A stretch of 64,000 bases of DNA from Terrimicrobium sacchariphilum (GCF_001613545.1 NZ_BDCO01000003.1:372001-436000), one strand, 5' to 3'. Positions 1 to 64,000 are shown, numbered from the stretch's first letter. The notes: generated from the letters alone by a model not told the origin. Translations and numbers: made by a program.

Positions 1-200
1 GCCACGATTGCGCCGATAACGCCGCAGAGGTTGTGCATCACCGGATTGGAGACCGTCGTGGTACTGATGAGAGGCACCCATGCGGGAATGTCACGGGGAT
101 GATATGAGATCAGCGCCACGGGCAGCAGCAGAGCCACTCCCAGGAACAGCAGGCCGATCACCGCATCCCAGGTGCCGCGACGTTTTGGTTTGTTCGCCAT
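1..200 (-). CDS. ftsK: DNA translocase FtsK, N-terminal fragment (runs off left edge)
   Basis: Only the first 66 codons are in the window. A short basic N-terminus (MANKPKRRG) is followed by a hydrophobic segment at about residues 13-29, then a loop beginning SYHPRD and ending in HNLCGVIGAIVA. That matches the start of the FtsK/SpoIIIE four-helix membrane domain, where a 'SYDPxD' loop is followed by 'N-x-x-G-x-x-GA'. FtsK anchors at the septum and pumps chromosomal DNA during division. The ATG is preceded by a clear GGAGG Shine-Dalgarno about 6 nt upstream. The motor and gamma domains lie outside the window, so a shorter FtsK-like protein cannot be excluded. Confidence 0.8.
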   Translation of the reverse strand, partial: MANKPKRRGTWDAVIGLLFLGVALLLPVALISYHPRDIPAWVPLISTTTVSNPVMHNLCGVIGAIV

Positions 201-240
201 GAGAACCCTCCATCCTTCACGATTCCGGTCCCGGCGGCAA

Positions 241-263
241 CGCTGCAATTTGGAATTGCAGCG
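241..263. promoter_or_regulatory. 10-bp perfect inverted repeat between ftsK and manA
   Basis: CGCTGCAATT, a 3-nt TGG spacer, then AATTGCAGCG forms a perfect 10+10 palindrome. It sits 41 nt from the ftsK start and 30 nt from the manA start, inside the shared divergent promoter region. There is no U-run, so a terminator is unlikely. An operator or a structured leader is the better reading, which is inference. Confidence 0.5.
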
Positions 264-292
264 GGGCCGGGAGTCGGCGAAACGAGAGGGGT

Positions 293-1243
293 ATGTCTCT
301 GCAAGATTCTCTCGTCTTTGAGCCCCTCGCCATGGAACGCGTCTGGGGTGGCCGCCGACTCGAGGCGGTTTTCGGAAAACGCCTCCCCCAGGGGGCGCCG
401 ATCGGGGAGCTTTGGGAACTGGTCGACCGCGAGGACGCGCAGAGCGTTGTTCACCAGGGAGAATTGCAGGGGGCCACTCTCAATGAGCTTTGGAAAAATC
501 GCCGAGCCGAGGTTTTTGGTGAAGATTATGTCACCAGCGAGGCTCCTCGTTTCCCGATTTTGATCAAGCTGCTCGATGCTCGCGAGCGGCTTTCTGTGCA
601 GGTTCACCCACCGGTGAGCATGGCTGCAGCCCTGAATGGTGAGCCAAAGACCGAGATGTGGTACTTTGCCGACGCCCTGCCCGGAGCGACCATTTATGCC
701 GGGTTGAAGCACGGCGTCACCCGCGATCGCTTTGAGACGCTGCTCCGCGAGGGCCATGTGGCCGAGGCGCTGCACGTCGTGCCGGTTTCCACGGGCGACA
801 GCATTTTCATTCCCAGCGGACGCCTCCACGCCATCGGCGAGGGCAATGTCATCGTCGAGGTGCAGCAGAACAGCGACACGACCTACCGTGTCTTTGACTG
901 GAACCGCGTCGGCCTCGACGGTTCACCGCGCAAGCTGCACATCGAGGAGTCGATGGTCTCGACCGATTTTGCCGATTTCGAACCCGGCGTGCAGCACGTC
1001 GAGCAGGGTACCGTGGCCGAATGCCCGTACTTCAAGGTGGAGAAAGTGAGCCTCGAAGGCCGGATTCCCGCCATCGAAAACAACCGATTCGCCGTTTACA
1101 CCGTGCTCGAGGGCAAGGTGACGGTTGGCTCGCGGTCCTTCGTTCCCGGCGAGTTCTTCCTCGTCCCGGCCAGCTTTGCCTCGGCGACGCTCGCTCCGGT
1201 CGACGGCAAGGCCGTCGTCCTGCGCACGACCCTGCCGGTTTAA
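293..1243 (+). CDS. manA: Class I mannose-6-phosphate isomerase
   Basis: This 316-aa cupin enzyme interconverts mannose-6-phosphate and fructose-6-phosphate in the cytoplasm. The length fits the short Bacillus-type PMI. Zinc ligands are visible: the QVHPP motif (H105), the KTEMWY motif (E121) and the histidine in GRLHAIG (H179). The early LVFEPLAMERVWGG block is typical of the family. The ATG follows a GAGAGGGG ribosome site at short spacing. It is divergent from ftsK and converges on larB with only 6 nt between the stops. A second, more distant PMI-like cupin lies at 28546-29757, so this copy is probably the housekeeping enzyme feeding mannose into glycolysis or GDP-mannose synthesis. Confidence 0.92.
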   Translation: MSLQDSLVFEPLAMERVWGGRRLEAVFGKRLPQGAPIGELWELVDREDAQSVVHQGELQGATLNELWKNRRAEVFGEDYVTSEAPRFPILIKLLDARERLSVQVHPPVSMAAALNGEPKTEMWYFADALPGATIYAGLKHGVTRDRFETLLREGHVAEALHVVPVSTGDSIFIPSGRLHAIGEGNVIVEVQQNSDTTYRVFDWNRVGLDGSPRKLHIEESMVSTDFADFEPGVQHVEQGTVAECPYFKVEKVSLEGRIPAIENNRFAVYTVLEGKVTVGSRSFVPGEFFLVPASFASATLAPVDGKAVVLRTTLPV

Positions 1244-1249
1244 ACCACT

Positions 1250-1927
1250 CTAGTTTTCGCCCAGCCGGAGAATATCGTCGGCGGCGCAGGCGGCGCCGAA
1301 TCCGTTGTCGATATTTGTCACGGTCACGCCGCTGCCGCAGCTGTTGAGCATGCCCAGCAGCGCGGCGAGGCCGGAGAAATTCGCCCCATACCCCACGCTG
1401 GTGGGAACGGCGATGACGGGCCGCTGGACCAGCCCGGCGACTACGCTGGGCAGGGCGCCCTCCATTCCGGCGACCACGATCAGCACGCCGTGCGAGCGCA
1501 CGCGTCCCACCTCGCCCAGGAGGCGATGAAGTCCGGCCACGCCGACATCGTTGACCCGATCCACCGTGCGTCCGAAGGATTCCAGGCACACAGCCGCCTC
1601 CTCGGCCACCGGCAAATCCGCCGTGCCTGCACAAAGCACCCCGACGGACCATTTTTGCGGGGATAGCGTGGGTTCGCCGACCCGGATGCACCGGGCGCGC
1701 GGGTGAAATCTGGCCTCCGGCAGCTCGGCAACGACAGCCTGATACTGCTCATCGGTGGCGCGGGTCACCAGCACGCGCTGGCCTGCCTGCACGAGGGCTC
1801 GAGAGATTTCGGCCACCTCGCCCGGCAGCTTGCCGGGACCGAAAACCACTTCGGGACGACCGCAGCGACGCTCACGGTCGAGATCGACCCGGGCAAACCC
1901 CAGGTCGCGTACATCATCAGTGCTCAT
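1250..1927 (-). CDS. larB: LarB, pyridinium-3,5-biscarboxylic acid mononucleotide synthase
   Basis: This 225-aa protein has the AIR-carboxylase-like fold. LarB carboxylates and hydrolyses nicotinic acid adenine dinucleotide in the first step of nickel-pincer nucleotide synthesis, the cofactor of lactate racemase LarA and related epimerases. Visible signatures are FARVDLDRE near the N-terminus, SVGYGANFSG (177-186), the conserved cysteine in GMLNSCGSG (C197) and NIDNGFGA (205-212). An upstream in-frame start exists at 1969, but the ATG at 1927 places the family core at the N-terminus and gives an 11-nt overlap with the acetyltransferase gene. LarC, LarE and LarA are not in this window. Confidence 0.9.
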   Translation of the reverse strand: MSTDDVRDLGFARVDLDRERRCGRPEVVFGPGKLPGEVAEISRALVQAGQRVLVTRATDEQYQAVVAELPEARFHPRARCIRVGEPTLSPQKWSVGVLCAGTADLPVAEEAAVCLESFGRTVDRVNDVGVAGLHRLLGEVGRVRSHGVLIVVAGMEGALPSVVAGLVQRPVIAVPTSVGYGANFSGLAALLGMLNSCGSGVTVTNIDNGFGAACAADDILRLGEN

Positions 1928-2387
1928 TCTCGCGAAAGTACATGCGCATCGGCACCATGCCACTTTCAACGAAGCCGTTTTTGCGATAAAAATCCTTCTG
2001 CGGGGTATTGGGCTTGTCCGTCAGCAGGGTGATTCGCAGGAACTGCTTTTGGCGGGCGAAGTCGATGGCGTAGTTCAGCAGCTGGGTGCCATACCCCTGG
2101 CCGCGATGGTCGTGATGGACGATCAGATCCTCAAGGATAAGCACAAAGCCGCCCTCCGCCGTGCTGATGGTGATCAGCAGGTTGATCATGCCGATGATCT
2201 TGTTGGCATTGCGCAGGACAAAAATGCGTCCGCGCGAGGGCTGCTCGAGAATCAGACGCAGGCCGCGCATTTGCCGCTCGCGGTCCGGGCGGAAGTCCTC
2301 TTCCTGTGTGAACAGGTCATGGAGGAGGTTTGCCAGATCGGGCAGATCCTCCAGGGTCGCGGGTTCGATGCGCAGGCCTTCCATCAC
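1917..2387 (-). CDS. GNAT family N-acetyltransferase
   Basis: This 156-aa single-domain protein has GNAT features in order: beta-1 with IEPATLEDLPDLANLLHDLF, FVLRNANKIIGMINLLI, a central LEDLIVHHDHRGQGYGTQLLNYAIDFAR containing the acetyl-CoA pyrophosphate loop (R-G-Q-G-Y-G), and a C-terminal DFYRKNGFVESG strand. It would transfer an acetyl group from acetyl-CoA to an amine; the substrate is not evident. The gene is cotranscribed with larB (11-nt overlap), but this does not obviously connect it to nickel-pincer synthesis. Confidence 0.87.
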   Translation of the reverse strand: MMEGLRIEPATLEDLPDLANLLHDLFTQEEDFRPDRERQMRGLRLILEQPSRGRIFVLRNANKIIGMINLLITISTAEGGFVLILEDLIVHHDHRGQGYGTQLLNYAIDFARQKQFLRITLLTDKPNTPQKDFYRKNGFVESGMVPMRMYFRENEH

Positions 2388-2445
2388 AACCCTGCCTTTA
2401 TGTCACAACGGGGGCCGGGCTGCAATCATGCTGCACGACTATTAG

Positions 2446-4260
2446 TTAGCGTCGGCCAAATTTCCGGGCCAGTTCCGCGAAGGAAAACTGGATCATGGTG
2501 GGCCGGCCATCCGGGCTGGCATAGGGCAGGGCACAGCGCAGGAGATCGCGCACGAGCCGCTCGGGAAATCTCCGCGTCGGCGTTTGGGACGCGAGGCGCG
2601 AAACAGACCGGGCCAGCGCCTCGCGCAAGCCGCGTCCGGCGGATGTCTTGCCGGTCGCACGGGCGGCGTTGACCACTTCGTTCAGGAGCCGGGCGGGATC
2701 GCTGTTTTCCAGTCCGGCGGGCAAGCCATCGATGCGGACGGTGGCGTTGCCAAAGGGATCGAGGGAAAACCCCGCCTCCCGCAAATCAGCCAGGTGCTCG
2801 ATCACCCAGGCAAACTCCCGGGCGGGCAATTCGCACAAGGCGGGAATCAGGAGGTGCTGGCAGGCCGCGCCGCCAGATTCCATGCCTTTCACCAGAGCCT
2901 CAAAAAGGATGCGTTCCGCCGCTGCTCCCTCGTCGAGCAGGACCATGCCCTCGTCACCTTCCAGTACGAGGTAACGGTCGCCTAGCGTGCCGAGGATGCG
3001 GTACGGCAGGGCCTCGTCCGATGGGGAGGGGGCGAGATCGCGCGAGGATGCGGAAGCCGGAAAAGCCTCCGCCATCGGCTCGGGAATCGGCGCTGGGGGC
3101 GGCGGCTCCGGGGTGAGGACGAAATCCACCTGTGGCGCAGGCGCGGCAAAGGCCCGCCGCGAGGGGGCGGTGGGTTCCGGCGCGGCAGGCGCGGGTTTCG
3201 CGGTTGGCGTGGGCGTTTCCCCGCGCGGCGGAGCCGGTGCAATTACCGGTGTGGGAGCAGCCGGCCGCCGGGTGCGGGTGATCACTCCACGCGCCGCCTC
3301 GTAGACGGCCCGTTTCAGGAGATCGGGCTGGCGCAAGCGGACCTCACGCTTGGCGGGGTGCACGTTGCAGTCGACCCATTCCGGGTCCATCTCGATGACC
3401 AGGACGGCTGGCGGATGTTCTCCGCGCGGGATGGCATCGGCATAAGCTTCGCGGAGCGGCTGCTGGACGGTGGCGCAGACGATGGGGCGGCCGTTGAGAA
3501 TGACATGCTGCTGGAGACGGTCGCGACGCCCCTGGCCGGGACGGGCGAGATACCCGGATATGGCAAAACCTTCTCCGACCACCTGCTCGATCTCATCCAG
3601 CCGGTCGAGGAAATCCTGCCCATAGAGGTCGCGGATGCGCACGGCGAGTTCCTTTGCCTGTGGCAGCGAGCGGACGGTCTTGCCATCCCGGCGGCACTCG
3701 AAGGCCACCTTGGGATTGGCCAGCGCGATGGCCTCGATCCCATGGACGATATGGGCCGACTCGGTTTCCTCGCCCCGGAGGAATTTTCGCCGGGCCGGGA
3801 GGTTGAAAAACAGGTCGCGCACCTCGATCTGGGTGCCGGGGGGTGCGCCGATCTCGCGGACGTCCTCGGTTTTTCCGCCGGAAACCCGCACCTCCACGCC
3901 CATGTCGGCGGTGTGTTCCCGGGTGACGAGGCGGAAATGCGACACGCTGGCGATGCTGGGCAGGGCCTCGCCCCGGAAGCCCATCGTGCGCACCGTCATC
4001 AGGTCGATTCCCTGGCGGATCTTGCTCGTGGCGTGGCGTTCCAGGCAGAGAAGGGCGTCCTCGCGATCCATGCCGCAACCGTCGTCCCGTACGGTCACCT
4101 GCCTCGCACCGCCTCGCTGAAACTCGACCCAGATGCGCCCGGCTCCGGCGTCGAGGCTGTTCTCCACCAGCTCTTTTACGAGGGAGGCAGGGCGCTCGAC
4201 GACCTCTCCAGCCGCGACCTGGCTGGCTACTTCATCGGCGAGTACGCGAATTTTTCCCAT
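2446..4260 (-). CDS. mutL: DNA mismatch repair protein MutL with degenerate endonuclease motifs
   Basis: The protein is 604 aa from the ATG at 4260, where MGKIRVLADEVASQVAAGE begins exactly like known MutL proteins; an upstream in-frame start at 4326 is rejected. The GHKL ATPase motifs are intact: ELVENSLDAGA, RDDGCGMD, and TMGFRGEALPSI. A proline/alanine-rich linker (roughly residues 335-415) leads to the MutL dimerisation domain. The usual endonuclease motif DQHAAHER reads DEGAAAER (about 443-450), CPHGRPT reads SPDGRPT (about 582-588), and the intervening ACxxA block has no cysteine. The protein therefore looks like a matchmaker without the metal site. It is divergent from the Fe-S carrier gene with 56 nt between starts. 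Confidence 0.93.
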   Translation of the reverse strand: MGKIRVLADEVASQVAAGEVVERPASLVKELVENSLDAGAGRIWVEFQRGGARQVTVRDDGCGMDREDALLCLERHATSKIRQGIDLMTVRTMGFRGEALPSIASVSHFRLVTREHTADMGVEVRVSGGKTEDVREIGAPPGTQIEVRDLFFNLPARRKFLRGEETESAHIVHGIEAIALANPKVAFECRRDGKTVRSLPQAKELAVRIRDLYGQDFLDRLDEIEQVVGEGFAISGYLARPGQGRRDRLQQHVILNGRPIVCATVQQPLREAYADAIPRGEHPPAVLVIEMDPEWVDCNVHPAKREVRLRQPDLLKRAVYEAARGVITRTRRPAAPTPVIAPAPPRGETPTPTAKPAPAAPEPTAPSRRAFAAPAPQVDFVLTPEPPPPAPIPEPMAEAFPASASSRDLAPSPSDEALPYRILGTLGDRYLVLEGDEGMVLLDEGAAAERILFEALVKGMESGGAACQHLLIPALCELPAREFAWVIEHLADLREAGFSLDPFGNATVRIDGLPAGLENSDPARLLNEVVNAARATGKTSAGRGLREALARSVSRLASQTPTRRFPERLVRDLLRCALPYASPDGRPTMIQFSFAELARKFGRR

Positions 4261-4316
4261 CGAAACAACTTTGCTGCCGTTTGACTTCGCACGGTTTCGT
4301 CCATAAGAAAAGAGTT

Positions 4317-4664
4317 GTGATCTCACTCACTTCCAACGCGGCCGCCCAACTGCGCATTCTCGTGCAGGAGAAAGGCCTGGATGTCAGCGCGGCCGGATTG
4401 CGGCTCGCCGTCGAAAAAGGCGGCTGTGCCGGTCTTCAATATGCCATGACCATCGGCGCTCCCGTCGAGGGCGACCTGGAGGTGGAGCACGAGGGCGCGC
4501 GGCTTTTTGTGGATCGCGACAGCCTGGAATATCTCGACCAATGCGTGATTGATTACGAAGACGGCTTGTCCGGCGCGGGATTTCGGATAAGAAATCCCCG
4601 GGCAGCACGCAGTTGCGGGTGCGGGACATCCTTTGAACCGACCCCGGAAGCGGCGGGTTCCTGA
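4317..4664 (+). CDS. A-type iron-sulfur carrier (HesB/IscA/SufA/ErpA family)
   Basis: This is a 115-aa protein with the three family cysteines: KGGCAGLQY (C37) and the C-terminal SCGCG pair (C100, C102). These hold or transfer an Fe-S cluster to apo-proteins. I chose the GTG at 4317 because it is preceded by an AAGAAAAGAG purine tract and the protein then starts ISLTSNAA, the usual N-terminus. A longer TTG start at 4281 exists but adds a non-homologous leader and overlaps the mutL promoter. There are no isc or suf neighbours. The gene precedes the next one by 20 nt. Which A-type subtype it is cannot be decided by eye. Confidence 0.88.
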   Translation: MISLTSNAAAQLRILVQEKGLDVSAAGLRLAVEKGGCAGLQYAMTIGAPVEGDLEVEHEGARLFVDRDSLEYLDQCVIDYEDGLSGAGFRIRNPRAARSCGCGTSFEPTPEAAGS

Positions 4665-4684
4665 TTTAATTTACCAGAGCATTC

Positions 4685-6172
4685 ATGGCCTTTGATTCCC
4701 GCGGAAGAGGACGGCGACCGGTAAGCCGATCAGCCGGATTTTCCTCGTTCGATGACGACGAACCCCCACGCAGTGGCGGAGGGAATCTGTTCCTCTGGAC
4801 CATCATTCTCCTGCTCCTCGTCGGGTTTGCCCTGTTCTGCTGGATCTTCAGCTTTTATGTCTTTGGCCACCCGGAGAAGAGCTTCAGCTACTCGATCCTG
4901 ACCAAGCTGAAGAAGCTCGAGCCGCTCAAGCGTTTTGAGATCACGGCCGCGCCCCGGGGCGAATTCCTCACCGCCAACCAGTTGGCCGACCGCTATGGCC
5001 GCATGACGGATCGCGAGCTGGAGCGCGCCAGCGAGGTGCTGCTGCGCAACTACCTGCGCAATTACAAGCTCACCCAGGATCGCGTGCCCTACATCGTGGG
5101 CTCGTTCAACATTCTCGATTCTTACGAGTTGAATGACAAAAACCTCTTCCCGTCGGGCGTCGTGGCTCTGGCCCAGTCGACGGAGAATGGCGGCGTGCTG
5201 CTCGAGCATGTCTTTACCGCCAACAAAGAGGACGTGCTCACGCTCCAGCGCATGCTGCTGACCGGGCTCGACCTGAAGCTGGACCGCACGCTCGATCTTT
5301 CCGCCATCATCAACGTGAAGCGGCTCAAGGATGGCCGGCTCCAGTTCACCGCCGTGCCGATCCTTTATGGCAGCTATGCCTCCAGCACAGGGCCGGGAAC
5401 GTTTTCCCTGACTCCTCCCACCAATCTCGACATGGCTTCCGGTTTGCCGGTCCTCGACGACAAAATGGTGGCCGAGGCCAACCAGAAATACTCATCGTAC
5501 CGGCTGCGCGTCGGTCTCGACAACACCAAGGCCGGAACCGCGGGCAATACCAACGTTCGCAGGCCCCAGGCCCAACTCGTACGCGTCGAGCGCCCCAAGC
5601 TTGCGGATGAAAGTGCCGAGACGCCGCCTATTCCCACGCCGACGCCGGCTCCGGCAGAGCCTCAGGTCAAGCCGGCAGTCCCCGTCATTGCGGGAGCCGA
5701 GCCGCCGACCCCGACCCCAACCGAAGCGGGCGCGTCGCCCACCCCGGCTTTTGCCGGGACTCCGACTCCCTCCCAGGAATCCATCGCCAATACGGGCAGT
5801 GGCAACTGGCCGACCTACTCGCCGGGCCAGATGCCTCGAGGTCGCCTTTCCAATATCCCCGACATGACAGAACTCGCTGGGCGAGGTCTCGCGGGTGAAC
5901 GTATCTACCTCCAGGGAAATTTTGTCGTTACAGCTGCAGGTCAGAACCGCGCCGTCCTTCGCGCAAACAGCGGTCTTTCCGAGACTCTCGGGATCGGTGG
6001 AAAAAGCTCGAATACCCGCATCATTGTTGAGTATCCGTCGGGGACCAAGCCCCCTACGGAAGGAGCGACCTTCAGCCGCGATTCACGCCGTCCGTTCCTC
6101 ATCACCGACGTAAGAAAGGGCACTGACGGCCAGGTCAATGTGTATGTTCGTGAAGTCACCCGCGGTCAGTGA
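4685..6172 (+). CDS. Membrane-anchored protein of unknown function with Pro/Thr-rich linker
   Basis: I do not recognise this 495-aa protein. It has an Arg/Ser-rich cytoplasmic N-terminus (1-33), one strong transmembrane helix at about 35-60 (NLFLWTIILLLLVGFALFCW), and an exported domain (about 65-295) with motifs such as ANQLADRYGRMTDRELERASEVLLRNYLRNY and IVGSFNILDSYEL. A low-complexity PTPTP-rich linker follows (about 310-370), then a C-terminal beta-rich domain (ERIYLQGNFVVTAAGQNRAVLR). The layout suggests an inner-membrane protein with a periplasmic domain. It overlaps the start of the methyltransferase gene by up to 35 nt, so the two are translationally linked. No catalytic motif is visible. 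Confidence 0.75.
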   Translation: MAFDSRGRGRRPVSRSAGFSSFDDDEPPRSGGGNLFLWTIILLLLVGFALFCWIFSFYVFGHPEKSFSYSILTKLKKLEPLKRFEITAAPRGEFLTANQLADRYGRMTDRELERASEVLLRNYLRNYKLTQDRVPYIVGSFNILDSYELNDKNLFPSGVVALAQSTENGGVLLEHVFTANKEDVLTLQRMLLTGLDLKLDRTLDLSAIINVKRLKDGRLQFTAVPILYGSYASSTGPGTFSLTPPTNLDMASGLPVLDDKMVAEANQKYSSYRLRVGLDNTKAGTAGNTNVRRPQAQLVRVERPKLADESAETPPIPTPTPAPAEPQVKPAVPVIAGAEPPTPTPTEAGASPTPAFAGTPTPSQESIANTGSGNWPTYSPGQMPRGRLSNIPDMTELAGRGLAGERIYLQGNFVVTAAGQNRAVLRANSGLSETLGIGGKSSNTRIIVEYPSGTKPPTEGATFSRDSRRPFLITDVRKGTDGQVNVYVREVTRGQ

Positions 6173-7292
6173 CCTGATCGCGCGGGAGATTGATGCTTCC
6201 GGGCCGATTTCGTTCGCAAGGTTCATGGAGCTTGCGCTCTACGAGCCTGGAGACGGTTATTATGCCAGCGGCAAGGTCCGGATCGGGAAGCAGGGTGACT
6301 TTTTCACGAACGTCAGCGTGGGGGCGTTTTTCGGGCGCCTGCTGGCCGGGCAGCTTGTCGAGGTATGGGAAAGGCTGGGACGACCTGGAGATTTCACGGT
6401 GGTGGAGCAGGGTGCGCATGACGGCACCCTTGCAGCCGATGTGGTGAGCGCCTTGTCCGAGCTTCTTCCGGGCGGCTTTCGTTACCTGATTATCGAGCCG
6501 GCATCATTTTGGCGGACGGAACAGGAAAAGGTGCTGGGCCGCTTCGGCGACCGGATCGGCTGGGTTGACGATGTTTCCCGCTTGCCGCGGTTTCGTGGCG
6601 TGCACCTTTCCAATGAACTGGTCGATGCCTTGCCATTTCATCTGCTTCAATCCCAGGGCGATGGGTGGCGGGAACTGATGGTCATTCGCGCGGGAGACGG
6701 ATTTGCTTTTCAATCAGCTGATACCGACGTGATTCCGCCCGCATTGCCTGAGCGCCCTGAGGGGGTCCTGCTGGAGGTTCGGCCCGCTGCCGTGGCCTGG
6801 CTGGCATCCATGGCCGAGCGGCTGGAAGCCGGGATGATACTCATCATCGACTACGGGTACACCCGTGAGAATCTGTGGGCCGAGCATCGCACGCGCGGTA
6901 CGTTTTCCTGCTACTCCGGACACCGGCGGGACGATGATGTATTGTCGAACCCTGGCTCCAAGGACATCACCTCGCATGTTGACTTCACGCAACTTGCCGA
7001 CGAGGCGGGGAGGCTGGGCCTCGGTGTCGAGGGGTTTGCCGACCAGCACCATTATCTCGTGGGTGCGTCGGAAACCTACCTTCGCTCGCTTGAGGGTTCC
7101 GCACCAGTGGGCGAATCGCGTAAAGCCCTGCGCAACCTCCAGACGCTCATTCATCCCGAGAGCATGGGCCGTCAGTTTCATTACCTCGGTCTGGTGAAAG
7201 ATCTCCCGCCTCCTGCCGCGTCGGGCTTTCGTTATGCCAGAGGGACGGCGGCATTGCTGGAATCCGTCGCCGCCATGAGGGTTCGGGCATAG
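6138..7292 (+). CDS. SAM-dependent methyltransferase, MidA/NDUFAF7 (DUF185) family
   Basis: This 384-aa protein matches the DUF185 family. Its motifs are an N-terminal GPISFARFMELALYEPGDGYY block, GKQGDFFTNVSVGAFFGRLLA, a SAM-binding VVEQGAHDGTLAADVV, HLSNELVDALPFH, and LIIDYGY. Eukaryotic NDUFAF7 methylates an arginine of respiratory complex I; the bacterial substrate is generally unknown. Two ATGs compete (6138 and 6144). The second is better spaced from an AGG at 6132-6134, and the difference is only two residues. It overlaps the unknown membrane protein upstream, so the two are probably one operon. Confidence 0.87.
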   Translation: MCMFVKSPAVSDLIAREIDASGPISFARFMELALYEPGDGYYASGKVRIGKQGDFFTNVSVGAFFGRLLAGQLVEVWERLGRPGDFTVVEQGAHDGTLAADVVSALSELLPGGFRYLIIEPASFWRTEQEKVLGRFGDRIGWVDDVSRLPRFRGVHLSNELVDALPFHLLQSQGDGWRELMVIRAGDGFAFQSADTDVIPPALPERPEGVLLEVRPAAVAWLASMAERLEAGMILIIDYGYTRENLWAEHRTRGTFSCYSGHRRDDDVLSNPGSKDITSHVDFTQLADEAGRLGLGVEGFADQHHYLVGASETYLRSLEGSAPVGESRKALRNLQTLIHPESMGRQFHYLGLVKDLPPPAASGFRYARGTAALLESVAAMRVRA

Positions 7293-7465
7293 GTTTTTCG
7301 CCTCACTGTAAACTGTTTGACCAGAAATCGATGTTTGCTTGTGGGTATGGGTAAAGACTGTTGCTTTATGGGCTTGGGTCCATTTTCGACGGTGGCACAA
7401 ACGATGCCTTCGGTAGCACGGGCTTGTCTGATTATTGCAAAGTCCTAGGCTGAGGCCACACCCAG

Positions 7466-8497
7466 ATGATGCCCATGAATTCGTTTTTCCGGAGCGCGGT
7501 CGCCCGCGCGCCCCGATCCATCAGCCATTCCCTCCTGCTGGCCATGGTGCCAGTGCTGCTTTCCTCCCGACTCTGTGCCGCCGATGAGGGCAAGCCCGGG
7601 GATCAGTCCGTCAAGGTTCTCACCGTCGGAAACAGCTTTGCCGACGACGCCTGTGTACTTTTGCCGGCCCTGGCCAAGGCTGGCGGGAAAGATCTGGTTC
7701 TTGTGCGCGCAAATCTCGGCGGACATTCCCTCGCCCAGCACGTAGGCTACCTCCAGGCCTACGAAGCAAATGCCGACGATCCGAAGGGCAGCCCGTATAA
7801 CGCACCCGCCTACCTCGCAACTGGCGACAAAAAGAAGATCAACCTCAAAGCCATCCTCGCGAGCAAGCCATGGAACTTCGTCACGATCCAGCAGGTCAGT
7901 AACAACAGCTTCCAGGAGGAGACCTACGAACCCTTCGCGGGCATCCTTATTGACTATATCCGCAAGAACGCTCCGACCGCCGAGATCCTCATCCAGCAAA
8001 CTTGGGCGTATCGCGAGGATCACGAGATGTTCAAGGACGGCAAGCTGAACCAGCAGTCGATGTACGCGGGACTCAAGGCTGCCTATGACAAGCTTGCCCA
8101 GCGTTACAGCCTGCGGATCATTCCTTCTGGCGATGCCTATCAGGCCGCGCGCAAGCTTCCTCGCTGGACGTTCTCCTTTCCCGATCCGAAGTTTGACTAT
8201 AGCAAGCCGGCACCCGGCACCTTGCCCGACCAGCATGCCAGCCTGAACGTCGGCTGGAAGTGGGATAAGGACAAGACGACGAACGAGCCCAAGCTTGTCC
8301 TCGATGCGAAGCACTCCAATCTCTACGGGCGCTTCCTTATCTCCTGCGTCTGGTACGAGGTCATCTTTAATGACAGCGTGCTAAACAACCCTTTCGTTCC
8401 TGAAGGCATGTCACCCGAGGACGCCATGATTCTGCGTCAGGTGGCTCATGAAGTGGTCGCCGCTCGCAAAGCCACCGAGGCTACGCTCAAGCCGTAG
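7466..8497 (+). CDS. Exported DUF4886 / SGNH-like hydrolase
   Basis: This 343-aa protein has an N-terminal signal peptide (basic start, hydrophobic SLLLAMVPVLLSS, cleavage near LCAA|D at about 40). The mature part starts with VKVLTVGNSFADDA, which corresponds to block I of SGNH esterases with GNSF replacing GDS. It continues with NLGGHSLAQHV and WNFVTIQQVSNNSF. This is the DUF4886 pattern, commonly encoded near polysaccharide-degradation genes and probably acting as a carbohydrate esterase in the periplasm; that activity is inference. It has its own 173-nt upstream region, in which I see no convincing promoter or operator, and is followed 119 nt later by a sugar isomerase gene with its own operator. 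Confidence 0.82.
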   Translation: MMPMNSFFRSAVARAPRSISHSLLLAMVPVLLSSRLCAADEGKPGDQSVKVLTVGNSFADDACVLLPALAKAGGKDLVLVRANLGGHSLAQHVGYLQAYEANADDPKGSPYNAPAYLATGDKKKINLKAILASKPWNFVTIQQVSNNSFQEETYEPFAGILIDYIRKNAPTAEILIQQTWAYREDHEMFKDGKLNQQSMYAGLKAAYDKLAQRYSLRIIPSGDAYQAARKLPRWTFSFPDPKFDYSKPAPGTLPDQHASLNVGWKWDKDKTTNEPKLVLDAKHSNLYGRFLISCVWYEVIFNDSVLNNPFVPEGMSPEDAMILRQVAHEVVAARKATEATLKP

Positions 8498-8550
8498 GAG
8501 GCCGCCTTTCTTCCGCTGGCCTACGATTGCCTTGGCTTGCGGGAATTAAG

Positions 8551-8578
8551 CTTGATGGGTGGCTAAGCCACCTGTTAA
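8551..8578 (+). promoter_or_regulatory. Putative GntR operator/core promoter of the sugar isomerase gene
   Basis: GGTGGCT-A-AGCCACC (8558-8572) is a perfect 15-nt palindrome. It is flanked by TTGATG (8552-8557) and TGTTAA (8573-8578), which resemble -35 and -10 hexamers 15 nt apart. The 27-nt block beginning CTTG and ending TGTTA recurs with 24/27 identity at 26385-26411, just upstream of the GntR gene. A repressor bound here would occlude RNA polymerase. The sharing is seen directly; the identity of the binder is inference. Confidence 0.62.
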
Positions 8579-8616
8579 GCCTATTGTCAATTCCTCCTCC
8601 CAGACATTCCCCTCCC

Positions 8617-9372
8617 ATGAAAAAGCCCTTGGTCTCTCTCCAGATGTGGACGCTCCGTGACGTCGTTGAACAGGATTTCCGCCATGCCGTCACCGAGGTG
8701 GCGGCGATGGGATACCATGGCGTCGAGCTGGCGGGTTACGGCAACCTGAACGCCCAGGCGGCCTGCGAGGCCGTGCGGGAGGCGGGGTTGAAAGTCTCCG
8801 GCATGCATGTCGGCATCGATCTCCTGAAGAACGACCGCGCCCGGGTCATCGACGAGGCGGCATTGTTTGAGACCAGGGATATCATCTGCCCCTGGATGGC
8901 TCCCGAGGCCGTCGCGACGCGCGCCCAATGCGAAGCCCTCGGCGAAGAGTTCAACGAGATCGGCGCGGCGCTCCGGGCGCACGGACTGCGCTTCAGCTAT
9001 CACAACCACGGCCACGAGATCGCCACGGTGGACGGACGCACGGCCTTTGAATGGGTCCTCGATGCGGCGGAACCTCGCAACCTCTCCGCCGAGGTCGATG
9101 TCTACTGGGTGCAGCACGCGGGGAAGCGCCCGCAGGACCTGCTGCATCGCCTGGGATCGCGCGTGCCGCTCATCCATCTCAAGGACGGCCGCATGGGCGA
9201 CCGCCAGTGCGAAATCGGACTGGGAGCAGTCAATTTCGATGCCATCTTTGCCGCCGCCGAGGAGATCGGTGTGGTCGAGTGGTACGTGGCGGAGCAGGAG
9301 GAGTACGAGGCCTCTTCGCTCAAGAGCGCGCGCATGTGCATCGAGCAGCTGCGGCTCTGGGGCCGGGCTTGA
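8617..9372 (+). CDS. Sugar phosphate isomerase/epimerase family (AP_endonuc_2 TIM barrel)
   Basis: This 251-aa protein has xylose-isomerase-like TIM-barrel features. It begins KKPLVSLQMWTLRD, contains GYHGVELAGYG, and shows divalent metal ligands typical of the family: SYHNHGHE, EVDVYWVQHAG (Asp/His), LIHLKDGRMGD and a terminal Glu in WYVAEQEE. Its closest sense is inosose isomerase or 2-keto-sugar epimerase; the substrate is not determined. The ATG at 8617 is chosen because an earlier in-frame start (8527) would place the operator inside the coding region. The leader is pyrimidine-rich (CCTCCTCCC, CCCTCCC) with no Shine-Dalgarno. It probably belongs to the regulon of the GntR protein at 26423. 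Confidence 0.85.
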   Translation: MKKPLVSLQMWTLRDVVEQDFRHAVTEVAAMGYHGVELAGYGNLNAQAACEAVREAGLKVSGMHVGIDLLKNDRARVIDEAALFETRDIICPWMAPEAVATRAQCEALGEEFNEIGAALRAHGLRFSYHNHGHEIATVDGRTAFEWVLDAAEPRNLSAEVDVYWVQHAGKRPQDLLHRLGSRVPLIHLKDGRMGDRQCEIGLGAVNFDAIFAAAEEIGVVEWYVAEQEEYEASSLKSARMCIEQLRLWGRA

Positions 9373-9408
9373 ACCCGGCTCCCTTTCGCAAGGCAGACGC
9401 CGGGCGGC

Positions 9409-10404
9409 CTAGGCGGCCCGCCAGTCAAAGATGATGCCCATGGTCTTGGCGCGGTCGCGATTGGCCGCCGCATAAGCCTCGACGCACTCCCCGGGCTGGA
9501 ACGTGTGCGTGATCAGGTCGGTTAGGGAAAACCGCTTGTCCGCCACGAGAGACAGGAAGAGCCCGGTGATGGATCGGGCGTTCCATTGCTCCGTTTCGTG
9601 CATGTCATGGGCTCCGACGATGGTCAGGCCGCGGGTGATGACATCGAGCGTCAGGCGTTGGTCGGACGGCTTGCCCGTGTCGCCCAGCAGGACGAGTTTG
9701 CCGAAGGATTTCACCAACTCCAGAGCCTGCGAAAACACCACGGCATTTCCGGTCGTGTCGATGACGAGCCGCGTGAGCTCGCCGCCATTGGCCTTGAGGA
9801 TTTCCTCCTTCGCGGCCGCGATGCCCGAGGCGATCGTGGTGGTGGCCCCGCCCTTGGCCGCGAGCTTCAGGCGCTCCTCGGCGGAGTCCACGCTGATGAT
9901 CGTTTTTGCTCCAGCCGCCCGCGCCCAGCGAATCGCCATCTGGCCGATCGGGCCGGCGCCGATCACGAGAACGGTGTCGCCGAGATAGTGGTCGGCAACC
10001 AGCGCCCCATGGAAGGCGATCTTGGCGAGGGCAAACCACAGGGCGTCCTGGAACGCCACGCCATCCGGGATGCGGGTGCATTTCGCGGCGGGAACGACCG
10101 AGTGGGACTGGTGGCCCGAGCGCAGCGCGACGCGATCGCCGATGGCGAACTCGTTGCTGCGGGATTCCTCCACCGTGCCCACCACGCAATAGCCGGGGTA
10201 GAACGGATACTTCACCCAGCTGTCCCAATGCGTTCCCGGATCGAAGAGCCGGTTAAAGACGATATTCTCCGTCCCGGTGCTCATCAGTGAGTATTCCGTA
10301 CGGACACGCACCTCGCCCTCGGCGACGGCGGGAGGTTCAAAAGATTCGATGCCGACCTGCTGGGCGGCGGGGAAAAACAGGCGGCGGGGAGATTCTGTGC
10401 TCAT
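9409..10404 (-). CDS. Medium-chain (MDR) zinc-type alcohol/polyol dehydrogenase
   Basis: This 331-aa protein has an N-terminal GroES-like domain (YSLMSTGTENIVF, WVKYPFYPGYCVVG) and a Rossmann domain with GDTVLVIGAGPIGQMAIRWARAAGAKTIISVDS for NAD(P). The usual catalytic zinc cysteine near residue 40 is absent, the region reading SLMSTGTE, as in a subgroup with a modified or no catalytic zinc site. It probably oxidises a sugar or polyol. The ATG at 10404 has GGAGGAG 7 nt upstream; an upstream in-frame start at 10578 would run into the divergent AraC gene and is rejected. It is divergently paired with an AraC regulator, probably its own activator. Confidence 0.88.
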   Translation of the reverse strand: MSTESPRRLFFPAAQQVGIESFEPPAVAEGEVRVRTEYSLMSTGTENIVFNRLFDPGTHWDSWVKYPFYPGYCVVGTVEESRSNEFAIGDRVALRSGHQSHSVVPAAKCTRIPDGVAFQDALWFALAKIAFHGALVADHYLGDTVLVIGAGPIGQMAIRWARAAGAKTIISVDSAEERLKLAAKGGATTTIASGIAAAKEEILKANGGELTRLVIDTTGNAVVFSQALELVKSFGKLVLLGDTGKPSDQRLTLDVITRGLTIVGAHDMHETEQWNARSITGLFLSLVADKRFSLTDLITHTFQPGECVEAYAAANRDRAKTMGIIFDWRAA

Positions 10405-10501
10405 GCTGATCTCCTCCCATCGGCACGCGATTTCTGCCATTCGAATTATCGGCCATCTTTTGTGATTTTCGCTGAAATGGAAACGCGATAGAGATGCGGA
10501 A

Positions 10502-11374
10502 ATGAATGGCGACCCCGGCCTCGAGCTGCTGAATCCCACGCGATGGCGCGAGGTTCTGGAGGATGCGTCGTCCCGCACCCTGCGCTTTGTCGCGGGGGCC
10601 CGTCATATCATGCCGGAGCGGACGACCTGTGCGGACCACGCCCACTATGCGGCGGAGATCGTCTATCACCCCAGGGGCGTTGGGCGCACCCGCGTCAACC
10701 GAATGGTTACCCAGTTCTCCGCAGGAGATATCGTCGTTTACGCCCCGCGGGAGATTCACGACCAGCATGCCGAGGAGGAGTGTGAGGATGTGTGCATCCA
10801 GGTGGCGTTGCCTCCTGCAGCAGCGCGCAGGCTCCGCTACGGATTCCTCCTCGGAGGGGTGGAGGGCGACTGGCTGGTCGAGGAGATCGAGGCGCTGTCG
10901 CGGAGCTACGGCGACGGCTCGGCGCTGGACCAGCGGGTGCTCGATCTGCGGGTGACGGCGGTCCTGCTCGCTCTCGTCAAGCGAGCCTGCGAAGCCTCGG
11001 AGAGTTTGCGGATTTCGACTACGGAGCGCTACGTGCGCAAGGCGGAGCAATACGTGCGCGAGCACTTCGCGGATATCGCCTCGCTCCGGCAGATCGCGGA
11101 TCACGTCGGCCTGAGCGAGAGCCACCTGAGGCATCTCTTTCGCTCCGCCAGGAAAAGGTCCCTGGTGGGCTATCTGCGCGAGGTGCGGCTCAACCGGGCA
11201 AAGGTGCTGCTCGCCACTTCGCCCCATGGTCTGAAGCAGATCGCCGGCATGTGCGGGTTTACTGACGAGTATTATTTCTCCGCCGTCTTTCGCAAGGTGG
11301 TGGGAACCCCGCCGGGTCAGTATCGCCTCCGGCAGAATCCCGCTCAGGAGCTCGCCGCCGCCTCGCCGGCCTGA
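10502..11374 (+). CDS. AraC family transcriptional regulator (divergent to MDR dehydrogenase)
   Basis: This 290-aa protein has an N-terminal cupin-like sensor (about 40-110, with HAHYAAEIVYHPRG and FSAGDIVVYAPREIHDQHAEEE) and a C-terminal double helix-turn-helix (about 175-280). The HTHs are visible as YVREHFADIASLRQIADHVGLSESHLRHLFR and LKQIAGMCGFTDEYYFSAVFRKVVGTPPGQYR. Such proteins activate a neighbouring catabolic gene when the sensor binds a sugar. It is transcribed away from the dehydrogenase with 97 nt between starts. Its effector is unknown. Confidence 0.9.
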   Translation: MNGDPGLELLNPTRWREVLEDASSRTLRFVAGARHIMPERTTCADHAHYAAEIVYHPRGVGRTRVNRMVTQFSAGDIVVYAPREIHDQHAEEECEDVCIQVALPPAAARRLRYGFLLGGVEGDWLVEEIEALSRSYGDGSALDQRVLDLRVTAVLLALVKRACEASESLRISTTERYVRKAEQYVREHFADIASLRQIADHVGLSESHLRHLFRSARKRSLVGYLREVRLNRAKVLLATSPHGLKQIAGMCGFTDEYYFSAVFRKVVGTPPGQYRLRQNPAQELAAASPA

Positions 11375-11827
11375 GGGCGAGCGGCTCCAAGGAAAAGCAG
11401 CTTCCCGGCCGTCGGGAAGAAAATGAGGCGACCGCGCATGAGGCGGATTTTCCTAAAATGCTGGACCAGAGAGGCTTCTTTCGGGGCGTGCGGAAAGGCC
11501 GGAAAATCCGGCTCTTCTGGGTTGGACATGACGGGGGGAATTTCGCCAAATAGCGCCAGATCATGACGACCCGCCAGCGCCTGGACATAGCCGTTCGTTC
11601 CGTAACTGGGGAAGATATTCGCTTTGCGGGAAACTGGGACCCGTTGCCTGGGCTTTCCGGCAACGAACATGCCATCGCGGACCGGCTGAATCTTGATGCC
11701 TCGCGACTCAGGCGGTGCCGCGATATCTACGAGATCCTCGAGCTCATGGAGATAAATCCTTCCGAGCTGCCCAAGGCCAACGACGCACCGTCCTTGTTCT
11801 AGCGGCCGGATCTTCGGCGTTCCCACG
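11375..11827. other. 453-bp stretch with two competing uncertain small ORFs
   Basis: No gene here can be called firmly. On the minus strand a GTG at 11826, one nucleotide past the SLC13 stop, opens a 160-aa frame ending at 11344 with G/C-biased third positions, but I recognise no family and it overlaps the AraC 3' end. On the plus strand 11563-11802 encodes 79 aa (MTTRQRLDIAVRSVTGEDIR...) ending in an acidic helix (RDIYEILELMEINPSEL), also with plausible codon use. They overlap, so at most one is likely real. I slightly favour the minus-strand frame because it could be coupled to the SLC13 gene. Confidence 0.35.
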
Positions 11828-13666
11828 TCATCGAAAGGGGAACAGCAGCGGAACGACCAGCACGCTGATCAGCAGGACGATGATGGTGAAGGGGACGCCC
11901 ACTCGCACGAAATCGCCAAAACGGTATTGACCTGGTCCCAGCACCAGCGTGTTGACCGGCGAGGAGATGGGCGTCATGAAGGCGGCCGAGGCCGCCAGGG
12001 CGACCGTCATGGCAAAGGGATAGGGGGATGCGCCGATGTGAGAGGCGACGCTCAGCGCGATGGGGGCCATGAGCACCGCTGTGGCGGTGTTGGAGATGAA
12101 AAGGCCGATGACAGCGGTGAAGACAAAGAGGCTGCCCAGGAGGACGCGCGGCTCCGCCTTGCCAAAGACATCGATGAGTCCGCTGACGGCGAGATCGATA
12201 CCTCCCGTTTTCTGCAAGGCCGTGGCAAAGGGCATCACCCCGACGATGAGGATAAGGCTTTGCCAGTGGATGGAGCGGTAGGCGCTGCTCATGTCGATGC
12301 AGCGAAACAGGCCCATCAGCAGGCAGCCGATGAGGGCGGCCAGGACATTGGGCACGAGGCCGGAAACCATCAGGGCGACCATGACGAGGAGGCTGGCGAG
12401 GGCCAGCGGAGCCTGTCGCGAGGCGGGGACCACCTCGTCGATTTCCGTCGGCAGCGTCAGCACGAGGAGGTCGGGGCTGTCCGCCTGGATCTTGCGGATC
12501 GCCTTCCACGGGCCGATGAGCAGGAGCATGTCGCCCGCCTTGAGCTTGCGCTCCATGATCTGGTCCTGCAGCGAGGTGGAGCCGCTGCGCAGGCCGATGA
12601 CGTGGAGCTGGTATTCGCTGCGAAACTCCGCTTCCACGATGCTCTTGCCGATGAGGCCGGAACTGGGAGGAATGATGACCTCGACCATGCCGACCTCCCG
12701 CGACTGGTCGGTAAAGTACCCGCCTTTGAGCGGAAGAGGCGCAAGACCGAACTCCTCGGAAATGGCCGCCGCCTCCTCGGGATCAGGTGTGGGGACGTCG
12801 ACGAAGAGAATATCCCCGGCGAGGAGCTCCGTATGAGCCGTCGGGTTGATGATGTTTTTCTGCAGCTTTCCGGACCGCTCGATGGCGACCACGTTGGCGC
12901 GGTGTTTGCGCCGGGGCTGGATGTCCTTCAGCGCCTTGCCGATGAGTGGAGAATGCGGCAGGACGCGCATGCGGTACTCGCGCCCTGAGAGGTCGTACTC
13001 GCGTACGAGATCGATGAGGCTGCGCCGGGACCGGCTGGTGTGTTTGCGCGGTGTGGGCGCGGAGTTCAACCACCTCCGGGCAAAGAGCATGTAAATGACG
13101 CCTGCGGCGAGGATGATGCACCCGATGGGCGTGAAGCTGAAGAAGCGGAAACCCGCCTGTCCATCCTGCCGCAGCGCACTGTCGACGACCATGTTGGGCG
13201 GTGTCGCCACCAGCGTGAGCATGCCGCTGATGAGTCCGGCAAAGCTCAGCGGCATCATGAGCCGGGACATGGGAATGCCGAGCCGACCGCCGATGCTCAG
13301 CACCACCGGAATGAAGATCGCGACGACTCCCGTCGAACTCATGACCGATCCCAGTCCAGCCACCGCGAGCATGAGCAGCACGATCAGGCGCGACTCGCTC
13401 TTGCCCGCATGGTGAATGATCAGATCCCCCGCCTGATAGGCCACCCCGGTGCGGACCAGGCCCTCGCCAATGACGAAGAGCAGGGCGATGAGGACCACGT
13501 TGGCATCACTGAATCCCGCCAGCGTTTCCGGCACAGTGAGGATGCCGGTCAGCGGGAGCAGCACGATCACGAGCAGCGCCACCACATCCATCCGGGGCTT
13601 GTTGATCGTAAAAAGCGCGACCGCCGCGGCGAGGATGGAGAGTACGATGAGGAGCGAGGGATTCAT
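11828..13666 (-). CDS. SLC13 (DASS) family permease with two TrkA-C domains
   Basis: This 612-aa inner-membrane transporter has hydrophobic helices at both ends. A central cytoplasmic insert (about 190-400) contains two TrkA-C/RCK_C-type domains, seen as EYRMRVLPHSPLIGKALKDIQPRRKHRANVVAIERSG and EVIIPPSSGLIGKSIVEAEFRSEYQLHVIGLRSG. Family members move dicarboxylates, sulfate or other anions with sodium; the helical-hairpin SNTATAVLMAPIALS motif typical of the group is present. The substrate cannot be read from sequence, though the siroheme reductase nearby makes sulfate or sulfite a possibility. The ATG at 13666 is preferred because MNPSLLIVLSIL starts the first helix; a start at 13729 adds a polar leader. 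Confidence 0.88.
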   Translation of the reverse strand: MNPSLLIVLSILAAAVALFTINKPRMDVVALLVIVLLPLTGILTVPETLAGFSDANVVLIALLFVIGEGLVRTGVAYQAGDLIIHHAGKSESRLIVLLMLAVAGLGSVMSSTGVVAIFIPVVLSIGGRLGIPMSRLMMPLSFAGLISGMLTLVATPPNMVVDSALRQDGQAGFRFFSFTPIGCIILAAGVIYMLFARRWLNSAPTPRKHTSRSRRSLIDLVREYDLSGREYRMRVLPHSPLIGKALKDIQPRRKHRANVVAIERSGKLQKNIINPTAHTELLAGDILFVDVPTPDPEEAAAISEEFGLAPLPLKGGYFTDQSREVGMVEVIIPPSSGLIGKSIVEAEFRSEYQLHVIGLRSGSTSLQDQIMERKLKAGDMLLLIGPWKAIRKIQADSPDLLVLTLPTEIDEVVPASRQAPLALASLLVMVALMVSGLVPNVLAALIGCLLMGLFRCIDMSSAYRSIHWQSLILIVGVMPFATALQKTGGIDLAVSGLIDVFGKAEPRVLLGSLFVFTAVIGLFISNTATAVLMAPIALSVASHIGASPYPFAMTVALAASAAFMTPISSPVNTLVLGPGQYRFGDFVRVGVPFTIIVLLISVLVVPLLFPFR

Positions 13667-13770
13667 GGCACGGGCAATCTGCGGCAGCCGCGGATCAGGG
13701 AGGGGGAATTCTGAGGCAGAATGCCGCATCCTTCAATTGAGCAATTCCGCAGCCCTCGGAAATTCTCAAG

Positions 13771-13810
13771 AAAAACGCCGGGCCGCCTGATTTTCAGGCA
13801 GTCCCGGCGT
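13771..13810 (-). terminator. Rho-independent terminator after the Gfo/Idh gene
   Basis: On the minus strand a GC-rich hairpin (CGCCGGG...CCCGGCG outer stem, CCTGA/TCAGG inner stem, T-rich loop) is followed by TTTTTCTTG. It starts 27 nt past the oxidoreductase stop and ends the thuA-like/oxidoreductase operon. It also separates it from the SLC13 gene. Confidence 0.85.
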
Positions 13811-13836
13811 GGAGTTCCTTGGGATTGAGCGGTCGG

Positions 13837-14892
13837 CTAGAGGCTGAGCGGGACCTGCTTCTCGTCGGAGACGTAGCAGGCATCGAGCACCTTCTGCATT
13901 TCCGCGCCGCGGGCGAAATCCGGCTGCTCCTGCCTGCCGGTCTGAATCGCCTTGATGAAGCGCTGGTAGTTGTTCGGCATCGAGGGGGCCTCGACGTCCC
14001 GCCACTGCGCCTTGTCGAGATCGGGACCCGAGCAGATGCGATAGCCGGCAGTGGTTTTGTCGGAATCGATTTCCACCGTTCCCTTGGTGCCCGCGATCTT
14101 GAGGAAAAGCCGGTTCGCATGGCCTCCGCACCAGCGGGTGGTGTGGATGGTGCCGATGGCGCCATTGGCAAACTCGACGTTGAGCACGGCGGAGTCGTTG
14201 GCGTCGAGGACGTATTCCCCGATGCGGTCGCCCTTGGCCTTCGCGAAGGTCTTCAGGCGGCAGTAGACCGACTTGAGCGGGCCGACGGGGTACGTGGCAA
14301 AGTCCACGATGTGCACGCCCACATCACCGAGCACGCCCTTGCTGCCGTGCTTCGACGAGAGTCGCCAGAGCCATGCGGGAGTGGTGCGCCAGTCGCCCCA
14401 GACCTTGCTGGCCAGCCAGGCCTGGAGGTAGCTGGCCTCGATGTGGCGCACCTCGCCGATCTCACCGGAGCGGATCACCTTTTCCACGGCCTGGATGGCG
14501 GGCCAGTCGCGATACGAGAGGTTCACCATGTTGATGACTCCGGCTTTCTTCGCGGCAGCCACCATCTTGCGGGCGTCGGGGTAGGTGACGGCGAGCGGCT
14601 TTTCGCACAGCACGTGCTTGCCCGCCTTGAGGCATGCGATGGAAAGCGGAGCGTGAAACGCATCCGGAGCCACGATCGTCACAGCGTCGAAGTCCGCCTT
14701 CTTCAGCAATTCCTTCACGCCGGCATAGGCGGCGGGAATGTTATGCTTGGCGGCGAAATCCTTTGCCCGCTGCAAATCCACGTCGGCCGCGGCGACGATC
14801 GTGCAACCCGGGATGGCGGCAAATTTCTCGGCATGGACATTGGCCATGCCACCCGTGCCGAGGATGGCGAGACGAACTTTTTTCTTACTCAT
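13837..14892 (-). CDS. Gfo/Idh/MocA family NAD(P)-dependent oxidoreductase
   Basis: This 351-aa protein has an N-terminal Rossmann fold with VRLAILGTGGMANVHAEKFAAIPG, the conserved EKP (HVLCEKPLAVT) containing the active-site lysine, and a C-terminal alpha/beta domain with GSKGVLGDVGVHIVDFATY, where the D-x-x-x-H pattern supports a catalytic histidine. Substrates in this family are sugars, inositols or keto-sugars; this one is unassigned. It follows the ThuA gene by 23 nt in one operon ending in the terminator at 13771-13810, and the pair is divergent from an AraC gene. ThuA/ThuB-like pairs are known to oxidise trehalose-type disaccharides to 3-keto sugars. Confidence 0.92.
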   Translation of the reverse strand: MSKKKVRLAILGTGGMANVHAEKFAAIPGCTIVAAADVDLQRAKDFAAKHNIPAAYAGVKELLKKADFDAVTIVAPDAFHAPLSIACLKAGKHVLCEKPLAVTYPDARKMVAAAKKAGVINMVNLSYRDWPAIQAVEKVIRSGEIGEVRHIEASYLQAWLASKVWGDWRTTPAWLWRLSSKHGSKGVLGDVGVHIVDFATYPVGPLKSVYCRLKTFAKAKGDRIGEYVLDANDSAVLNVEFANGAIGTIHTTRWCGGHANRLFLKIAGTKGTVEIDSDKTTAGYRICSGPDLDKAQWRDVEAPSMPNNYQRFIKAIQTGRQEQPDFARGAEMQKVLDACYVSDEKQVPLSL

Positions 14893-14915
14893 GGGATGGG
14901 GAAATGCGGGCGCTG

Positions 14916-15686
14916 TTATTTGTGGCCGATCTTGGATCGCAGGTGCGCTTCCGGATCATCGGGCAGGGGTTCGAGCGCGGGGGAGTTGGGGCACGTGTCG
15001 GGGATGCGCACCGTGGCGCGGGCCCAATGGACGGAGTTGGTGATCACCTTCTGGACCTCGGCCTGGTGATAGGTCGGGTACGTCTCATGGCCCGGCCGGA
15101 AGTAGAAGATACGCCCGTTGCCGCGATACCACGTGGCGCCGCTGCGGAAGACCTCGCCGCCGGTGAACCAGGAGATGAAGAGGAGTTCGTCCGGAGCAGG
15201 GATGCCAAAGGGCTCGCCGTACATCTCCTCGGCCGGAATCTCAAAGTAATCTCCGATCCCCTGCGTGATGGGATGCGACGGCAGGATGTTCCAGATGCGC
15301 TCCTTGTCGCTGGCCTCGCGCCATTTCAGCGAGCAGGTGGTGCCGAGGAGCGACTTGAAAATCTTGGCATAGTGGCCGGAGTGCAGCACCACGAGCCCCA
15401 TGCCCTCGAGGACGCGCTTTTTCACCCGCTCCACGATGGCGTCCTGCACATCGCCATGAGCCATGTGCCCCCACCAGATGAGCACGTCGGTTTTCTTCAG
15501 GACGGCCTCGGTGAGGCCGTGTTCCGGTTCGTCGAGCGTGGCGGTGCCGACCGACAGGGCGGTGTCTTTGCGCAGGAATGCAGCGATGGTTTCGTGCATG
15601 CCGTCGGGATACAGCTCGGCGACTTTCGGGTTGCGTTTCTCGTGGCGATATTCGCCCCAGACGATGACGTTGATGGGAGAGGTCAT
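14916..15686 (-). CDS. ThuA domain protein (trehalose-utilisation family)
   Basis: This 256-aa protein has a glutamine-amidotransferase-like fold. [35 protein letters not shown] starts it, and [44 protein letters not shown] and [27 protein letters not shown] follow the ThuA pattern. ThuA-like proteins act with Gfo/Idh partners in catabolism of 3-keto-disaccharides; their exact chemistry is only partly settled. No signal peptide is seen, so it should be cytoplasmic. It is the first gene of the minus-strand operon, 95 nt from the start of the divergent AraC gene. Confidence 0.9.
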
Positions 15687-15708
15687 GGGAAATTTCTGTT
15701 TCCAGACA

Positions 15709-15758
15709 TCGCAGGTTGTACCCGGAAAACAACGGAAATGAGTTTCAATTGCCTGCGA
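15709..15758. promoter_or_regulatory. Spaced inverted repeat TCGCAGG/CCTGCGA in the thuA-araC intergenic region
   Basis: TCGCAGG (15709-15715) and CCTGCGA (15752-15758) are perfect inverted copies 43 nt apart, about four helical turns. They lie between the divergent thuA-like and AraC genes, a spacing that would suit a dimeric regulator on one DNA face. This is inference from position and symmetry only. Confidence 0.35.
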
Positions 15759-15781
15759 AGAATAGTAAAAATCTTACCTCC

Positions 15782-16630
15782 ATGATTCCTCTCTCCAAGG
15801 ATATCGAACGGGTCCTGGCTTCCCTGCGGGCCGGCCGGTTGAAGGTGCGGGTTCCCCGATCCAGCGACCTGTTCCGCTGGAAGCCGAGATCGTTCTTTCA
15901 CCCGTATCCCGAGCTGTTTATCCAGACTGGCGGGGCGACGGATTTCGAGTGCCCGGCCGATTCCTTCCGCCTCCGCACGTGGGAGGTCTGCGTGATGCCG
16001 ACCGGCGTGCCCCATGCCGAGACGCCGGTCGACCTGAAGAGTCCTTTTGGCACTATCGTGTTCATGCGGGCTCGCGACGGATTCCTCGTCCATCGCGCCT
16101 CAGCCTCGCCCGACGGGGGCATTCATGCCTCGCAAGCCGAGCACCTGGTGAGCTCGCGGGGAAGGTCTGCGTTTCGGTATCTGGAGGAAATGTCCGCTGC
16201 GGTCGCGGAGAAGCACCGCAGCGGTTTCCGTCAGAGCCTGCTGGAGGTTTTTCTGGTGACCGCCCTGGGCGAACTGCATCGGCCCTCCGGGGGTATTGAC
16301 TCGCAATCACCCCTCGTCACGGAGACGGAAAAGCTCGCCCGCACGCTGCTGGGCAATCCCGACCTTTCCGTTGCAGGTATTGCCTCAACCCTTGGCTGCT
16401 CGGCGAATTATCTGTCGCGCTGTTTTCATGAGGAGCGGGGAATGACCCTGGGCGCATGGATCACCCGCGAGCGCCTGGAGATGGCCAGGGATCTGTTGTC
16501 GGAGCAAAGGCATTCCATCTCCGAAATCGGCTGGATGTGCGGATTCTCCTCGCCATCCTATTTCATCCGCGTCTTTCGCCAGCAGGCGGGTTTTACACCG
16601 AGGGCATGGCGCGAGGCCGCTGTCGCCTAG
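15782..16630 (+). CDS. AraC family transcriptional regulator (divergent to thuA-like operon)
   Basis: This 282-aa protein has an N-terminal cupin sensor (FFHPYPELFIQTGGATDFECPADSFRLRTWEVCVMPTGVPHAE) and a C-terminal AraC HTH (DLSVAGIASTLGCSANYLSRCFHEERGMTLGAWITRERLEMARDLL and SISEIGWMCGFSSPSYFIRVFRQQAGFTPRAWR). The ATG at 15782 is chosen; a further upstream in-frame start at 15716 would consume the intergenic region. It is the likely regulator of the ThuA/oxidoreductase operon on the opposite strand. Confidence 0.9.
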   Translation: MIPLSKDIERVLASLRAGRLKVRVPRSSDLFRWKPRSFFHPYPELFIQTGGATDFECPADSFRLRTWEVCVMPTGVPHAETPVDLKSPFGTIVFMRARDGFLVHRASASPDGGIHASQAEHLVSSRGRSAFRYLEEMSAAVAEKHRSGFRQSLLEVFLVTALGELHRPSGGIDSQSPLVTETEKLARTLLGNPDLSVAGIASTLGCSANYLSRCFHEERGMTLGAWITRERLEMARDLLSEQRHSISEIGWMCGFSSPSYFIRVFRQQAGFTPRAWREAAVA

Positions 16631-16780
16631 GAGGAGCTTTGCCCGATCCCGGTCAGGCATGCGGTGATTTTACGGTGAGAAATGGACAAGGGATGTGCGG
16701 TCTATTGGTTTGTTTGGGAAATAGCGACCGACTAGATTGTCTTTCACGAAAACGTCGCGTCCCAGCATGTCCCCTGGCAT

Positions 16781-16813
16781 GAGCGTCCGGTTTCACGGAC
16801 GAGGGATGCGCTC
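16781..16813 (+). promoter_or_regulatory. Possible structured leader of the siroheme reductase gene
   Basis: GAGCG/CGCTC forms an outer stem enclosing a GTCCG/CGGAC inner hairpin, 100 nt upstream of the reductase start within a 282-nt gap (16631-16912). I could not match it to a known riboswitch class. The rest of the gap shows nothing I can name. Confidence 0.2.
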
Positions 16814-16912
16814 GACTTCATCGCGGCGAGTCCTTGCCGGACTGCCTGAGCATTCAACCCCTTGCCCGTCGCATCGGCGGCATTCCGCTGCCGCCATGCG
16901 CCTTGTCTTTCC

Positions 16913-18598
16913 ATGAGTACCAAGCCCGTAGCCGAAGCGATTCGGATCGAAAGCGAATCCGGCCCCACCGATGAAACCAAATCCGTCCGCGTGCGCCGGG
17001 GAGTCTACAGCCTGCGCAACACCCCCGGGTATTACATGATCCGCGTGCGGGTGCCGGGAGGAGTCATTACCACGGATCAGCTCGAGGCCGTGGCGGAGCT
17101 GAGCCGCGAGTCGGGCTGGGAGCTGGGAGTGCATCTCACCACCCGCCAGGGGCTGGAGCTGGCCGGGATTCCCGGAGCTGCGGTGTGCAATTATCTCACC
17201 CGTCTCGAAGTCGCGGGGCTGACCACCGTGCTGACGGGCGGGAATGCCGTGCGTGGCGTGGTCTGCTGCCCATTCTCCGGCGTCGCGCCGGACGAGGCCT
17301 TTGATGTCACCCCCTTCGCGCTCGCGGTGGATCGCTATTATCGCGAGCACGCCACGCTCACGCGCATGCCGCGCAAGATCAAGATCGCCTTCGATTCCTG
17401 CCCCGAGGATCACGTGCGGGCGTTCTTTACCGACATCGGCATCCGCGCCGTGAAGCGCGAGGGGCAGCGCGGTTTCCGCATCATTGTCGGCGGAGGCCTG
17501 GGCGCCACGCCCAAGGTCGGGCAGGTGCTGGAGGAGTTTGTGCCTGTGGGAAAACTCTTCCCCACCATCGATGCCATTCTGCGCGTTTTCGATCGCGAGG
17601 GGGACCGCAACAATCGCGCCCGCGCCCGGCTGAAATGGCTGCTGGCGGAGTGGGGGATCGAGAAGTTCCGCGACGCCGTCCGCGCCGAACCGGTGGATGG
17701 GGCGTTTCCGGACGAACTGGCTTTTCACGTTGAGGATTTCTCCCTGCCTCCTGTCTCGTTCTTTGGCGTGGGAGCGGGCGCCGTCTCCGCCGATCGGGCG
17801 CAGGATTTCTCCCGCTGGTCTGCGGCCAATGTCCTCCGCCAACGCCAGCCCGGCCTGGCTGCGGTGACCATCCGCGTGCCCTTCGGTGACGTCAGCCCGG
17901 ACCAGCTTCACGTCATCGCGGAGGCCGCGCGCTTGTTTGGCGGCGGGCTGCGCACGTCGATCGAGCAGAATATCGTCCTGCGCGGAGTGCGCGTTGAGGC
18001 GCTGCCCGCCCTGTACCAGTTTCTGCTGCCTGCCGGTCTCGCCACGTGCTGCGCCGGGAAGCTCCTCGATGTCACGCGGTGCGTTGGCTCGTCGGCCTGC
18101 CTTTCGGCGATCACGAGTTCCCGTTCCGCGGCCGCCGACATCTCCCGGGCGCTGGAGGGGGAGCTCGGCTACGATCCCTCGCTGCAACATTTGCGCGTGC
18201 GCGTGTCGGGCTGCCCCAACTCCTGCAGCCATCACCACGCGAGTGACATCGGACTTTATGGGATCTCGAAAAAGGTGAACGGACGCGCTGTCCCGCACTA
18301 CGCCCTGCTCGCCGGGGGTTCCGCTCTCGGGGAGACAACGGGGTTGCGTGTGATCGACATCCCGGCGGCGCGCATCGGCGCTGCCGTCGAGCGAACGGTG
18401 CGCCTGTACCGCGACGAGCGACAGCAGGCGGAATCCTTTCCGGCCTTTGTGGCCCGGGCGGGAGTCGAGCACATCCGGGAAACCCTTAAGCCGCTAACCG
18501 AGGCTCCCTCCGTGGAGGACGATCCGGCGTTTTACCGGGATCTCGATGCGGAACGCGATTTCAAGGTCGAGTCAAAGAAAGGCGAGTGCCACTATTGA
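16913..18598 (+). CDS. Siroheme-dependent nitrite/sulfite reductase
   Basis: This 561-aa single-chain reductase has two ferredoxin-like half domains and siroheme/4Fe-4S domains. The cluster ligands are visible as TRCVGSSAC (C390, C396) and SGCPNSC (C434, C438), the C-x5-C...C-x3-C signature. Substrate-side basic residues appear in VHLTTRQGLEL and RMPRKIKIAF. It reduces sulfite to sulfide or nitrite to ammonia with six electrons; sequence reading does not separate these. No cys or nir partner genes are adjacent, and the downstream gene is convergent. The ATG at 16913 (MSTKPVAEA) is preferred over 16862, which adds a cysteine-rich non-family leader. Confidence 0.9.
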   Translation: MSTKPVAEAIRIESESGPTDETKSVRVRRGVYSLRNTPGYYMIRVRVPGGVITTDQLEAVAELSRESGWELGVHLTTRQGLELAGIPGAAVCNYLTRLEVAGLTTVLTGGNAVRGVVCCPFSGVAPDEAFDVTPFALAVDRYYREHATLTRMPRKIKIAFDSCPEDHVRAFFTDIGIRAVKREGQRGFRIIVGGGLGATPKVGQVLEEFVPVGKLFPTIDAILRVFDREGDRNNRARARLKWLLAEWGIEKFRDAVRAEPVDGAFPDELAFHVEDFSLPPVSFFGVGAGAVSADRAQDFSRWSAANVLRQRQPGLAAVTIRVPFGDVSPDQLHVIAEAARLFGGGLRTSIEQNIVLRGVRVEALPALYQFLLPAGLATCCAGKLLDVTRCVGSSACLSAITSSRSAAADISRALEGELGYDPSLQHLRVRVSGCPNSCSHHHASDIGLYGISKKVNGRAVPHYALLAGGSALGETTGLRVIDIPAARIGAAVERTVRLYRDERQQAESFPAFVARAGVEHIRETLKPLTEAPSVEDDPAFYRDLDAERDFKVESKKGECHY

Positions 18599-18617
18599 CT
18601 GATCCGGCCTGCGGTCC

Positions 18618-19535
18618 CTAACCGGACGCGAGCAGGCTGTGGACGACGGGCAGGGTGACGAAGGCCAGGATCGTGTCGGCCATGATCACGAAGGCGAGGG
18701 TTTCGTCATCCAGCTTGAACCGCCCGGCGATGACGAAGCTCAGCAACTGGCTGGGCATCGCGCCCTCCATGATCGTCATGTCGCGGAAGATGCCGGTTAA
18801 TCCCACGGCTCCCGCCGCCGCAGCCACGATGAGCGGAGATGCGGCGAGCTTCACCCCGGCCACGGGCAGGGCGAGCCAGGCGCGGCGTGGGATGCGGAAG
18901 CGCAGCGCCATGCCGAGCGACAGGATCATCATGCCGCTGACCGATGCGGCCATGATTCCCGTGGCGGAGAGCACAAAGTCGGGGCAGGGGATGTGCAGCG
19001 CCTTCCAGATCAGGGCGGCGGCCAGCGCCCAGATGGGCGGGAGCTTCAGCGCCTCCAGCGCGGTTTTGCGGAAGGTGATCTTCTCGTGCGACCCGTAGGC
19101 GATGGCGATCATCGCGCCGAGGGTGAGGTTGAGGGAGGATTTCGTGACCTCAAAGAGCACGGAGGTTTGTGCGGCCTCGGTCGGATGACCGGGGAAGAGC
19201 CCGAGCAGCACAGGGAGGCCGAAATACGTCACGTTGCCAAACGCCGCGGCCAGGATCATCGCTCCTTTCGTCGGGCCGGGAATGGGCAGGAAATGGAAGA
19301 TGGCAAAGCTCAGCGTGAGGCAGGCCAGCACGCCGGTCGCCGCTGCCGCCGGAATGGCAAAGAAAAGCCGGTCGACATCGGATTGAATGACTGTGTGAAA
19401 AACCAGTGCGGGCAGGAAGGCATAGAGCACCAGCCGGTTCAGGTGCTGACGGGCCTCCTCCGCTGCGGGGAGAAACTGGCGCAGCAGCGCCCCGATGAAG
19501 GCGATGGCGGCGAGGGAAAAAAAGACCTGGGTCAC
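18618..19535 (-). CDS. AEC (auxin efflux carrier) family transporter
   Basis: This 305-aa inner-membrane protein has about ten hydrophobic helices in two repeats. LVLYAFLPALVFHTVI and AFGNVTYFGLPVLLGLFPG are AEC signatures, with crossing-helix prolines. Bacterial members export or import mono- and dicarboxylates such as malate or lactate. The GTG at 19535 overlaps the hydroxyacid oxidase stop by 4 nt, so the pair is translationally coupled. That supports a role in moving the oxidase's substrate or product (a 2-hydroxy or 2-oxo acid), which is inference. Confidence 0.87.
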   Translation of the reverse strand: MTQVFFSLAAIAFIGALLRQFLPAAEEARQHLNRLVLYAFLPALVFHTVIQSDVDRLFFAIPAAAATGVLACLTLSFAIFHFLPIPGPTKGAMILAAAFGNVTYFGLPVLLGLFPGHPTEAAQTSVLFEVTKSSLNLTLGAMIAIAYGSHEKITFRKTALEALKLPPIWALAAALIWKALHIPCPDFVLSATGIMAASVSGMMILSLGMALRFRIPRRAWLALPVAGVKLAASPLIVAAAAGAVGLTGIFRDMTIMEGAMPSQLLSFVIAGRFKLDDETLAFVIMADTILAFVTLPVVHSLLASG

Positions 19536-20626
19536 GATGTGCGTTGGCGAATGAGGTCGCGCGTGATGTCGGCGACCGAGGCGCACCCGGCGAGTATGAG
19601 GGAAAGCTCAAACTCCTCCCGGTAAAGCTGCAGCACGCGGGAGACGCCGGCCTCTCCCCCGGCGGCCAGACCCCAGATGATGGGGCGACCGACCAGCACG
19701 GCCTTTGCGCCCAGGGCGAGGGCCTTGAGGATGTCCGTACCGCGCCGCACCCCGCCATCCATCAGCACCTCGGCCTGGTGTCCGATGGCTTCGGCAATTG
19801 CGGGCAGCGCATCCAGGGTCGCCGGTGCGGTATCGAGCTGGCGGCCGCCGTGATTGGAGACGATGACTCCCGCCGCGCCATGATCGACCGCCTTGCGCGC
19901 GTCGTCGGCGCGCACCACGCCCTTGACCAGGATCGGCAGCGAAGTGATCGACCGCAGCCAGTCGAAATCGCTCCAGTTCAGCGAGGCGTCGAATTGCTTC
20001 GCGATGAATTGCGCCAGTCCCGAGCCGCCCGGGACGATATCCATCTTTTCACGCCCCTCCTCGGCGAGATTGGCCACCGTGATGCCATCCGGCAGGGTGA
20101 AGTGATTGCGCATGTCGGCATAGCGCCGCCCGAAGCGCGGAGCGTCCACCGTGAGCGCGAGCGCCGTGTATCCCGCCGCCTCGGCCCGGCGGACCAGTCG
20201 CTCGGTCAGCGAGCGGTCCGTGTGCACGTAGAGTTGGAACCAGCGGGGCGACGGCCCCTGGGCGGCGATCTCCTCCAGCGTGCAGGAGGCGATGGTGCTT
20301 GCCACCATGGCGATGCTGGCGGCCGCCGCGGCGCGTGCGGTCGCCATTTCCCCATCGGGATGGGCCATGCGATGAAAGGCGGTCGGTGCGATGAGGAGCG
20401 GGAGGGTGAGGCGCTCGCCGAGTACGGTGGTGCCGGGCTCGGGCCGGGAAACATCCACCAGCACGCGTGGCATCAGGACCGTGCGCTGAAATGCCGCGAC
20501 GTTTTCCCGCAGCGTGATCTCATCCGCCGCGCCTCCCGCATAGTAATCGCGGGCGGGCTGGGGGAGCGCCTCATGGGCCATCCGTTCGAAATCATGGACC
20601 TCGACGCAGTGCGAAATGTCATTCAC
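19532..20626 (-). CDS. FMN-dependent alpha-hydroxy-acid oxidase/dehydrogenase
   Basis: This 364-aa TIM-barrel flavoprotein has the family set. ARDYYAGGAADEITLRENVAAF leads, with PLLIAPTAFHRMAHPDGE, RWFQLYVHTDR, ALTVDAP, LPILVKGVVRADDARKAVDHGAAGVIVSNHGGRQLD (Lys, catalytic His and Arg) and VLMDGGVRRGTDILKALALGAKAVLVGRP for FMN phosphate. It oxidises an L-2-hydroxy acid (lactate, glycolate or similar) to the 2-oxo acid. It is the first gene of a two-gene operon with the AEC transporter. The 195-nt divergent gap to the MFS gene shows no clear operator. Confidence 0.93.
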   Translation of the reverse strand: MNDISHCVEVHDFERMAHEALPQPARDYYAGGAADEITLRENVAAFQRTVLMPRVLVDVSRPEPGTTVLGERLTLPLLIAPTAFHRMAHPDGEMATARAAAAASIAMVASTIASCTLEEIAAQGPSPRWFQLYVHTDRSLTERLVRRAEAAGYTALALTVDAPRFGRRYADMRNHFTLPDGITVANLAEEGREKMDIVPGGSGLAQFIAKQFDASLNWSDFDWLRSITSLPILVKGVVRADDARKAVDHGAAGVIVSNHGGRQLDTAPATLDALPAIAEAIGHQAEVLMDGGVRRGTDILKALALGAKAVLVGRPIIWGLAAGGEAGVSRVLQLYREEFELSLILAGCASVADITRDLIRQRTS

Positions 20627-20821
20627 GGCATTTCCTTAGTGCTTGGGCGGATCAAAGTTGTCGAGGGGATTTTCCGCGGGTTAAGCTGGTTCGTACGGAG
20701 GTATTCAATTGTTAGAGCAAGCCGCAATTTGTTTCACTCCTCCCCGTGTCGGACAAATGAAGTGCACCATGCTGAAGTCCCTCCTTCCCCCGCAGCGTCA
20801 CCTGTTCAGCGAGATCCTGCG

Positions 20822-22207
20822 ATGAACCCGGCCTCCGAGTTGCGACCCGATGCCGCCCCGGCCTCGCGGAAGGTCTGGAAGGTGGGCACTCTCACCTACA
20901 CGGCGGCGGGCATCGTGGCCTTGTTTGTCTGGCTGCTCTGGGGAGACTTTGCCTGGTCGATGCGGGACCGCTCGATCCCTCCCGTCATCACCCTCCTTTT
21001 CAAAAACTACGGCTCGCCGGACATGCTCACCGGCATCCTGATCGGCTCCCTGCCTGCGCTGCTCGGCCTGGTGCTCAATCCCATCGTGAGCTACCGGTCG
21101 GATCGCTTGCGCAGCCGTCTCGGGCGCCGCATCCCGTATCTCATCCTTTCCACGCCCGTCATCGTCATCGGTCTGGTCGGTCTCGCCTTCAGCCCGCCGC
21201 TGGGGACGACGCTGTCGCATTGGTTCGGTCCCGTGCTCGGGGCGAGCCTCGCCACGCTGATCTTTCTCGCCCTGTTCTGGACGCTGTTTGAGGTCGGTTG
21301 CGTCGTGTCCATGGCTGTCTTCAATGCCCTGGTCAATGACGTGGTCCCTCAGGAGCTGCTGGGCCGGTTTTACGGACTCTTTCGCGCGGTGAGCCTCTTC
21401 GCCGGGATGCTCTTCAATTTCTGGATCGTCGGGAAATCCGAGACGCACCACATGGCAATCTTTCTCGGGATGGCCATCCTGTACGGCATCGGATTCACCG
21501 TCATGCTGGTGAAGGTGAAGGAGGGGGAATACCCGCCGCCCCCCGAGCCGCAGGGGCCGGACGCCGCGGGGGGATTCCTCCCGGCGGTGAAATCCTACTT
21601 CCGCGACTGCTTCACCAAACCGTATTACCTGCTCTGCTTCCTCTCGGGCATCATCGGGGGCGCAGCTAACATTCCGTTCAACCTCTTCGTCCTCCTTTAT
21701 GTGAAGAGCATCGGGCTGAGCCTCGAGACGTATGGCAAATACATCGCGCTGACGTACCTGATCTCCTTCGTCGTGTCCTATCCGCTGGGTGCTCTCGCGG
21801 ATCGCGTTCATCCGTTGCGCCTCACCATCGCCGTGCAGTCCGTCTTTGCCCTGGTCACTCTGGCCTGCGGGCTTTTCGTGGAATCCCAAGTGAGTTTCCT
21901 CGTGGGCCTCGTCGCCCTGGGCGTGATGGCGGGCGCCTATTACACCGCCTCGGCCTCGCTGGGTGCGAGGTTGCTGCCCCGGGCGAAATTTGCCGAGCTG
22001 TCGTCGGCGGGAGGCATTCTCGGTGCAGGCGTGAATATCGTCCTCGCCCCGGCGGTGGGCTTTATTCTCGACCAGAGCGGGCATAACTACCGCTACACGT
22101 TCTTCATGGGCTTTATCCTCGCTGTGGTTTCCATCGTGCTCTTCCTCCTGCTCTATCGCCGGTTTCTGCGGTACGGCGGGCCTGCCGGGTACGTCGCTCC
22201 CGAGTAG
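20822..22207 (+). CDS. MFS sugar transporter (GPH-like)
   Basis: This 461-aa protein has twelve predicted membrane helices. KNYGSPDMLTGILIGSLPALLGLVLNPIVSYRSDRLRSRLGRRIPYLILSTP carries the cytoplasmic 2-3 loop motif (SYRSDRxRSRLGRRIPY) of the glycoside-pentoside-hexuronide/MFS group. The frame remains open far upstream, but residues before the ATG at 20822 are the antisense of the hydroxyacid oxidase and have no family features. Directly downstream are a sugar isomerase, a heparinase-like lyase and a GH130-type gene, so it probably imports the resulting sugar. Confidence 0.88.
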   Translation: MNPASELRPDAAPASRKVWKVGTLTYTAAGIVALFVWLLWGDFAWSMRDRSIPPVITLLFKNYGSPDMLTGILIGSLPALLGLVLNPIVSYRSDRLRSRLGRRIPYLILSTPVIVIGLVGLAFSPPLGTTLSHWFGPVLGASLATLIFLALFWTLFEVGCVVSMAVFNALVNDVVPQELLGRFYGLFRAVSLFAGMLFNFWIVGKSETHHMAIFLGMAILYGIGFTVMLVKVKEGEYPPPPEPQGPDAAGGFLPAVKSYFRDCFTKPYYLLCFLSGIIGGAANIPFNLFVLLYVKSIGLSLETYGKYIALTYLISFVVSYPLGALADRVHPLRLTIAVQSVFALVTLACGLFVESQVSFLVGLVALGVMAGAYYTASASLGARLLPRAKFAELSSAGGILGAGVNIVLAPAVGFILDQSGHNYRYTFFMGFILAVVSIVLFLLLYRRFLRYGGPAGYVAPE

Positions 22208-22268
22208 GAGCTGTACGCGTAGAACGGATTTTCCCGCAGGACGGCGGCTTTCGGCATTGCTCCGGTTC

Positions 22269-22287
22269 CCAGCTTTCGCGAAGCTGG
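22269..22287. promoter_or_regulatory. Inverted repeat upstream of the second sugar isomerase gene
   Basis: CCAGCTT, a TCGCG spacer, and AAGCTGG form a perfect 7+7 palindrome ending 10 nt before the ATG at 22298. It could be an operator or a translational hairpin, since it occupies the position of the ribosome-binding site. It differs from the GntR-associated palindrome at 8558-8572. Confidence 0.4.
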
Positions 22288-22297
22288 CCATCTCCCT

Positions 22298-23089
22298 ATG
22301 AAATTCGGCTTTTCCACTCTCGGGGCGCCTCAATACAGCCTCGCCCAATGCAACGATCTCGCCGTCACCTGCGGTCTGGATTTTCTTGAGGTTCGCAGCC
22401 TCGGGGGAAGCCTCGATATGCCGGCGTATTTCGCGGAGAATCCCGTGCCTGCGGGCAGCCTGCCCATTCACGTGCTGGGTTCCTCCCTCTTCCTCACCAT
22501 GGCGGGCGATGCCGATGTGGAGGCGTTTTTTGGCTTCATGAAACTCGCCGATCAACTCGGGACGCCCTACGTGCGGGTGTTTGGCGGAGGCGATTTCAGC
22601 GAGGACCTGGACCCGGAAAAGCTGCGGCATGCCGCTACAGTTGTCCGGCGCATCCGGGAAAAAGCTGCTGCCGAGGGATGGAGGGCGGAGCCGATCCTGG
22701 AAATGCATGATGCCTTTTCCAACTCCGAGCGTTGCCAGCGGCTGAACTCCCTGCTGGACGCCCCGCTCTCCTTGCTCTGGGACAGTCATCACACCTGGCG
22801 CATCGGCGGGGAAAGCCTCGCCGACACCTGGCAGGCGGTAAGCCCTCTCATCCGCCACATCCACTACAAGGACAGCCGCGCGACGGCGGAGGGCTTTGAC
22901 TACGTGCCGCCCGGCGAGGGAGAGTTTCCCTCCCAGGACCTGTTTTCGCTTTTGAAATCTCAGGGCTACGCCGGTGGAGTCTCACTGGAGTGGGAACGCA
23001 AATGGCATCCCGAACTCGCCCCGCTGGAAGCCGCCCTGCCAAAATTCGCGGACGTGCTTCGCACCGCGGGATTTTCTCCAGCCAGCTAG
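22298..23089 (+). CDS. Sugar phosphate isomerase/epimerase family protein
   Basis: This 263-aa TIM-barrel protein has metal-binding residues in the expected places: PILEMHDAF, LLWDSHHTWR, IRHIHYKDSR and GGVSLEWERKW. The Glu-Asp-His-Glu set is typical of the AP_endonuc_2/xylose-isomerase-like fold. It is only distantly similar to the isomerase at 8617-9372, so the two probably act on different sugars. It sits 90 nt downstream of the MFS transporter, 45 nt upstream of the heparinase-like gene, and on the same strand, suggesting a MFS-isomerase-lyase-GH130 catabolic block. Confidence 0.85.
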   Translation: MKFGFSTLGAPQYSLAQCNDLAVTCGLDFLEVRSLGGSLDMPAYFAENPVPAGSLPIHVLGSSLFLTMAGDADVEAFFGFMKLADQLGTPYVRVFGGGDFSEDLDPEKLRHAATVVRRIREKAAAEGWRAEPILEMHDAFSNSERCQRLNSLLDAPLSLLWDSHHTWRIGGESLADTWQAVSPLIRHIHYKDSRATAEGFDYVPPGEGEFPSQDLFSLLKSQGYAGGVSLEWERKWHPELAPLEAALPKFADVLRTAGFSPAS

Positions 23090-23134
23090 CTTTCGCTGCC
23101 TCCGACAGAGTCGGCTGTGCGCGTCGTCTTTCCT

Positions 23135-25012
23135 ATGAGAATCCTTTTCCTCCTGACCATGATATCTCCCATCCTGCTCGGAATCGTAAAAGCTGATCCC
23201 GCAGTCCTCCCCCATCCGCTGCCCGATCATCCCCGCCTGCTGGTTGCTGGCGGGGACTGGGAAAAAATACGGCGACAGATTGAGGCCGATCCCCTATCCG
23301 GCAAAGTTTTCGCACTGGTCCGCGAAAATGCCGATCGCATGCTCGATCAGCCGCCCGTGGAGCGTACCCTGGTGGGACGCCGTCTGCTGGATGTCTCCCG
23401 TCTGGCGCTGGAGCGCATCACCGCCCTCGCGATGGTCGCACAGATCACGGGGGACGAGCGCTATTCCAGCCGGGCCATCGAGGAGATGCTCGCCGTCATC
23501 AAGTTCAGCGACTGGAATCCGTCGCACTTTCTCGACGTTGCGGAAATGTCCCTGGCCGTGGCCATCGGTTACGACTGGCTGTATGACAAGCTGACTCCAG
23601 ACCAACGCGACGAAATCGCAAAGGCGCTCGTTGACAAGGGCATCCGTCCGTCGTTCGTTACGCCCGAGCCATTTTTTGTCCAGGGAACGAACAACTGGAA
23701 TCAGGTCTGTCACGCGGGGCTGTCCGCAGCCGCCATTGCCGTGGCCGACCGAGAGCCTGCCCTCGCCGAGAAGGTATTGGAGCGCGCGATTCGCTACCTG
23801 CCCAATGCGGCGGAATCCTACGCTCCCGATGGCGCCTTCCTCGAGGGGCCGATGTACTGGGATTACGGCACCATGTTTCACGTCGTCCTCGCGGCCTCCC
23901 TGGAGCGCCTCACCGGTTCGACGCAGGGCGTCGCGGATTATCCGGGCTTCGCCGCCAGTGCGGACTACATGCAGCAGGTGGTTTCACCCATCGGGCGGTA
24001 CTTCTGCTATTCCGATTGCAGAAGCAATCGAGGGATGCAACTTCCGCTCTTCTGGTTCGCCCGGCACTTTCATCGCCCGGACTGGATAGCCGCCAACGCC
24101 GGAATCATCAACGCGCAGCCGGAAAAACACGATGGAAAGCCTTACAATGGCGGGCGTCTGTTTCCTCTGGCTTTGCTCTGGCTGCTGCCATCCGATGGCG
24201 CTCCCGCCGCGCATGAGCCTGCTCCCTTGCGCTGGTACGCCCGAGGCCGGGGCCCTCTCGTGGTCTTTCGCTCAGCCTTTGGCGATCCAAATGCCTTTTA
24301 CTTTGCGATCAAGGGCGGAAGTCCCTCGCTCAGCCATGCTCATATGGATGCGGGGTCATTCAATCTCACTGCCGACGGTGTGGAGTGGGCTACTGATCTC
24401 GGTATGCAGGAGTACGAGAGCCTGGAGAAGCTCCAGATTCCTCTCTGGGATAGGAAAGGCGGTCGCTGGGGCGTCTTTCGTCTCGGTCCCGAGTCGCACA
24501 GTATTCCTCGCTTCAACGGCGCCCGTCCGCTGGTCGATGGCGATGCGATTTTCCAAAAGGTGCAGCTCGAGGGGAAAAGGCCTTTCGCCCTGCTCGACCT
24601 GACCCCGCTTTACCAGGATCAGGTCGCTCAAGCAGAGCGCGGCGTCATGGTGCTGAATGACAAGGTGGTGCTGATCCAGGATGAGTGGAAGGGGCGCGGC
24701 CAGGAGACTGACTACAGCTGGCAGTTCATGACGCGGGCTGATGTGCAGGTCGATGGTCGCAAGGTGCATCTCCGGAAGGACGGGAAATCGCTCGATCTCC
24801 TCGTCCTCGATGAAAGCCCGGTCACGATCAAGGTTGAGAAGGCGGAGGAGTTGATGCAGCCCTTTGATGCGCCCAATCCGGACGTCAAACGCGTGAACAT
24901 CCACCTGAAGACTGCGTCCGATGCGGCGGGAAGGTTGAGGGTTCTCGCCGTCCCCGGGTCGAGTGGAACGGTGGAGCCGCCTGCGCTGCAGCCGCTGAAG
25001 GACTGGAAGTAA
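23135..25012 (+). CDS. Exported heparinase II/III-like polysaccharide lyase
   Basis: This 625-aa protein starts with a signal peptide (MRILFLLTMISPILLGIVKAD). The first half is an alpha/alpha-toroid with HPRLLVAGGDWEKIRRQI, VAIGYDWLYDKLTPDQR and FVQGTNNWNQVCHAGL (the NNW motif of heparinase II/alginate lyase N-domains), followed by YAPDGAFLEGPMYWDYG. The second half has the Heparinase_II_III-like beta domain with PSLSHAHMDAGSFNLTADGVEWATDLGMQEY. It should cleave a uronic-acid-containing polysaccharide in the periplasm; the specific polymer is unknown. The ATG at 23135 is preferred to a GTG at 23117. Confidence 0.86.
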   Translation: MRILFLLTMISPILLGIVKADPAVLPHPLPDHPRLLVAGGDWEKIRRQIEADPLSGKVFALVRENADRMLDQPPVERTLVGRRLLDVSRLALERITALAMVAQITGDERYSSRAIEEMLAVIKFSDWNPSHFLDVAEMSLAVAIGYDWLYDKLTPDQRDEIAKALVDKGIRPSFVTPEPFFVQGTNNWNQVCHAGLSAAAIAVADREPALAEKVLERAIRYLPNAAESYAPDGAFLEGPMYWDYGTMFHVVLAASLERLTGSTQGVADYPGFAASADYMQQVVSPIGRYFCYSDCRSNRGMQLPLFWFARHFHRPDWIAANAGIINAQPEKHDGKPYNGGRLFPLALLWLLPSDGAPAAHEPAPLRWYARGRGPLVVFRSAFGDPNAFYFAIKGGSPSLSHAHMDAGSFNLTADGVEWATDLGMQEYESLEKLQIPLWDRKGGRWGVFRLGPESHSIPRFNGARPLVDGDAIFQKVQLEGKRPFALLDLTPLYQDQVAQAERGVMVLNDKVVLIQDEWKGRGQETDYSWQFMTRADVQVDGRKVHLRKDGKSLDLLVLDESPVTIKVEKAEELMQPFDAPNPDVKRVNIHLKTASDAAGRLRVLAVPGSSGTVEPPALQPLKDWK

Positions 25013-25094
25013 TTCCCGCGTTCGAGCCCTTTCAGGAGGGCTGGTGAAAAAATAGTCTGCTTGGCCGACCGGGGCCGCCTTGCATCATGGCGGC

Positions 25095-26087
25095 ATGGCC
25101 AAGTCATCGCCCCGTAAAAAACGCACCCAGCCCGAGATCCCGTGGAGCCCCCGTCCCGAGGGTAGCAAGGATCTCGTCTGGAGGTATCCTAATAATCCGA
25201 TCCTCGGTCGCCGCGCCATTCCCTGCGCGCAGGCGATTTATAATAGCGCCGTCATTCCCTTCGAAGGCAGATACGTTGGGGTCTTCCGCGCCGATCATCT
25301 GAATGGAATGCCCAACTTGCATCTCGGATGGAGCGAGGATGCGCTCAGCTGGAAAATCTCGAACGATCCGATCAAATTCACCGGTGGCGACGCGGCCTAT
25401 CGCTCGGGATACGGCTACGATCCGCGGGTCTGTCGCATCGGTGCGGATTACTTCATCACCTGGTGCGCCGACTATCACGGCCCGACCATTGGCGTCGCAA
25501 AGACGCGCGACTTCCGGAAGTTTGAGCGGCTCGAAAATGCCTTCCTGCCCAACAACCGCAACGGCGTCCTCTTCCCCCGTCGCATCGGCGGCAAGTACGC
25601 CATGCTCAGCCGTCCCAGTGATGGTGGGCACACCCCCTTTGGCGATATCTTCTACTCGGAGAGCCCCGATTTATGCCACTGGGGCGTCCATCGCCATGTC
25701 ATGTCCTCCGGTTCGCTCTGGTGGGAGGGCGTGAAGATCGGCTCCGGCGCGGTGCCGATCGAGACGGATAAAGGCTGGCTGCTGCTCTACCACGGCGTGA
25801 GAAGTTCCTGCAATGGCTTCGTCTACAGCATGGGCGCGGCTTTGCTCGATCTCGAGAAGCCCTGGATCGTTCGCGGACGTATTACTGGACCCATTCTCAT
25901 GCCGGAGCTCGATTATGAAACGACGGGATCGGTGCCCAATGTCGTGTTTCCCTGCGCCACGTTGCATGATGAGAAGGATGGTCGCATCGCCATCTACTAT
26001 GGCGCGGCGGATACGCATGTCGCCCTCGCTTTCGCGTGGCGTGATGAACTGGTCGCGGAGATCCTTAAGTATCCGGTAGGGAAGTAG
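25095..26087 (+). CDS. GH130-family glycoside phosphorylase/hydrolase
   Basis: This 330-aa five-bladed beta-propeller protein has NPIL near the N-terminus, IYNSAVIPFEGRYVGVFRADH, HLGWSEDALSW, a YDPRVCRIGADYFITW block whose Asp corresponds to the catalytic proton donor, NRNGVLFPRRIGGKYAMLSRPSD, and a C-terminal HGV and YYGAADTHVALA. GH130 enzymes phosphorolyse or hydrolyse beta-mannosides such as mannosyl-glucose or mannosyl-GlcNAc. The family usually shows E-D-P-R; here Tyr replaces the Glu. There is no signal peptide, so it is cytoplasmic. The ATG at 25095 is used rather than a TTG at 25080. Confidence 0.85.
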   Translation: MAKSSPRKKRTQPEIPWSPRPEGSKDLVWRYPNNPILGRRAIPCAQAIYNSAVIPFEGRYVGVFRADHLNGMPNLHLGWSEDALSWKISNDPIKFTGGDAAYRSGYGYDPRVCRIGADYFITWCADYHGPTIGVAKTRDFRKFERLENAFLPNNRNGVLFPRRIGGKYAMLSRPSDGGHTPFGDIFYSESPDLCHWGVHRHVMSSGSLWWEGVKIGSGAVPIETDKGWLLLYHGVRSSCNGFVYSMGAALLDLEKPWIVRGRITGPILMPELDYETTGSVPNVVFPCATLHDEKDGRIAIYYGAADTHVALAFAWRDELVAEILKYPVGK

Positions 26088-26384
26088 TTTGTAAGCATTT
26101 CGCCGGACTCCTGTTTCAGAAGCTAAGCGTTCCGACAGGAGTTCCCGCGAGCGGATTTTGCGGCCCGGAAGTCCGGCCCAAGGTATGGAATCTTCGGGGA
26201 GGGGATTTCCGGATGCTGTGTTTTTGCGGGATTTGGTCCGGCTTTGGGGTGCGTGCTCAATTGTTCGAATAAAAACGCCCTCCACGACAAATGCGCCGGT
26301 GGCATGCTATGTGAAGGGCGGAGATATTGACTGACCCGATGCGCTTCGCGGCGAGTTACCTTCCCTGAATTCCAAAAAAAGTCG
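26088..26384. other. Intergenic region without a supported gene
   Basis: With the operator that follows it, this makes a 335-nt gap. A long-loop inverted repeat ACTCCTGT (26107-26114) / ACAGGAGT (26135-26142) lies just past the GH130 stop and may be a transcript end without a U-tract. Reading frames here look like chance opening. The remainder appears to be promoter space for the GntR operon. Confidence 0.5.
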
Positions 26385-26412
26385 CTTGCTAGGTGGCTAG
26401 GCCACCTGTTAG
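26385..26412 (+). promoter_or_regulatory. GntR autoregulatory operator/core promoter
   Basis: GGTGGC-TAG-GCCACC (26392-26406) is bracketed by TTGCTA (26386-26391) and TGTTAG (26407-26412), a -35/-10-like pair 15 nt apart. If transcription starts about 7 nt after TGTTAG, the leader before the GntR ATG at 26423 is only about 4 nt. It is 24/27 identical over the core to the site at 8551-8577. An autoregulatory operator is the most economical explanation. Confidence 0.62.
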
Positions 26413-26422
26413 TTCGGGAGGT

Positions 26423-27178
26423 ATGGCAAGCGAGACGCGCCCCATTCACGAGCAGTTGATCCGGTTGTGCCAGGAGGAGCTGGAGGCGGGGCGCTGGCAG
26501 CCCGGGCAGCAGTTTCCCTCGGAGCGTGATCTGGCCGCACGCCACGGGGTCAGCCGGGCCACGGCCAACAAGGTGCTGTCCAAGCTGGCGAGCGAGGGCT
26601 GGCTGGAGATGCGCAAGGGGATCGGGTGCTTCGTGGCCGAGAGGCCGACGCTTTTCACGTCCCTGCGCCGGATTGAGAGTTTCACGGTGTTTGCCTCCGA
26701 GCAGGGGTATCGACCGTCCACCCGGCTGGTGGAGCTGGAGGCCCGTCAGACCGCCTCCGACCATGTCTCTGCGGCTCTGGGCCTGCCTGCGGGCGGGCGG
26801 GTGATCTCCATGAAACGCCTGCGCCTGATCGACAACGACCCCGTCATCCTCGAGGAGCGATGGCTCCCGGCAGCGCTTTATCCCAGGCTGGGCAGGCGGG
26901 AACTGGAGGGATCATTTTACCAGCTCTGCCGCGAACGGTATGGTCTCATCGTGCAGCGCGAGGAGGCCGAGGTGCGCGCCGCCATCGCTCCCGCGTGGCC
27001 GGGCGTGGCATGGACTGCTCCTGCCTTGCGGCTGGAAGGCGTGGGTTTCGACAGCAAGGGGCAGCCGCTCTGGTATCAGGTGCTCCACTATCGCGGCGAC
27101 CGGTTCACCTTGAGCAATGTCGTGGAAAGCGCCGCAGCGGTCCCACGTCTGGCGCTGAACCTGAACTCAAACTGCTAA
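26423..27178 (+). CDS. GntR/HutC family regulator with UTRA domain
   Basis: This 251-aa protein has an N-terminal winged HTH (RPIHEQLIRLCQEELEAGRWQPGQQFPSERDLAARHGVSRATANKVLSKLASEGWLEMRKGIGCFVAERP), the 'FPSERDLA..GVSRxTxxK' signature of GntR, and a C-terminal UTRA effector domain with VISMKRLRLIDNDPVILEERWLPAALYP. UTRA regulators usually bind sugar phosphates. GGGAGG lies only 1 nt from the ATG, too close for a normal Shine-Dalgarno, consistent with leaderless or reinitiated translation. It is the first gene of an operon with deoC (16 nt gap) and a Nudix gene. Confidence 0.92.
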   Translation: MASETRPIHEQLIRLCQEELEAGRWQPGQQFPSERDLAARHGVSRATANKVLSKLASEGWLEMRKGIGCFVAERPTLFTSLRRIESFTVFASEQGYRPSTRLVELEARQTASDHVSAALGLPAGGRVISMKRLRLIDNDPVILEERWLPAALYPRLGRRELEGSFYQLCRERYGLIVQREEAEVRAAIAPAWPGVAWTAPALRLEGVGFDSKGQPLWYQVLHYRGDRFTLSNVVESAAAVPRLALNLNSNC

Positions 27179-27194
27179 GACAGCGCTTCTCTCT

Positions 27195-27968
27195 ATGAAA
27201 CAACCGACAGTCAACGAACTGGCGAAGATGATCGACCACTCCCTGCTGCATCCCGCGATGTCGGATGCCGAGGTACGGGCGGGGTGCGAGCTTTCTCGTG
27301 ACTACGCGGTAGCCAGCGCCTGCGTGAAACCATACGGCATCCCTCAAGCCGTGGAGATCTTTGCCGGTACGGACGTCCTGGCGTGTGCCGTGATCGGATT
27401 TCCGCACGGCAACAGCACCACCGGCATCAAGGTCATCGAGGCCGAGTCCGCCGCGCTGGCCGGAGCCCGGGAGATCGACATGGTGGTCAACACCGGCAAG
27501 GTGAAAAGCGGCGAGTGGGAGTACGTGAAGCGGGAAATCTCCCTCATCAACGAAGCGACCCTCGCGGTGGGAGCGATTCTCAAGGTGATCTTTGAAAATG
27601 ATTTCCTGACCGAGGAGGAAATCATTCGCCTCTGCGAGATTTGTTCCGAGGTTAACGTGGCCTTTGTCAAAACCTCCACCGGCTACGGCTTCGTGAAGCA
27701 GCCGGATGGTCAGTATAATTACAAGGGTGCGACGTTTGAGCATCTCAGGCTGATGCGCAGGCACACGGCACCACACATCCAGATCAAGGCTGCGGGCGGG
27801 GTGCGAACCCTCGACGATCTGCTGGCCGTGCGCGAGATCGGTGTCACGCGCATCGGCGCGACCGCCACAAAGAGCATCCTCAATGACGCCCTGCGCCGGG
27901 GATTCCCCGGCTCCGTGCCGCTACCTCATCTCGACGAGGCCGGGGCAAGCGCGCCGGGCGGATACTGA
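27195..27968 (+). CDS. deoC: Deoxyribose-phosphate aldolase
   Basis: This 257-aa TIM-barrel class I aldolase cleaves 2-deoxyribose-5-phosphate to glyceraldehyde-3-phosphate and acetaldehyde. The family motifs are IDHSLLHP, SACVKPYG, CAVIGFPHGNSTTGIKVIEA, REIDMVVNTG (Asp95), AFVKTSTGYG with Schiff-base Lys159, and IKAAGGVRTLDD with the second catalytic Lys. It may therefore accept other 2-deoxy sugar phosphates. It is cotranscribed with the GntR regulator and followed 12 nt later by a Nudix hydrolase, suggesting a nucleoside or deoxy-sugar scavenging unit. Confidence 0.93.
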   Translation: MKQPTVNELAKMIDHSLLHPAMSDAEVRAGCELSRDYAVASACVKPYGIPQAVEIFAGTDVLACAVIGFPHGNSTTGIKVIEAESAALAGAREIDMVVNTGKVKSGEWEYVKREISLINEATLAVGAILKVIFENDFLTEEEIIRLCEICSEVNVAFVKTSTGYGFVKQPDGQYNYKGATFEHLRLMRRHTAPHIQIKAAGGVRTLDDLLAVREIGVTRIGATATKSILNDALRRGFPGSVPLPHLDEAGASAPGGY

Positions 27969-27980
27969 CACCCAGACGCC

Positions 27981-28556
27981 ATGCCGGATATCTCTCCCGA
28001 GGATCGTTCCGCCCGCCCGGCCATCTCGATGGTCGATGCGTATGCCCATTGTCCGCTCTGCGGCTCAAAGCAGCTGTCGCGAGGCGGCGGCTGCCTGAGG
28101 TGCGAGGACTGCGGCCACCGGGAATTCGGGAACCCCGTCACCTCGGTCGCCATTTTCCTCTTTGACGCGGAGGGCAGGGTGCTGCTCATTCGGCGGGGCC
28201 GGGAGCCCGCCTTGGGCAAATGGGCTCCGCCTGGTGGTTTCCTCGACGCGGGCGAGTATCTGGAGGAGGCCGTCATGCGTGAGACTGGAGAGGAGACCGG
28301 GCTGGTTCCTGGCAACATTCGCTATCTCGCCTCATTCCCCAATGCCTATGTTTATCAAGGCCTGGCGCGTCCCGTTTGTGACGTGTTTTTCACGGCGGAG
28401 GTGAAGGTTGCCGACGTCACGATGCAGCATGGCGAGGTGGTCGATTTCCGATGGATCAACCCAAGGGAAATCGACCCCGACGAACTGGCTTTCGACTCGA
28501 TGCGGCGAGCCTTTGCGGTGCTGCTGCGCTCGCTTGCTGCGGCGTCTACGGGATGA
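27981..28556 (+). CDS. Nudix hydrolase with N-terminal zinc ribbon
   Basis: This 191-aa protein has an N-terminal four-cysteine ribbon (CPLCGSKQLSRGGGCLRCEDCG), as in NADH-pyrophosphatase-type Nudix proteins. A complete Nudix box follows: GGFLDAGEYLEEAVMRETGEETGL, matching G-x5-E-x7-REU-x-EE-x-GU. It should cleave a nucleoside diphosphate linked to another moiety; the substrate is not evident. The stop overlaps the convergent cupin gene by 11 nt. Confidence 0.9.
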   Translation: MPDISPEDRSARPAISMVDAYAHCPLCGSKQLSRGGGCLRCEDCGHREFGNPVTSVAIFLFDAEGRVLLIRRGREPALGKWAPPGGFLDAGEYLEEAVMRETGEETGLVPGNIRYLASFPNAYVYQGLARPVCDVFFTAEVKVADVTMQHGEVVDFRWINPREIDPDELAFDSMRRAFAVLLRSLAAASTG

Positions 28557-29757
28557 CGAGATCCGGATTGCCCGGGCCGAAGTGCTTCAGCATGACGAGC
28601 GGGTCGGTCGCCGAGGGGTTGGAAATCACCACACCGTTGCGCGCCGCTTCCTCGGTGACGAAGAACTCATCCGAGGTGAGCTGCCCGTAACGAATGAGCG
28701 TCGGCGTGTCGGCCTGCCAGCCGCCGAGGGTGCCATGGCCTTGCACCAGAATGACACCGTAAGCCGCAGCGTCGGTGATGGTCACGGTCTGGCCGGGCAG
28801 CACGGTGAGTTCCTTTGCGCTATAGGCCGGGGACCGGTAGCTGATCCACTTCTCTACGTACCCGGGCGTTTCCTCCGTGGGACGGGCCAGCCTGGGGCGC
28901 ATGAAGTGATTCGCGACGAATTCCGGATCGACATTCGCCTCCCAGTCGAGCACCTCGACGAGGTAGTCAAAATCGCCCATGCGATTCTCGGGGCAGTCTT
29001 TCCAAAGCAGTTCCTCCTGCACGAGCTGGTCGCCGGTGAGGGACTGGTACATTGCGTAGACATCGGAGTTGCGTTGCGGCTCGTAGGTGCAGAGGCTGCC
29101 CGGCGCGTGCAGGATGCCCGGTGGCACGTCCCAGCCCGTGCCGGGTTCCAGTCGATACGCGCGGGAGAGGTTGGTGATCTTGTTGTCGCCCTTCGTGAAA
29201 TTCACCAGGCACTCGCGGATCTGGTCCCGCGTGGTGCCGGGCTCGATCCCGAAGAACGTGTAGGGAAAATCCCCGCCGTGGTTGTTCATCTGGGGCGGGA
29301 AGTAATACGACTCCGGCTTTCCGTTCTGCCCGACCAATGCCGCGTGCTCGTCGCGGTGATGCACGTGATGGGGCAGGGCGCCCATGTTGTCGAAGAACTT
29401 CGAGTACATCGGCCAGCAGCCATGCTCCTGCCAGATGCGTTCGCCGATGATGCCGCCGTGGAGCTCCTCGATCGCATCGCGGAAGAGGATTTTCTCGGTT
29501 CGGCCCCCGTCTTCCAGGACCACGAAGCTCAGCCCTTCGTGGGGCGCGGTGAGCGGGCCATTGTTTGCGGGCGTGGTGGAGGAAAGCCAGCGTTCGTCAA
29601 AGCCGCCGCGCGCGCTCCCGAGGGCGTAGTAGTCGTCGGGGTGGAGCTTGATGCGTCGACCAGGCACGCAATAGAAGCGAGGAACCCAGGTCGGGGCGAG
29701 GCGCAGGATGCCGCCTCCATGTTCGAGGGCCAGGGATGTGAGGGAGCGTGTATTCAT
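28546..29757 (-). CDS. Phosphomannose-isomerase-like cupin protein
   Basis: This 403-aa cupin is related to class I mannose-6-phosphate isomerases but divergent. Metal ligands are visible in LPHHVHHRDEHAAL (His/His/Glu) and WDVPPGILHAPGSLCTYEPQ (His). The N-terminal half carries the insert GKPESYYFPPQMNNHGGDFPYTFFG. The family is common in Verrucomicrobiota and Planctomycetes next to glycoside hydrolases, and the enzymatic reaction is not established. It follows the GHL6-type gene by 17 nt in one operon. The true manA is at 293-1243, so this is probably a specialised sugar isomerase or epimerase. Confidence 0.78.
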   Translation of the reverse strand: MNTRSLTSLALEHGGGILRLAPTWVPRFYCVPGRRIKLHPDDYYALGSARGGFDERWLSSTTPANNGPLTAPHEGLSFVVLEDGGRTEKILFRDAIEELHGGIIGERIWQEHGCWPMYSKFFDNMGALPHHVHHRDEHAALVGQNGKPESYYFPPQMNNHGGDFPYTFFGIEPGTTRDQIRECLVNFTKGDNKITNLSRAYRLEPGTGWDVPPGILHAPGSLCTYEPQRNSDVYAMYQSLTGDQLVQEELLWKDCPENRMGDFDYLVEVLDWEANVDPEFVANHFMRPRLARPTEETPGYVEKWISYRSPAYSAKELTVLPGQTVTITDAAAYGVILVQGHGTLGGWQADTPTLIRYGQLTSDEFFVTEEAARNGVVISNPSATDPLVMLKHFGPGNPDLVIP

Positions 29758-29774
29758 AAGGGATGGATCGGGAG

Positions 29775-31940
29775 TTACAAGGTGCGGTACTCAAGCTCGA
29801 ACATCGCGAAGACCTCGAAGTCCTCGAAGGCGAACTCGATGCCGCCCGGAATCTTGCGGAAGGGGTATTTCCTACGCCCCGGGAGGGAGCGTAGTCCTGT
29901 GGGCTGGAGCTTGTCTCCGAGGCGGACGCGAACCTTGCCCTGGCACGGAAGGGGTTCCTCGTCCTGTCTCAGCGAGACAAGGCTGAGGTTCATCCTCTGC
30001 TCGGAGGGTTTGTCGAAGACCGTCAGTTCGACATAAGCCGGCGCGTCGGCCTCGACAGGGATCGTCCCTCCATGCAGCTCCCGGATCAGGCTGGCAAAGA
30101 CCCTCCGGTTCACCTCCTGGTCCTCCTGCTCGATGGGTCCGGCGGAGTAGCAGGCCCGGCCGTGTTGAAAACGATGCAGCGTGATGCCCGGCGCAAACGG
30201 CTCCGGGCCGGGCGGCGTGCTGTGGATGCTGGCGAATGACGGGCGCAGGGCCGAGCCGTCCTTCTCGGGACACCACGGCTTCGTGAGGTGGGCGAGCACC
30301 TTGGCGCTTCGGTTCTGTACCGTGATCCATCCGCTGCGATGGATGAGATGGTCCTGCGGCGCGGTCATGGCCCGGAAGGTCCGGGCCCGCGGGGTGAAGA
30401 ATGCCAGGGAGTGCTCCATCAGACCGATCGCGGACGCGCCAAAGACATCGGCGAGCCCGAAATCCTCCCGTTGCACTCCATTCTCGGCCACGAGCGAAGA
30501 GTAGCCGCTGGCGTATAGACTGCCTCCTGCCGCGACAAAGTCCCGGAAAGCGCTCACCTCCTCGTCGGACATGACGAGGACGTTGGGCAGGATCACCACG
30601 CGGTAATCGTTCAGCTTCGCGAGGTGGCGTTTCGTTACCACCGCATAAGGGATGTGCGCCTCCTGCAGACTGCGACCGGCGCGCATGGCGGCTTCCAGGT
30701 GGGGCATGCCGGAGCTTGTCGCCATGTTGTCCGAGCGCGAGTCGAGCTTGTTGATGGGCGTGCCATTGGCCTGAAAGTTGAATCGCGATTCGGAGCTGAT
30801 GTAGATGGCGACATCGGCCCGGAGATCGCCGCCGAGATATTTCTCGTAGGGAGTGAGCTTCGGGAAAATCTTTCCGATGCGCTCATAGACTCTCGGATTG
30901 ACTGTTCCGACCGGATCGATGGCGTCGATGAACATAAATCCCGCCGAGAAGGCCGGAGCGAGGAAAGCCTGCATCTCCATCTTGGAGGCCGGCTTCATCG
31001 TCACGTGGTCCCACAGATCGATGCACCGCGAGGTCATGAACTCAAATGGCTTCCGTACGCTTAGGTCCTCAAAGATCTTGCAGACGAGGCTCTGCTGCGC
31101 GGGCGGCCCATAGAAATCGCCGCTCGCGTAATCGCAAACATCCGTCAGGTCGTAGGGCATGGCCATGCGCCAGTCATGCAGCACCGGGCTGAGCTGGTGC
31201 GTTGATGTCGTGGTGGGACGCGTGCGGCGCACGGCGTCGGTAAGCATCCCGGCGAACTCTTTCATCCACCGCTCGCGGCCGCGCTGAAAGGCCATCCAGG
31301 TCGGATTGTGCCAGTCGATGACCCGCGGTAATTTCGCGCCCTCTTCTTCCTGAAACCGGCGTTCGCAATGCGGGCAATAGCAGACGAAGGGCCAGAACAG
31401 CATGTCGAAGAAAATGCCGTCAAACTCGTAGCACGAGCAGAGTTCCTCGGTCTGCGCCACGGCAAAGTCGCGGTAGGGCGAGTTTGGGCAGCAGGTGCCG
31501 TAGCGATTGTTTTCATAGGCTGCCACGCCATTGTGCGGGAGGATGCGCCAGTCGGGATGCTCGAGGAACGTCGCGTTGTTATAGACCGCGCTGTAATAGG
31601 CGACGACGGAGAGATCCCGGGCGCGGGCGTGCTTGAGCACCTCGCCGACAAAGTCTTTTTTCCCGAGCGCCTTGTGGACGGGGCCGAGTTGCGAGGGATA
31701 GAGCGTCGGGCCCACGTGCGAGTTGCAATAGACCATGATCGAGCTGCTGCCGCCCTTTGCCAGCGTGTCGACGAACTTGCGCGCATCGAGCTTCGAGAGA
31801 AATCGCGCGTCCCAGTCGGGGATATGGATGTCGACGAGAAATCGCCGGAAGCTCCGCTGATACCAGTCGTTGAGCGGAGGGACGGGGGGCTTGGCGGTTT
31901 TCTTCGCGTCAGATAAACCTGACCGGCGGCGGGGCTTCAT
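29775..31940 (-). CDS. Glycoside-hydrolase-like protein (GHL6 plus GH42M-type domains)
   Basis: This 721-aa protein reads as a TIM-barrel putative hydrolase (about 30-340; GGSSSIMVYCNSHVGPTLYPSQLGPVHK, VVAYYSAVYNN, FDGIFFDMLFWPFVCYCPHCERRF) followed by a glutamine-amidotransferase-like domain (about 410-560; DVAIYISSESRFN, AHIPYAVVTKRHLAKLNDYRVVILPNVLVMSDEEVSAFRDFVAAGGSLYASG) of the beta-galactosidase trimerisation type, and a C-terminal beta domain. The arrangement fits GHL6/GH42M-like proteins of unknown substrate. No signal peptide is seen. The ATG at 31940 has a GAGGG ribosome site; an in-frame start at 32111 enters the divergent AraC region and is rejected. It is the first gene of an operon with the cupin. 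Confidence 0.82.
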   Translation of the reverse strand: MKPRRRSGLSDAKKTAKPPVPPLNDWYQRSFRRFLVDIHIPDWDARFLSKLDARKFVDTLAKGGSSSIMVYCNSHVGPTLYPSQLGPVHKALGKKDFVGEVLKHARARDLSVVAYYSAVYNNATFLEHPDWRILPHNGVAAYENNRYGTCCPNSPYRDFAVAQTEELCSCYEFDGIFFDMLFWPFVCYCPHCERRFQEEEGAKLPRVIDWHNPTWMAFQRGRERWMKEFAGMLTDAVRRTRPTTTSTHQLSPVLHDWRMAMPYDLTDVCDYASGDFYGPPAQQSLVCKIFEDLSVRKPFEFMTSRCIDLWDHVTMKPASKMEMQAFLAPAFSAGFMFIDAIDPVGTVNPRVYERIGKIFPKLTPYEKYLGGDLRADVAIYISSESRFNFQANGTPINKLDSRSDNMATSSGMPHLEAAMRAGRSLQEAHIPYAVVTKRHLAKLNDYRVVILPNVLVMSDEEVSAFRDFVAAGGSLYASGYSSLVAENGVQREDFGLADVFGASAIGLMEHSLAFFTPRARTFRAMTAPQDHLIHRSGWITVQNRSAKVLAHLTKPWCPEKDGSALRPSFASIHSTPPGPEPFAPGITLHRFQHGRACYSAGPIEQEDQEVNRRVFASLIRELHGGTIPVEADAPAYVELTVFDKPSEQRMNLSLVSLRQDEEPLPCQGKVRVRLGDKLQPTGLRSLPGRRKYPFRKIPGGIEFAFEDFEVFAMFELEYRTL

Positions 31941-32007
31941 TCCCTCATCGTGTCGATGGGAAAAAACGTCTTCAATAGGACAAAAATGATATCTATATGA
32001 GGAAAGT

Positions 32008-32024
32008 GACCGGGCACGCCGGTC
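32008..32024. promoter_or_regulatory. Inverted repeat in the third AraC divergent region
   Basis: GACCGG-GCACG-CCGGTC is a perfect 6+6 palindrome between the GHL6-type start (31940) and the preferred AraC start (32051). An upstream ATG at 31997 would place it inside the AraC coding sequence, so its role depends on the start chosen. Confidence 0.35.
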
Positions 32025-32050
32025 GCGAGCTCCTCGGAAAAAATCAACCC

Positions 32051-32908
32051 ATGAACTGGCTGGATCGCATCTCTCCCCGTCCCAACATTCTTTGGCGCGG
32101 CCCCTGGCCATCGCGCTTCATTGAGCCTGAGCGGTATCTCTACGATCACGAACTCGTGCTGGTCTCCCGCGGCGAATATCTCCTGCGCGTGGGAGATCGG
32201 GAGTGGGACATGAAAGCCGGGATGTTTGCCATCATTCCGCCGGCCACCAATCACCTCAGCATCGTGCGCAAGGGGCCGGTTTACCGCGCCTGCGTTCACT
32301 TTGACTGGCTGGCGGAGCCTGCTCCGGCGAGGCCGATATGCAGTTATCATCCCCGTCGTCCGGTTGCAAAAAAAGTGGTCGCGCCACCCGGATTTGTCCC
32401 GCAGGGATGCATGGTCGGCTCCTTCCGCGATGATGGAACGATTGCCGCGCTGCTCGACACGCTATTCTTCCGCTGGCAGACGGGCGACGCCTTGAACCGG
32501 TTGCTTTGCCGGGGCGGGTTGCAGGAGATTCTGGTCCGCCTTCTCTGGCCGTCGGATCGCGTCAAACGTCCTGCCGCGTCCTCCTCCCAGCTCGCCTATG
32601 CGGTGAAGGAGGCTCTGGATACCAATGCGGTGAAAGGCGGCGGCGTGCAGGCCTTGCTGGCGGGGCTGGGGTGCAGCTATGCCCACGCCTGCCGGGTGTT
32701 TCACAAGAGCTTTGGCCTTACTCCGGTGGCCTACATCACTGCGCAGCGGCTGGAGCGCGCCAAGAGCCTGCTCGGGAGTTCCCGGCTTTCGGTGGCCGAG
32801 GTCGGGTACGAAAGCGGTTTTTCCGATACCGGCTATTTCTGCAAACGCTTCCGGCAGAGTACCGGGCTGACCCCCGGAGCCTATCGCTCAAGGCTGGAGA
32901 CGGCCTAG
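32051..32908 (+). CDS. AraC family transcriptional regulator (divergent to GHL6 operon)
   Basis: This 285-aa protein has an N-terminal cupin sensor (YLYDHELVLVSRGEYLLRVGDREWDMKAGMFAIIPPATNHL) and a C-terminal AraC HTH (FGLTPVAYITAQRLERAKSLLGSSRLSVAEVGYESGFSDTGYFCKRFRQSTGLTPGAYR). The first HTH is somewhat weak (VQALLAGLGCSYAHACRVFHK). An ATG at 31997 would lengthen it by 18 residues. It converges on the transglutaminase gene, sharing a CTAG at the overlapping stops. It is the third divergently paired AraC in 22 kb and probably controls the GHL6-cupin operon. Confidence 0.9.
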   Translation: MNWLDRISPRPNILWRGPWPSRFIEPERYLYDHELVLVSRGEYLLRVGDREWDMKAGMFAIIPPATNHLSIVRKGPVYRACVHFDWLAEPAPARPICSYHPRRPVAKKVVAPPGFVPQGCMVGSFRDDGTIAALLDTLFFRWQTGDALNRLLCRGGLQEILVRLLWPSDRVKRPAASSSQLAYAVKEALDTNAVKGGGVQALLAGLGCSYAHACRVFHKSFGLTPVAYITAQRLERAKSLLGSSRLSVAEVGYESGFSDTGYFCKRFRQSTGLTPGAYRSRLETA

Positions 32909-33756
32909 GCGGGAAAGACCTGCACCGAGACCTCCATGCGGTCAAAGGCATCCGACGGTCCGGACCACGAGCCCGCGAGAGGGTTCGCTCGCTCGTGGTC
33001 GCGCCCGACGGCCACCGAGACATGCTCAAAGCCGCAGAGCTTGTCGTTCGTCGGATCAAATCCGCGCCAGCCTGCGCCGGGGATGTAGATCTCCGTCCAG
33101 GCATGCGTCGCGCCGTGCTGGCCCTCGCCCATGAGGATGTAGCCGGTGACGAAACGCGCGGCGAGGCCGAGATTCCTCGCAGCCTCCATCATGAACACGG
33201 CAAAGTCGCGGCAGGAACCCGAGCCGAGCGCGAGCGTCTTGCAGGGAAGCTGCACCCCCGCCTCCTCGCGGCGGGAATACTGGAAGGTCTCAAAGATGCG
33301 CGTGTTGATCTGCTTCAGCAGGTCGAGCGTCGGCACGAGGTCGCCGGGTTTGTAAATCGGCGCGAGCCACGCTTGCACGGCCTGGCTGTCATGCGGATAA
33401 CTCGGCACTCGGTAGAGCAGCGTTTCGATCTGCTCATTGGCGGAGTATTGAAAGGGATACGACCGCGCATACGGCGTGATGATGCCCTCCCTCGCCTCGT
33501 CGTCGTAAATCGTGACGAGACACTCGCTAAAGACGCGCAGCTTTTGCGAAGGCTCCTGAAATTCGATCACCGAGATGCAATTCCCATGAATGTCGCGCAG
33601 CCAGCGCGTCGACGCCTTCGGCTCGATCTCAAGGCGAGCATCGTCGATATGCAGGTCGTGGCCCTCGCGTGGGCGCAACATCGCCGTGTGCTCTCCGAAG
33701 GTTACGGGAGTTTTATAATGATAGGTCGTCTCGTGAATGATGCGCAGGCTGTGCAT
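32905..33756 (-). CDS. Transglutaminase-like cysteine protease family protein
   Basis: This 283-aa protein has an N-terminal beta domain (HETTYHYKTPVTFGEHTAMLRPREGHDL) and a C-terminal transglutaminase core with GSGSCRDFAV (C182), GATHAWTEIYIPGAGWRGFDPTND (H218, D234), giving a full Cys-His-Asp triad. Bacterial members with this N-domain are thought to cleave or crosslink peptides; the target is unknown. There is no signal peptide, so it is probably cytoplasmic. It is the last gene of a four-gene minus-strand run after glutaminase (19 nt). Confidence 0.9.
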   Translation of the reverse strand: MHSLRIIHETTYHYKTPVTFGEHTAMLRPREGHDLHIDDARLEIEPKASTRWLRDIHGNCISVIEFQEPSQKLRVFSECLVTIYDDEAREGIITPYARSYPFQYSANEQIETLLYRVPSYPHDSQAVQAWLAPIYKPGDLVPTLDLLKQINTRIFETFQYSRREEAGVQLPCKTLALGSGSCRDFAVFMMEAARNLGLAARFVTGYILMGEGQHGATHAWTEIYIPGAGWRGFDPTNDKLCGFEHVSVAVGRDHERANPLAGSWSGPSDAFDRMEVSVQVFPA

Positions 33757-33775
33757 GGCGGGAGAAAAGAAGGTG

Positions 33776-34750
33776 CTAGGCGCGGAATGGCTCGGAGGCA
33801 AAGAGGTTCAACCCGAGGCGCTCGGAGAGATGACGCGCTGTGAGCTGGCCGCGCACGCTGTTGCCTGCCTCGTCGAGCGGGGAGGAGAAGGTGGCGAGGC
33901 CGCCCTTGCCCGGCGCGACGGTGATCATGCCGCCGCTCACGCCGCTCTTGCCCGGCAAGCCGGTCGCGTACAGCCAGTCGCCGGAGTTTTCGTACAAGCC
34001 CGCCGTCACCATCACGGCGAGGACGTGCTGGCAGTGAATCGCATCGACCACGCTTTCGCCGGTGACGGGATTGACTCCTCCATTGGCCAGCGTGGCGGCC
34101 ATGATGGAAAGATCGCGGGCGGTGACATTGAGCGAGCACTGCCGGGTATAAATGTCCGTGGCCTCCGCCGGGTCCCAGTACATCTTCTGGTAACTCCCGA
34201 GCAGGCTGGCGATTCCCTGGTTGCGCTGGTTGGTCGCCATTTCGGACTCGTAGACTGTGAGGTCCAGTTCAAGCGTGCGTCCGGCGAAACGCGACAGCCC
34301 GTCGCGAAGAAAGGCCCATTTTTCCTCCGCGCTCCCACCCGGGGCGAGACTGGCTGCGGCGATGGCTCCGGCATTGACCATCGGGTTGGTCGTGCCGTCC
34401 TTCGATCGCTCGATGGCGAGGACGGAATTGAACGGTAGCCCGGTGCTGTTCGCTCCGAGTTTCTCCCGCGCGGCATCTTCGCCGATGGCCTGGCAGATGA
34501 GCGCGAAGACAAAGGGCTTCGACACGCTCTGGATGGAGAACGGCGTGTTGGTATCCCCGACCTCATGCACCACGCCGGAGGTCTCGGTCAGGCAGATGCC
34601 GAAAAGCTCCGTCGGCGCTCCGGCCAGCGCGGGGATGTAGTCGGCATTGGCGCCTTCGTTGACTGTGCGGAATTTCTCGTGGGTTTCCTCGATGAGAGTC
34701 TGCACGCACTCCGGCGAAGGGAGGCGGCCGTTGGAGACGTTGCAGGCCAT
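33776..34750 (-). CDS. glsA: Glutaminase (serine-dependent beta-lactamase-like fold)
   Basis: This 324-aa enzyme hydrolyses L-glutamine to glutamate and ammonia. Family signatures are IPALAGAPTELFGI, PFSIQSVSKPFVFAL with the S-x-x-K pair (S75, K78), GLPFNSVLAIE, NPMVNAGAIA, YESEMATNQRNQGIASLL, CSLNVTARDLSIMAATLANGG and GKSGVSGGMITVAPGKGGLATFSSPLD. The length is typical of GlsA/YbgJ-type enzymes. The ATG at 34750 is chosen over an in-frame start at 34843, which overlaps gltS. It lies 7 nt after the glutamate symporter gene, a logical pairing for glutamine/glutamate use. Confidence 0.93.
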   Translation of the reverse strand: MACNVSNGRLPSPECVQTLIEETHEKFRTVNEGANADYIPALAGAPTELFGICLTETSGVVHEVGDTNTPFSIQSVSKPFVFALICQAIGEDAAREKLGANSTGLPFNSVLAIERSKDGTTNPMVNAGAIAAASLAPGGSAEEKWAFLRDGLSRFAGRTLELDLTVYESEMATNQRNQGIASLLGSYQKMYWDPAEATDIYTRQCSLNVTARDLSIMAATLANGGVNPVTGESVVDAIHCQHVLAVMVTAGLYENSGDWLYATGLPGKSGVSGGMITVAPGKGGLATFSSPLDEAGNSVRGQLTARHLSERLGLNLFASEPFRA

Positions 34751-34757
34751 GGGAGGT

Positions 34758-35954
34758 TTAGCGGAACCAGGAGATGAACTGGTTGATGACGACGGCATTG
34801 CTGATATCGACGAAGAACCCGGAGACCAGCGGCACGATGACAAAGGCCTTGTGCGCCTGGCCGTACTTTTGCGCCACGGCGGTCATGTTGGCCATGGCGG
34901 TCGGCGTGGCTCCGAGCGAGATGCCGCCAAAGCCCGCGCTGATCACCGCCGCTTCGTAGTCCTTCCCCATCACCCGGAAGATGACGAAGATCGCAAAGAG
35001 GAAGGCGAGGATGAACTGCGCCGCCAGCATGGCGAGCAGCGGTCCGGCGAGGCTTGCGATGGTCCAGAGCTGCAGGCTCATCAGCGACATGGCGAGAAAT
35101 ACGCCGAGCGAAACATCCGAGATCAAGGCGAGCGAACGCGACCCCGCGGGCCAGGGCGAGCCCTTGAAGATACGCGGCACGGTGTTGGTCAGGATGATCG
35201 CGCCGAAGAGGGAGCAGACGAAAAGCGGCAGGCTGATGTCGAGATAACCGAGGCCGTCCTGGATCAGCTTTCCCAGGGCCAGACTGATGTTGAGCCAGAA
35301 GAGCGTGCGAAGAAACCCGAAGTAATCAATCTCGTCCGTCTTCTTGTCATGGGTCACGCCGATGTCGGGTTGCGTGATCTTCGCCGGTTGCAGCTTGTTC
35401 TTCGTGATGAGCATGCGGGCGATCGGGCCGCCCATCAGCGAGGAAAGCACGAGGCCGACTGTGGCGCAGGCAATACCGATCTCGGTGGCATTGGCGATGC
35501 CGTGCTCGCTCACAAAGGTCGGGGCCCACGCGATGGTGGTGCCGTGGCCGCCGAGCAGCGAGACAGACCCGCCCACGATGCCGACGAGCGGATTCTGCCC
35601 CATCAGCGAGGCGACGCCCACGCCGACGAAGTTTTGCAGGAACATGAAGATCAGCGTCACGACGACGAGAATGATGAGCGGCTTGCCGCCGGAGAGCAGG
35701 GTCTTGAAATCCGAGTTCAACCCGATGCTGGCAAAGAAATAGAGCAGGAGGAAATCGCGCGTCGCGAGGTTGAATCCGATCTGGACCCCCGCTACCACGT
35801 GCAGCACCGCCGTGATGAGACAGACCAGCAGGCCGCTCGTGACCGGCTCGGGGATGTTGAACTCCCGCAGGATGGAGAACTTCCGCGTCAGCCATTTGCC
35901 CAATGCCAGGACGATGATGGCGAGGTTGAACGTGGTGAAGCTGTCGATTTGCAT
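34758..35954 (-). CDS. gltS: Sodium/glutamate symporter GltS
   Basis: This 398-aa membrane protein has ten or more helices. The two pore motifs are visible: GGSVSLLGGHGTTIAWAPTFV in the first half and SAGFGGISLGATPTAMANMTAVAQKYG in the second, both in the 'GG-x(4)-GHGT' / 'G-x-GATPTA' style of GltS. It imports glutamate with sodium. It follows pyk by 7 nt and precedes glsA by 7 nt, so glutamate uptake, glutamine hydrolysis and pyruvate kinase are probably transcribed together. The region between the two pore repeats carries a hydrophilic loop (about 185-215). Confidence 0.93.
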   Translation of the reverse strand: MQIDSFTTFNLAIIVLALGKWLTRKFSILREFNIPEPVTSGLLVCLITAVLHVVAGVQIGFNLATRDFLLLYFFASIGLNSDFKTLLSGGKPLIILVVVTLIFMFLQNFVGVGVASLMGQNPLVGIVGGSVSLLGGHGTTIAWAPTFVSEHGIANATEIGIACATVGLVLSSLMGGPIARMLITKNKLQPAKITQPDIGVTHDKKTDEIDYFGFLRTLFWLNISLALGKLIQDGLGYLDISLPLFVCSLFGAIILTNTVPRIFKGSPWPAGSRSLALISDVSLGVFLAMSLMSLQLWTIASLAGPLLAMLAAQFILAFLFAIFVIFRVMGKDYEAAVISAGFGGISLGATPTAMANMTAVAQKYGQAHKAFVIVPLVSGFFVDISNAVVINQFISWFR

Positions 35955-35961
35955 GGAGTCG

Positions 35962-37398
35962 TTAATTGGTTGTGTCCTGGTCGCCGCAAACGAGAAGCTC
36001 CAGGCGGCGATTGATGTCCGGGTGGACTTTCGACGGTCCCGTGATGATCAGGATACGGTGGTGCGGGAGATCGAGGCCGGTCAAGGTCTGCTCGGCAAAG
36101 GGACGCCAGTCCGGCGGGTATTCCACGACATTGACCGGATGCACGCCGTAGGAAAAAGCCAGCGTCTGACAGGTGGCGGGATTTTCGCTCGGGGCGACGA
36201 TCCAGAAGGGCATGCGAAACCGAGCGACCGCGCGGGCCGTGGCTCCGGAAAGGGTGGGGGCGATGACGGCATCGCAGGTCGCCGCCTCGAAGGCTGCATC
36301 CACCAGCCGCGCCATGACATCGAGCGCGGAACCCGAGCGGCGGAGTTTCGCGCGCTGGAGATCGAGAAAGTCGCCCGGGCGATTGGCCTCGGTAAAGGCC
36401 GCGATGCGTCCCAGCATGGCGACGGATTCCTCCGGGAACTTGCCGACCGCCGACTCGCCCGAGAGCATGACGCAATCCGTTCCGTCCAGGATCGCATTGG
36501 CCACATCGGTCGTCTCGGCGCGCGAGGGCAGGCGCGTGGTCGTCATCGACTCCAGCATCTGCGTGGCGGTGATGACGGGCTTGCCCGCCAGATTGGCCCG
36601 GGCAATGAGTTGTTTTTGCACGATGGCGATCTCCTCGATGGGGATCTCCACCCCGAGATCGCCGCGCGCCACCATGATGCCGTCGGCGGCCTCGATGATC
36701 TCATCAAATCGCTCCACGGCCTCGGTCCGCTCGATCTTGGCGATGACAAAAGGATCATATCCCATCTCGCGGGCGGCGGCGCGTACGGCCTCGATATCCT
36801 TTGCGCTTTCGACGAAGGACTGGCTCACTGCGTCCACACCGTGCTCCAGGGCAAACTTCAGGCAGGCGCGGTCGTGCTCCGTGAATGCACTGATCCCGAG
36901 ATTGATGCGGGGAAGGTTCAGCCCCTTGCGTGAGCGCAATTCACCGCCCACCGCGACGACGCAATGGACGTCATTGCCTTCGACATGATCGACGATGAGC
37001 TGGGAGAGGCCGTCATTGAGAAAGAGCCGGTCGCCCGCCTTCACCACGTGCGGCAGTTGTTCAAAGGTCATCGACACCCGGCGGCTGTCTCCGACGACGT
37101 CCTCGGTCGTCAGAATGAAGGGCGCGCCGGGTACGAGTTCGATCGGCTCCGGGTCGATCTGGCCGAGGCGCATTTTCGGCCCTGGCAGATCGGCCATGAT
37201 GGCGACCCGCTTGCCGAGTTCCCGGGACACCGCGCGAATGCGCTCGATGACCTCGGCATGTTCCTCGAATCCGCTGTGGGAAAAGTTGAGCCGGGCGACA
37301 TTCATCCCCGCCTGGATCAGTTGGGACAACATTTCCGGGGATCGCGAGGCCGGACCGATCGTCGCGACGATCTTGGTTTTGTGCTTGGGCAGAGGCAT
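35962..37398 (-). CDS. pyk: Pyruvate kinase
   Basis: This 478-aa enzyme converts phosphoenolpyruvate and ADP to pyruvate and ATP. Domain A motifs are visible: KTKIVATIGPASRSPE, NVARLNFSHSGFEEH, ADLPGPKMRLG, FVIAKIERTEAVERFDEIIEAADGIMVARGDLGVEIP, KPVITATQMLESM, PSRAETTDVANAILDGTDCVMLSGESAVGKFP. A C-terminal allosteric-type domain follows. It is the first gene of the run pyk-gltS-glsA-transglutaminase. Confidence 0.95.
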   Translation of the reverse strand: MPLPKHKTKIVATIGPASRSPEMLSQLIQAGMNVARLNFSHSGFEEHAEVIERIRAVSRELGKRVAIMADLPGPKMRLGQIDPEPIELVPGAPFILTTEDVVGDSRRVSMTFEQLPHVVKAGDRLFLNDGLSQLIVDHVEGNDVHCVVAVGGELRSRKGLNLPRINLGISAFTEHDRACLKFALEHGVDAVSQSFVESAKDIEAVRAAAREMGYDPFVIAKIERTEAVERFDEIIEAADGIMVARGDLGVEIPIEEIAIVQKQLIARANLAGKPVITATQMLESMTTTRLPSRAETTDVANAILDGTDCVMLSGESAVGKFPEESVAMLGRIAAFTEANRPGDFLDLQRAKLRRSGSALDVMARLVDAAFEAATCDAVIAPTLSGATARAVARFRMPFWIVAPSENPATCQTLAFSYGVHPVNVVEYPPDWRPFAEQTLTGLDLPHHRILIITGPSKVHPDINRRLELLVCGDQDTTN

Positions 37399-37491
37399 GG
37401 CGGCTATGAGGTGCGGCCAAGTGTCGTTGAAGAGACCTGAGCGACAAGCTCATTGTTGTGACGGATTTTCTGTTCCGGTGGCCGGGGCGAT

Positions 37492-37506
37492 GTCGATGAA
37501 ATCGAC
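37492..37506. promoter_or_regulatory. Inverted repeat upstream of the P-type ATPase
   Basis: GTCGAT-GAA-ATCGAC is a perfect 6+6 palindrome 43 nt before the ATPase GTG. It lies in the 151-nt pyk/ATPase divergent gap and is a plausible operator; nothing else there is recognisable. Confidence 0.35.
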
Positions 37507-37549
37507 GGCTTGCCAGCCGGGGGGTATTTCGGGCATTTAGTGAAACCTA

Positions 37550-40249
37550 GTGAAAACCGTAAACGGCGACGTTTCGTGGTTCGCGATTTCTCGTGAGGAA
37601 GTCGTTGATAAACTGGGCACCAACCTTGATTCCGGTCTCGTCGGTACGGAAATCCCCCAGCGTCTTCAGGAATACGGTGAGAACCGCCTCCCGGCGGCGG
37701 GCAAAAAGGGGCCGTTCATGCGATTCCTCCTCCAGTTTCACAATGTCCTGATCTATGTCCTTATCGCGGCGGGACTCGGCAAGCTCCTGCTTGGGGAGTG
37801 GCTGGATGCCTCAGTGATCTTTGGCGTCGTCTTTATCAATGGCCTGCTGGGTTTCATTCAGGAGGGCAAGGCCGAGAAGGCGCTCGATTCCATCCGCAAC
37901 ATGCTCTCCGCGGAGGCGATGACCATCCGCGACGGCAATCAGCGCATGGTGCCGGCCGAGGAGCTAGTTCCCGGCGATGTCGTGCTGCTGCAGTCTGGCG
38001 ACAAGGTTCCCGCCGATATCCGTCTTTGTGAGGTGAAAAACCTCCGCGTCGAGGAGGCTGCGCTTACGGGGGAATCCGTACCGAGCGAAAAAACCGACGA
38101 GCCGATGGACGCCAAAGCGCAAATCGGCGACCGCAAAAGCATGGCCTATTCCGGCACACTGGTCGTCTCAGGGCGAGCCCGCGGCATCGTGGTCGCGACG
38201 GGGGCCGATACCGCGCTGGGGCATATCAATTCCATGCTCTCCAACGTCGAGACGATGGAGACCCCGCTGCTGCGGCAGATTGAGAAATTTGGCAAGATCC
38301 TCACCGTCATCATTCTCATTGTCTGCGCGCTGACTTTTGCTTACGGGCGTCTTTTCCTCGACGAACCATTCGTCGACATGTTCAAGGCCGTGGTCGGCAT
38401 CGCGGTATCGGCGATTCCCGAGGGCTTGCCTGCCATTGTCACCATAACGCTCGCCATCGGTGTACAGCGTATGGCTTCCCGCCACGCCATCATTCGCCGC
38501 CTGCCTGCGGTGGAGACGCTAGGCTCGGTCTCCCGCATCTGCTCGGATAAAACCGGAACTCTTACTCGCAACGAAATGGTGGTCTGCACGGCCGCCACCG
38601 CGGAGGCGGTCTACGATGTCACCGGGGACGGATATTCCCCAAAGGGCGAAATCCTGCGGGACGGCGCTCCGGCGACCAGTCCCGTGGTGAAGACTATGGC
38701 GAGGGCTTCCGTTCTGTGTAACGAATCCTCCATTCACGAGGAGGGCGGGGTCTGGAAGCTCACGGGCGACCCCACCGAGGGCGCGCTGCTCCCCTTCGCC
38801 GCCAAGGCCGGTCTCGACGCAGCGGAGGAAACCGCGGCCTCCCCGCGCACGAACATGATCCCTTTCGAATCGGAGCATAAATTCATGGCTACCGCGCATG
38901 GCTCGGTGGTGTTCGTGAAGGGCGCTCCGGATGTCGTGATGAATTTCTGCGCGCTCCAACAGCTCGACTCCGGGCAGACCGCTCCGTTTGACCGCGCCTA
39001 CTGGGAGAAGAAGAACGAGGAGATCGCGAGCAAGGGCCAGCGTGTGCTCGCCCTCGCCTGGCTGCCGGAGACCACGGTCGACGAGGCGAGCTTTACCCCC
39101 GCCGGGCTGAGCCGCGAGCTCGTCCTGCTCGGCCTCACCGGCATCATCGACCCTCCGCGCGAGGAGGCCGTCGAGGCTGTACGGTTATGCCACGAGGGCG
39201 GCATCCGCGTGACCATGATCACCGGCGACCACGCCATCACGGCGGCGAGCATCGCCCGTATGCTCGGCATCGGCGATGGCAAGTCCTACGTCACCGGCAC
39301 CCAGATCGAGGAAATGGACGACGATGCGCTGGAGGCCAAGTGCCGCCGCATCGATGTCTTTGCCCGCACCAGCCCCGAGCACAAGCTCCGCCTCGTCCGC
39401 GCCATGCAGGCCAGCGGGCAAATTGTCTCCATGACCGGCGACGGTGTGAATGACGCTCCCGCGCTCAAGCAGGCCGACATCGGCGTAGCCATGGGCATCA
39501 AGGGCACGGAGGTTTCCAAGGAGGCCGCCGACATGGTACTGGCCGACGACAATTTCGCCTCGATCAGCGCCGCCGTCCGCGAGGGGCGCACGGTTTACAA
39601 CAACATCGAGAAGGCCATCCTCTTCATGCTCCCGACCAATGGCGGCCAGGCCCTCACCATTCTCGCCGCCATCTTCCTCGGGCTCATGCTCCCGGTGACG
39701 CCTCCGCAGATCCTCTGGATCAACATGGTGACCTCCGTCACCCTGGCCCTGGCGATTTCCTTCGAACCCCACGAGCACGACGTGATGCTGCGTCCTCCGC
39801 GACCGATCAGCCAGCCCCTGGTCAGCCGGTTTGGGTTGTGGCGGCTCATCTTCATCTCCGTGCTCCTGCTCGTCTTCACCTTCGGCACCTTTTACTGGCT
39901 GACCCATCATGGCGCGACGATCGAGCTGGCCCGCACGGCGGCGGTGAATGCCATGATCATCGGCCAGGTGTTTTACCTGATCAACAGCCGCTTTCTCTAT
40001 GAGTCCTGCTTCTCGTGGAAGGCGTTGACCGGGAATTGGCTGATCCCGGCGTCCATCGCCGGAGTCGCCGTCCTTCAGATGCTCTTCACCTACGTACCGT
40101 TCATGAACACGATCTTCGGCAGCGTGCCGCTTCCCGTCTCGCTCTGGAAATGGCTGCTCCTTGGCGGAGTGGCGTTTTTCGTCCTGGTGGAGTTGGAAAA
40201 GCTGCTCGTGCGTCAGGTTTTCGCCCGGGTGGCTCCCGCCAAGGCATGA
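37550..40249 (+). CDS. P-type cation ATPase (P2A, Ca2+-type)
   Basis: This 899-aa pump has the cation-ATPase N domain, membrane helices, TGES actuator loop (173-176), PEGLPA in M4 (290-295), DKTGTLT with phosphorylated D333, a nucleotide-binding domain, MITGDHAITAASIARMLGI and MTGDGVNDAPALKQADIGVAMGIKG hinge motifs, and a C-terminal six-helix cation-ATPase domain. P2A pumps export Ca2+ or Mn2+; the metal is not assignable by eye. The start is GTG, with an AGTGAAA direct repeat overlapping it and no strong Shine-Dalgarno. It ends at a strong bidirectional terminator. Confidence 0.93.
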   Translation: MKTVNGDVSWFAISREEVVDKLGTNLDSGLVGTEIPQRLQEYGENRLPAAGKKGPFMRFLLQFHNVLIYVLIAAGLGKLLLGEWLDASVIFGVVFINGLLGFIQEGKAEKALDSIRNMLSAEAMTIRDGNQRMVPAEELVPGDVVLLQSGDKVPADIRLCEVKNLRVEEAALTGESVPSEKTDEPMDAKAQIGDRKSMAYSGTLVVSGRARGIVVATGADTALGHINSMLSNVETMETPLLRQIEKFGKILTVIILIVCALTFAYGRLFLDEPFVDMFKAVVGIAVSAIPEGLPAIVTITLAIGVQRMASRHAIIRRLPAVETLGSVSRICSDKTGTLTRNEMVVCTAATAEAVYDVTGDGYSPKGEILRDGAPATSPVVKTMARASVLCNESSIHEEGGVWKLTGDPTEGALLPFAAKAGLDAAEETAASPRTNMIPFESEHKFMATAHGSVVFVKGAPDVVMNFCALQQLDSGQTAPFDRAYWEKKNEEIASKGQRVLALAWLPETTVDEASFTPAGLSRELVLLGLTGIIDPPREEAVEAVRLCHEGGIRVTMITGDHAITAASIARMLGIGDGKSYVTGTQIEEMDDDALEAKCRRIDVFARTSPEHKLRLVRAMQASGQIVSMTGDGVNDAPALKQADIGVAMGIKGTEVSKEAADMVLADDNFASISAAVREGRTVYNNIEKAILFMLPTNGGQALTILAAIFLGLMLPVTPPQILWINMVTSVTLALAISFEPHEHDVMLRPPRPISQPLVSRFGLWRLIFISVLLLVFTFGTFYWLTHHGATIELARTAAVNAMIIGQVFYLINSRFLYESCFSWKALTGNWLIPASIAGVAVLQMLFTYVPFMNTIFGSVPLPVSLWKWLLLGGVAFFVLVELEKLLVRQVFARVAPAKA

Positions 40250-40283
40250 AAAAAGCCGGGCTCGCGTGCGGCCCGGCTTTTCG
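40250..40283. terminator. Bidirectional rho-independent terminator
   Basis: An AAAAGCCGGGC / GCCCGGCTTTT stem with a TCGCGTGCG loop lies between the convergent ATPase and small exported-protein genes. The U-tract is provided by the stem on both strands, so it can end transcription from both sides. Confidence 0.9.
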
Positions 40284-40308
40284 GAAAGCTTCAGATTGTA
40301 CAGAGGCC

Positions 40309-40827
40309 TTACCGGCGCTCGATGATCTCGCCCGTGGTGGCGAGTGCGGAGAAGAACCCGATGTAGCTCCCACGCTGGTTGTAGCACCAGACCGACCAGA
40401 TCGGCGTGGCATTGGCCCCGCGCTGCTGGAGCTGAAGGCTGAGCGAGCCGAGGCTTTGCCCGCGCTTCCCGGCAAACCGGCCTGCCTCTTTCCAGAGATC
40501 GGTGGAGTTGAACCGCACGTTTCGGAGGTTGATCGGCGAAAGCTGGCGCGTAATGGCGCGCGGACTCAGCGTCGGCCGCTCCGAGATGATGCGCCCCCGG
40601 GCGACGATGATGTTCACATGCCCGCCGCCCCTGCCCGTATTGCGCGCGGTGATGTACCACTGCGCCGGGTTCGGGTTGGCGTTGTCGGCAGAAACCCAGA
40701 CCACACCGTTGCGGTAGGCTGCGGGCAGCGCATCGAGCGCTTGCCGCGCGGAACCCGGCTCCGCTGCGCGGGTGCCGATTGCGGTCAGAAACAGGGCGGC
40801 GACAGAGAGGAGGAGCGAACGTGTCAT
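40309..40827 (-). CDS. Exported protein of unknown function
   Basis: This 172-aa protein has a signal peptide (MTRSLLLSVAALFLTAIGTRAA, cleavage about 22). The mature part contains GVVWVSADNANPNPAQWYITARNTGRGGGHVNIIVARGRIISERP and looks like a small beta-rich domain; I recognise no family with confidence. It is 7 nt downstream of the EF-hand lipoprotein gene, so they are probably cotranscribed and both act in the cell envelope. Confidence 0.7.
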   Translation of the reverse strand: MTRSLLLSVAALFLTAIGTRAAEPGSARQALDALPAAYRNGVVWVSADNANPNPAQWYITARNTGRGGGHVNIIVARGRIISERPTLSPRAITRQLSPINLRNVRFNSTDLWKEAGRFAGKRGQSLGSLSLQLQQRGANATPIWSVWCYNQRGSYIGFFSALATTGEIIERR

Positions 40828-40834
40828 GGCCGGT

Positions 40835-41257
40835 TTAGCGGGTTGGGATGCGCAGTACGGTCACGCCGCTCGAGTTGCGGAATTCCCGAGGCGTGAGCTG
40901 GGCGTCCTTGTTGGCATCCGAGTAGCGGCGGACGAAGTCGAAGACCTGGACGTTGGACCCGAGGCGGATGAGTTCCGTGCGCTCGAGTTTCCCGTCACGG
41001 TTCTGGTCCGCAATCAGGAAGGTCCGCTGGTCGCCGCCGGCATTGGTCCACTCGACCATTGTCACCTCGCCGTCATGGTTCTTGTCGGCAACCTCCAGCA
41101 CCTTGTCCGCGTAGGCGGGGGGAAAGGTCTGGAGCGTCAATGGCACCTGCCAGTCGGCCGGGTTCTTTGGCTCAGTCTGGCAGCTGGAAAGAAGAGCTGC
41201 CGCGAAAGCCACGGAGCCTGCGAGAAATGCGGTGCGCACGGGAGATGGGGTCGCCAT
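40835..41257 (-). CDS. Lipoprotein with three EF-hand-like motifs
   Basis: This 140-aa protein has an N-terminal lipobox-type signal (AFAAALLSSCQ). Three tandem calcium loops are visible: DKNHDGEVTMVEW, DQNRDGKLERTEL and DANKDAQLTPREF, with D-x-N/R-x-D-G spacing and the terminal Glu; the third loop has Ala in place of the Gly. It probably binds calcium in the periplasm. The ATG at 41257 starts a proper signal; an in-frame start at 41314 overlaps the upstream lipoprotein gene. Confidence 0.8.
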   Translation of the reverse strand: MATPSPVRTAFLAGSVAFAAALLSSCQTEPKNPADWQVPLTLQTFPPAYADKVLEVADKNHDGEVTMVEWTNAGGDQRTFLIADQNRDGKLERTELIRLGSNVQVFDFVRRYSDANKDAQLTPREFRNSSGVTVLRIPTR

Positions 41258-41300
41258 GGACTCGGGATACTGGAAAGGCTTTGCCTCGGGCAACTGCAAT

Positions 41301-41762
41301 CTAGCCGTTGGCATTACCCGCTTGCTCGGCCACCTGCTTCAGGATCGGGCCAAACTGTCCGGCCCAGAAGCCCATCATACGCGTCTTGCTCTCGAACCCA
41401 GCGCTTCCGGCATTGTTAACGCGCGAAACACGCGGGATCAGGCGGTAGTCGTTCGTTCCCGGGATCTGGACGATCTGCACATGCACACGATACGTGGTGC
41501 TTTGCCCATAGCTGCCATACATCAGTTGCCCAAAAGCCCCCGCGGGCTTGTCGTAAGCCAGCGTATCCATGGAACTGCTTGGAGTCGGCGTGTATCCGTG
41601 CTGGGCAAAGGCCGCATTCGCAGCGGCCGAGATGGAGACCCAGTTGCTATTCGGGACAGTCACCGAACCCGGACCGCCGGAGTCCGCGACTGTGGTGGTG
41701 AGGCAACCGGAAAACGTGAGGCTGACCGCCAGGGCGGCCAGGGAGAAAAGGAGGGATCGCAT
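41301..41762 (-). CDS. Lipoprotein of unknown function
   Basis: This 153-aa protein has a lipobox (AVSLTFSGC, lipid-attached Cys at about 20). The mature part (SISAAANAAFAQHGY, YGQSTTYRVHVQIVQIPGTNDYRLIPRVSRVNN) resembles small beta-structured lipoproteins, but I cannot name a family. It lies in a minus-strand run of exported proteins between the porin and the EF-hand lipoprotein. Confidence 0.7.
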   Translation of the reverse strand: MRSLLFSLAALAVSLTFSGCLTTTVADSGGPGSVTVPNSNWVSISAAANAAFAQHGYTPTPSSSMDTLAYDKPAGAFGQLMYGSYGQSTTYRVHVQIVQIPGTNDYRLIPRVSRVNNAGSAGFESKTRMMGFWAGQFGPILKQVAEQAGNANG

Positions 41763-41846
41763 GGCGTGATGCTGCCGGATTCGATGCCATGCTCAAGCTG
41801 ATAGTTACGAATTTCTCAGACTATTTCGCCGGTTTCGGGCAGGCTC

Positions 41847-43133
41847 CTAGAAGGTAAAGGTGTAGTTAAGGATCACCCGGAAGTCCTCCACGGGCACTCC
41901 GGTTCCCGGCTCATTGAAGGCATAGCGCAGGCGCAGCCACAGGTTGTTCAGCGGGCCCTTGAGGATGCGATAGTCCACCGTGGCATTGATCTCCTGCTCC
42001 CAGTCTCCCTGCGGCAGAGCTCCGTAGACATAGTTGGAAAAAGCCGTCAGCCCGGAGAGGCCGATCTTGGCAAAGTTGTAGCTGATCCCGAAGCCATAGG
42101 ACTGCTCGCCCGCCTGGGCAAAGTCCGAAATCATGAGCATGTTGAAAGCCGGGTCTGCGCCGAAGGGGTTGCGCAGGTTGGAATCTCTCGCCGTATTCGT
42201 ATAGGCAAAGGAGAAGAGCGCCCCGCCATAGCTCGCGCTGAGCCGTCCGCCGTAGAGTTGGGTGGCAAAGCTCCCGACATACTCCGCTCCGACGCTCCGC
42301 TGGTCGGCAAATTGCAGGTCGCCCCGAAGCTCAAACAGGTCAGTGACATTCCATGTGTATCCTGTCTGCACATAGCTGGTGCAGAAGAGGTCCGGTGTGA
42401 GCTGGCTCATCGCGCCGAGATAGGCATCGGTTTCCTTTCCGGCGACGAACCCGGCGAAGGCCGTCCCGCGATCCACCTGCGGCGCTCCGGCGACCTCCGA
42501 CATGGGAACGAAATCCGGCGTGTCGCGGCCTTTCATCTGCGTGATGTACCCGGCATTGACCTGCACATCCCGCCAGACCTCGGCTCTGACCTGGTAGGCC
42601 TCGAAGGTGTTCGGGATCATCCGGGCGTCGTTCATGTTGATAAATGGCAAGTTCAGCGTCTGGCGGTAGAGTGTGGCCGTGGCTGGTCCCGTGCGGAGTT
42701 TCACCCAGGCTTGCCCGAGGGTGAAAAAGCCGTCGCCATCGGACTCCACCAGCCCGGAGCGGTTGTTGTTCTTCACCGCGACCAACGGCTGGGTCGTATA
42801 GCCGGTCACCCCGATGCGCAGAAATCCCTTCCACCATCCCGTCGTCAGGTCCACCGCGCCGCCGCCTGCAAAAGTATCCTGCACGCCGAGGCTGTTACGT
42901 ACCGAGCGGTAATAGAACCTCGGGCGGAGACTTAGCGCGGTATCGCGGATAAAGGAGTCCTCGGAGAGCCCTTTCAGCGCCGTGCCGGGCTCCACCTCGC
43001 TGATGGGCGAGAAGGGCGTCGGCAGGTCGCTGACCTCCTCCGGGGGCTCCGTGTCGTCAAAGAGGAAACTCTGCGCCCGTGCCAACGAGACGCAAAGGGC
43101 CGTCGCCAGCAAAACGGCCGCGACCTTCCTCAT
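41847..43133 (-). CDS. OprD-like outer-membrane porin
   Basis: This 428-aa protein has a signal peptide (MRKVAAVLLATALCVSLARAQ). The remainder is dominated by alternating beta strands with aromatic girdles (RPRFYYRSVRNSLG, ITQMKGRDTPDFVPMSEVAG, LFELRGDLQFADQ, FGISYNFAKIGLSGLTAFSNYVYG) and ends in phenylalanine (VILNYTFTF), as OM barrels do. The N-terminal FSPISEVEPGTALKGLSEDSFIRDTALSLRPRFYYR pattern suits the OprD family. The start overlaps the preceding gene's stop by 4 nt. Confidence 0.8.
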   Translation of the reverse strand: MRKVAAVLLATALCVSLARAQSFLFDDTEPPEEVSDLPTPFSPISEVEPGTALKGLSEDSFIRDTALSLRPRFYYRSVRNSLGVQDTFAGGGAVDLTTGWWKGFLRIGVTGYTTQPLVAVKNNNRSGLVESDGDGFFTLGQAWVKLRTGPATATLYRQTLNLPFINMNDARMIPNTFEAYQVRAEVWRDVQVNAGYITQMKGRDTPDFVPMSEVAGAPQVDRGTAFAGFVAGKETDAYLGAMSQLTPDLFCTSYVQTGYTWNVTDLFELRGDLQFADQRSVGAEYVGSFATQLYGGRLSASYGGALFSFAYTNTARDSNLRNPFGADPAFNMLMISDFAQAGEQSYGFGISYNFAKIGLSGLTAFSNYVYGALPQGDWEQEINATVDYRILKGPLNNLWLRLRYAFNEPGTGVPVEDFRVILNYTFTF

Positions 43134-43654
43134 CGCGCCCGGAGCTTGACCGGGGCCTGGGACAATGCCCGGGCGATCGCCCGCCTGCGATGAACGGGGA
43201 AGCGGGCAAAGAGCAGCGTCTCCGCCGGTCCCCAGAGCGTCACCCAGGCGACAATGATCAGGCTTTCGCTCAAGACGGAGACGATGCGTCCTTCGCCGAG
43301 TCGCAGCACAGCCTCACTCAGGCAGACAAAGATCGCGACCACCACCATGGCGATCAGGACATTCCAGAATCCCTTGCGCCCGAGTTCCCTCAACTCCTCT
43401 CCCGCGTCGATCTCCTCCTCGTGAAAGTGCCAGTGAATCGCTGTCTCGGCCTCGGTGCGGCGCGACAGGTCTTCTCCGGGGACGATGACCTCGATCTCGA
43501 CAGGGGTCTTGGCGTGGAGTCGCTCGGCATGGGTGCGCAGGGACCGTGCGACATCCGGGTGGATGCGCAGCTCCAGCAGCGGCGAACCGTCGGCATCCAG
43601 CATCTCGTCGAGGGATCGCACCTCGACGCTCAAGGTGGCCGGGGCTTCGCTCAT
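43130..43654 (-). CDS. Membrane protein of unknown function
   Basis: This 174-aa protein has a soluble N-terminal half (RSLDEMLDADGSPLLELRIHPDVARSLRTHAE) and two hydrophobic helices in the C-terminal half (FWNVLIAMVVVAIFVCLSEAVL and SLIIVAWVTLWGPAETLLFA). I recognise no family. It overlaps the porin by 4 nt (ATGA), so they are translationally coupled. The ATG at 43654 is used; an in-frame start at 43768 overlaps the divergent HdeD-type gene. Confidence 0.72.
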   Translation of the reverse strand: MSEAPATLSVEVRSLDEMLDADGSPLLELRIHPDVARSLRTHAERLHAKTPVEIEVIVPGEDLSRRTEAETAIHWHFHEEEIDAGEELRELGRKGFWNVLIAMVVVAIFVCLSEAVLRLGEGRIVSVLSESLIIVAWVTLWGPAETLLFARFPVHRRRAIARALSQAPVKLRAR

Positions 43655-43780
43655 GGCTGGAAAGACGGGGTTGCTGTGATCCGGGACCGCCGGGATTCGG
43701 GTTTCATGCGGCGCGCAGCTTAAGGGGTTCTCGCCGGGCTGTCTCGACAGAAAACAAGCCGCTTGCATTTCCGCGCCCTC

Positions 43781-44359
43781 ATGGCCAGCATCCCGCCCAT
43801 GTCCGACTCCTCCATCTCCTCTCCCGTGCAGGCACTTTCAAAAAGCCGGGGGTGGCTGATCTTTGCCGGTTTCCTTTCCGTCTTCGTCGGCTTCTTTGCC
43901 ATGGGGTCTCCTTTCCTGTTCTCCATCGTGCTCGCGCAGTTTCTCGCCGCCTTCATCCTGATCAGCGGCTGCATCTCCCTGGCGCTCGCGATCTTTGGCA
44001 AACACGTCGCGCACCGTGTCCTTGACGGCGTTCTCGCCCTGTTCCGCATCGTGGCCGGTATCGTGCTGCTCGCCTGTGTCGCCTCCAGCGTGGCCGTGAT
44101 CACGCTGATCCTCGCGATTTTCCTCATCATTGAGGGCGTCTCGGTCATCATCGGTGCGTTCAAGATGCGGGAGCATGCCGGCTGGGTCTGGACGTTGATC
44201 AGCGGCATTGCCGCCTTGGTCCTCGGCGTGATGGTTTACTCCCGCTGGCCCAATGACTCGGCCTGGGTGATCGGCTTGTTCTATGGAATCAACTCGCTCT
44301 TCTGGGGCATCTCACTGCTTTCCATGGGATTCGCCGCCCCCAAGTCGGCTGCAGCCTAA
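43781..44359 (+). CDS. HdeD family (DUF308) membrane protein
   Basis: This 192-aa protein has about six membrane helices in three pairs (GWLIFAGFLSVFVGFFAM, FSIVLAQFLAAFILISGCISLALAIF, RIVAGIVLLACVASSVAVITLILAIFLIIEGVSVIIGAF, AGWVWTLISGIAALVLGVMVY), the repeating pattern of HdeD/DUF308. In E. coli HdeD takes part in acid resistance; other members lack known function. A later ATG at 43799 is an equally possible start. Confidence 0.85.
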   Translation: MASIPPMSDSSISSPVQALSKSRGWLIFAGFLSVFVGFFAMGSPFLFSIVLAQFLAAFILISGCISLALAIFGKHVAHRVLDGVLALFRIVAGIVLLACVASSVAVITLILAIFLIIEGVSVIIGAFKMREHAGWVWTLISGIAALVLGVMVYSRWPNDSAWVIGLFYGINSLFWGISLLSMGFAAPKSAAA

Positions 44360-44475
44360 TTCGGCAGGTAGCGATTTCAGGCCTTCCGAGCCTGCTTGGT
44401 CCGGCGGAATCCTTAGGGTAATTTAGCTGGCGCACCCATGGCTATTCCGCAAGAGTGGCGCGGAATTTTCCTGCC

Positions 44476-45591
44476 ATGCTTCCGTCGTTCACTGCCAATC
44501 TCCTAAAAACAGGGTCTTTGCTCGCCGCATTGCTAGTGTCGGTGAGCGCATGCCAGAAACGGGCCGAAACTCCGGTCAGCGCGACACCTCCGGTTAAGAT
44601 CTTCTCGCTGCCGGAAGCTGACGAAACGCCGTTCCGCAGCTTCCCGGGCGAGGTGACTCCGCAGGATAATGTCCGCCTTTCCTTCGATGTCTCGGGCCGA
44701 TTGATCGATTTTCCGGTCTTTGACGGACAGGTCGTCCGCCAGGGCGATCTGGTCGGGCAACTTGATCCCGCCGACTTCCGCGCCGCCCTCGATGCCGCCC
44801 AGACGACCTTCCGGACGGCGCAGCAGGAGTTTGATCGCCAGCGTACGCTGCGCCAGCGCAATGTCATCGCCCAGAGCGAGCTCGACCGCCAGCGCGAGGC
44901 GTTTGAACGCGCCGAGGCCAGTCTCCGCACCGCCCAGCGCGCCTTTGACGACACCAGGCTCGTGGCTCCGATCAAGGGCCGCATCTCCCGACGCTTCGTC
45001 CGCAATCACCAGAACGTCCAGGCCCGCGAACCCGTCGTGCTGCTTCAGAATATCTCGACCCTCGACATCGATGTGCAGGTTCCCGAGGCCCTCATGGCCA
45101 TCGTGAATCGCAACGCCACTGCCGAGGAAGCAAATCGCCTCATCGAGGCCTATGTCGAGTTTGCCGCCGTGCCCGGCGAGCGCTTTCCGCTGACCCTGCG
45201 CTCCTTCGCCACCCAGGCAAATCCCGCCTCCCGCACCTTCCTCGTTTCCTTCAACCTGAACCCGCCGGAGGACCGCAACATCCTCCCCGGCATGACCTGC
45301 ACGGTCTCACTCCGTTTCCGCAATCCCGATGGCACTCCCATCGCGCAACCCGGCCTCTTTCAAATTCCCCTCCGCGCCCTGCTGACCTCGGAGGGCACGA
45401 CCTGGGTCTGGCGCTGGGATGAACAAACGGGCAAGGTCTCCCGCATTCCCGTCGAGATGGTAGCCCTCACGGGCGACTCCGTGCAGGTGCGCTCGACGGA
45501 TCTCAGGGCGGGCGACGATCTGGTCGCCTCCGGCGTTCGTTTTCTCGATGAGGGCATGACCGTGCAGCGCTTCGAGACTCACAAGCCTTAA
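44476..45591 (+). CDS. RND efflux periplasmic adaptor (membrane fusion lipoprotein)
   Basis: This 371-aa protein has a lipobox (LVSVSACQK), a biotinyl-lipoyl-like start (GEVTPQDNVRLSFDVSGRLIDFPVFDGQVVRQGDLVGQLDP), a coiled-coil hairpin (about 95-145; FRTAQQEFDRQRTLRQRNVIAQSELDRQREAFERAEASLRTAQRA), then DTRLVAPIKGRISRRFVRNHQNVQAREPVVLL. It links the inner-membrane pump at 45609 to an outer-membrane channel. I used the ATG at 44476; a GTG at 44455 would be 7 residues longer. GCGGAAT/ATTCCGC inverted copies (44404-44410, 44444-44450) are 33 nt apart in its upstream region, a possible repressor site. Confidence 0.92.
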   Translation: MLPSFTANLLKTGSLLAALLVSVSACQKRAETPVSATPPVKIFSLPEADETPFRSFPGEVTPQDNVRLSFDVSGRLIDFPVFDGQVVRQGDLVGQLDPADFRAALDAAQTTFRTAQQEFDRQRTLRQRNVIAQSELDRQREAFERAEASLRTAQRAFDDTRLVAPIKGRISRRFVRNHQNVQAREPVVLLQNISTLDIDVQVPEALMAIVNRNATAEEANRLIEAYVEFAAVPGERFPLTLRSFATQANPASRTFLVSFNLNPPEDRNILPGMTCTVSLRFRNPDGTPIAQPGLFQIPLRALLTSEGTTWVWRWDEQTGKVSRIPVEMVALTGDSVQVRSTDLRAGDDLVASGVRFLDEGMTVQRFETHKP

Positions 45592-45608
45592 CGCCGGAAA
45601 GCACTCGC

Positions 45609-48600
45609 ATGAATCTCGCCGAGGCATCCATTCGCAATCGCACCATCACCTGGGTCTTCACCATCCTCATGGTGGTGCTGGGCGTGGGAGCGTATCTCAA
45701 TCTCTCCCGGCTCGAAGACCCCGAGTTCACCATCAAGGACGCCCTCATCATCACGCCGTATCCTGGCGCGACGGCGCAGGAAGTGTCCGACGAAGTCACC
45801 GACCTCATCGAGCGCGCCGCCCAGCAGCTCGGCCAGGTCGATCGCGTCGTTTCGCGCTCCGAGCGCGGCCGCAGCACGGTGACGGTCACCATCAAGGACC
45901 AGTACGGCGCGAAGGAGCTCCCTCAGGTGTGGGACGAACTCCGTCGCCGCGTCAATGACGTGCAGCGCCAGTTGCCGCCCGGAGCTGGGCCGTCGCTGGT
46001 TCTCGATGACTTTGGCGATGTCTTCGGTGTCTTCTACGCGATCACCGGGGACGATTATTCCTACGCCCAGCTTTACGAGGTGGCGAAGCTCCTCCGGCGC
46101 GAACTCCTTCTCGCCAAGGACGTGCAAAAGGTCGAGCTCTTCGGCGTCCAGCAGGAGACGATCTACGTCGAGATTTCCCGCGACCGCAGCGCCCAGCTCG
46201 GCATCAGTCCGGAGCAGATACACGCCGCCCTCCGGGAGCAGAACCTCGTCGTTCCCAGCGGCCAGGCCGATGTTGGCTCATTCCGCGTGGCTCTGAGTCC
46301 GACCGGCGAATTTCAAAGCGTGGAGGATTTTGAGAACCTCATCATTCGCCACGGCACGGAGGAGAACGCCCTCGTTCATTTGCGCGATATCGCCACCGTG
46401 CGCCGCGGCTACAGCGAGCCGCCGGATACGATCCTGCGCTACGATGGCAAGCCCGCCATCGGCCTCGGCATCTCGACCGTCAGCGGTGGCAATGTCGTGA
46501 CCATGGGCGCAGCCGTCCAGGCGCGAATCAGCCAGCTCGGCTCGCAGATTCCGCTCGGCGTCCAACTGCACAAGGTCTCGTTCCAGGCTGATACCGTCAC
46601 CGAGTCGATCAATGCCTTCGTGGCAAATCTCGGCCAGTCGGTGGTCATCGTCATCGTCGTACTGCTCCTCGCCATGGGGCTGCGCAGCGGCCTCATCATT
46701 GGCTCCATCCTCCTCATCACCATCTGCGGCACCTTCATTGTGATGAAGTCGCAGGGTCTCATCCTGGAGCGTATTTCGCTCGGGGCGCTTATCATCGCGC
46801 TCGTGATGCTGGTGGACAACGCCATCGTCATCACCGAGGGCATGCTCATCGCCATCCAGAAGGGCGTCGATCGCATGAAGGCCGCGAAGGACATCGTGAG
46901 CCAGACCGCCGTGCCGCTGCTCGGCTCCACTGCCATCGCGGTGCTCGCCTTTGGCGCGATCGGCCTCTCCGACGACAAGACCGGCGAGTATTGCCGCTCC
47001 CTCTTTGACGTGCTCCTGATCTCGCTGCTCCTGAGCTGGATCACCGCCATCACCATCACCCCGCTCTTCTGCTTCCTCTTTCTCAAGGCGGGCAAGAAAT
47101 CCGACGGCGCTCAGCAAAAGGACCCCTACGCCGGTGCGATTTACCAGGGATACAAGAAGATCCTCGTCCTTTGCATGCGCTTCAAGTGGGTGACCGTCCT
47201 CGTCATGGTCGCGCTGCTCGGGCTCTCTGTCTGGGGTTTTGGTTTCGTCGAGAACAGCTTCTTCCCCAACTCGACCCGCACGCAGTTCATGATCGACGCG
47301 TGGTCGCCCGTGGGCACGCGCCTCGACGCGACGGAAAAGACCGCCGCCGAGATGGAGGAGTATCTCAAGACGGTTCCCGGCATCACGCATGTGACCACCT
47401 GCGTCGGGCAGGGCGCGCTCCGCTTCCTCCTCACCTACGCGCCGGAGCGTTTTGACTCCGCCTACGCGCAGTTCATTGTCGATGTCGACCAGCACTCGAC
47501 CATCGACCGCGTACAGCCCGAGGTGCAAAAGGCGCTCAGCGCGAAATTTCCCGACTCGCTCATTATCACCAAGCGCTTCCTGCTCGGCCCCGGCGAGGGT
47601 GGACGCATCCAGATCCGCTTCTCCGGTCCGGATTACGCAGAACTTCGCAAACTCTCCGACCAGGCCATGACCATCCTGCGCGCCGATGGCGGCGCGATGG
47701 GCGTGCGCATCGACGCCCGCGAGGAGGTGCCTGTCATTCGCCCGGAATTCTCCGAGGCCCAGGCTCGACTCGTCGGCCTCACCCGTTCCGATCTCGGCGC
47801 GGCTCTGGCCTCCGCCACGAGCGGCCGACGCATCGGCGTCTACCGCGAGGGTGATGACCTGATTCCCATTGTCGCACGCGCTCCCGAGAGCGAGCGCAGC
47901 AATCCGGATGCGATTCGTGATATTCAGATATTCAGCCCCACCGTGGGCCGGGGTATTCCGATTCGCCAGATCGTCTCGGAGTTCAAGACCGAGCTGGAGG
48001 ACCCGCTTATCATGCGCCGCAACCGCATGCCGACCATAACTGTCCATGCTGACCAGAGCAGTGGACTGGCCAGCACGTTGTTTGACCGCATCCGTCCGCA
48101 GATCGAGGCGATCAAGCTGCCTCCCGGCTACAAGATGGAGTGGGGCGGCGAGCACGAGGACTCCTCCAACGCCCAGGCGGCGCTGGCCGGCACCTTGCCG
48201 ATCTTTGTCCTGCTCATGGTGCTCATCGTGGTCTGTCTCTTTAACTCGCTGCGCATCACCGCGATCATCTGGCTCACCGTGCCGCTATCCCTCATCGGCA
48301 TCGTCGTGGGATTGCTCACTTTCCAGCAACCCTTTGGCTTCATGGCCTTGCTCGGCGCGCTCAGCCTCTCCGGCATGCTCATCAAGAACGCGATCGTCCT
48401 CATCGACGAGATCAACACCCAGCTGAAATCCGGCAAGGACCAGTGGGACAGCGTCATCGACGCCTCGGTCAGCCGCGTGCGCCCCGTGCTCATGGCGGTG
48501 CTCACCACTGTATTCGGACTTATCCCGCTGACCGTGGATGTGTTCTTCGGCGCCATGGCCGTCACGATCATCGTCGGGCTTCTTTTTGCCTCGGTGTTGA

Positions 48601-48659
48601 CGCTCCTCGTAGTGCCGACCCTGTACGTGATCTTCTTCCGTTTCCGCCCGACAACGTGA
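45609..48659 (+). CDS. RND efflux pump permease subunit (HAE-1-like)
   Basis: This 1016-aa inner-membrane pump has twelve helices and two large periplasmic loops in the AcrB/MdtB arrangement. TM1 starts EASIRNRTITWVFTILMVVLG; the porter domain carries LPPGAGPSLVLDDFGDVFGVFYAITG; TM4 reads LVMLVDNAIVITEGM, where the usual adjacent Asp pair is D-N. The second half ends with the AFGFMALLGALSLSGMLIKNAIVLIDEINTQLKSG and SVSRVRPVLMAVLTTVFGLIPL repeat. It exports hydrophobic compounds with the proton gradient. It follows the adaptor gene by 17 nt; no outer-membrane factor gene is adjacent. Confidence 0.93.
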   Translation: MNLAEASIRNRTITWVFTILMVVLGVGAYLNLSRLEDPEFTIKDALIITPYPGATAQEVSDEVTDLIERAAQQLGQVDRVVSRSERGRSTVTVTIKDQYGAKELPQVWDELRRRVNDVQRQLPPGAGPSLVLDDFGDVFGVFYAITGDDYSYAQLYEVAKLLRRELLLAKDVQKVELFGVQQETIYVEISRDRSAQLGISPEQIHAALREQNLVVPSGQADVGSFRVALSPTGEFQSVEDFENLIIRHGTEENALVHLRDIATVRRGYSEPPDTILRYDGKPAIGLGISTVSGGNVVTMGAAVQARISQLGSQIPLGVQLHKVSFQADTVTESINAFVANLGQSVVIVIVVLLLAMGLRSGLIIGSILLITICGTFIVMKSQGLILERISLGALIIALVMLVDNAIVITEGMLIAIQKGVDRMKAAKDIVSQTAVPLLGSTAIAVLAFGAIGLSDDKTGEYCRSLFDVLLISLLLSWITAITITPLFCFLFLKAGKKSDGAQQKDPYAGAIYQGYKKILVLCMRFKWVTVLVMVALLGLSVWGFGFVENSFFPNSTRTQFMIDAWSPVGTRLDATEKTAAEMEEYLKTVPGITHVTTCVGQGALRFLLTYAPERFDSAYAQFIVDVDQHSTIDRVQPEVQKALSAKFPDSLIITKRFLLGPGEGGRIQIRFSGPDYAELRKLSDQAMTILRADGGAMGVRIDAREEVPVIRPEFSEAQARLVGLTRSDLGAALASATSGRRIGVYREGDDLIPIVARAPESERSNPDAIRDIQIFSPTVGRGIPIRQIVSEFKTELEDPLIMRRNRMPTITVHADQSSGLASTLFDRIRPQIEAIKLPPGYKMEWGGEHEDSSNAQAALAGTLPIFVLLMVLIVVCLFNSLRITAIIWLTVPLSLIGIVVGLLTFQQPFGFMALLGALSLSGMLIKNAIVLIDEINTQLKSGKDQWDSVIDASVSRVRPVLMAVLTTVFGLIPLTVDVFFGAMAVTIIVGLLFASVLTLLVVPTLYVIFFRFRPTT

Positions 48660-48690
48660 CTGGACTGATCCCTTCGCCTTGTTTCGGAAG

Positions 48691-49683
48691 ATGAAAAAAG
48701 TCCTCAACGTTCTGCTGCTGATCCTGGCGTGGCCGGTCGTGCTGCTCTGCCTGCTCTGGGCGATCGGCGCGCTGTACTTTGACCTGCCCTGGGCCACTTT
48801 GAGGACGCCTGCCGCGATCCTTTATCCCCTCGCGGCCATCGTCATCGCCTGGCGCACTCGAGGAGCGTGGAGGAAGGTCGGCGTGATCTTCGCCGCCTTC
48901 GCCATCGTCACCGCCTGGTGGCTTACGCTTCAGCCAAGCAACGACCGCGACTGGCAGCCCGAGGTGGACCGCACCGCCTGGGCGGAGATCGATGGCGACG
49001 TGGTCACGATTCACAACGTGCGTAATTTCGATTACCGTACCGCCACGGATTTCACCCCGCGTTGGGAGACGCGCACCGTGCGGCTCTCCCAGCTTACCGA
49101 GGGAGATCTGTATATCAACTTCTGGGGCTCCGAGTTGATGGCGCATCCTATCGCCAGCTTCCAATTTGCCGATGGCCCGCCGATCGCCATTTCCATCGAA
49201 ATCCGCCGCGAGGTGGGCGAGGGGTTTTCTGCCCTTGGCGGCTTGTACCGGCAGTTTGAGCTTGTTTATGTCGTCGGCGATGAAAAGGACCTCGTGCGCG
49301 TGCGAACGAACTTCCGACCAGGTGAGGATGTCTACCTCTACCGCACCACGCTTACGCCGGATGAAGCCCGCGAGCGCTTCCTGGAGTACATCACCGTATT
49401 GAATTCTCTCCACCAGCGCCCTCGCTGGTACAATGCCGTTTTTGCCAATTGCACCACGGCCATCCGTTCCCAGCGCGAGCGCGCCCTGCGGTCCGTGTGG
49501 GACTGGCGCATGCTGATCAACGGCAAAGGCGACCAGATGCTTTTTGAGCGGGGTGCTTTGGTATCTGACGGACTCACCTTCGAGGAACTCCGGGCGCAGG
49601 CCCTGATCAACAAGGCCGCCCAGGAGGCCAATGACTCTCCCAGCTTTTCGCAGGATATCCGCAAGGGTCGGGTGGGATTCTAG
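48691..49683 (+). CDS. DUF4105-type envelope protein
   Basis: This 330-aa protein has N-terminal membrane helices (VLNVLLLILAWPVVLLCLLWAIGALYF and two more by about 95) and a periplasmic domain with SALGGLYRQFELVYVVGDEKDLVRVRTNFR, LYRTTLTPDEARERFLEYI, and YNAVFANCTTAIRSQ, where the Cys in the NCT motif is the likely catalytic residue of the DUF4105/Lnb-N family. That family includes papain-like enzymes acting on lipoproteins or peptides; the substrate here is unknown. The ATG at 48691 is preferred to a TTG at 48679. Confidence 0.8.
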   Translation: MKKVLNVLLLILAWPVVLLCLLWAIGALYFDLPWATLRTPAAILYPLAAIVIAWRTRGAWRKVGVIFAAFAIVTAWWLTLQPSNDRDWQPEVDRTAWAEIDGDVVTIHNVRNFDYRTATDFTPRWETRTVRLSQLTEGDLYINFWGSELMAHPIASFQFADGPPIAISIEIRREVGEGFSALGGLYRQFELVYVVGDEKDLVRVRTNFRPGEDVYLYRTTLTPDEARERFLEYITVLNSLHQRPRWYNAVFANCTTAIRSQRERALRSVWDWRMLINGKGDQMLFERGALVSDGLTFEELRAQALINKAAQEANDSPSFSQDIRKGRVGF

Positions 49684-49689
49684 ACGGCA

Positions 49690-51336
49690 ATGGATGGTAT
49701 GACATCTCGACCCGTACTTTGCTGGGCGCCTGGCACGATGGTCGTTTGCGCTCTGGCCCTGGCGATTTTCACCCAAGTCGGACGGGCTGCGGGAGTCGGT
49801 AATATGTCGGAAATTCCGACTTTGCGTGCCCAGGAACTTCTCCTGCGCAGTCAGCCTCGCAATGTGCGTCCTGCTGAGCGGCTCTCCCTCGCTCTTGGCG
49901 CTGCGCAGGCCGCATTTCCGGGAATGGCCGCGGGCAATCGTCGTGACATCGAGCTTTACTCCGCTGCGGTCAGTCAGGTCGTGGCGACCATACAGGACGG
50001 AGGATTTGCTGGGCGCGAGGTGTCTGGTGCGGGCGGAAAGTTTCGCCTTTTGGTTGATCGCAAGGGCAAAAATCTCCTCGATCCGGCCGATGCCAGTTCC
50101 ATCCTGCTCGCAAGCTCTGTGCGCCTGAGAGGGTTGCGCGCCCGCACTACCGAGGCGGGGGTGGGGGTGCCCTATGTTTTCTGCTATTTTCAGGACTCGG
50201 CCTTTCTCAAGAATCAGCCGGGTGTCTCTCGCGCAGGGATTTCTGTACCGGTCACCGCCCTCCTTGCCTTTGAGAAGGGCGAAGCCCGTCTCTGCTTTAT
50301 CAACCGCCTGAACGAAAATAGCGCCGAAGTTGAGGGGAAAAAATGGCCGCTCGCTGCAGATTTTTCCGCCGCTATCGCCCAGACCCTCTCCCGCACGCCG
50401 AATCGACCCTTCGACATCCCCGGCCTTCTTTTCACCCGCCACTTTCTGCCCAATGCCGGGCTCTTCCAGTTTCAGCTCTACGATCCCAATCGCATTCCGG
50501 TCATCCTCGTCCATGGCCTCTTTTCCCGGCCCGAGGCCTGGACTCAGGTGCTGAATGGGCTCATGGCCGATCCCAAGATTCGCAAGCGCTATCAGTTTTG
50601 GTTCTTCTTCTATCCCTCCGGCCTCCCGATCTGGCAGTCCTCGATGCTTCTTCGGCGCGACCTCGACAGATTCCACTCGGAGTTGGAGAAAAACGGACGC
50701 CAGCCCAATCTCCACCGCATCATTCTCGTCGGCCATAGCATGGGCGGACTCATTTCCAGTCTCACGGTCCGCGAGCCGGGCAGGAGCTTTTGGGCCTCTC
50801 TCTCCGATAAGTCACTGGAGGATCTGGATATCAGTCCCGAGGCGCGCAGCCTTGTGAAGGATATGGTAAAATTCCAGCCGCGCAAGGACATCGGTCGCGT
50901 GGTTTACGTGACGACCCCACATCGCGGCAGCCCCATCCCCCACAACCCCGTTATCCTTCAGGCCATCCGCTTCATTCAGCTGCCGCGAACCTTTAGCCGT
51001 CGGGATCGCGAGGTGCTCGTCGACGCAATGAATGAGGACCTGGCTGGTCTCTTCACTCTCCCGGCAAATAGCATTCGTTTCCTCAAGTCTGGCTCACCAG
51101 TCCTCGAGGCAGTGGAGACTCTGCCCTTTGCTCAGGACATTCCTCAGCACTCCATCATCGGGGACCGGGGCAAGGGCGACTCTCCCGACAGTACGGATGG
51201 TATTGTACCCTACTGGTCTGCACATCTGCCCAACGCCATCTCCGAAAAGATCGTTCCTACGGATCACAGCGCTCCGCAGAATCCCGAGACGACTCGCGAG
51301 ATCCGTCGTATCCTTCTGCACGACGTCAGCGAGTAG
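49690..51336 (+). CDS. Exported alpha/beta-hydrolase (lipase/esterase-like)
   Basis: This 548-aa protein has a hydrophobic signal (VVCALALAIFTQVG) and a C-terminal alpha/beta-hydrolase core. The catalytic features are IPVILVHGLFSRPEAW (oxyanion region), IILVGHSMGGLISS (Ser nucleophile), DGIVPYWSAHL (Asp) and VPTDHSAPQNPET (His). The N-terminal 250 residues do not match a domain I know. It follows the DUF4105 gene by 6 nt. It may act on lipids or esters outside the cytoplasm; the N-terminal half is unassigned. Confidence 0.85.
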   Translation: MDGMTSRPVLCWAPGTMVVCALALAIFTQVGRAAGVGNMSEIPTLRAQELLLRSQPRNVRPAERLSLALGAAQAAFPGMAAGNRRDIELYSAAVSQVVATIQDGGFAGREVSGAGGKFRLLVDRKGKNLLDPADASSILLASSVRLRGLRARTTEAGVGVPYVFCYFQDSAFLKNQPGVSRAGISVPVTALLAFEKGEARLCFINRLNENSAEVEGKKWPLAADFSAAIAQTLSRTPNRPFDIPGLLFTRHFLPNAGLFQFQLYDPNRIPVILVHGLFSRPEAWTQVLNGLMADPKIRKRYQFWFFFYPSGLPIWQSSMLLRRDLDRFHSELEKNGRQPNLHRIILVGHSMGGLISSLTVREPGRSFWASLSDKSLEDLDISPEARSLVKDMVKFQPRKDIGRVVYVTTPHRGSPIPHNPVILQAIRFIQLPRTFSRRDREVLVDAMNEDLAGLFTLPANSIRFLKSGSPVLEAVETLPFAQDIPQHSIIGDRGKGDSPDSTDGIVPYWSAHLPNAISEKIVPTDHSAPQNPETTREIRRILLHDVSE

Positions 51337-51479
51337 CCTCTGTCTCCCGGCGGTTCGCTCTCCGGCATGCCGTATCACGGGCATCCGGGACTCGCGAAAA
51401 ATGCGTTCCGCGAAATCAGGGTCGCTCCCCGATGTGGAAAATCCCTGGATGCGGGATGGTGCGTCAGGGTTTACTTCCG

Positions 51480-52718
51480 ATGAGGGTATCAAGGTATCTT
51501 GGAATCTGGGTTGTTGCAGGCGTCCTGATTGCTGACGGGCGCGCAGGGAGTCCATCGGAAAAAATCAACCGGATCGTCGATTTCGATGAAGATGGTGTCA
51601 CCATCACGAGCAATTTCGAAGGTGGTCGGCTTAACGCGGTGACCTCGGGCGGGGAGGGAGTCTTCACCGCCACCATTGCCCCGGAGGTCCGCCCCATGAG
51701 CAACGACCAGTCATGGTATGCCTTCAAGATTTCCTCCCAGAGCAAGAGGCGCGTCTCCGTCGCCCTCACCTATACGGATGGCAAGAGCCATCTCTTTGCT
51801 CCCAGGATCAGCCATGACCGGCGGACCTGGGAACTACTGCCCGAGACCTCGATAAGCAAGGCCTCCGACGGCCGGGGCGTGGTGTTGCGTCTCGATGTCG
51901 GGCCTGAACCATTGTGGGTCTCGGCGCAGGAGCTTTTCACGGAATCCGATTTCAACGAGTGGATCGACGGACTTGCGAAAAAGCCCTTCATCGCTACGGC
52001 GCAAATCGGTGAATCCACCCAGGGTCGACCCATCCGCAAGATGGAAATCACCGAGGCGCCTCCCGATGCTCCGCTGGTTGTCGTCCTCGGTCGCCAGCAT
52101 CCGCCGGAGGTTACTGGCACCCTGGGACTCCAGGCCTTCGTCGAAACCATCGCTGGTGACTCGGCTCTCGCCCAGTCCTTCCGCAAGCAGTACCGCGTGC
52201 TCGTCATGCCGCTGGCCAATCCCGACGGCGTGAACGCCGGTCACTGGCGCTTCAATGTCAACGGCGTCGACATCAATCGAGACTGGGGCAGCTTTGAGCA
52301 GAAGGAGGATGTCGTTTTGCGCGATGAAATCCTGCGCGCCCGTTCCGTGGCCAAGGAGCAAATGCCTTTCTTCATCGACTATCACTCGACGCGTAAGGAT
52401 GTCTTTTATCCGCGCCCGGATGTAAAAAGCAAAAAGCCCGACTCGGAGCTCGAGGAACCCGACCGGTTCATGCGCAAGTGGCTTGCCCGCGTGAAAACGC
52501 TTACGCCTGGCAGGACGGTTCCCATCGAGGTGAGTCCCGCCACGCGCGACAAAAAGCTAAATGCCACGACCTGGATGCGCGACCTCGGTGCCGCCAGCGT
52601 CACTCATGAATTTGCCCACGACACGGACCGCGAGGTCATCCGCAAGGCCGGGGAGGCCGACGCGGTGGCTCTCATGGAGTTGCTCCCGAGGGAGTCTGCT
52701 TCGCGCCTGGGGGACTAG
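51480..52718 (+). CDS. Exported M14 zinc carboxypeptidase family protein
   Basis: This 412-aa protein has a signal-like N-terminus (RVSRYLGIWVVAGVLIADGRAG), an N-terminal beta domain (about 45-170; FEGGRLNAVTSGGEGVFTATIAPEVRP) and an M14 peptidase domain. The zinc and catalytic residues are visible: RQHPPEVTGT (H-P-P-E), NVNGVDINRDW, FIDYHSTRKD (third ligand His) and SVTHEFAHD (catalytic Glu). It removes C-terminal residues from peptides or modified peptides. The N-domain arrangement is that of bacterial M14 proteins with a Pepdidase_M14_N domain. The ATG at 51480 begins the signal; 4 nt separate it from the PLP-enzyme gene. Confidence 0.88.
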   Translation: MRVSRYLGIWVVAGVLIADGRAGSPSEKINRIVDFDEDGVTITSNFEGGRLNAVTSGGEGVFTATIAPEVRPMSNDQSWYAFKISSQSKRRVSVALTYTDGKSHLFAPRISHDRRTWELLPETSISKASDGRGVVLRLDVGPEPLWVSAQELFTESDFNEWIDGLAKKPFIATAQIGESTQGRPIRKMEITEAPPDAPLVVVLGRQHPPEVTGTLGLQAFVETIAGDSALAQSFRKQYRVLVMPLANPDGVNAGHWRFNVNGVDINRDWGSFEQKEDVVLRDEILRARSVAKEQMPFFIDYHSTRKDVFYPRPDVKSKKPDSELEEPDRFMRKWLARVKTLTPGRTVPIEVSPATRDKKLNATTWMRDLGAASVTHEFAHDTDREVIRKAGEADAVALMELLPRESASRLGD

Positions 52719-52722
52719 ATTT

Positions 52723-53889
52723 ATGAGTATGACTGGTTTGTATTGCTCGGCTTGCGGATTGGATCACGACATGGGGGTGCCGCAGAATCTCTGCACCTCC
52801 TGCGGCAAGCCGTTGTTTGCTCGTTATGATTTGAAGGAAGCGGCCCGTACGCTCACTCCGCAGTCGCTCACCACGCGTGGCAAGTCCCTCTGGCGGTACC
52901 GCGAGGTGCTGCCCGTGCGCAAGGATGAGGATATCGTCACGCTTGGCGAAGGCTGGACTCCCATGCTTCACGTGCCGCGCCTCGGCGCGAAGCTCGGGAT
53001 GGAGCGCCTTTACATCAAGGACGAATCACAGAATCCCACGCAGAGTTTCAAGGCTCGTGGCATGACCGGCGCGGTCTCGATGGCCAAGCAGTATGGCCTC
53101 AAGAAACTCGCCGTTCCCTCCGCCGGCAATGCCGCTGGTGCACTGGCCGCCTATGCCGCGCGAGCCGGGATCGAGGCCCACATCTTCATGCCGGCGGACA
53201 CGCCGCAGGCAAACATCATCGAGTGCCGCGAGACCGGCGCGCATGTCACGCTCATCAACGGCCTCATCACCGATTGCGGTATGGAGGTCGCCAAGCGCAA
53301 GGCCGCCGAAGGGTGGTTCGATGTGTCCACGCTCAAGGAACCTTTTCGCGTCGAGGGCAAAAAGACACTCGGGTATGAACTCGCCGAACAGCTAGACTGG
53401 AAGCTGCCCGACGCCGTGCTCTATCCCACGGGCGGGGGCACCGGTCTCATCGGCATGTGGAAGGCTTTTGACGAAATGCAGCAGATGGGATGGATCGGCT
53501 CCGAGCGTCCGCGCCTTTATACCATCCAGGCCTCCGGCTGCGCGCCGATCGTGCGGGCCTTTGAGGAGGGCAAGCGTTTCGCAGACGAATTCCCCAACGC
53601 GGCGACAAAGGCCTCTGGACTGCGCGTCCCGAAGGCCATCGGAGATTTCCTCATGCTCGACGCTCTGAGGGCATCGGGTGGCGGAGTGGTTGCCGTACCC
53701 GATGAAGAAATGATTCAGGCCGTGCGCGAACTCGGCTCGGCCGAGGGCATCTTCGCCGCCCCGGAGGGAGCCGCCTGCTATGCGGCGCTCAAGCATCTGC
53801 GCGCTCAAAATGTGATCCGGGCTGACGAACAGGCCGTGATCTTCAATACCGGAGCCGGGGTGAAATACCTCGAGTGCTTCCATGACTGA
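52723..53889 (+). CDS. thrC: Threonine-synthase-like PLP-dependent enzyme
   Basis: This 388-aa fold-type II PLP enzyme has an N-terminal zinc ribbon (CSACG...CTSCGK), LGEGWTPMLHVPRLG and PTQSFKARGMTGAVSMAKQYG with the PLP lysine, AVPSAGNAAGALAAYAARAGI, LYPTGGGTGLIGMWKAF and AVIFNTGAGVKYLECF. Threonine synthases usually read S-F-K-D-R-G; here it is S-F-K-A-R-G, as in threonine dehydratases and other deaminases, so substrate specificity is uncertain. It sits inside an operon with a peptidase, amino-acid symporter and S51-type protein, and overlaps the symporter by 8 nt. Confidence 0.82.
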   Translation: MSMTGLYCSACGLDHDMGVPQNLCTSCGKPLFARYDLKEAARTLTPQSLTTRGKSLWRYREVLPVRKDEDIVTLGEGWTPMLHVPRLGAKLGMERLYIKDESQNPTQSFKARGMTGAVSMAKQYGLKKLAVPSAGNAAGALAAYAARAGIEAHIFMPADTPQANIIECRETGAHVTLINGLITDCGMEVAKRKAAEGWFDVSTLKEPFRVEGKKTLGYELAEQLDWKLPDAVLYPTGGGTGLIGMWKAFDEMQQMGWIGSERPRLYTIQASGCAPIVRAFEEGKRFADEFPNAATKASGLRVPKAIGDFLMLDALRASGGGVVAVPDEEMIQAVRELGSAEGIFAAPEGAACYAALKHLRAQNVIRADEQAVIFNTGAGVKYLECFHD

Positions 53890-55177
53890 TGCGGAATTGA
53901 CAATTCCCTCCGCGCGCAGCTGGCGTATGCCTTCACTGAGCGTGCAGATCTTCATTGGTCTGATCCTGGGCGGAGTCTTCGGCTGGGCTTTCCCCGCCAT
54001 CGCCCTCCACGGGGAATTGCTCAAGGACATCTTTCTCAACCTGATCAAGATGATGGTGGGGCCTCTGGTCTTTGCCAGCATCGTCCAGGGTATCGCCGGC
54101 GGCGGCGATCTCAAGCGCGTCGGCCGCATCGGACTCAAGTCCATTATTTATTTCGAGGTCATCACGACCATCGCGCTTCTGGTCGGATTGGTCTTCGCCA
54201 ATGTCATTCGCCCCGGCCAGCACGTCGCTCTTCACGCCACGGCCGCCGTTTCCGGTGTGCCGGCGGGCAAGCCCCAGACTGTCGCCGAGATGGTCCTGCA
54301 TGCTGTTCCCACGAGCGTTTTTGATGCGCTGGCTCGCGGTGACGTGCTGCAGATCGTGACGTTTTCAGTGATTTTCGCCATCGCGCTGTCCCTCGCGGGC
54401 AAGGCAGGCGAGCCGATCCTGAAATTTACCGAGGGCCTCACGCAGGTGATGTTTAAATTCGCCGGGCTGGTGATGCTCTTCGCCCCTCTTGGCGTGGCGG
54501 GAGCCATGGCTTTCACCATAGCGAAAAATGGCACCGGCATCCTCCTCAGTCTCGGCGCGCTGGTCGGGACGGTCTATCTTGCATTTATCGCATTCCTCGC
54601 GCTGGTGCTGGGTTCGGTCATGCTGATCTTTCGCATCCCGGTGATGCCTTTTCTCCGTGCGGTAAAGGAGCCGTGCCTCGTCGCCTTTGGTACGACGAAT
54701 AGCGAATCCGCACTGCCCAAGGCGTTTCAGGCCATGGAGCGGTTTGGCGTGCCCAAGGGCATCGTAGGTTTTGTCCTCCCTACGGGATACACCTTCAACC
54801 TTGATGGCGCGGCGGTGTATCTCACGGTCGCCATCCTCTTCATCTCGCAGGCCGCGGCGAATGTCACTGGCGTCACGCTGACATGGTGGCAGCAGATTCT
54901 CATGGTGCTTACGCTCATGGTCACCTCCAAGGGCGTCGCCGCCGTGCCTCGCGCCGCCATCGTCGTCCTTGTCGCAGCCCTGCACACCTTTGGCCTTCCT
55001 CTGGAGGGCGCGGCGCTTCTCATCGGTATCGATGCCATCCTCGACATGGGGCGCTCCGCCGTGAATGTCTTCGGCAACTGCCTCGCCAGTGTCGTGGTCG
55101 CCAAATGGGAGGGCGAGTTTGATCAGGACCAGGCCCTCTCAGCCTACGGTCCGCAACCTTTATTCAAGTCCACATGA
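53882..55177 (+). CDS. Dicarboxylate/amino acid:cation symporter (DAACS)
   Basis: This 431-aa membrane protein matches the GltP/DctA family. The motifs are FLNLIKMMVGPLVFASIVQGIAGGGDLKRVGRIGLK, LVAFGTTNSESALPKAFQAMERFGVPKGIVGFVLPTGYTFNLDGAAVYL (hairpin 1 and TM7, with the family's S-x-S-A-L-P and N-x-D-G patterns) and RAAIVVLVAALHTFGLPLEGAALLIGIDAILDMGRSAVNVFGNCLASVVVAKWEG. It co-transports aspartate, glutamate or C4-dicarboxylates with cations. It is translationally coupled to genes on both sides (8 and 4 nt overlaps). Confidence 0.92.
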   Translation: MTDAELTIPSARSWRMPSLSVQIFIGLILGGVFGWAFPAIALHGELLKDIFLNLIKMMVGPLVFASIVQGIAGGGDLKRVGRIGLKSIIYFEVITTIALLVGLVFANVIRPGQHVALHATAAVSGVPAGKPQTVAEMVLHAVPTSVFDALARGDVLQIVTFSVIFAIALSLAGKAGEPILKFTEGLTQVMFKFAGLVMLFAPLGVAGAMAFTIAKNGTGILLSLGALVGTVYLAFIAFLALVLGSVMLIFRIPVMPFLRAVKEPCLVAFGTTNSESALPKAFQAMERFGVPKGIVGFVLPTGYTFNLDGAAVYLTVAILFISQAAANVTGVTLTWWQQILMVLTLMVTSKGVAAVPRAAIVVLVAALHTFGLPLEGAALLIGIDAILDMGRSAVNVFGNCLASVVVAKWEGEFDQDQALSAYGPQPLFKST

Positions 55178-56724
55178 GAAACCTCATCGCCAGTATTCTG
55201 TTCATCTCCTCCGCCAGTGTATTCGCTGCCGCCACAGACACGGCAACTCCTGTGACCGGCCCCACCGCCGGAACGCTCCTCGTCGTCGGAGGAGGGGATA
55301 AAACCAGCATCTGGCCCACCTTTCTCGACCTCGCGGGGGGCAAGGACGCGCCTATCGTCGTCATCACCACGGCCAGCCCGAAGAATGGCGCGGATAACAA
55401 AGACTTCCAGGAACTTCAGGCACTCGGAGCCACTCATCTCACACTTTTGCACACCGACGATCGCACAAAGGCAAATTCCAACGAGTTTACCGCGCCCCTC
55501 CGTGAGGCAAAGGCAGTCTGGATTACCGGCGGTCGCCAGTGGAGGCTGGTGGATTCCTATCTGAATACAAAAACGGAGAAGGAAATCTTCAACCTCCTTG
55601 ATCGCGGTGGCGTCGTGGGAGGCAGCTCTGCGGGCGCATCCATTCAGGCGTCGTACCTTTTGCGCGGAGCCCGCTCCGGTAACAGCGTTCTCATGGCTGC
55701 GGGGTACGAGGAGGGTTTCGGGTTTCTCAAGAACACCGCAGTCGACCAGCACGTGAACACTCGTGGCCGGGCTGAGGACATGCTGCAGGTCCTCGAGGCT
55801 CATCCCAATCTCCTGGGCATCGGCCTCGATGAATCAACCGGCATCATTGTGCGCAAGGATCGCGCCGATGTGATCGGCGCAGGATACGCTCATTTTACCG
55901 CCCGGGAGGTGGGCAAGGACCGGTCCTTCGAGTTGCAATCCGGCGGTGCGTTCGATCTCGGCAGCCGCCATCCCATTGATCTCGTCTCGGAGCAGGCGGG
56001 CGACCAGGGGACCACGGCGAAAGATCCCGGCACCGTGAGGGTGGCGATCTATGCCGATGAGGGCAGCCCGAAAGCCCCGGATTTGATCGAGGGGTGCCTC
56101 GGGACGTTGCCGGAAAAGTTTCACCTCGAGCGCGTGACTGCCGACCAAATCCGTCAGGGAGTGTTGTCCAATTTTGATGTGATCGCCCAAGGCGGAGGCC
56201 GGGCGTCGCTCCAGGCGGAGGCTCTAGGCGATGATGGCAAGGAGAAGATCCGCGAGTTTCTTCGCAAGGGCGGGGGTTATGTCGGTATTTGTGCCGGCGC
56301 CTATCTCGCCGCGTCGGACCGTCCGTATTATCTCCGTATTGTAAATGCCCGCGTGGTGGACCGGGAGCACTGGGCGCGTGGAGGAGGTGACGTGCAGATC
56401 CGCTTTACTGACGAGGGCAAAACCGAACTGCGTCAGGAAACACCCGTCGTGCAGATCCGCTACAACCAGGGTCCCTTGCTGGCCAGGGATTCTCAAGCCG
56501 ATCTGCCATCCTATACGGAACTGGCCGTTTACGAGACGGAAATTGCAAAAAAAGGTGCGCCTGAAGGGGTTATGAAAGGGACGTCAGCGATGATCAGCGC
56601 GCCATTCGGGAACGGAAGGGTGTTTCTGAGCAGCCCTCACCCGGAGCGGACACCGGGTCTGGAAAGCATTTTGCAGTCGGCTGTGCTCTGGGTCGCAAAA
56701 AGGGACACGCCAGCTAATCCGTAG
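55174..56724 (+). CDS. Cyanophycinase-like S51 domain fused to BPL_N amidotransferase-like domain
   Basis: This 516-aa protein has a signal peptide (MRNLIASILFISSASVFAAA) and two glutamine-amidotransferase-like domains. The first (about 30-280) is cyanophycinase/S51-like: GTLLVVGGGDKTSIWPTFLDLAGG, AVWITGGRQWRLVDSYL and VVGGSSAGASIQASYLLRG with the Ser nucleophile. The second (about 290-510) reads VRVAIYADEGSPKAPDL, FDVIAQGGGRASLQAEAL and REFLRKGGGYVGICAGAYLAAS with a Cys nucleophile, as in biotin-protein-ligase N-like domains. Cyanophycinases release dipeptides from multi-Arg-poly-Asp. The fusion and its export are unusual. It overlaps the symporter by 4 nt. Confidence 0.85.
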   Translation: MRNLIASILFISSASVFAAATDTATPVTGPTAGTLLVVGGGDKTSIWPTFLDLAGGKDAPIVVITTASPKNGADNKDFQELQALGATHLTLLHTDDRTKANSNEFTAPLREAKAVWITGGRQWRLVDSYLNTKTEKEIFNLLDRGGVVGGSSAGASIQASYLLRGARSGNSVLMAAGYEEGFGFLKNTAVDQHVNTRGRAEDMLQVLEAHPNLLGIGLDESTGIIVRKDRADVIGAGYAHFTAREVGKDRSFELQSGGAFDLGSRHPIDLVSEQAGDQGTTAKDPGTVRVAIYADEGSPKAPDLIEGCLGTLPEKFHLERVTADQIRQGVLSNFDVIAQGGGRASLQAEALGDDGKEKIREFLRKGGGYVGICAGAYLAASDRPYYLRIVNARVVDREHWARGGGDVQIRFTDEGKTELRQETPVVQIRYNQGPLLARDSQADLPSYTELAVYETEIAKKGAPEGVMKGTSAMISAPFGNGRVFLSSPHPERTPGLESILQSAVLWVAKRDTPANP

Positions 56725-56728
56725 AAAT

Positions 56729-56747
56729 ATCAGGGAGCCTTCCTGAT
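56729..56747 (+). other. Hairpin just past the S51-fusion stop codon
   Basis: ATCAGGGA-GCC-TTCCTGAT forms an 8-bp stem with one G-T wobble and a three-nucleotide loop, 5 nt after the stop. It is followed by GACAAAAAAAGG, not a U-run, so it is not a standard terminator; it may stabilise the mRNA end or separate the operon from the cassette. Confidence 0.4.
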
Positions 56748-56773
56748 GACAAAAAAAGGACTGGAATTTAATA

Positions 56774-56790
56774 ACGATCTAATTGATCGT
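56774..56790. promoter_or_regulatory. Inverted repeat upstream of the PEP-CTERM gene
   Basis: ACGATC-TAATT-GATCGT is a perfect 6+6 palindrome 29 nt before the PEP-CTERM start. It lies in an A/T-rich patch unlike its surroundings. An ATG at 56799 opens a 7-codon frame whose TGA overlaps the gene's ATG (AATGA), which may couple translation. A regulator binding site for the cassette is a reasonable inference. Confidence 0.4.
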
Positions 56791-56818
56791 GATTAACAAT
56801 GAGGGAAAAAAGACCAAA

Positions 56819-58663
56819 ATGACACACACGCTGCCAAACGCCTCCCGAGGGAAAAAGGGAGGATATCTCACCCGGCTCCTGGCCATTGCCGCCATAGCCG
56901 GAGGATCAACCGGATCACTCAAAGCCGCCAACTACACCTGGGATGGCGGTACAGGGAATATTGCATGGAGCAGTACGGACAACTGGGTCAACAACAGCAT
57001 CACCTTCGACGCGAATTCGATAATCTATTTTTCTGCGCCAGGAACAATCTACAACACTGTGCAGATCGACAAGCTCAAGACCGTAGGCGCTCTGGTTTTC
57101 GGAACCGAAACGAGTGGCAGTGGAGGTGTTTCCATAATCGGAAACAACAACGCTATAACCATCTCTACCGTGCTCGGTTCCAGTCTTGGTCTGACCGGCG
57201 ATCTGGCTTCCGCCAATATTGGCTTATGGGTGCAGTCGGGAGCTGGAGTCAATGGTTTGTACGCCAACAATACTTCCTCCAACACGGCTTCAAAAAATCA
57301 GGTGGGTGTACCCGTCATGATCGCGACGGCGAATACCACGTTCGTCAATGAATCAGGCAGCGATTTTTGTCTCGACGCGCGACTTCGTGGAACCACTGGT
57401 GGTTCATTGATTCTGAATAAGGGTTCGTGGGTTATCGACTATTCCGATTTCAATTCGGGAAACGGCACCAGTCAGATGAATGGAGGTCTAACTATTGAAG
57501 ATGCCAAACTGACGCTGAACGTTGCTGGGGGAACGCATGGAACGAATTCCACCAGCCCACTGGGCGAAGGAGCGTTGAATCTTGGACTCGCAGGCTCAAG
57601 TAAAGATGCTGTCTTTATATTTACCTCTCTGGAGCGAGCATCCGGCTCAGACAGCAATCGCCTCACTCCTTCCTCTAAAAATCTGGTCAATGTTGCCGAT
57701 GGAACCGGCAAGCGCGTGATTCAAAACGGCAGCGCCGTGAAGAAGGAATTGTATTCGGCCCTCACCATTGAGGGGTCCGCTACATTGACTTTGGACAATA
57801 ACAACATCGATGGAGCAGTTATTGAAATTAGTGCCGATGGCTCAGGAGTTGGCAACCCTGACCTCGACACCAAGACTGGAGTCCGCGGGACCGGGAATCT
57901 TTACCTCACGGGTGGTGGAACCTTCTACACCAAGGCCGGGGTGGTGATTGCTGGAAACGGTGTCCGCAACAGCTTCACCGGCCAAACAACAGTGCATCAG
58001 GGAACGCTGCAATTTATCGAGAGCGGCGGATTTCAAAAATCCTCCGTCATTCAGGTCGACAAGCAGGGCATCCTGGATGTCAGCCAGGCGGCGGGGGGAG
58101 CGTACACCGTGGGGGATGGCACCTACCTGAGTGGATCGGAGACGCAGACCTTGTCCGGCACCGGCCACGTCGTAGGGACGTTGCTGCTCGGAACCCAGTC
58201 CGTCCTGCGCGCAGGCGGCACGGATGCCGGCAGTTACCGGGCGGCACTCTCATTTGATAGTGATCTGTCGCTGGGGCCATTAACTGTCGCAGATTTGTCA
58301 GGTGTCTATTATGGAGCAGTAGATACGGCTGCTGTCCTTTCCTATGCTGGCGAACTGCGGGTGACCCTGGCGCAGGGATTTTATGCAGACGGTATTTACG
58401 ATCTATTCGGATTTGGCACGGAGGCTGGAGACTTTACGGCAATCACGGTGTATTCTGGCGCTACGCTGCTGGGAAGCCTCTCGCAGGGCGTTGGCGAGTT
58501 TGCCACGCTGTGGACCGGATCCATTGCCGGGCAGGACTATTCGTTTGACCAACTGAGTGGCGATCTTGCCGTGAGTGCGATTCCCGAGCCGCATACGATG
58601 GTGCTGCTTGGGTTGGCCGCATTCCTGCTTATTGCTAACAAGCGCCGGTTCCTCCGGCTTTAA
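56819..58663 (+). CDS. PEP-CTERM surface protein with autotransporter-type beta-helix repeats
   Basis: This 614-aa protein has a long signal region (RLLAIAAIAGGSTGSLKA). It then has a YTWDGGTGNIAWSSTDNWV start and repeated Gly/Asn/Thr-rich beta-strand units (for example GTGNLYLTGGGTFYT, SFTGQTTVHQGTLQFIESG) of the autotransporter-associated beta strand type. The C-terminus is a PEP-CTERM sorting signal: IPEPHTMVLLGLAAFLLIANKRRFLRL, with Pro-Glu-Pro, a hydrophobic helix and a basic tail. PEP-CTERM proteins are processed by exosortase, which is not in the window. Third positions are less G/C-rich than its neighbours. It directly precedes the pseudopilin cassette. Confidence 0.87.
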   Translation: MTHTLPNASRGKKGGYLTRLLAIAAIAGGSTGSLKAANYTWDGGTGNIAWSSTDNWVNNSITFDANSIIYFSAPGTIYNTVQIDKLKTVGALVFGTETSGSGGVSIIGNNNAITISTVLGSSLGLTGDLASANIGLWVQSGAGVNGLYANNTSSNTASKNQVGVPVMIATANTTFVNESGSDFCLDARLRGTTGGSLILNKGSWVIDYSDFNSGNGTSQMNGGLTIEDAKLTLNVAGGTHGTNSTSPLGEGALNLGLAGSSKDAVFIFTSLERASGSDSNRLTPSSKNLVNVADGTGKRVIQNGSAVKKELYSALTIEGSATLTLDNNNIDGAVIEISADGSGVGNPDLDTKTGVRGTGNLYLTGGGTFYTKAGVVIAGNGVRNSFTGQTTVHQGTLQFIESGGFQKSSVIQVDKQGILDVSQAAGGAYTVGDGTYLSGSETQTLSGTGHVVGTLLLGTQSVLRAGGTDAGSYRAALSFDSDLSLGPLTVADLSGVYYGAVDTAAVLSYAGELRVTLAQGFYADGIYDLFGFGTEAGDFTAITVYSGATLLGSLSQGVGEFATLWTGSIAGQDYSFDQLSGDLAVSAIPEPHTMVLLGLAAFLLIANKRRFLRL

Positions 58664-58674
58664 GAATCGTTAGG

Positions 58675-59232
58675 ATGCTGCTGCCTGATCCAAACCGAAA
58701 CACGTCACACGTCCGCCCGCTCATGGGCGGGCGTGAGGCTGGTTTTTCTCTCGTGGAGGCATGCATCGCGATCGGTCTCGTGGCGTTTTGCCTCGTGGCG
58801 CTGCTGGGCTTGTTTCAGATCGGCCTCACCCAGGAGCGTCAGGCCGTCGATCAAGTGCAGGCGGCGCATATTCTCGCGGCGGTATCCGATGAATTTCGCG
58901 GTCTGGGTCGGCTTCCCGACGGCTCCACCAGTACGCTGACTAGGGGCGCGCGGTTCGGGTTGCAGCTTCCAGCGTCTGGGGCGGGCGTCTCTCAGCCGTC
59001 CAGCTCGATCCGGGTCGACGAACAGGGTGAAGTAGCGACATCCGGGCAGACGTATGTCGTGCATTACTGGATCACGCCCCCGACATCCGCCCAGGGCATC
59101 TACGCCCCGTATCGTCTCAAGGCCCTCGTCGCCTGGCCGGGGAGTGCGAGCATCACTGGAAGCGCGGACTCGCCGGTCCTCAAAAACGCCCGAGGTTTCG
59201 TGGAGACAACCCTGGAGTTCAATCGTGGATAA
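58675..59232 (+). CDS. Verru_Chthon cassette protein B (pseudopilin)
   Basis: This 185-aa protein has a type IV prepilin-like N-terminus: GREAGFSLVEACIAIGLVAFCLVALLGLFQIGL, with Gly-|-Phe cleavage and the conserved +5 Glu, followed by a soluble domain (RQAVDQVQAAHILAAVSDEFRGLGRLPDG, TYVVHYWITPPTSAQG). The length, placement and order match cassette protein B. It begins 12 nt after the PEP-CTERM stop and overlaps the next gene by 8 nt. The function of the cassette is unknown; a minor-pseudopilin role is inferred from the signal. Confidence 0.85.
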   Translation: MLLPDPNRNTSHVRPLMGGREAGFSLVEACIAIGLVAFCLVALLGLFQIGLTQERQAVDQVQAAHILAAVSDEFRGLGRLPDGSTSTLTRGARFGLQLPASGAGVSQPSSSIRVDEQGEVATSGQTYVVHYWITPPTSAQGIYAPYRLKALVAWPGSASITGSADSPVLKNARGFVETTLEFNRG

Positions 59233-60022
59233 ACCCCGTTCCAACGGAGCCTTCACGCTTGTCGAGCTTCTCGCGGCCACTGCTGTATTTATCCTCCTCA
59301 TGGGCTTGCTCATGCAGGTGCTCGGGTCGGTGAGCAGCACCAGCGACCTTTCCCAGCGGCGACTGGAGGTTCTTCGGCAGGCGATCACGGCATTGCAGCG
59401 GGTAGAGTTTGATCTTCGCGAGACCATTCATACCGGAGGCTCCGGGATTTTCGTCAACAAGGGAGGATCAGGAAATATCAACGATGAGTTGTATTTCTTT
59501 GCTCCTGTTTCCGGGAGCACGAGTCCGGCCGCTCCCCGTAAGCTCTCGCTCGTGAAGTATGGTGTTTCGTCGCCCGCGACCGACCAGCCTTCCTTTGGCC
59601 AGTGGCCGGAGATGCCTTCCCTATCGCGTACGGTGCGCCCATTTGGATGGGGGGATGATGTCGGCAAGCTCTTGCCCTTGTCGGATACCGCCGCCTCGAC
59701 CGCCATCGCAGCGGGCGACACGCAGCAGATTTCCCCCAGTATTATCAGGTATGAGATTTGCTTCCAGCAATGGAACGGCACGATCTCAAGCCAGCCGCCG
59801 TCAGATTGGGCCAGCGTTCGCGCCCTGATCATCGGCGTGGTGGCGATCGACAGAAAGGCAGCGTCACGGTTGACGCAGGGAGAGAGGGATTCCCTGGCAT
59901 CGCAGTTTGCGAAGCCAGGCGCCAATGATCGCCCTTCGGCAAAGTGGAACGGTGTCATAGCGAACCTCCCCCAGAGCGTTCGGGAAGGAATCCGCATCTA
60001 TGAACAAACCATATCTATCTAA
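59225..60022 (+). CDS. Verru_Chthon cassette protein C (pseudopilin)
   Basis: This 265-aa protein starts at a GTG overlapping the previous stop. The N-terminus RSNGAFTLVELLAATAVFILLMGLLMQVLGS is a prepilin signal, but the residue before the Phe is Ala rather than the usual Gly. The soluble part has LRQAITALQRVEFDLRETIH, IRYEICFQQWNG, and RALIIGVVAIDRKAASRLTQ. It fits cassette protein C by order and length, and resembles GspJ/PilW-like minor pilins in layout. It overlaps gene D by 23 nt. Confidence 0.85.
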   Translation: MDKPRSNGAFTLVELLAATAVFILLMGLLMQVLGSVSSTSDLSQRRLEVLRQAITALQRVEFDLRETIHTGGSGIFVNKGGSGNINDELYFFAPVSGSTSPAAPRKLSLVKYGVSSPATDQPSFGQWPEMPSLSRTVRPFGWGDDVGKLLPLSDTAASTAIAAGDTQQISPSIIRYEICFQQWNGTISSQPPSDWASVRALIIGVVAIDRKAASRLTQGERDSLASQFAKPGANDRPSAKWNGVIANLPQSVREGIRIYEQTISI

Positions 60023-60623
60023 ACGTTCCGCCTTTTCCGTGGTGGAGTTGCTCACGGTGGTTTCGCTCATCTCAGTGCTCACCGTCATGGTGACCCCTGC
60101 GGTGTCCTCGATCATGGGGGCGACAGGTACCACGCGTGCTGTGAACGATGTATCCACCGTGATGGAGCACGCCCGCCAGTCGGCCATGAAGCTCAGCACG
60201 TGGGTGTGGGTCGGCGTGGCCGACGTCACCGCATTCAATAACGGATCGCCTCAGATTTGCGTGGTCGAGTTGGCCAGTAAAGATGGGTCCTCAGACCTCT
60301 CGGCGGACAATCTCATGCCGCTCCGCCGCAATCTGAACGTTCAGGGGGTTCGGTTCTCCTCCGAGCCAGACCCGAATGCCACCGTCATAGGCGACTCCAC
60401 TCCGGCCTCGACCCTTGACTGGCCTGTAGTCACGACCAGCGGGCGGCGGAGTGTGGATTTTGCGAAATACGTGATTGGCTTCTCGCCCAAGGGTGAGGCG
60501 CTGCTGGGCGGCGATGTGTCTCCGGCCTGGATCAAGGTTCCCTTTGTCGCACATAACAACAGCTCCGATCTCAAATCCGTGCTGGTGTCTGGTCCGTCCG
60601 GGCAGGTTGTCGTCGTTCACTAG
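60000..60623 (+). CDS. Verru_Chthon cassette protein D (pseudopilin)
   Basis: This 207-aa protein has the prepilin-like signal KRSAFSVVELLTVVSLISVLTVMVTPAVSS, again with Ala before the Phe and the conserved Glu. It has the long N-terminal helix with RAVNDVSTVMEHARQSAMKLSTWVWVGVADV, as in GspH/FimT-type minor pilins. The position and size fit cassette protein D. It starts inside the end of gene C, and its stop is one nucleotide before the ATG of gene A. Confidence 0.85.
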   Translation: MNKPYLSKRSAFSVVELLTVVSLISVLTVMVTPAVSSIMGATGTTRAVNDVSTVMEHARQSAMKLSTWVWVGVADVTAFNNGSPQICVVELASKDGSSDLSADNLMPLRRNLNVQGVRFSSEPDPNATVIGDSTPASTLDWPVVTTSGRRSVDFAKYVIGFSPKGEALLGGDVSPAWIKVPFVAHNNSSDLKSVLVSGPSGQVVVVH

Positions 60624-60624
60624 G

Positions 60625-63600
60625 ATGAAGGGGCGTACTCTCCAGCGATCCCAGGGAGGCGGTGCTCTCCTGGTGACGCTGGCCTTTGTCGTGCTGGTTA
60701 CGGTGGCGATCCTTGCCTTCGTCGCGCACACGCAAAGCGCCCTTCTCACCGCCCGCACCACCGTGTCCCGCATGGAGAGCGAAAATCTGGTGACGAGTGC
60801 GGTCGAGGCCACCATCAGTGATCTACGACAGGAAATGCTCGCCGGGTCTCTGAAGGATGCTGCCCGACCCAGCTTCGACTCCCTCGATCCGCTCGTGGTG
60901 CGCCGCCGATGGGCCATGGTTCCCTCCCGGTTGGTCTCCCCCAATATTCCGGCCACCGGGTTTGAAAATCTGGTCAAGCAAAGCCTCTATCGCAAAAACT
61001 TCTATCCCGGCGCGACCGCGACCACCAATTTCATTACCTACGGTCCCGCCTCCTCCGTCGGGTCGCGGCGCGCGAGTGCAGTCAATACGGGGACGCCCTC
61101 TGCGGACGGTCGGCTGCTTTCCGCCGCACGTTGGGATCAAGTCGCTCTCGCCGCCCAATCCTTTCCAGACAACGCCTTGCCCGACTGGATTTATGTGACC
61201 CGCAGCGGGGTACCCTCCGATGGCACGACGCTCGCCGAGGCTGGGGCCTCCAAGCCCGACATGGCTAACACGAACTATGTGGTCGGGCGGTATGCCTACC
61301 AGATTTACGATGTGGGCGGGCTGCTCGACATCAATACTGCTGGGCTGCCGGCGACTTTCGCCACCAATGCCGCAGCCCGCGGAGGCGTGCAATGGGCGGA
61401 CCTTACCGCTCTCGGACTCACCAGCGACCAGGTGGCGAGCCTTATGGATTTTCGCTTTTCGGCCACGAAGTCATATTCCGACCTCCCGGAAATGGTGCGT
61501 TACGGAGCCGAACGCTCAGGATTCCTCACTCCGCTTTCCGCTGGCAGTGACTCGGACGGCTTCTTTTATTCCCGGCAGGATCTGCTGCGCTTCTTCCTGC
61601 GGCTGTTCGGAAAAACCAGGCTCAAGGACTGCACGACTGCGGAGCGAGAGATCCTTGCCTCGCTGACCCAGGATTCGCGGTTCCTCGCCTCGCCCTCCTG
61701 GAATCCTCCCACCCTTGGCACGGCCGAGCGCCCTGCCATCAAGCAGGAGACCAAGGGCGGCAACAACTCGTACGGAAAGGACGATTTATTCAACCCGGTG
61801 ATCGTGACCAATACCGTGACGTCCTCCAAGCCATTCACCCGACCGCGCTTCACCGATCCCCGCACGATGTCCGGCCTCAAGGAGGTGAGCGCCAAACCCG
61901 GTGATCCTTTTGTCCTCAATCGCTTCCCCCTCGACAGGCTGCGTCTCATTACCCGCGATGCCACGGCGGACCAGAATAGCCTGATCTATCGATATTTCGG
62001 CCTTACGAGGTCCTCCCCGGATGACCCATGGGTGTATGATCACGGTACCTCCGAGACAGCCGGAAACTCCGAGCGCATTCTCTATCTGGATGAGCCGAGG
62101 ACGGGTGCCTTTACGAATGACGGTAATGCGCGGGAACCCGATTTTGTCGAAACGCTCAAGGCGGCCATCTCAGCCGGTTCGCTGGGCAAGAGCGCAGGCA
62201 TTTATAATGGTGGCAGCGACTGGGCCAACGCCCGTGATCAGCGTCTAAATTATCAGCTGATGCAGATATTTGCGAATATCATCGATCAGTATGATGAGGA
62301 TGGCTACCCGACCCATATCCAGTTTGATGGGATGGACTTCTATGGAGTGGAGAATCTCCCGTACCTGCAGCGTATCAAGATCTTCATGGCCCGGCTGTTG
62401 GTCGATTCGGACCCTGCTCTCGACTCGAGCGGGAAGCCGCTGAAGAATCAGCCGTACTCCATGGTGTGGCTGCCGGAGGTCTGGAACCCCCACGATCCCA
62501 ATCAAGCCCTGCCCGCCGATCGCCCGACAAAGTTCCGCGTGGTGGCCGACACCCTTGGTGTGGCTTTCCCCATGCAATATCGGGATTCCGCCAATAACAC
62601 CGATACCTATTACAATGATGGGATGGCGGATTTCGATCCCGACAAGAACAACATCGAACTGACGCCGCTCGCATTGAGCAAGTCCTACGAGCCGACCATG
62701 ATCAACCGGCTTTCCCTGGGTACGCCGTCGGTGCCGCTGACAAGTATCGATCGCAAGCCGCCGCCACCCACGAAGCCAACCGATCCGTACATCGACTGGA
62801 GCCTTCAGGCCCCGGTCGATAGTGATCTCGCCGGTATTGCCAGCCCGGCCATCTTTGTGGACCTGAATGTCGCCAAAATCGGCCTCCGCTACTACACGAA
62901 TGACCAGAAACCTGGCATCACCTTTGGGATGGAATATCAGGATGCCAAGACAGGCACATGGCATCGTTATCTGGACCGTACTCTCCTGCGCGCAGGAGCC
63001 GATGGCGGCACCGATAGCCCGCGCGGAAAATCCAAGAATCAAAGCGATTACGAATTGCAGAACAACACCCGTATCGTCGCTTTTGATCCGCGCTCCGACC
63101 GCTTTTCCACCTACCGCATCCAGGAACGTGATTCCGACTCCGGCGCCTATGTCGACAGTGTGTCTCTGCGACCGGATCAGAAAGCGGGCTATGGTATGAG
63201 CTACAATCAGACGGCAGACAATCGCCAGTCTCCCGCCCGGGATGCCAACTACGGATGGACCATGGGAACTGCGAGCATCACGTCAAAGTCCACCAGCGGC
63301 AGCGGCACGCTGGGATATGCGATGGGAACCATACTTCAGAATTCCACGACGGGTACACGCTACACGGACCCCGACGGCATCCAGCGCTCTGGCGATGGCA
63401 TTCTCGCGAGCGGAACAGATGTCGAGGGACAGATGTATTGGCCCAATAACGGGCCGAGCAGGCCGATCATCCTGAACCGGCCATTTCGCTCTGTTGCCGA
63501 GTTGGGGTATGTCTTCCGCGACACGCCGGGAAGAAGTCTCGATTTCTTCACCGACAAAAGCGGAGATGCCACCCTGCTCGACTTCTTCTGCATCGGCGAG

Positions 63601-64000
63601 ACGCCGAATGACGCCATAACCTCGGCACGGGTGTCGGCCAATACCCGCAACGTCAAGGTGCTCGTGAGTTTGTTGAAGGGGGCGCTGCGCGACCCCGTTA
63701 GCAAAACCACGTTGTCTGGCACTCGCGCTTCCGAGGCGGCACAGGCTCTGGTCGGCCTCACGACCGACGCCGCCAAGGGGCCGTTGCTGAATCGCTCGGA
63801 GCTCGCCACCCAGCTCCTCGCTGCACTCCCGGTTTCCAGTTCGGATAAAACGGAGCGTATCAAGCGACAGCGCGAAGTCTTTGTCCGCGCCCTGGCAGAT
63901 TCTCTCGAAACGAGAACCTGGAACCTGCTGATCGACCTGATCGCTCAGACCGGGCGTGTGCCCAATGGAAAAACCGCTTTTACGGATTTTCGTGTGGAGT
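60625..64000 (+). CDS. Verru_Chthon cassette protein A, 5' part (runs off right edge)
   Basis: At least 1125 codons are open from the ATG at 60625 to the window edge. The N-terminus RSQGGGALLVTLAFVVLVTVAILAFVAHTQSALL is a GspK/PilX-like signal (Gly followed by a hydrophobic helix, without the +5 Glu), with a very large exported region after it. Blocks such as YQIYDVGGLLDINTAGLP, LNYQLMQIFANIIDQYDEDGYPTHIQFDG and YSMVWLPEVWNPHDPN look conserved. The DVGGLLDINTAG block resembles the 'D-x-x-G-x-I-N-x-N' seen in GspK. A role as the large tip or capping subunit of the apparatus is inference; the C-terminus is missing. Confidence 0.85.
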   Translation, partial: MKGRTLQRSQGGGALLVTLAFVVLVTVAILAFVAHTQSALLTARTTVSRMESENLVTSAVEATISDLRQEMLAGSLKDAARPSFDSLDPLVVRRRWAMVPSRLVSPNIPATGFENLVKQSLYRKNFYPGATATTNFITYGPASSVGSRRASAVNTGTPSADGRLLSAARWDQVALAAQSFPDNALPDWIYVTRSGVPSDGTTLAEAGASKPDMANTNYVVGRYAYQIYDVGGLLDINTAGLPATFATNAAARGGVQWADLTALGLTSDQVASLMDFRFSATKSYSDLPEMVRYGAERSGFLTPLSAGSDSDGFFYSRQDLLRFFLRLFGKTRLKDCTTAEREILASLTQDSRFLASPSWNPPTLGTAERPAIKQETKGGNNSYGKDDLFNPVIVTNTVTSSKPFTRPRFTDPRTMSGLKEVSAKPGDPFVLNRFPLDRLRLITRDATADQNSLIYRYFGLTRSSPDDPWVYDHGTSETAGNSERILYLDEPRTGAFTNDGNAREPDFVETLKAAISAGSLGKSAGIYNGGSDWANARDQRLNYQLMQIFANIIDQYDEDGYPTHIQFDGMDFYGVENLPYLQRIKIFMARLLVDSDPALDSSGKPLKNQPYSMVWLPEVWNPHDPNQALPADRPTKFRVVADTLGVAFPMQYRDSANNTDTYYNDGMADFDPDKNNIELTPLALSKSYEPTMINRLSLGTPSVPLTSIDRKPPPPTKPTDPYIDWSLQAPVDSDLAGIASPAIFVDLNVAKIGLRYYTNDQKPGITFGMEYQDAKTGTWHRYLDRTLLRAGADGGTDSPRGKSKNQSDYELQNNTRIVAFDPRSDRFSTYRIQERDSDSGAYVDSVSLRPDQKAGYGMSYNQTADNRQSPARDANYGWTMGTASITSKSTSGSGTLGYAMGTILQNSTTGTRYTDPDGIQRSGDGILASGTDVEGQMYWPNNGPSRPIILNRPFRSVAELGYVFRDTPGRSLDFFTDKSGDATLLDFFCIGETPNDAITSARVSANTRNVKVLVSLLKGALRDPVSKTTLSGTRASEAAQALVGLTTDAAKGPLLNRSELATQLLAALPVSSSDKTERIKRQREVFVRALADSLETRTWNLLIDLIAQTGRVPNGKTAFTDFRVE

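Follow-up and report, generated by a model that had tools for sequence, protein, structure and literature searches.

We found that the 3' end of the window (the whole 64,000-nt stretch that was analysed, G000:C3:372001-436000 of the 4.75-Mb genome of a soil-type Verrucomicrobiota) carries a real, conserved cassette of four pseudopilin-type genes behind a gene for an exported protein. Sequence comparison indicates that it is a divergent variant of a named, functionally unassigned family and most likely a T2SS-tip-like module. On balance, we lean slightly towards the view that the cassette would serve as an alternative minor-pseudopilin tip for shared T2SS/T4P machinery, devoted to exported proteins that are encoded close by. 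The gene set P-B-C-D-A was verified on one strand (+) by ORF calls on the window, and is listed here with its upstream neighbour and a fifth cassette gene.

55174..56724, +, upstream neighbour: exported peptidase S51/cyanophycinase-like protein (TIGR02069 120.8 bits, cut-off 126.6; PF03575)
56819..58663, +, P: PEP-CTERM beta-solenoid protein, exported, putative client, 614 aa (PF07589, near-cut-off TIGR02601, AF2)
58675..59232, +, B: GspI-like minor pseudopilin, 185 aa (TIGR02598 below cut-off; GspI the nearest Gsp class)
59225..60022, +, C: GspJ-like minor pseudopilin, 265 aa, GTG start (TIGR01711 and TIGR02599 below cut-off; HHalign)
60000..60623, +, D: GspH-like minor pseudopilin, 207 aa (TIGR02596 below cut-off; HHalign to GspH)
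60625..64000, open at the window end, +, A: GspK-like large tip protein (HHalign, PF03934)
64067-64765 equivalent (L045 14068-14766), outside the window, E: fifth cassette gene, 232 aa (signal peptide by eye)

Gene layout and the T2SS tip pseudopilins

The ORFs are as an earlier sequence-only reading had described them, and its overlaps of 8 nt (B/C) and 23 nt (C/D) proved correct, whereas the P-B gap, given there as 12 nt, measured 11 nt; a terminator was sought in this gap and none was found. D and A are separated by 1 nt. The GspK-like A, expected to exceed 1100 residues, is 1153 aa in the complete genome, where it ends 86 nt beyond the window (leaving its final 28 codons and stop codon outside) and its gene overlaps that of E. 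A Pfam search of the E orthologue from Spartobacteria bacterium LR76 gave no match. Since the five-gene order is kept in related genomes, the set is not a product of chance. Upstream of P, a row of genes at 49690-56724 encodes an alpha/beta hydrolase, an M14 carboxypeptidase, a threonine-synthase-like PALP enzyme, an SDF symporter and the cyanophycinase-like protein, the last four in an order kept in four genomes; this row may serve the use of peptides or cyanophycin, and it is uncertain whether the cyanophycinase-like neighbour belongs to the same unit as P. Beyond the window, a histidine kinase/LuxR response regulator pair (L045 14781-17300) lies convergent with the cassette and is kept in LR76, a Verrucomicrobia MAG and UBA695.

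We compared profiles of 26-28 family members with GspG/H/I/J/K of the source genome and of E. coli K-12 using HHalign. A matched GspK at 68% probability, with every other Gsp class at 12% or below, and C matched GspJ (96.1) and GspH (94.0). For B (GspI 93.7, GspH 92.7) and D (GspH 96.2, GspG 96.1) the margins were narrow because the prepilin helix dominates. When curated HMMs were run over all members, gspJ matched 18 of 27 C proteins (gspI 8), gspI 7 of 26 B proteins (gspJ 1) and gspH 21 of 27 D proteins (gspG 18), and PF03934 T2SSK was the sole T2SS family matched by A (2 of 28 members, best E 0.0046). The window's own C scored 23.5 bits against TIGR01711 gspJ, below the cut-off. The prepilin motifs of B (GFSLVE), C (AFTLVE) and D (AFSVVE) all have Glu at +5; the N terminus of A (GGALLVTLAF) has no Glu at this position, as in GspK, and a GspK-like LDINTA (INTA-type) motif follows at 233. 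A second INTA-like motif, at residues ~915-1019, is present in the A proteins of L047, L049 and L055, and possibly marks a repeated GspK-type domain in some divergent A proteins.

Sister cassettes have the order D-B-C-A, equal to gspH-I-J-K, of which the window's B-C-D-A is a variant. This order and the profile matches together lead us to read the set as the equivalent of the T2SS tip complex, D probably corresponding to GspH, B to GspI, C to GspJ and A to an enlarged GspK, one to one, so that the HHalign and curated HMM results support the suggestion that the cassette supplies minor pilins. The Gsp homology of all four proteins resides mostly in the N-terminal helix region, a point that weighs against this reading. 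In searches against solved structures, the profiles of B, D and mostly C matched pilin helices alone, C reached solved GspJ structures by weak matches only (E 0.4-0.7) and the A profile had no match; an AF2 model of A with three orthologues had a pLDDT of 30 and was discarded.

A family of 25 loci and the machinery elsewhere in the genome

NCBIfam names the families Verru_Chthon A-D and states no function for them, and we found no paper naming TIGR02596, TIGR02598, TIGR02599 or TIGR02600 in the literature searched. All four models matched the window's proteins, as had been foreseen, but none of the four curated cut-offs was reached: B scored 38.7 bits with TIGR02598 (cut-off 51.4), C 24.3 with TIGR02599 (256.5), D 31.3 with TIGR02596 (70) and A 15.1 with TIGR02600 (332.3). 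They are therefore relatives of Verru_Chthon rather than members by NCBI's rule, and are best placed as a divergent sister group of Verru_Chthon B, C, D and A. In a curated HMM scan, each aligned B, C and D member matched its own Verru_Chthon model, and the A profile ties the divergent A proteins to 13 canonical ones at E 1e-72 to 1e-105. A cassette count, proposed as a check on the original reading, gave 25 A-type loci in the genome, of which 13 exceed the TIGR02600 cut-off, L044 is intermediate and 11 are divergent, like that of the window. Two of the 25 are irregular, L035 having A alone and L032 having C and D apart on the opposite strand. The divergent cassettes usually run D-B-C-A-E, whereas that of the window, exceptionally for this genome, runs B-C-D-A-E; the very variable E gene occurs in 10 of the 11 divergent cassettes and in 0 of the 14 others.

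As the sequence-only reading had noted, the cassette has no ATPase, platform or secretin genes. Elsewhere, the genome encodes five GspE/PilB-type ATPases, three PilT-like ones and six secretin matches. A complete ordinary T2SS at C2:3.008-3.019 Mb (L073) contains GspG-H-I-J-K, genes in the L/M positions, a secretin, an ATPase and GspF in the order G-H-I-J-K-L-M-D-E-F, including its own ordinary tip set, and a T4P-type locus (L076/L077) has motor and pilin genes. The presence of both makes the proposed borrowing of a core machine plausible. The genome also has one exosortase (E 1.5e-44) and about 100 PEP-CTERM motifs.

The T4P-type motor and pilin genes also bear on an alternative that we consider unlikely, namely that the cassette's products cap a fibre resembling a type IV pilus, with A as a large polymer- or surface-binding adhesin and P as a separate surface protein. 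PilY1 is a secreted non-pilin, and A, with its GspK-type N terminus, is unlike it; no PilY1 family match was found among 28 A proteins, and each of the four proteins pairs with its own T2SS tip class. In favour of a pilus tip, A is far bigger than GspK, its residues 640-905 are its least conserved part, the cassettes are located in polymer-use loci, and in M. xanthus three clusters, each of four minor pilins and one PilY1, serve one pilus machine (PMC7541494).

The putative exported client and its exchange

The first reading had described P as a PEP-CTERM protein with autotransporter-type strands. The PEP-CTERM assignment holds at exactly the Pfam cut-off (PF07589 20.7 bits, cut-off 20.7), with NCBIfam's TIGR02595 slightly under its own (15.5 bits, cut-off 16). 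The C-terminal tail IPEPHTMVLLGLAAFLLIANKRRFLRL comprises a PEP motif, a TM helix and a basic end and, together with a signal peptide seen by eye and the exosortase in the genome, gives P by sequence the features of an exosortase substrate. A single autotransporter-type repeat likewise scored slightly under the cut-off (TIGR02601 19.7 bits, cut-off 19.85), and an AF2 model (pLDDT 57.6, pTM 0.69) has a beta-solenoid core and the PEP-CTERM helix. Structural comparison with VIA-align placed this model near pertactin-, UpaB-, Hap- and lyase-type beta-solenoids (Z 10-16; pertactin Z 16), while Foldseek gave nothing better than E 0.1. These neighbours, autotransporter passengers and polysaccharide lyases, would indicate a shared fold and not a function, and in that sense support the term beta-helical. 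A classical (type V) autotransporter was considered and rejected, as no C-terminal barrel domain was matched and the C terminus is the PEP-CTERM tail.

The order P-B-C-D-A is kept in four genomes, those of the source, LR76 and the Verrucomicrobia MAG (both of the same genus as the source) and UBA695, with the M14 peptidase, PALP enzyme, SDF symporter and cyanophycinase-like genes upstream in the latter three as well. Identity to the window's P is 79% in LR76, 78% in the MAG and 49% in UBA695, and identity to its A is 83%, 68% and 61%, respectively. Within the family (26 genomes), full-length P was found only in the three genomes that have the orthologous A; among 213 genomes of the order, an orthologous A was found in five, and each of these five orthologues has a gene for an exported protein in front. 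In the fifth (G166; L088, contig C73, reverse strand), the cassette B-C-D-A-E, whose A is 52-54% identical, has no P in front and stands behind a Laminin-G PEP-CTERM protein and two secreted sulfatases. The tie to one PEP-CTERM protein thus holds, as far as gene arrangement goes, in the window's lineage (four genomes) and not elsewhere, and the exchange of client, although a single case, is as a module with changeable clients would predict and lends that idea support in outline.

These data also weigh on the possibility that P and the cassette are functionally unlinked neighbours, P going with the upstream cyanophycinase-like protein and the cassette serving another protein. The cyanophycinase-like gene adjoins P in all four genomes and also adjoins a P paralogue, so that the pair recurs in the genome without a cassette; moreover, PEP-CTERM genes occur within 2.5 kb of cassettes at background frequency. 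The narrow P-B gap with no terminator found in it, the identical order in four genomes and the exported-protein gene preceding every A orthologue argue the other way, and we regard the unlinked reading as quite improbable. The paralogue, P2, is 59% identical to P and lies 11 kb from it with no pseudopilin cassette alongside, which implies that P-type proteins may not need one. At this place, ~4 kb past the window (G000:C3:440103-443197; L080 103-3197), a second cyanophycinase-like gene is followed by the paralogue.

Phylogenetic tests revealed conflicting histories within A. For residues 1-639 of four orthologues, the window groups with the MAG (L057) and the other tested trees are rejected (AU p 0.029 and 0.0004), whereas residues 640-905 reject the window+L057 grouping (AU p 0.0055). 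In this middle part, the least conserved across paralogues (12-22%), identity to the window is 44% for L057 and 86% for LR76, and E in L057 is down to 40%. A simple rate effect was considered as the cause of the middle's divergence, but the AU test excludes the species-like tree for the N part (p 0.029) and the N-part tree for the middle (0.0055); the conflict favours mosaicism of A. We infer that A's middle domain and E may together form a variable unit. As P did not diverge strongly along with these two in L057, the middle of A need not recognise P, and this observation argues against its doing so.

We then placed all 25 cassettes in their genomic context. A PEP-CTERM gene stands directly upstream on the same strand in two of 25 (the window and L046). 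PEP-CTERM genes near cassettes were at background within 2.5 kb (5 observed, 5.1 expected), were not significantly more frequent within 5 kb (10 against 7.3, p 0.18) and were enriched only within 10 kb (22 against 10.5; 0 of 2000 shuffles as high). That each cassette is paired with a PEP-CTERM or autotransporter-type protein, a point which the first reading had proposed to check, is accordingly not supported, and for PEP-CTERM proteins it was rejected at the scale of adjacency. LacI-type sugar-binding domains were found in 12 of 90 neighbour genes, against at most 1 of 90 in the control of 20 random stretches (Fisher p 0.0025), and the other neighbour families include GntR, SSF symporters, GH1, GH5, acetyl xylan esterase, CBM and deacetylase, with GH2, GH38 and GH130 in the first neighbour list. 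Judged by these genes, most cassettes lie within LacI/GntR-regulated carbohydrate loci, among which the window's own context of peptidase, cyanophycinase-like protein and dicarboxylate symporter is the odd one out.

The same neighbours count against a further reading, that the pseudopilins export polysaccharide rather than protein, as Hps does in filamentous cyanobacteria. C members do match HpsC (7 of 27) and HpsB (4 of 27) models, and the hps locus also joins pseudopilins to HpsA, a protein of unknown function (PMC4284469). However, these matches are weak and fewer than those to T2SS and competence models, and genes for sensing, transport and degradation are the most frequent around the cassettes, where the 25 commonest families include no glycosyltransferase. 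We therefore judge polysaccharide export to be highly improbable.

Proposed role and comparison with known systems

Substrate selection by the T2SS has long been an unsolved problem, and in model organisms each machine usually has a single tip complex. The tip complex has been described as critical in substrate recognition (PMC6211770). In the reading that we favour, B, C, D and A would be an alternative set of four minor pseudopilins capping the T2SS pseudopilus. The genes would be co-transcribed with that of the exported protein, and their products, cleaved by the cell's prepilin peptidase, would assemble as a tip at the end of a pseudopilus powered by a shared core machine encoded elsewhere, most likely the T2SS at C2:3.008-3.019 Mb. 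This tip may then recognise and export, or display at the surface, the exported protein of the same transcript, here P, whose PEP-CTERM tail would be expected to be processed by the single exosortase. Specificity would be set by A's variable middle, and by E where present.

The many spare tip sets, mostly near sugar-use genes and here behind a predicted surface-anchored beta-helix protein, suggest that one shared machine may carry a different tip according to the protein that it exports. A bolder and more tentative extension, which we hold possible though doubtful, is that one core machine is re-targeted by ~25 exchangeable GspHIJK-type tip sets, each induced with its own nutrient locus, with the middle of A (plus E in the divergent type) as the exchangeable specificity module. 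A genome with ~25 tip sets near different exported-protein genes or nutrient loci would make specificity testable by tip swapping. The assignment of Verru_Chthon A, B, C and D to GspK, I, J and H also gives a testable role to four NCBIfam families that have no stated function.

Among known systems, the closest in composition are the Verru_Chthon cassettes themselves, which share the four proteins A-D and are represented by 13 canonical cassettes in the same genome; these canonical cassettes lack E, in contrast to nearly all of the window's divergent group. With GspH-I-J-K of the T2SS, the set shares the one-to-one profile match, Glu+5 in three proteins and its absence from the fourth, and the gene order of the sister cassettes. 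Unlike GspH-I-J-K, the cassette lies outside the core T2SS operon, is without GspG and is present in ~25 sets per genome, and its A is ~3 times as large as GspK. In Myxococcus xanthus, the minor pilin/PilY1 clusters are likewise alternative sets of four pilins and one large protein for one machine, but number three against 25 here, and A gave no PilY1 family match. The Hps system of filamentous cyanobacteria resembles the cassette in having several pseudopilins beside the protein HpsA, in addition to the weak matches of C to HpsC and HpsB (PMC4284469), but the hps locus has glycosyltransferases, absent from the commonest cassette neighbours. The PEP-CTERM system was first noticed in Verrucomicrobium spinosum (PMC1569441). 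Finally, the excerpted account of Verruconatronum alginivorum describes many pseudopilin copies in a Verrucomicrobiota genome, as here, with 67 homologues, one pseudopilin up on alginate and a proposed T2SS export of alginases; in that excerpt, the work concerns a PulG-like protein and not a four-part tip set (PMC13274419).
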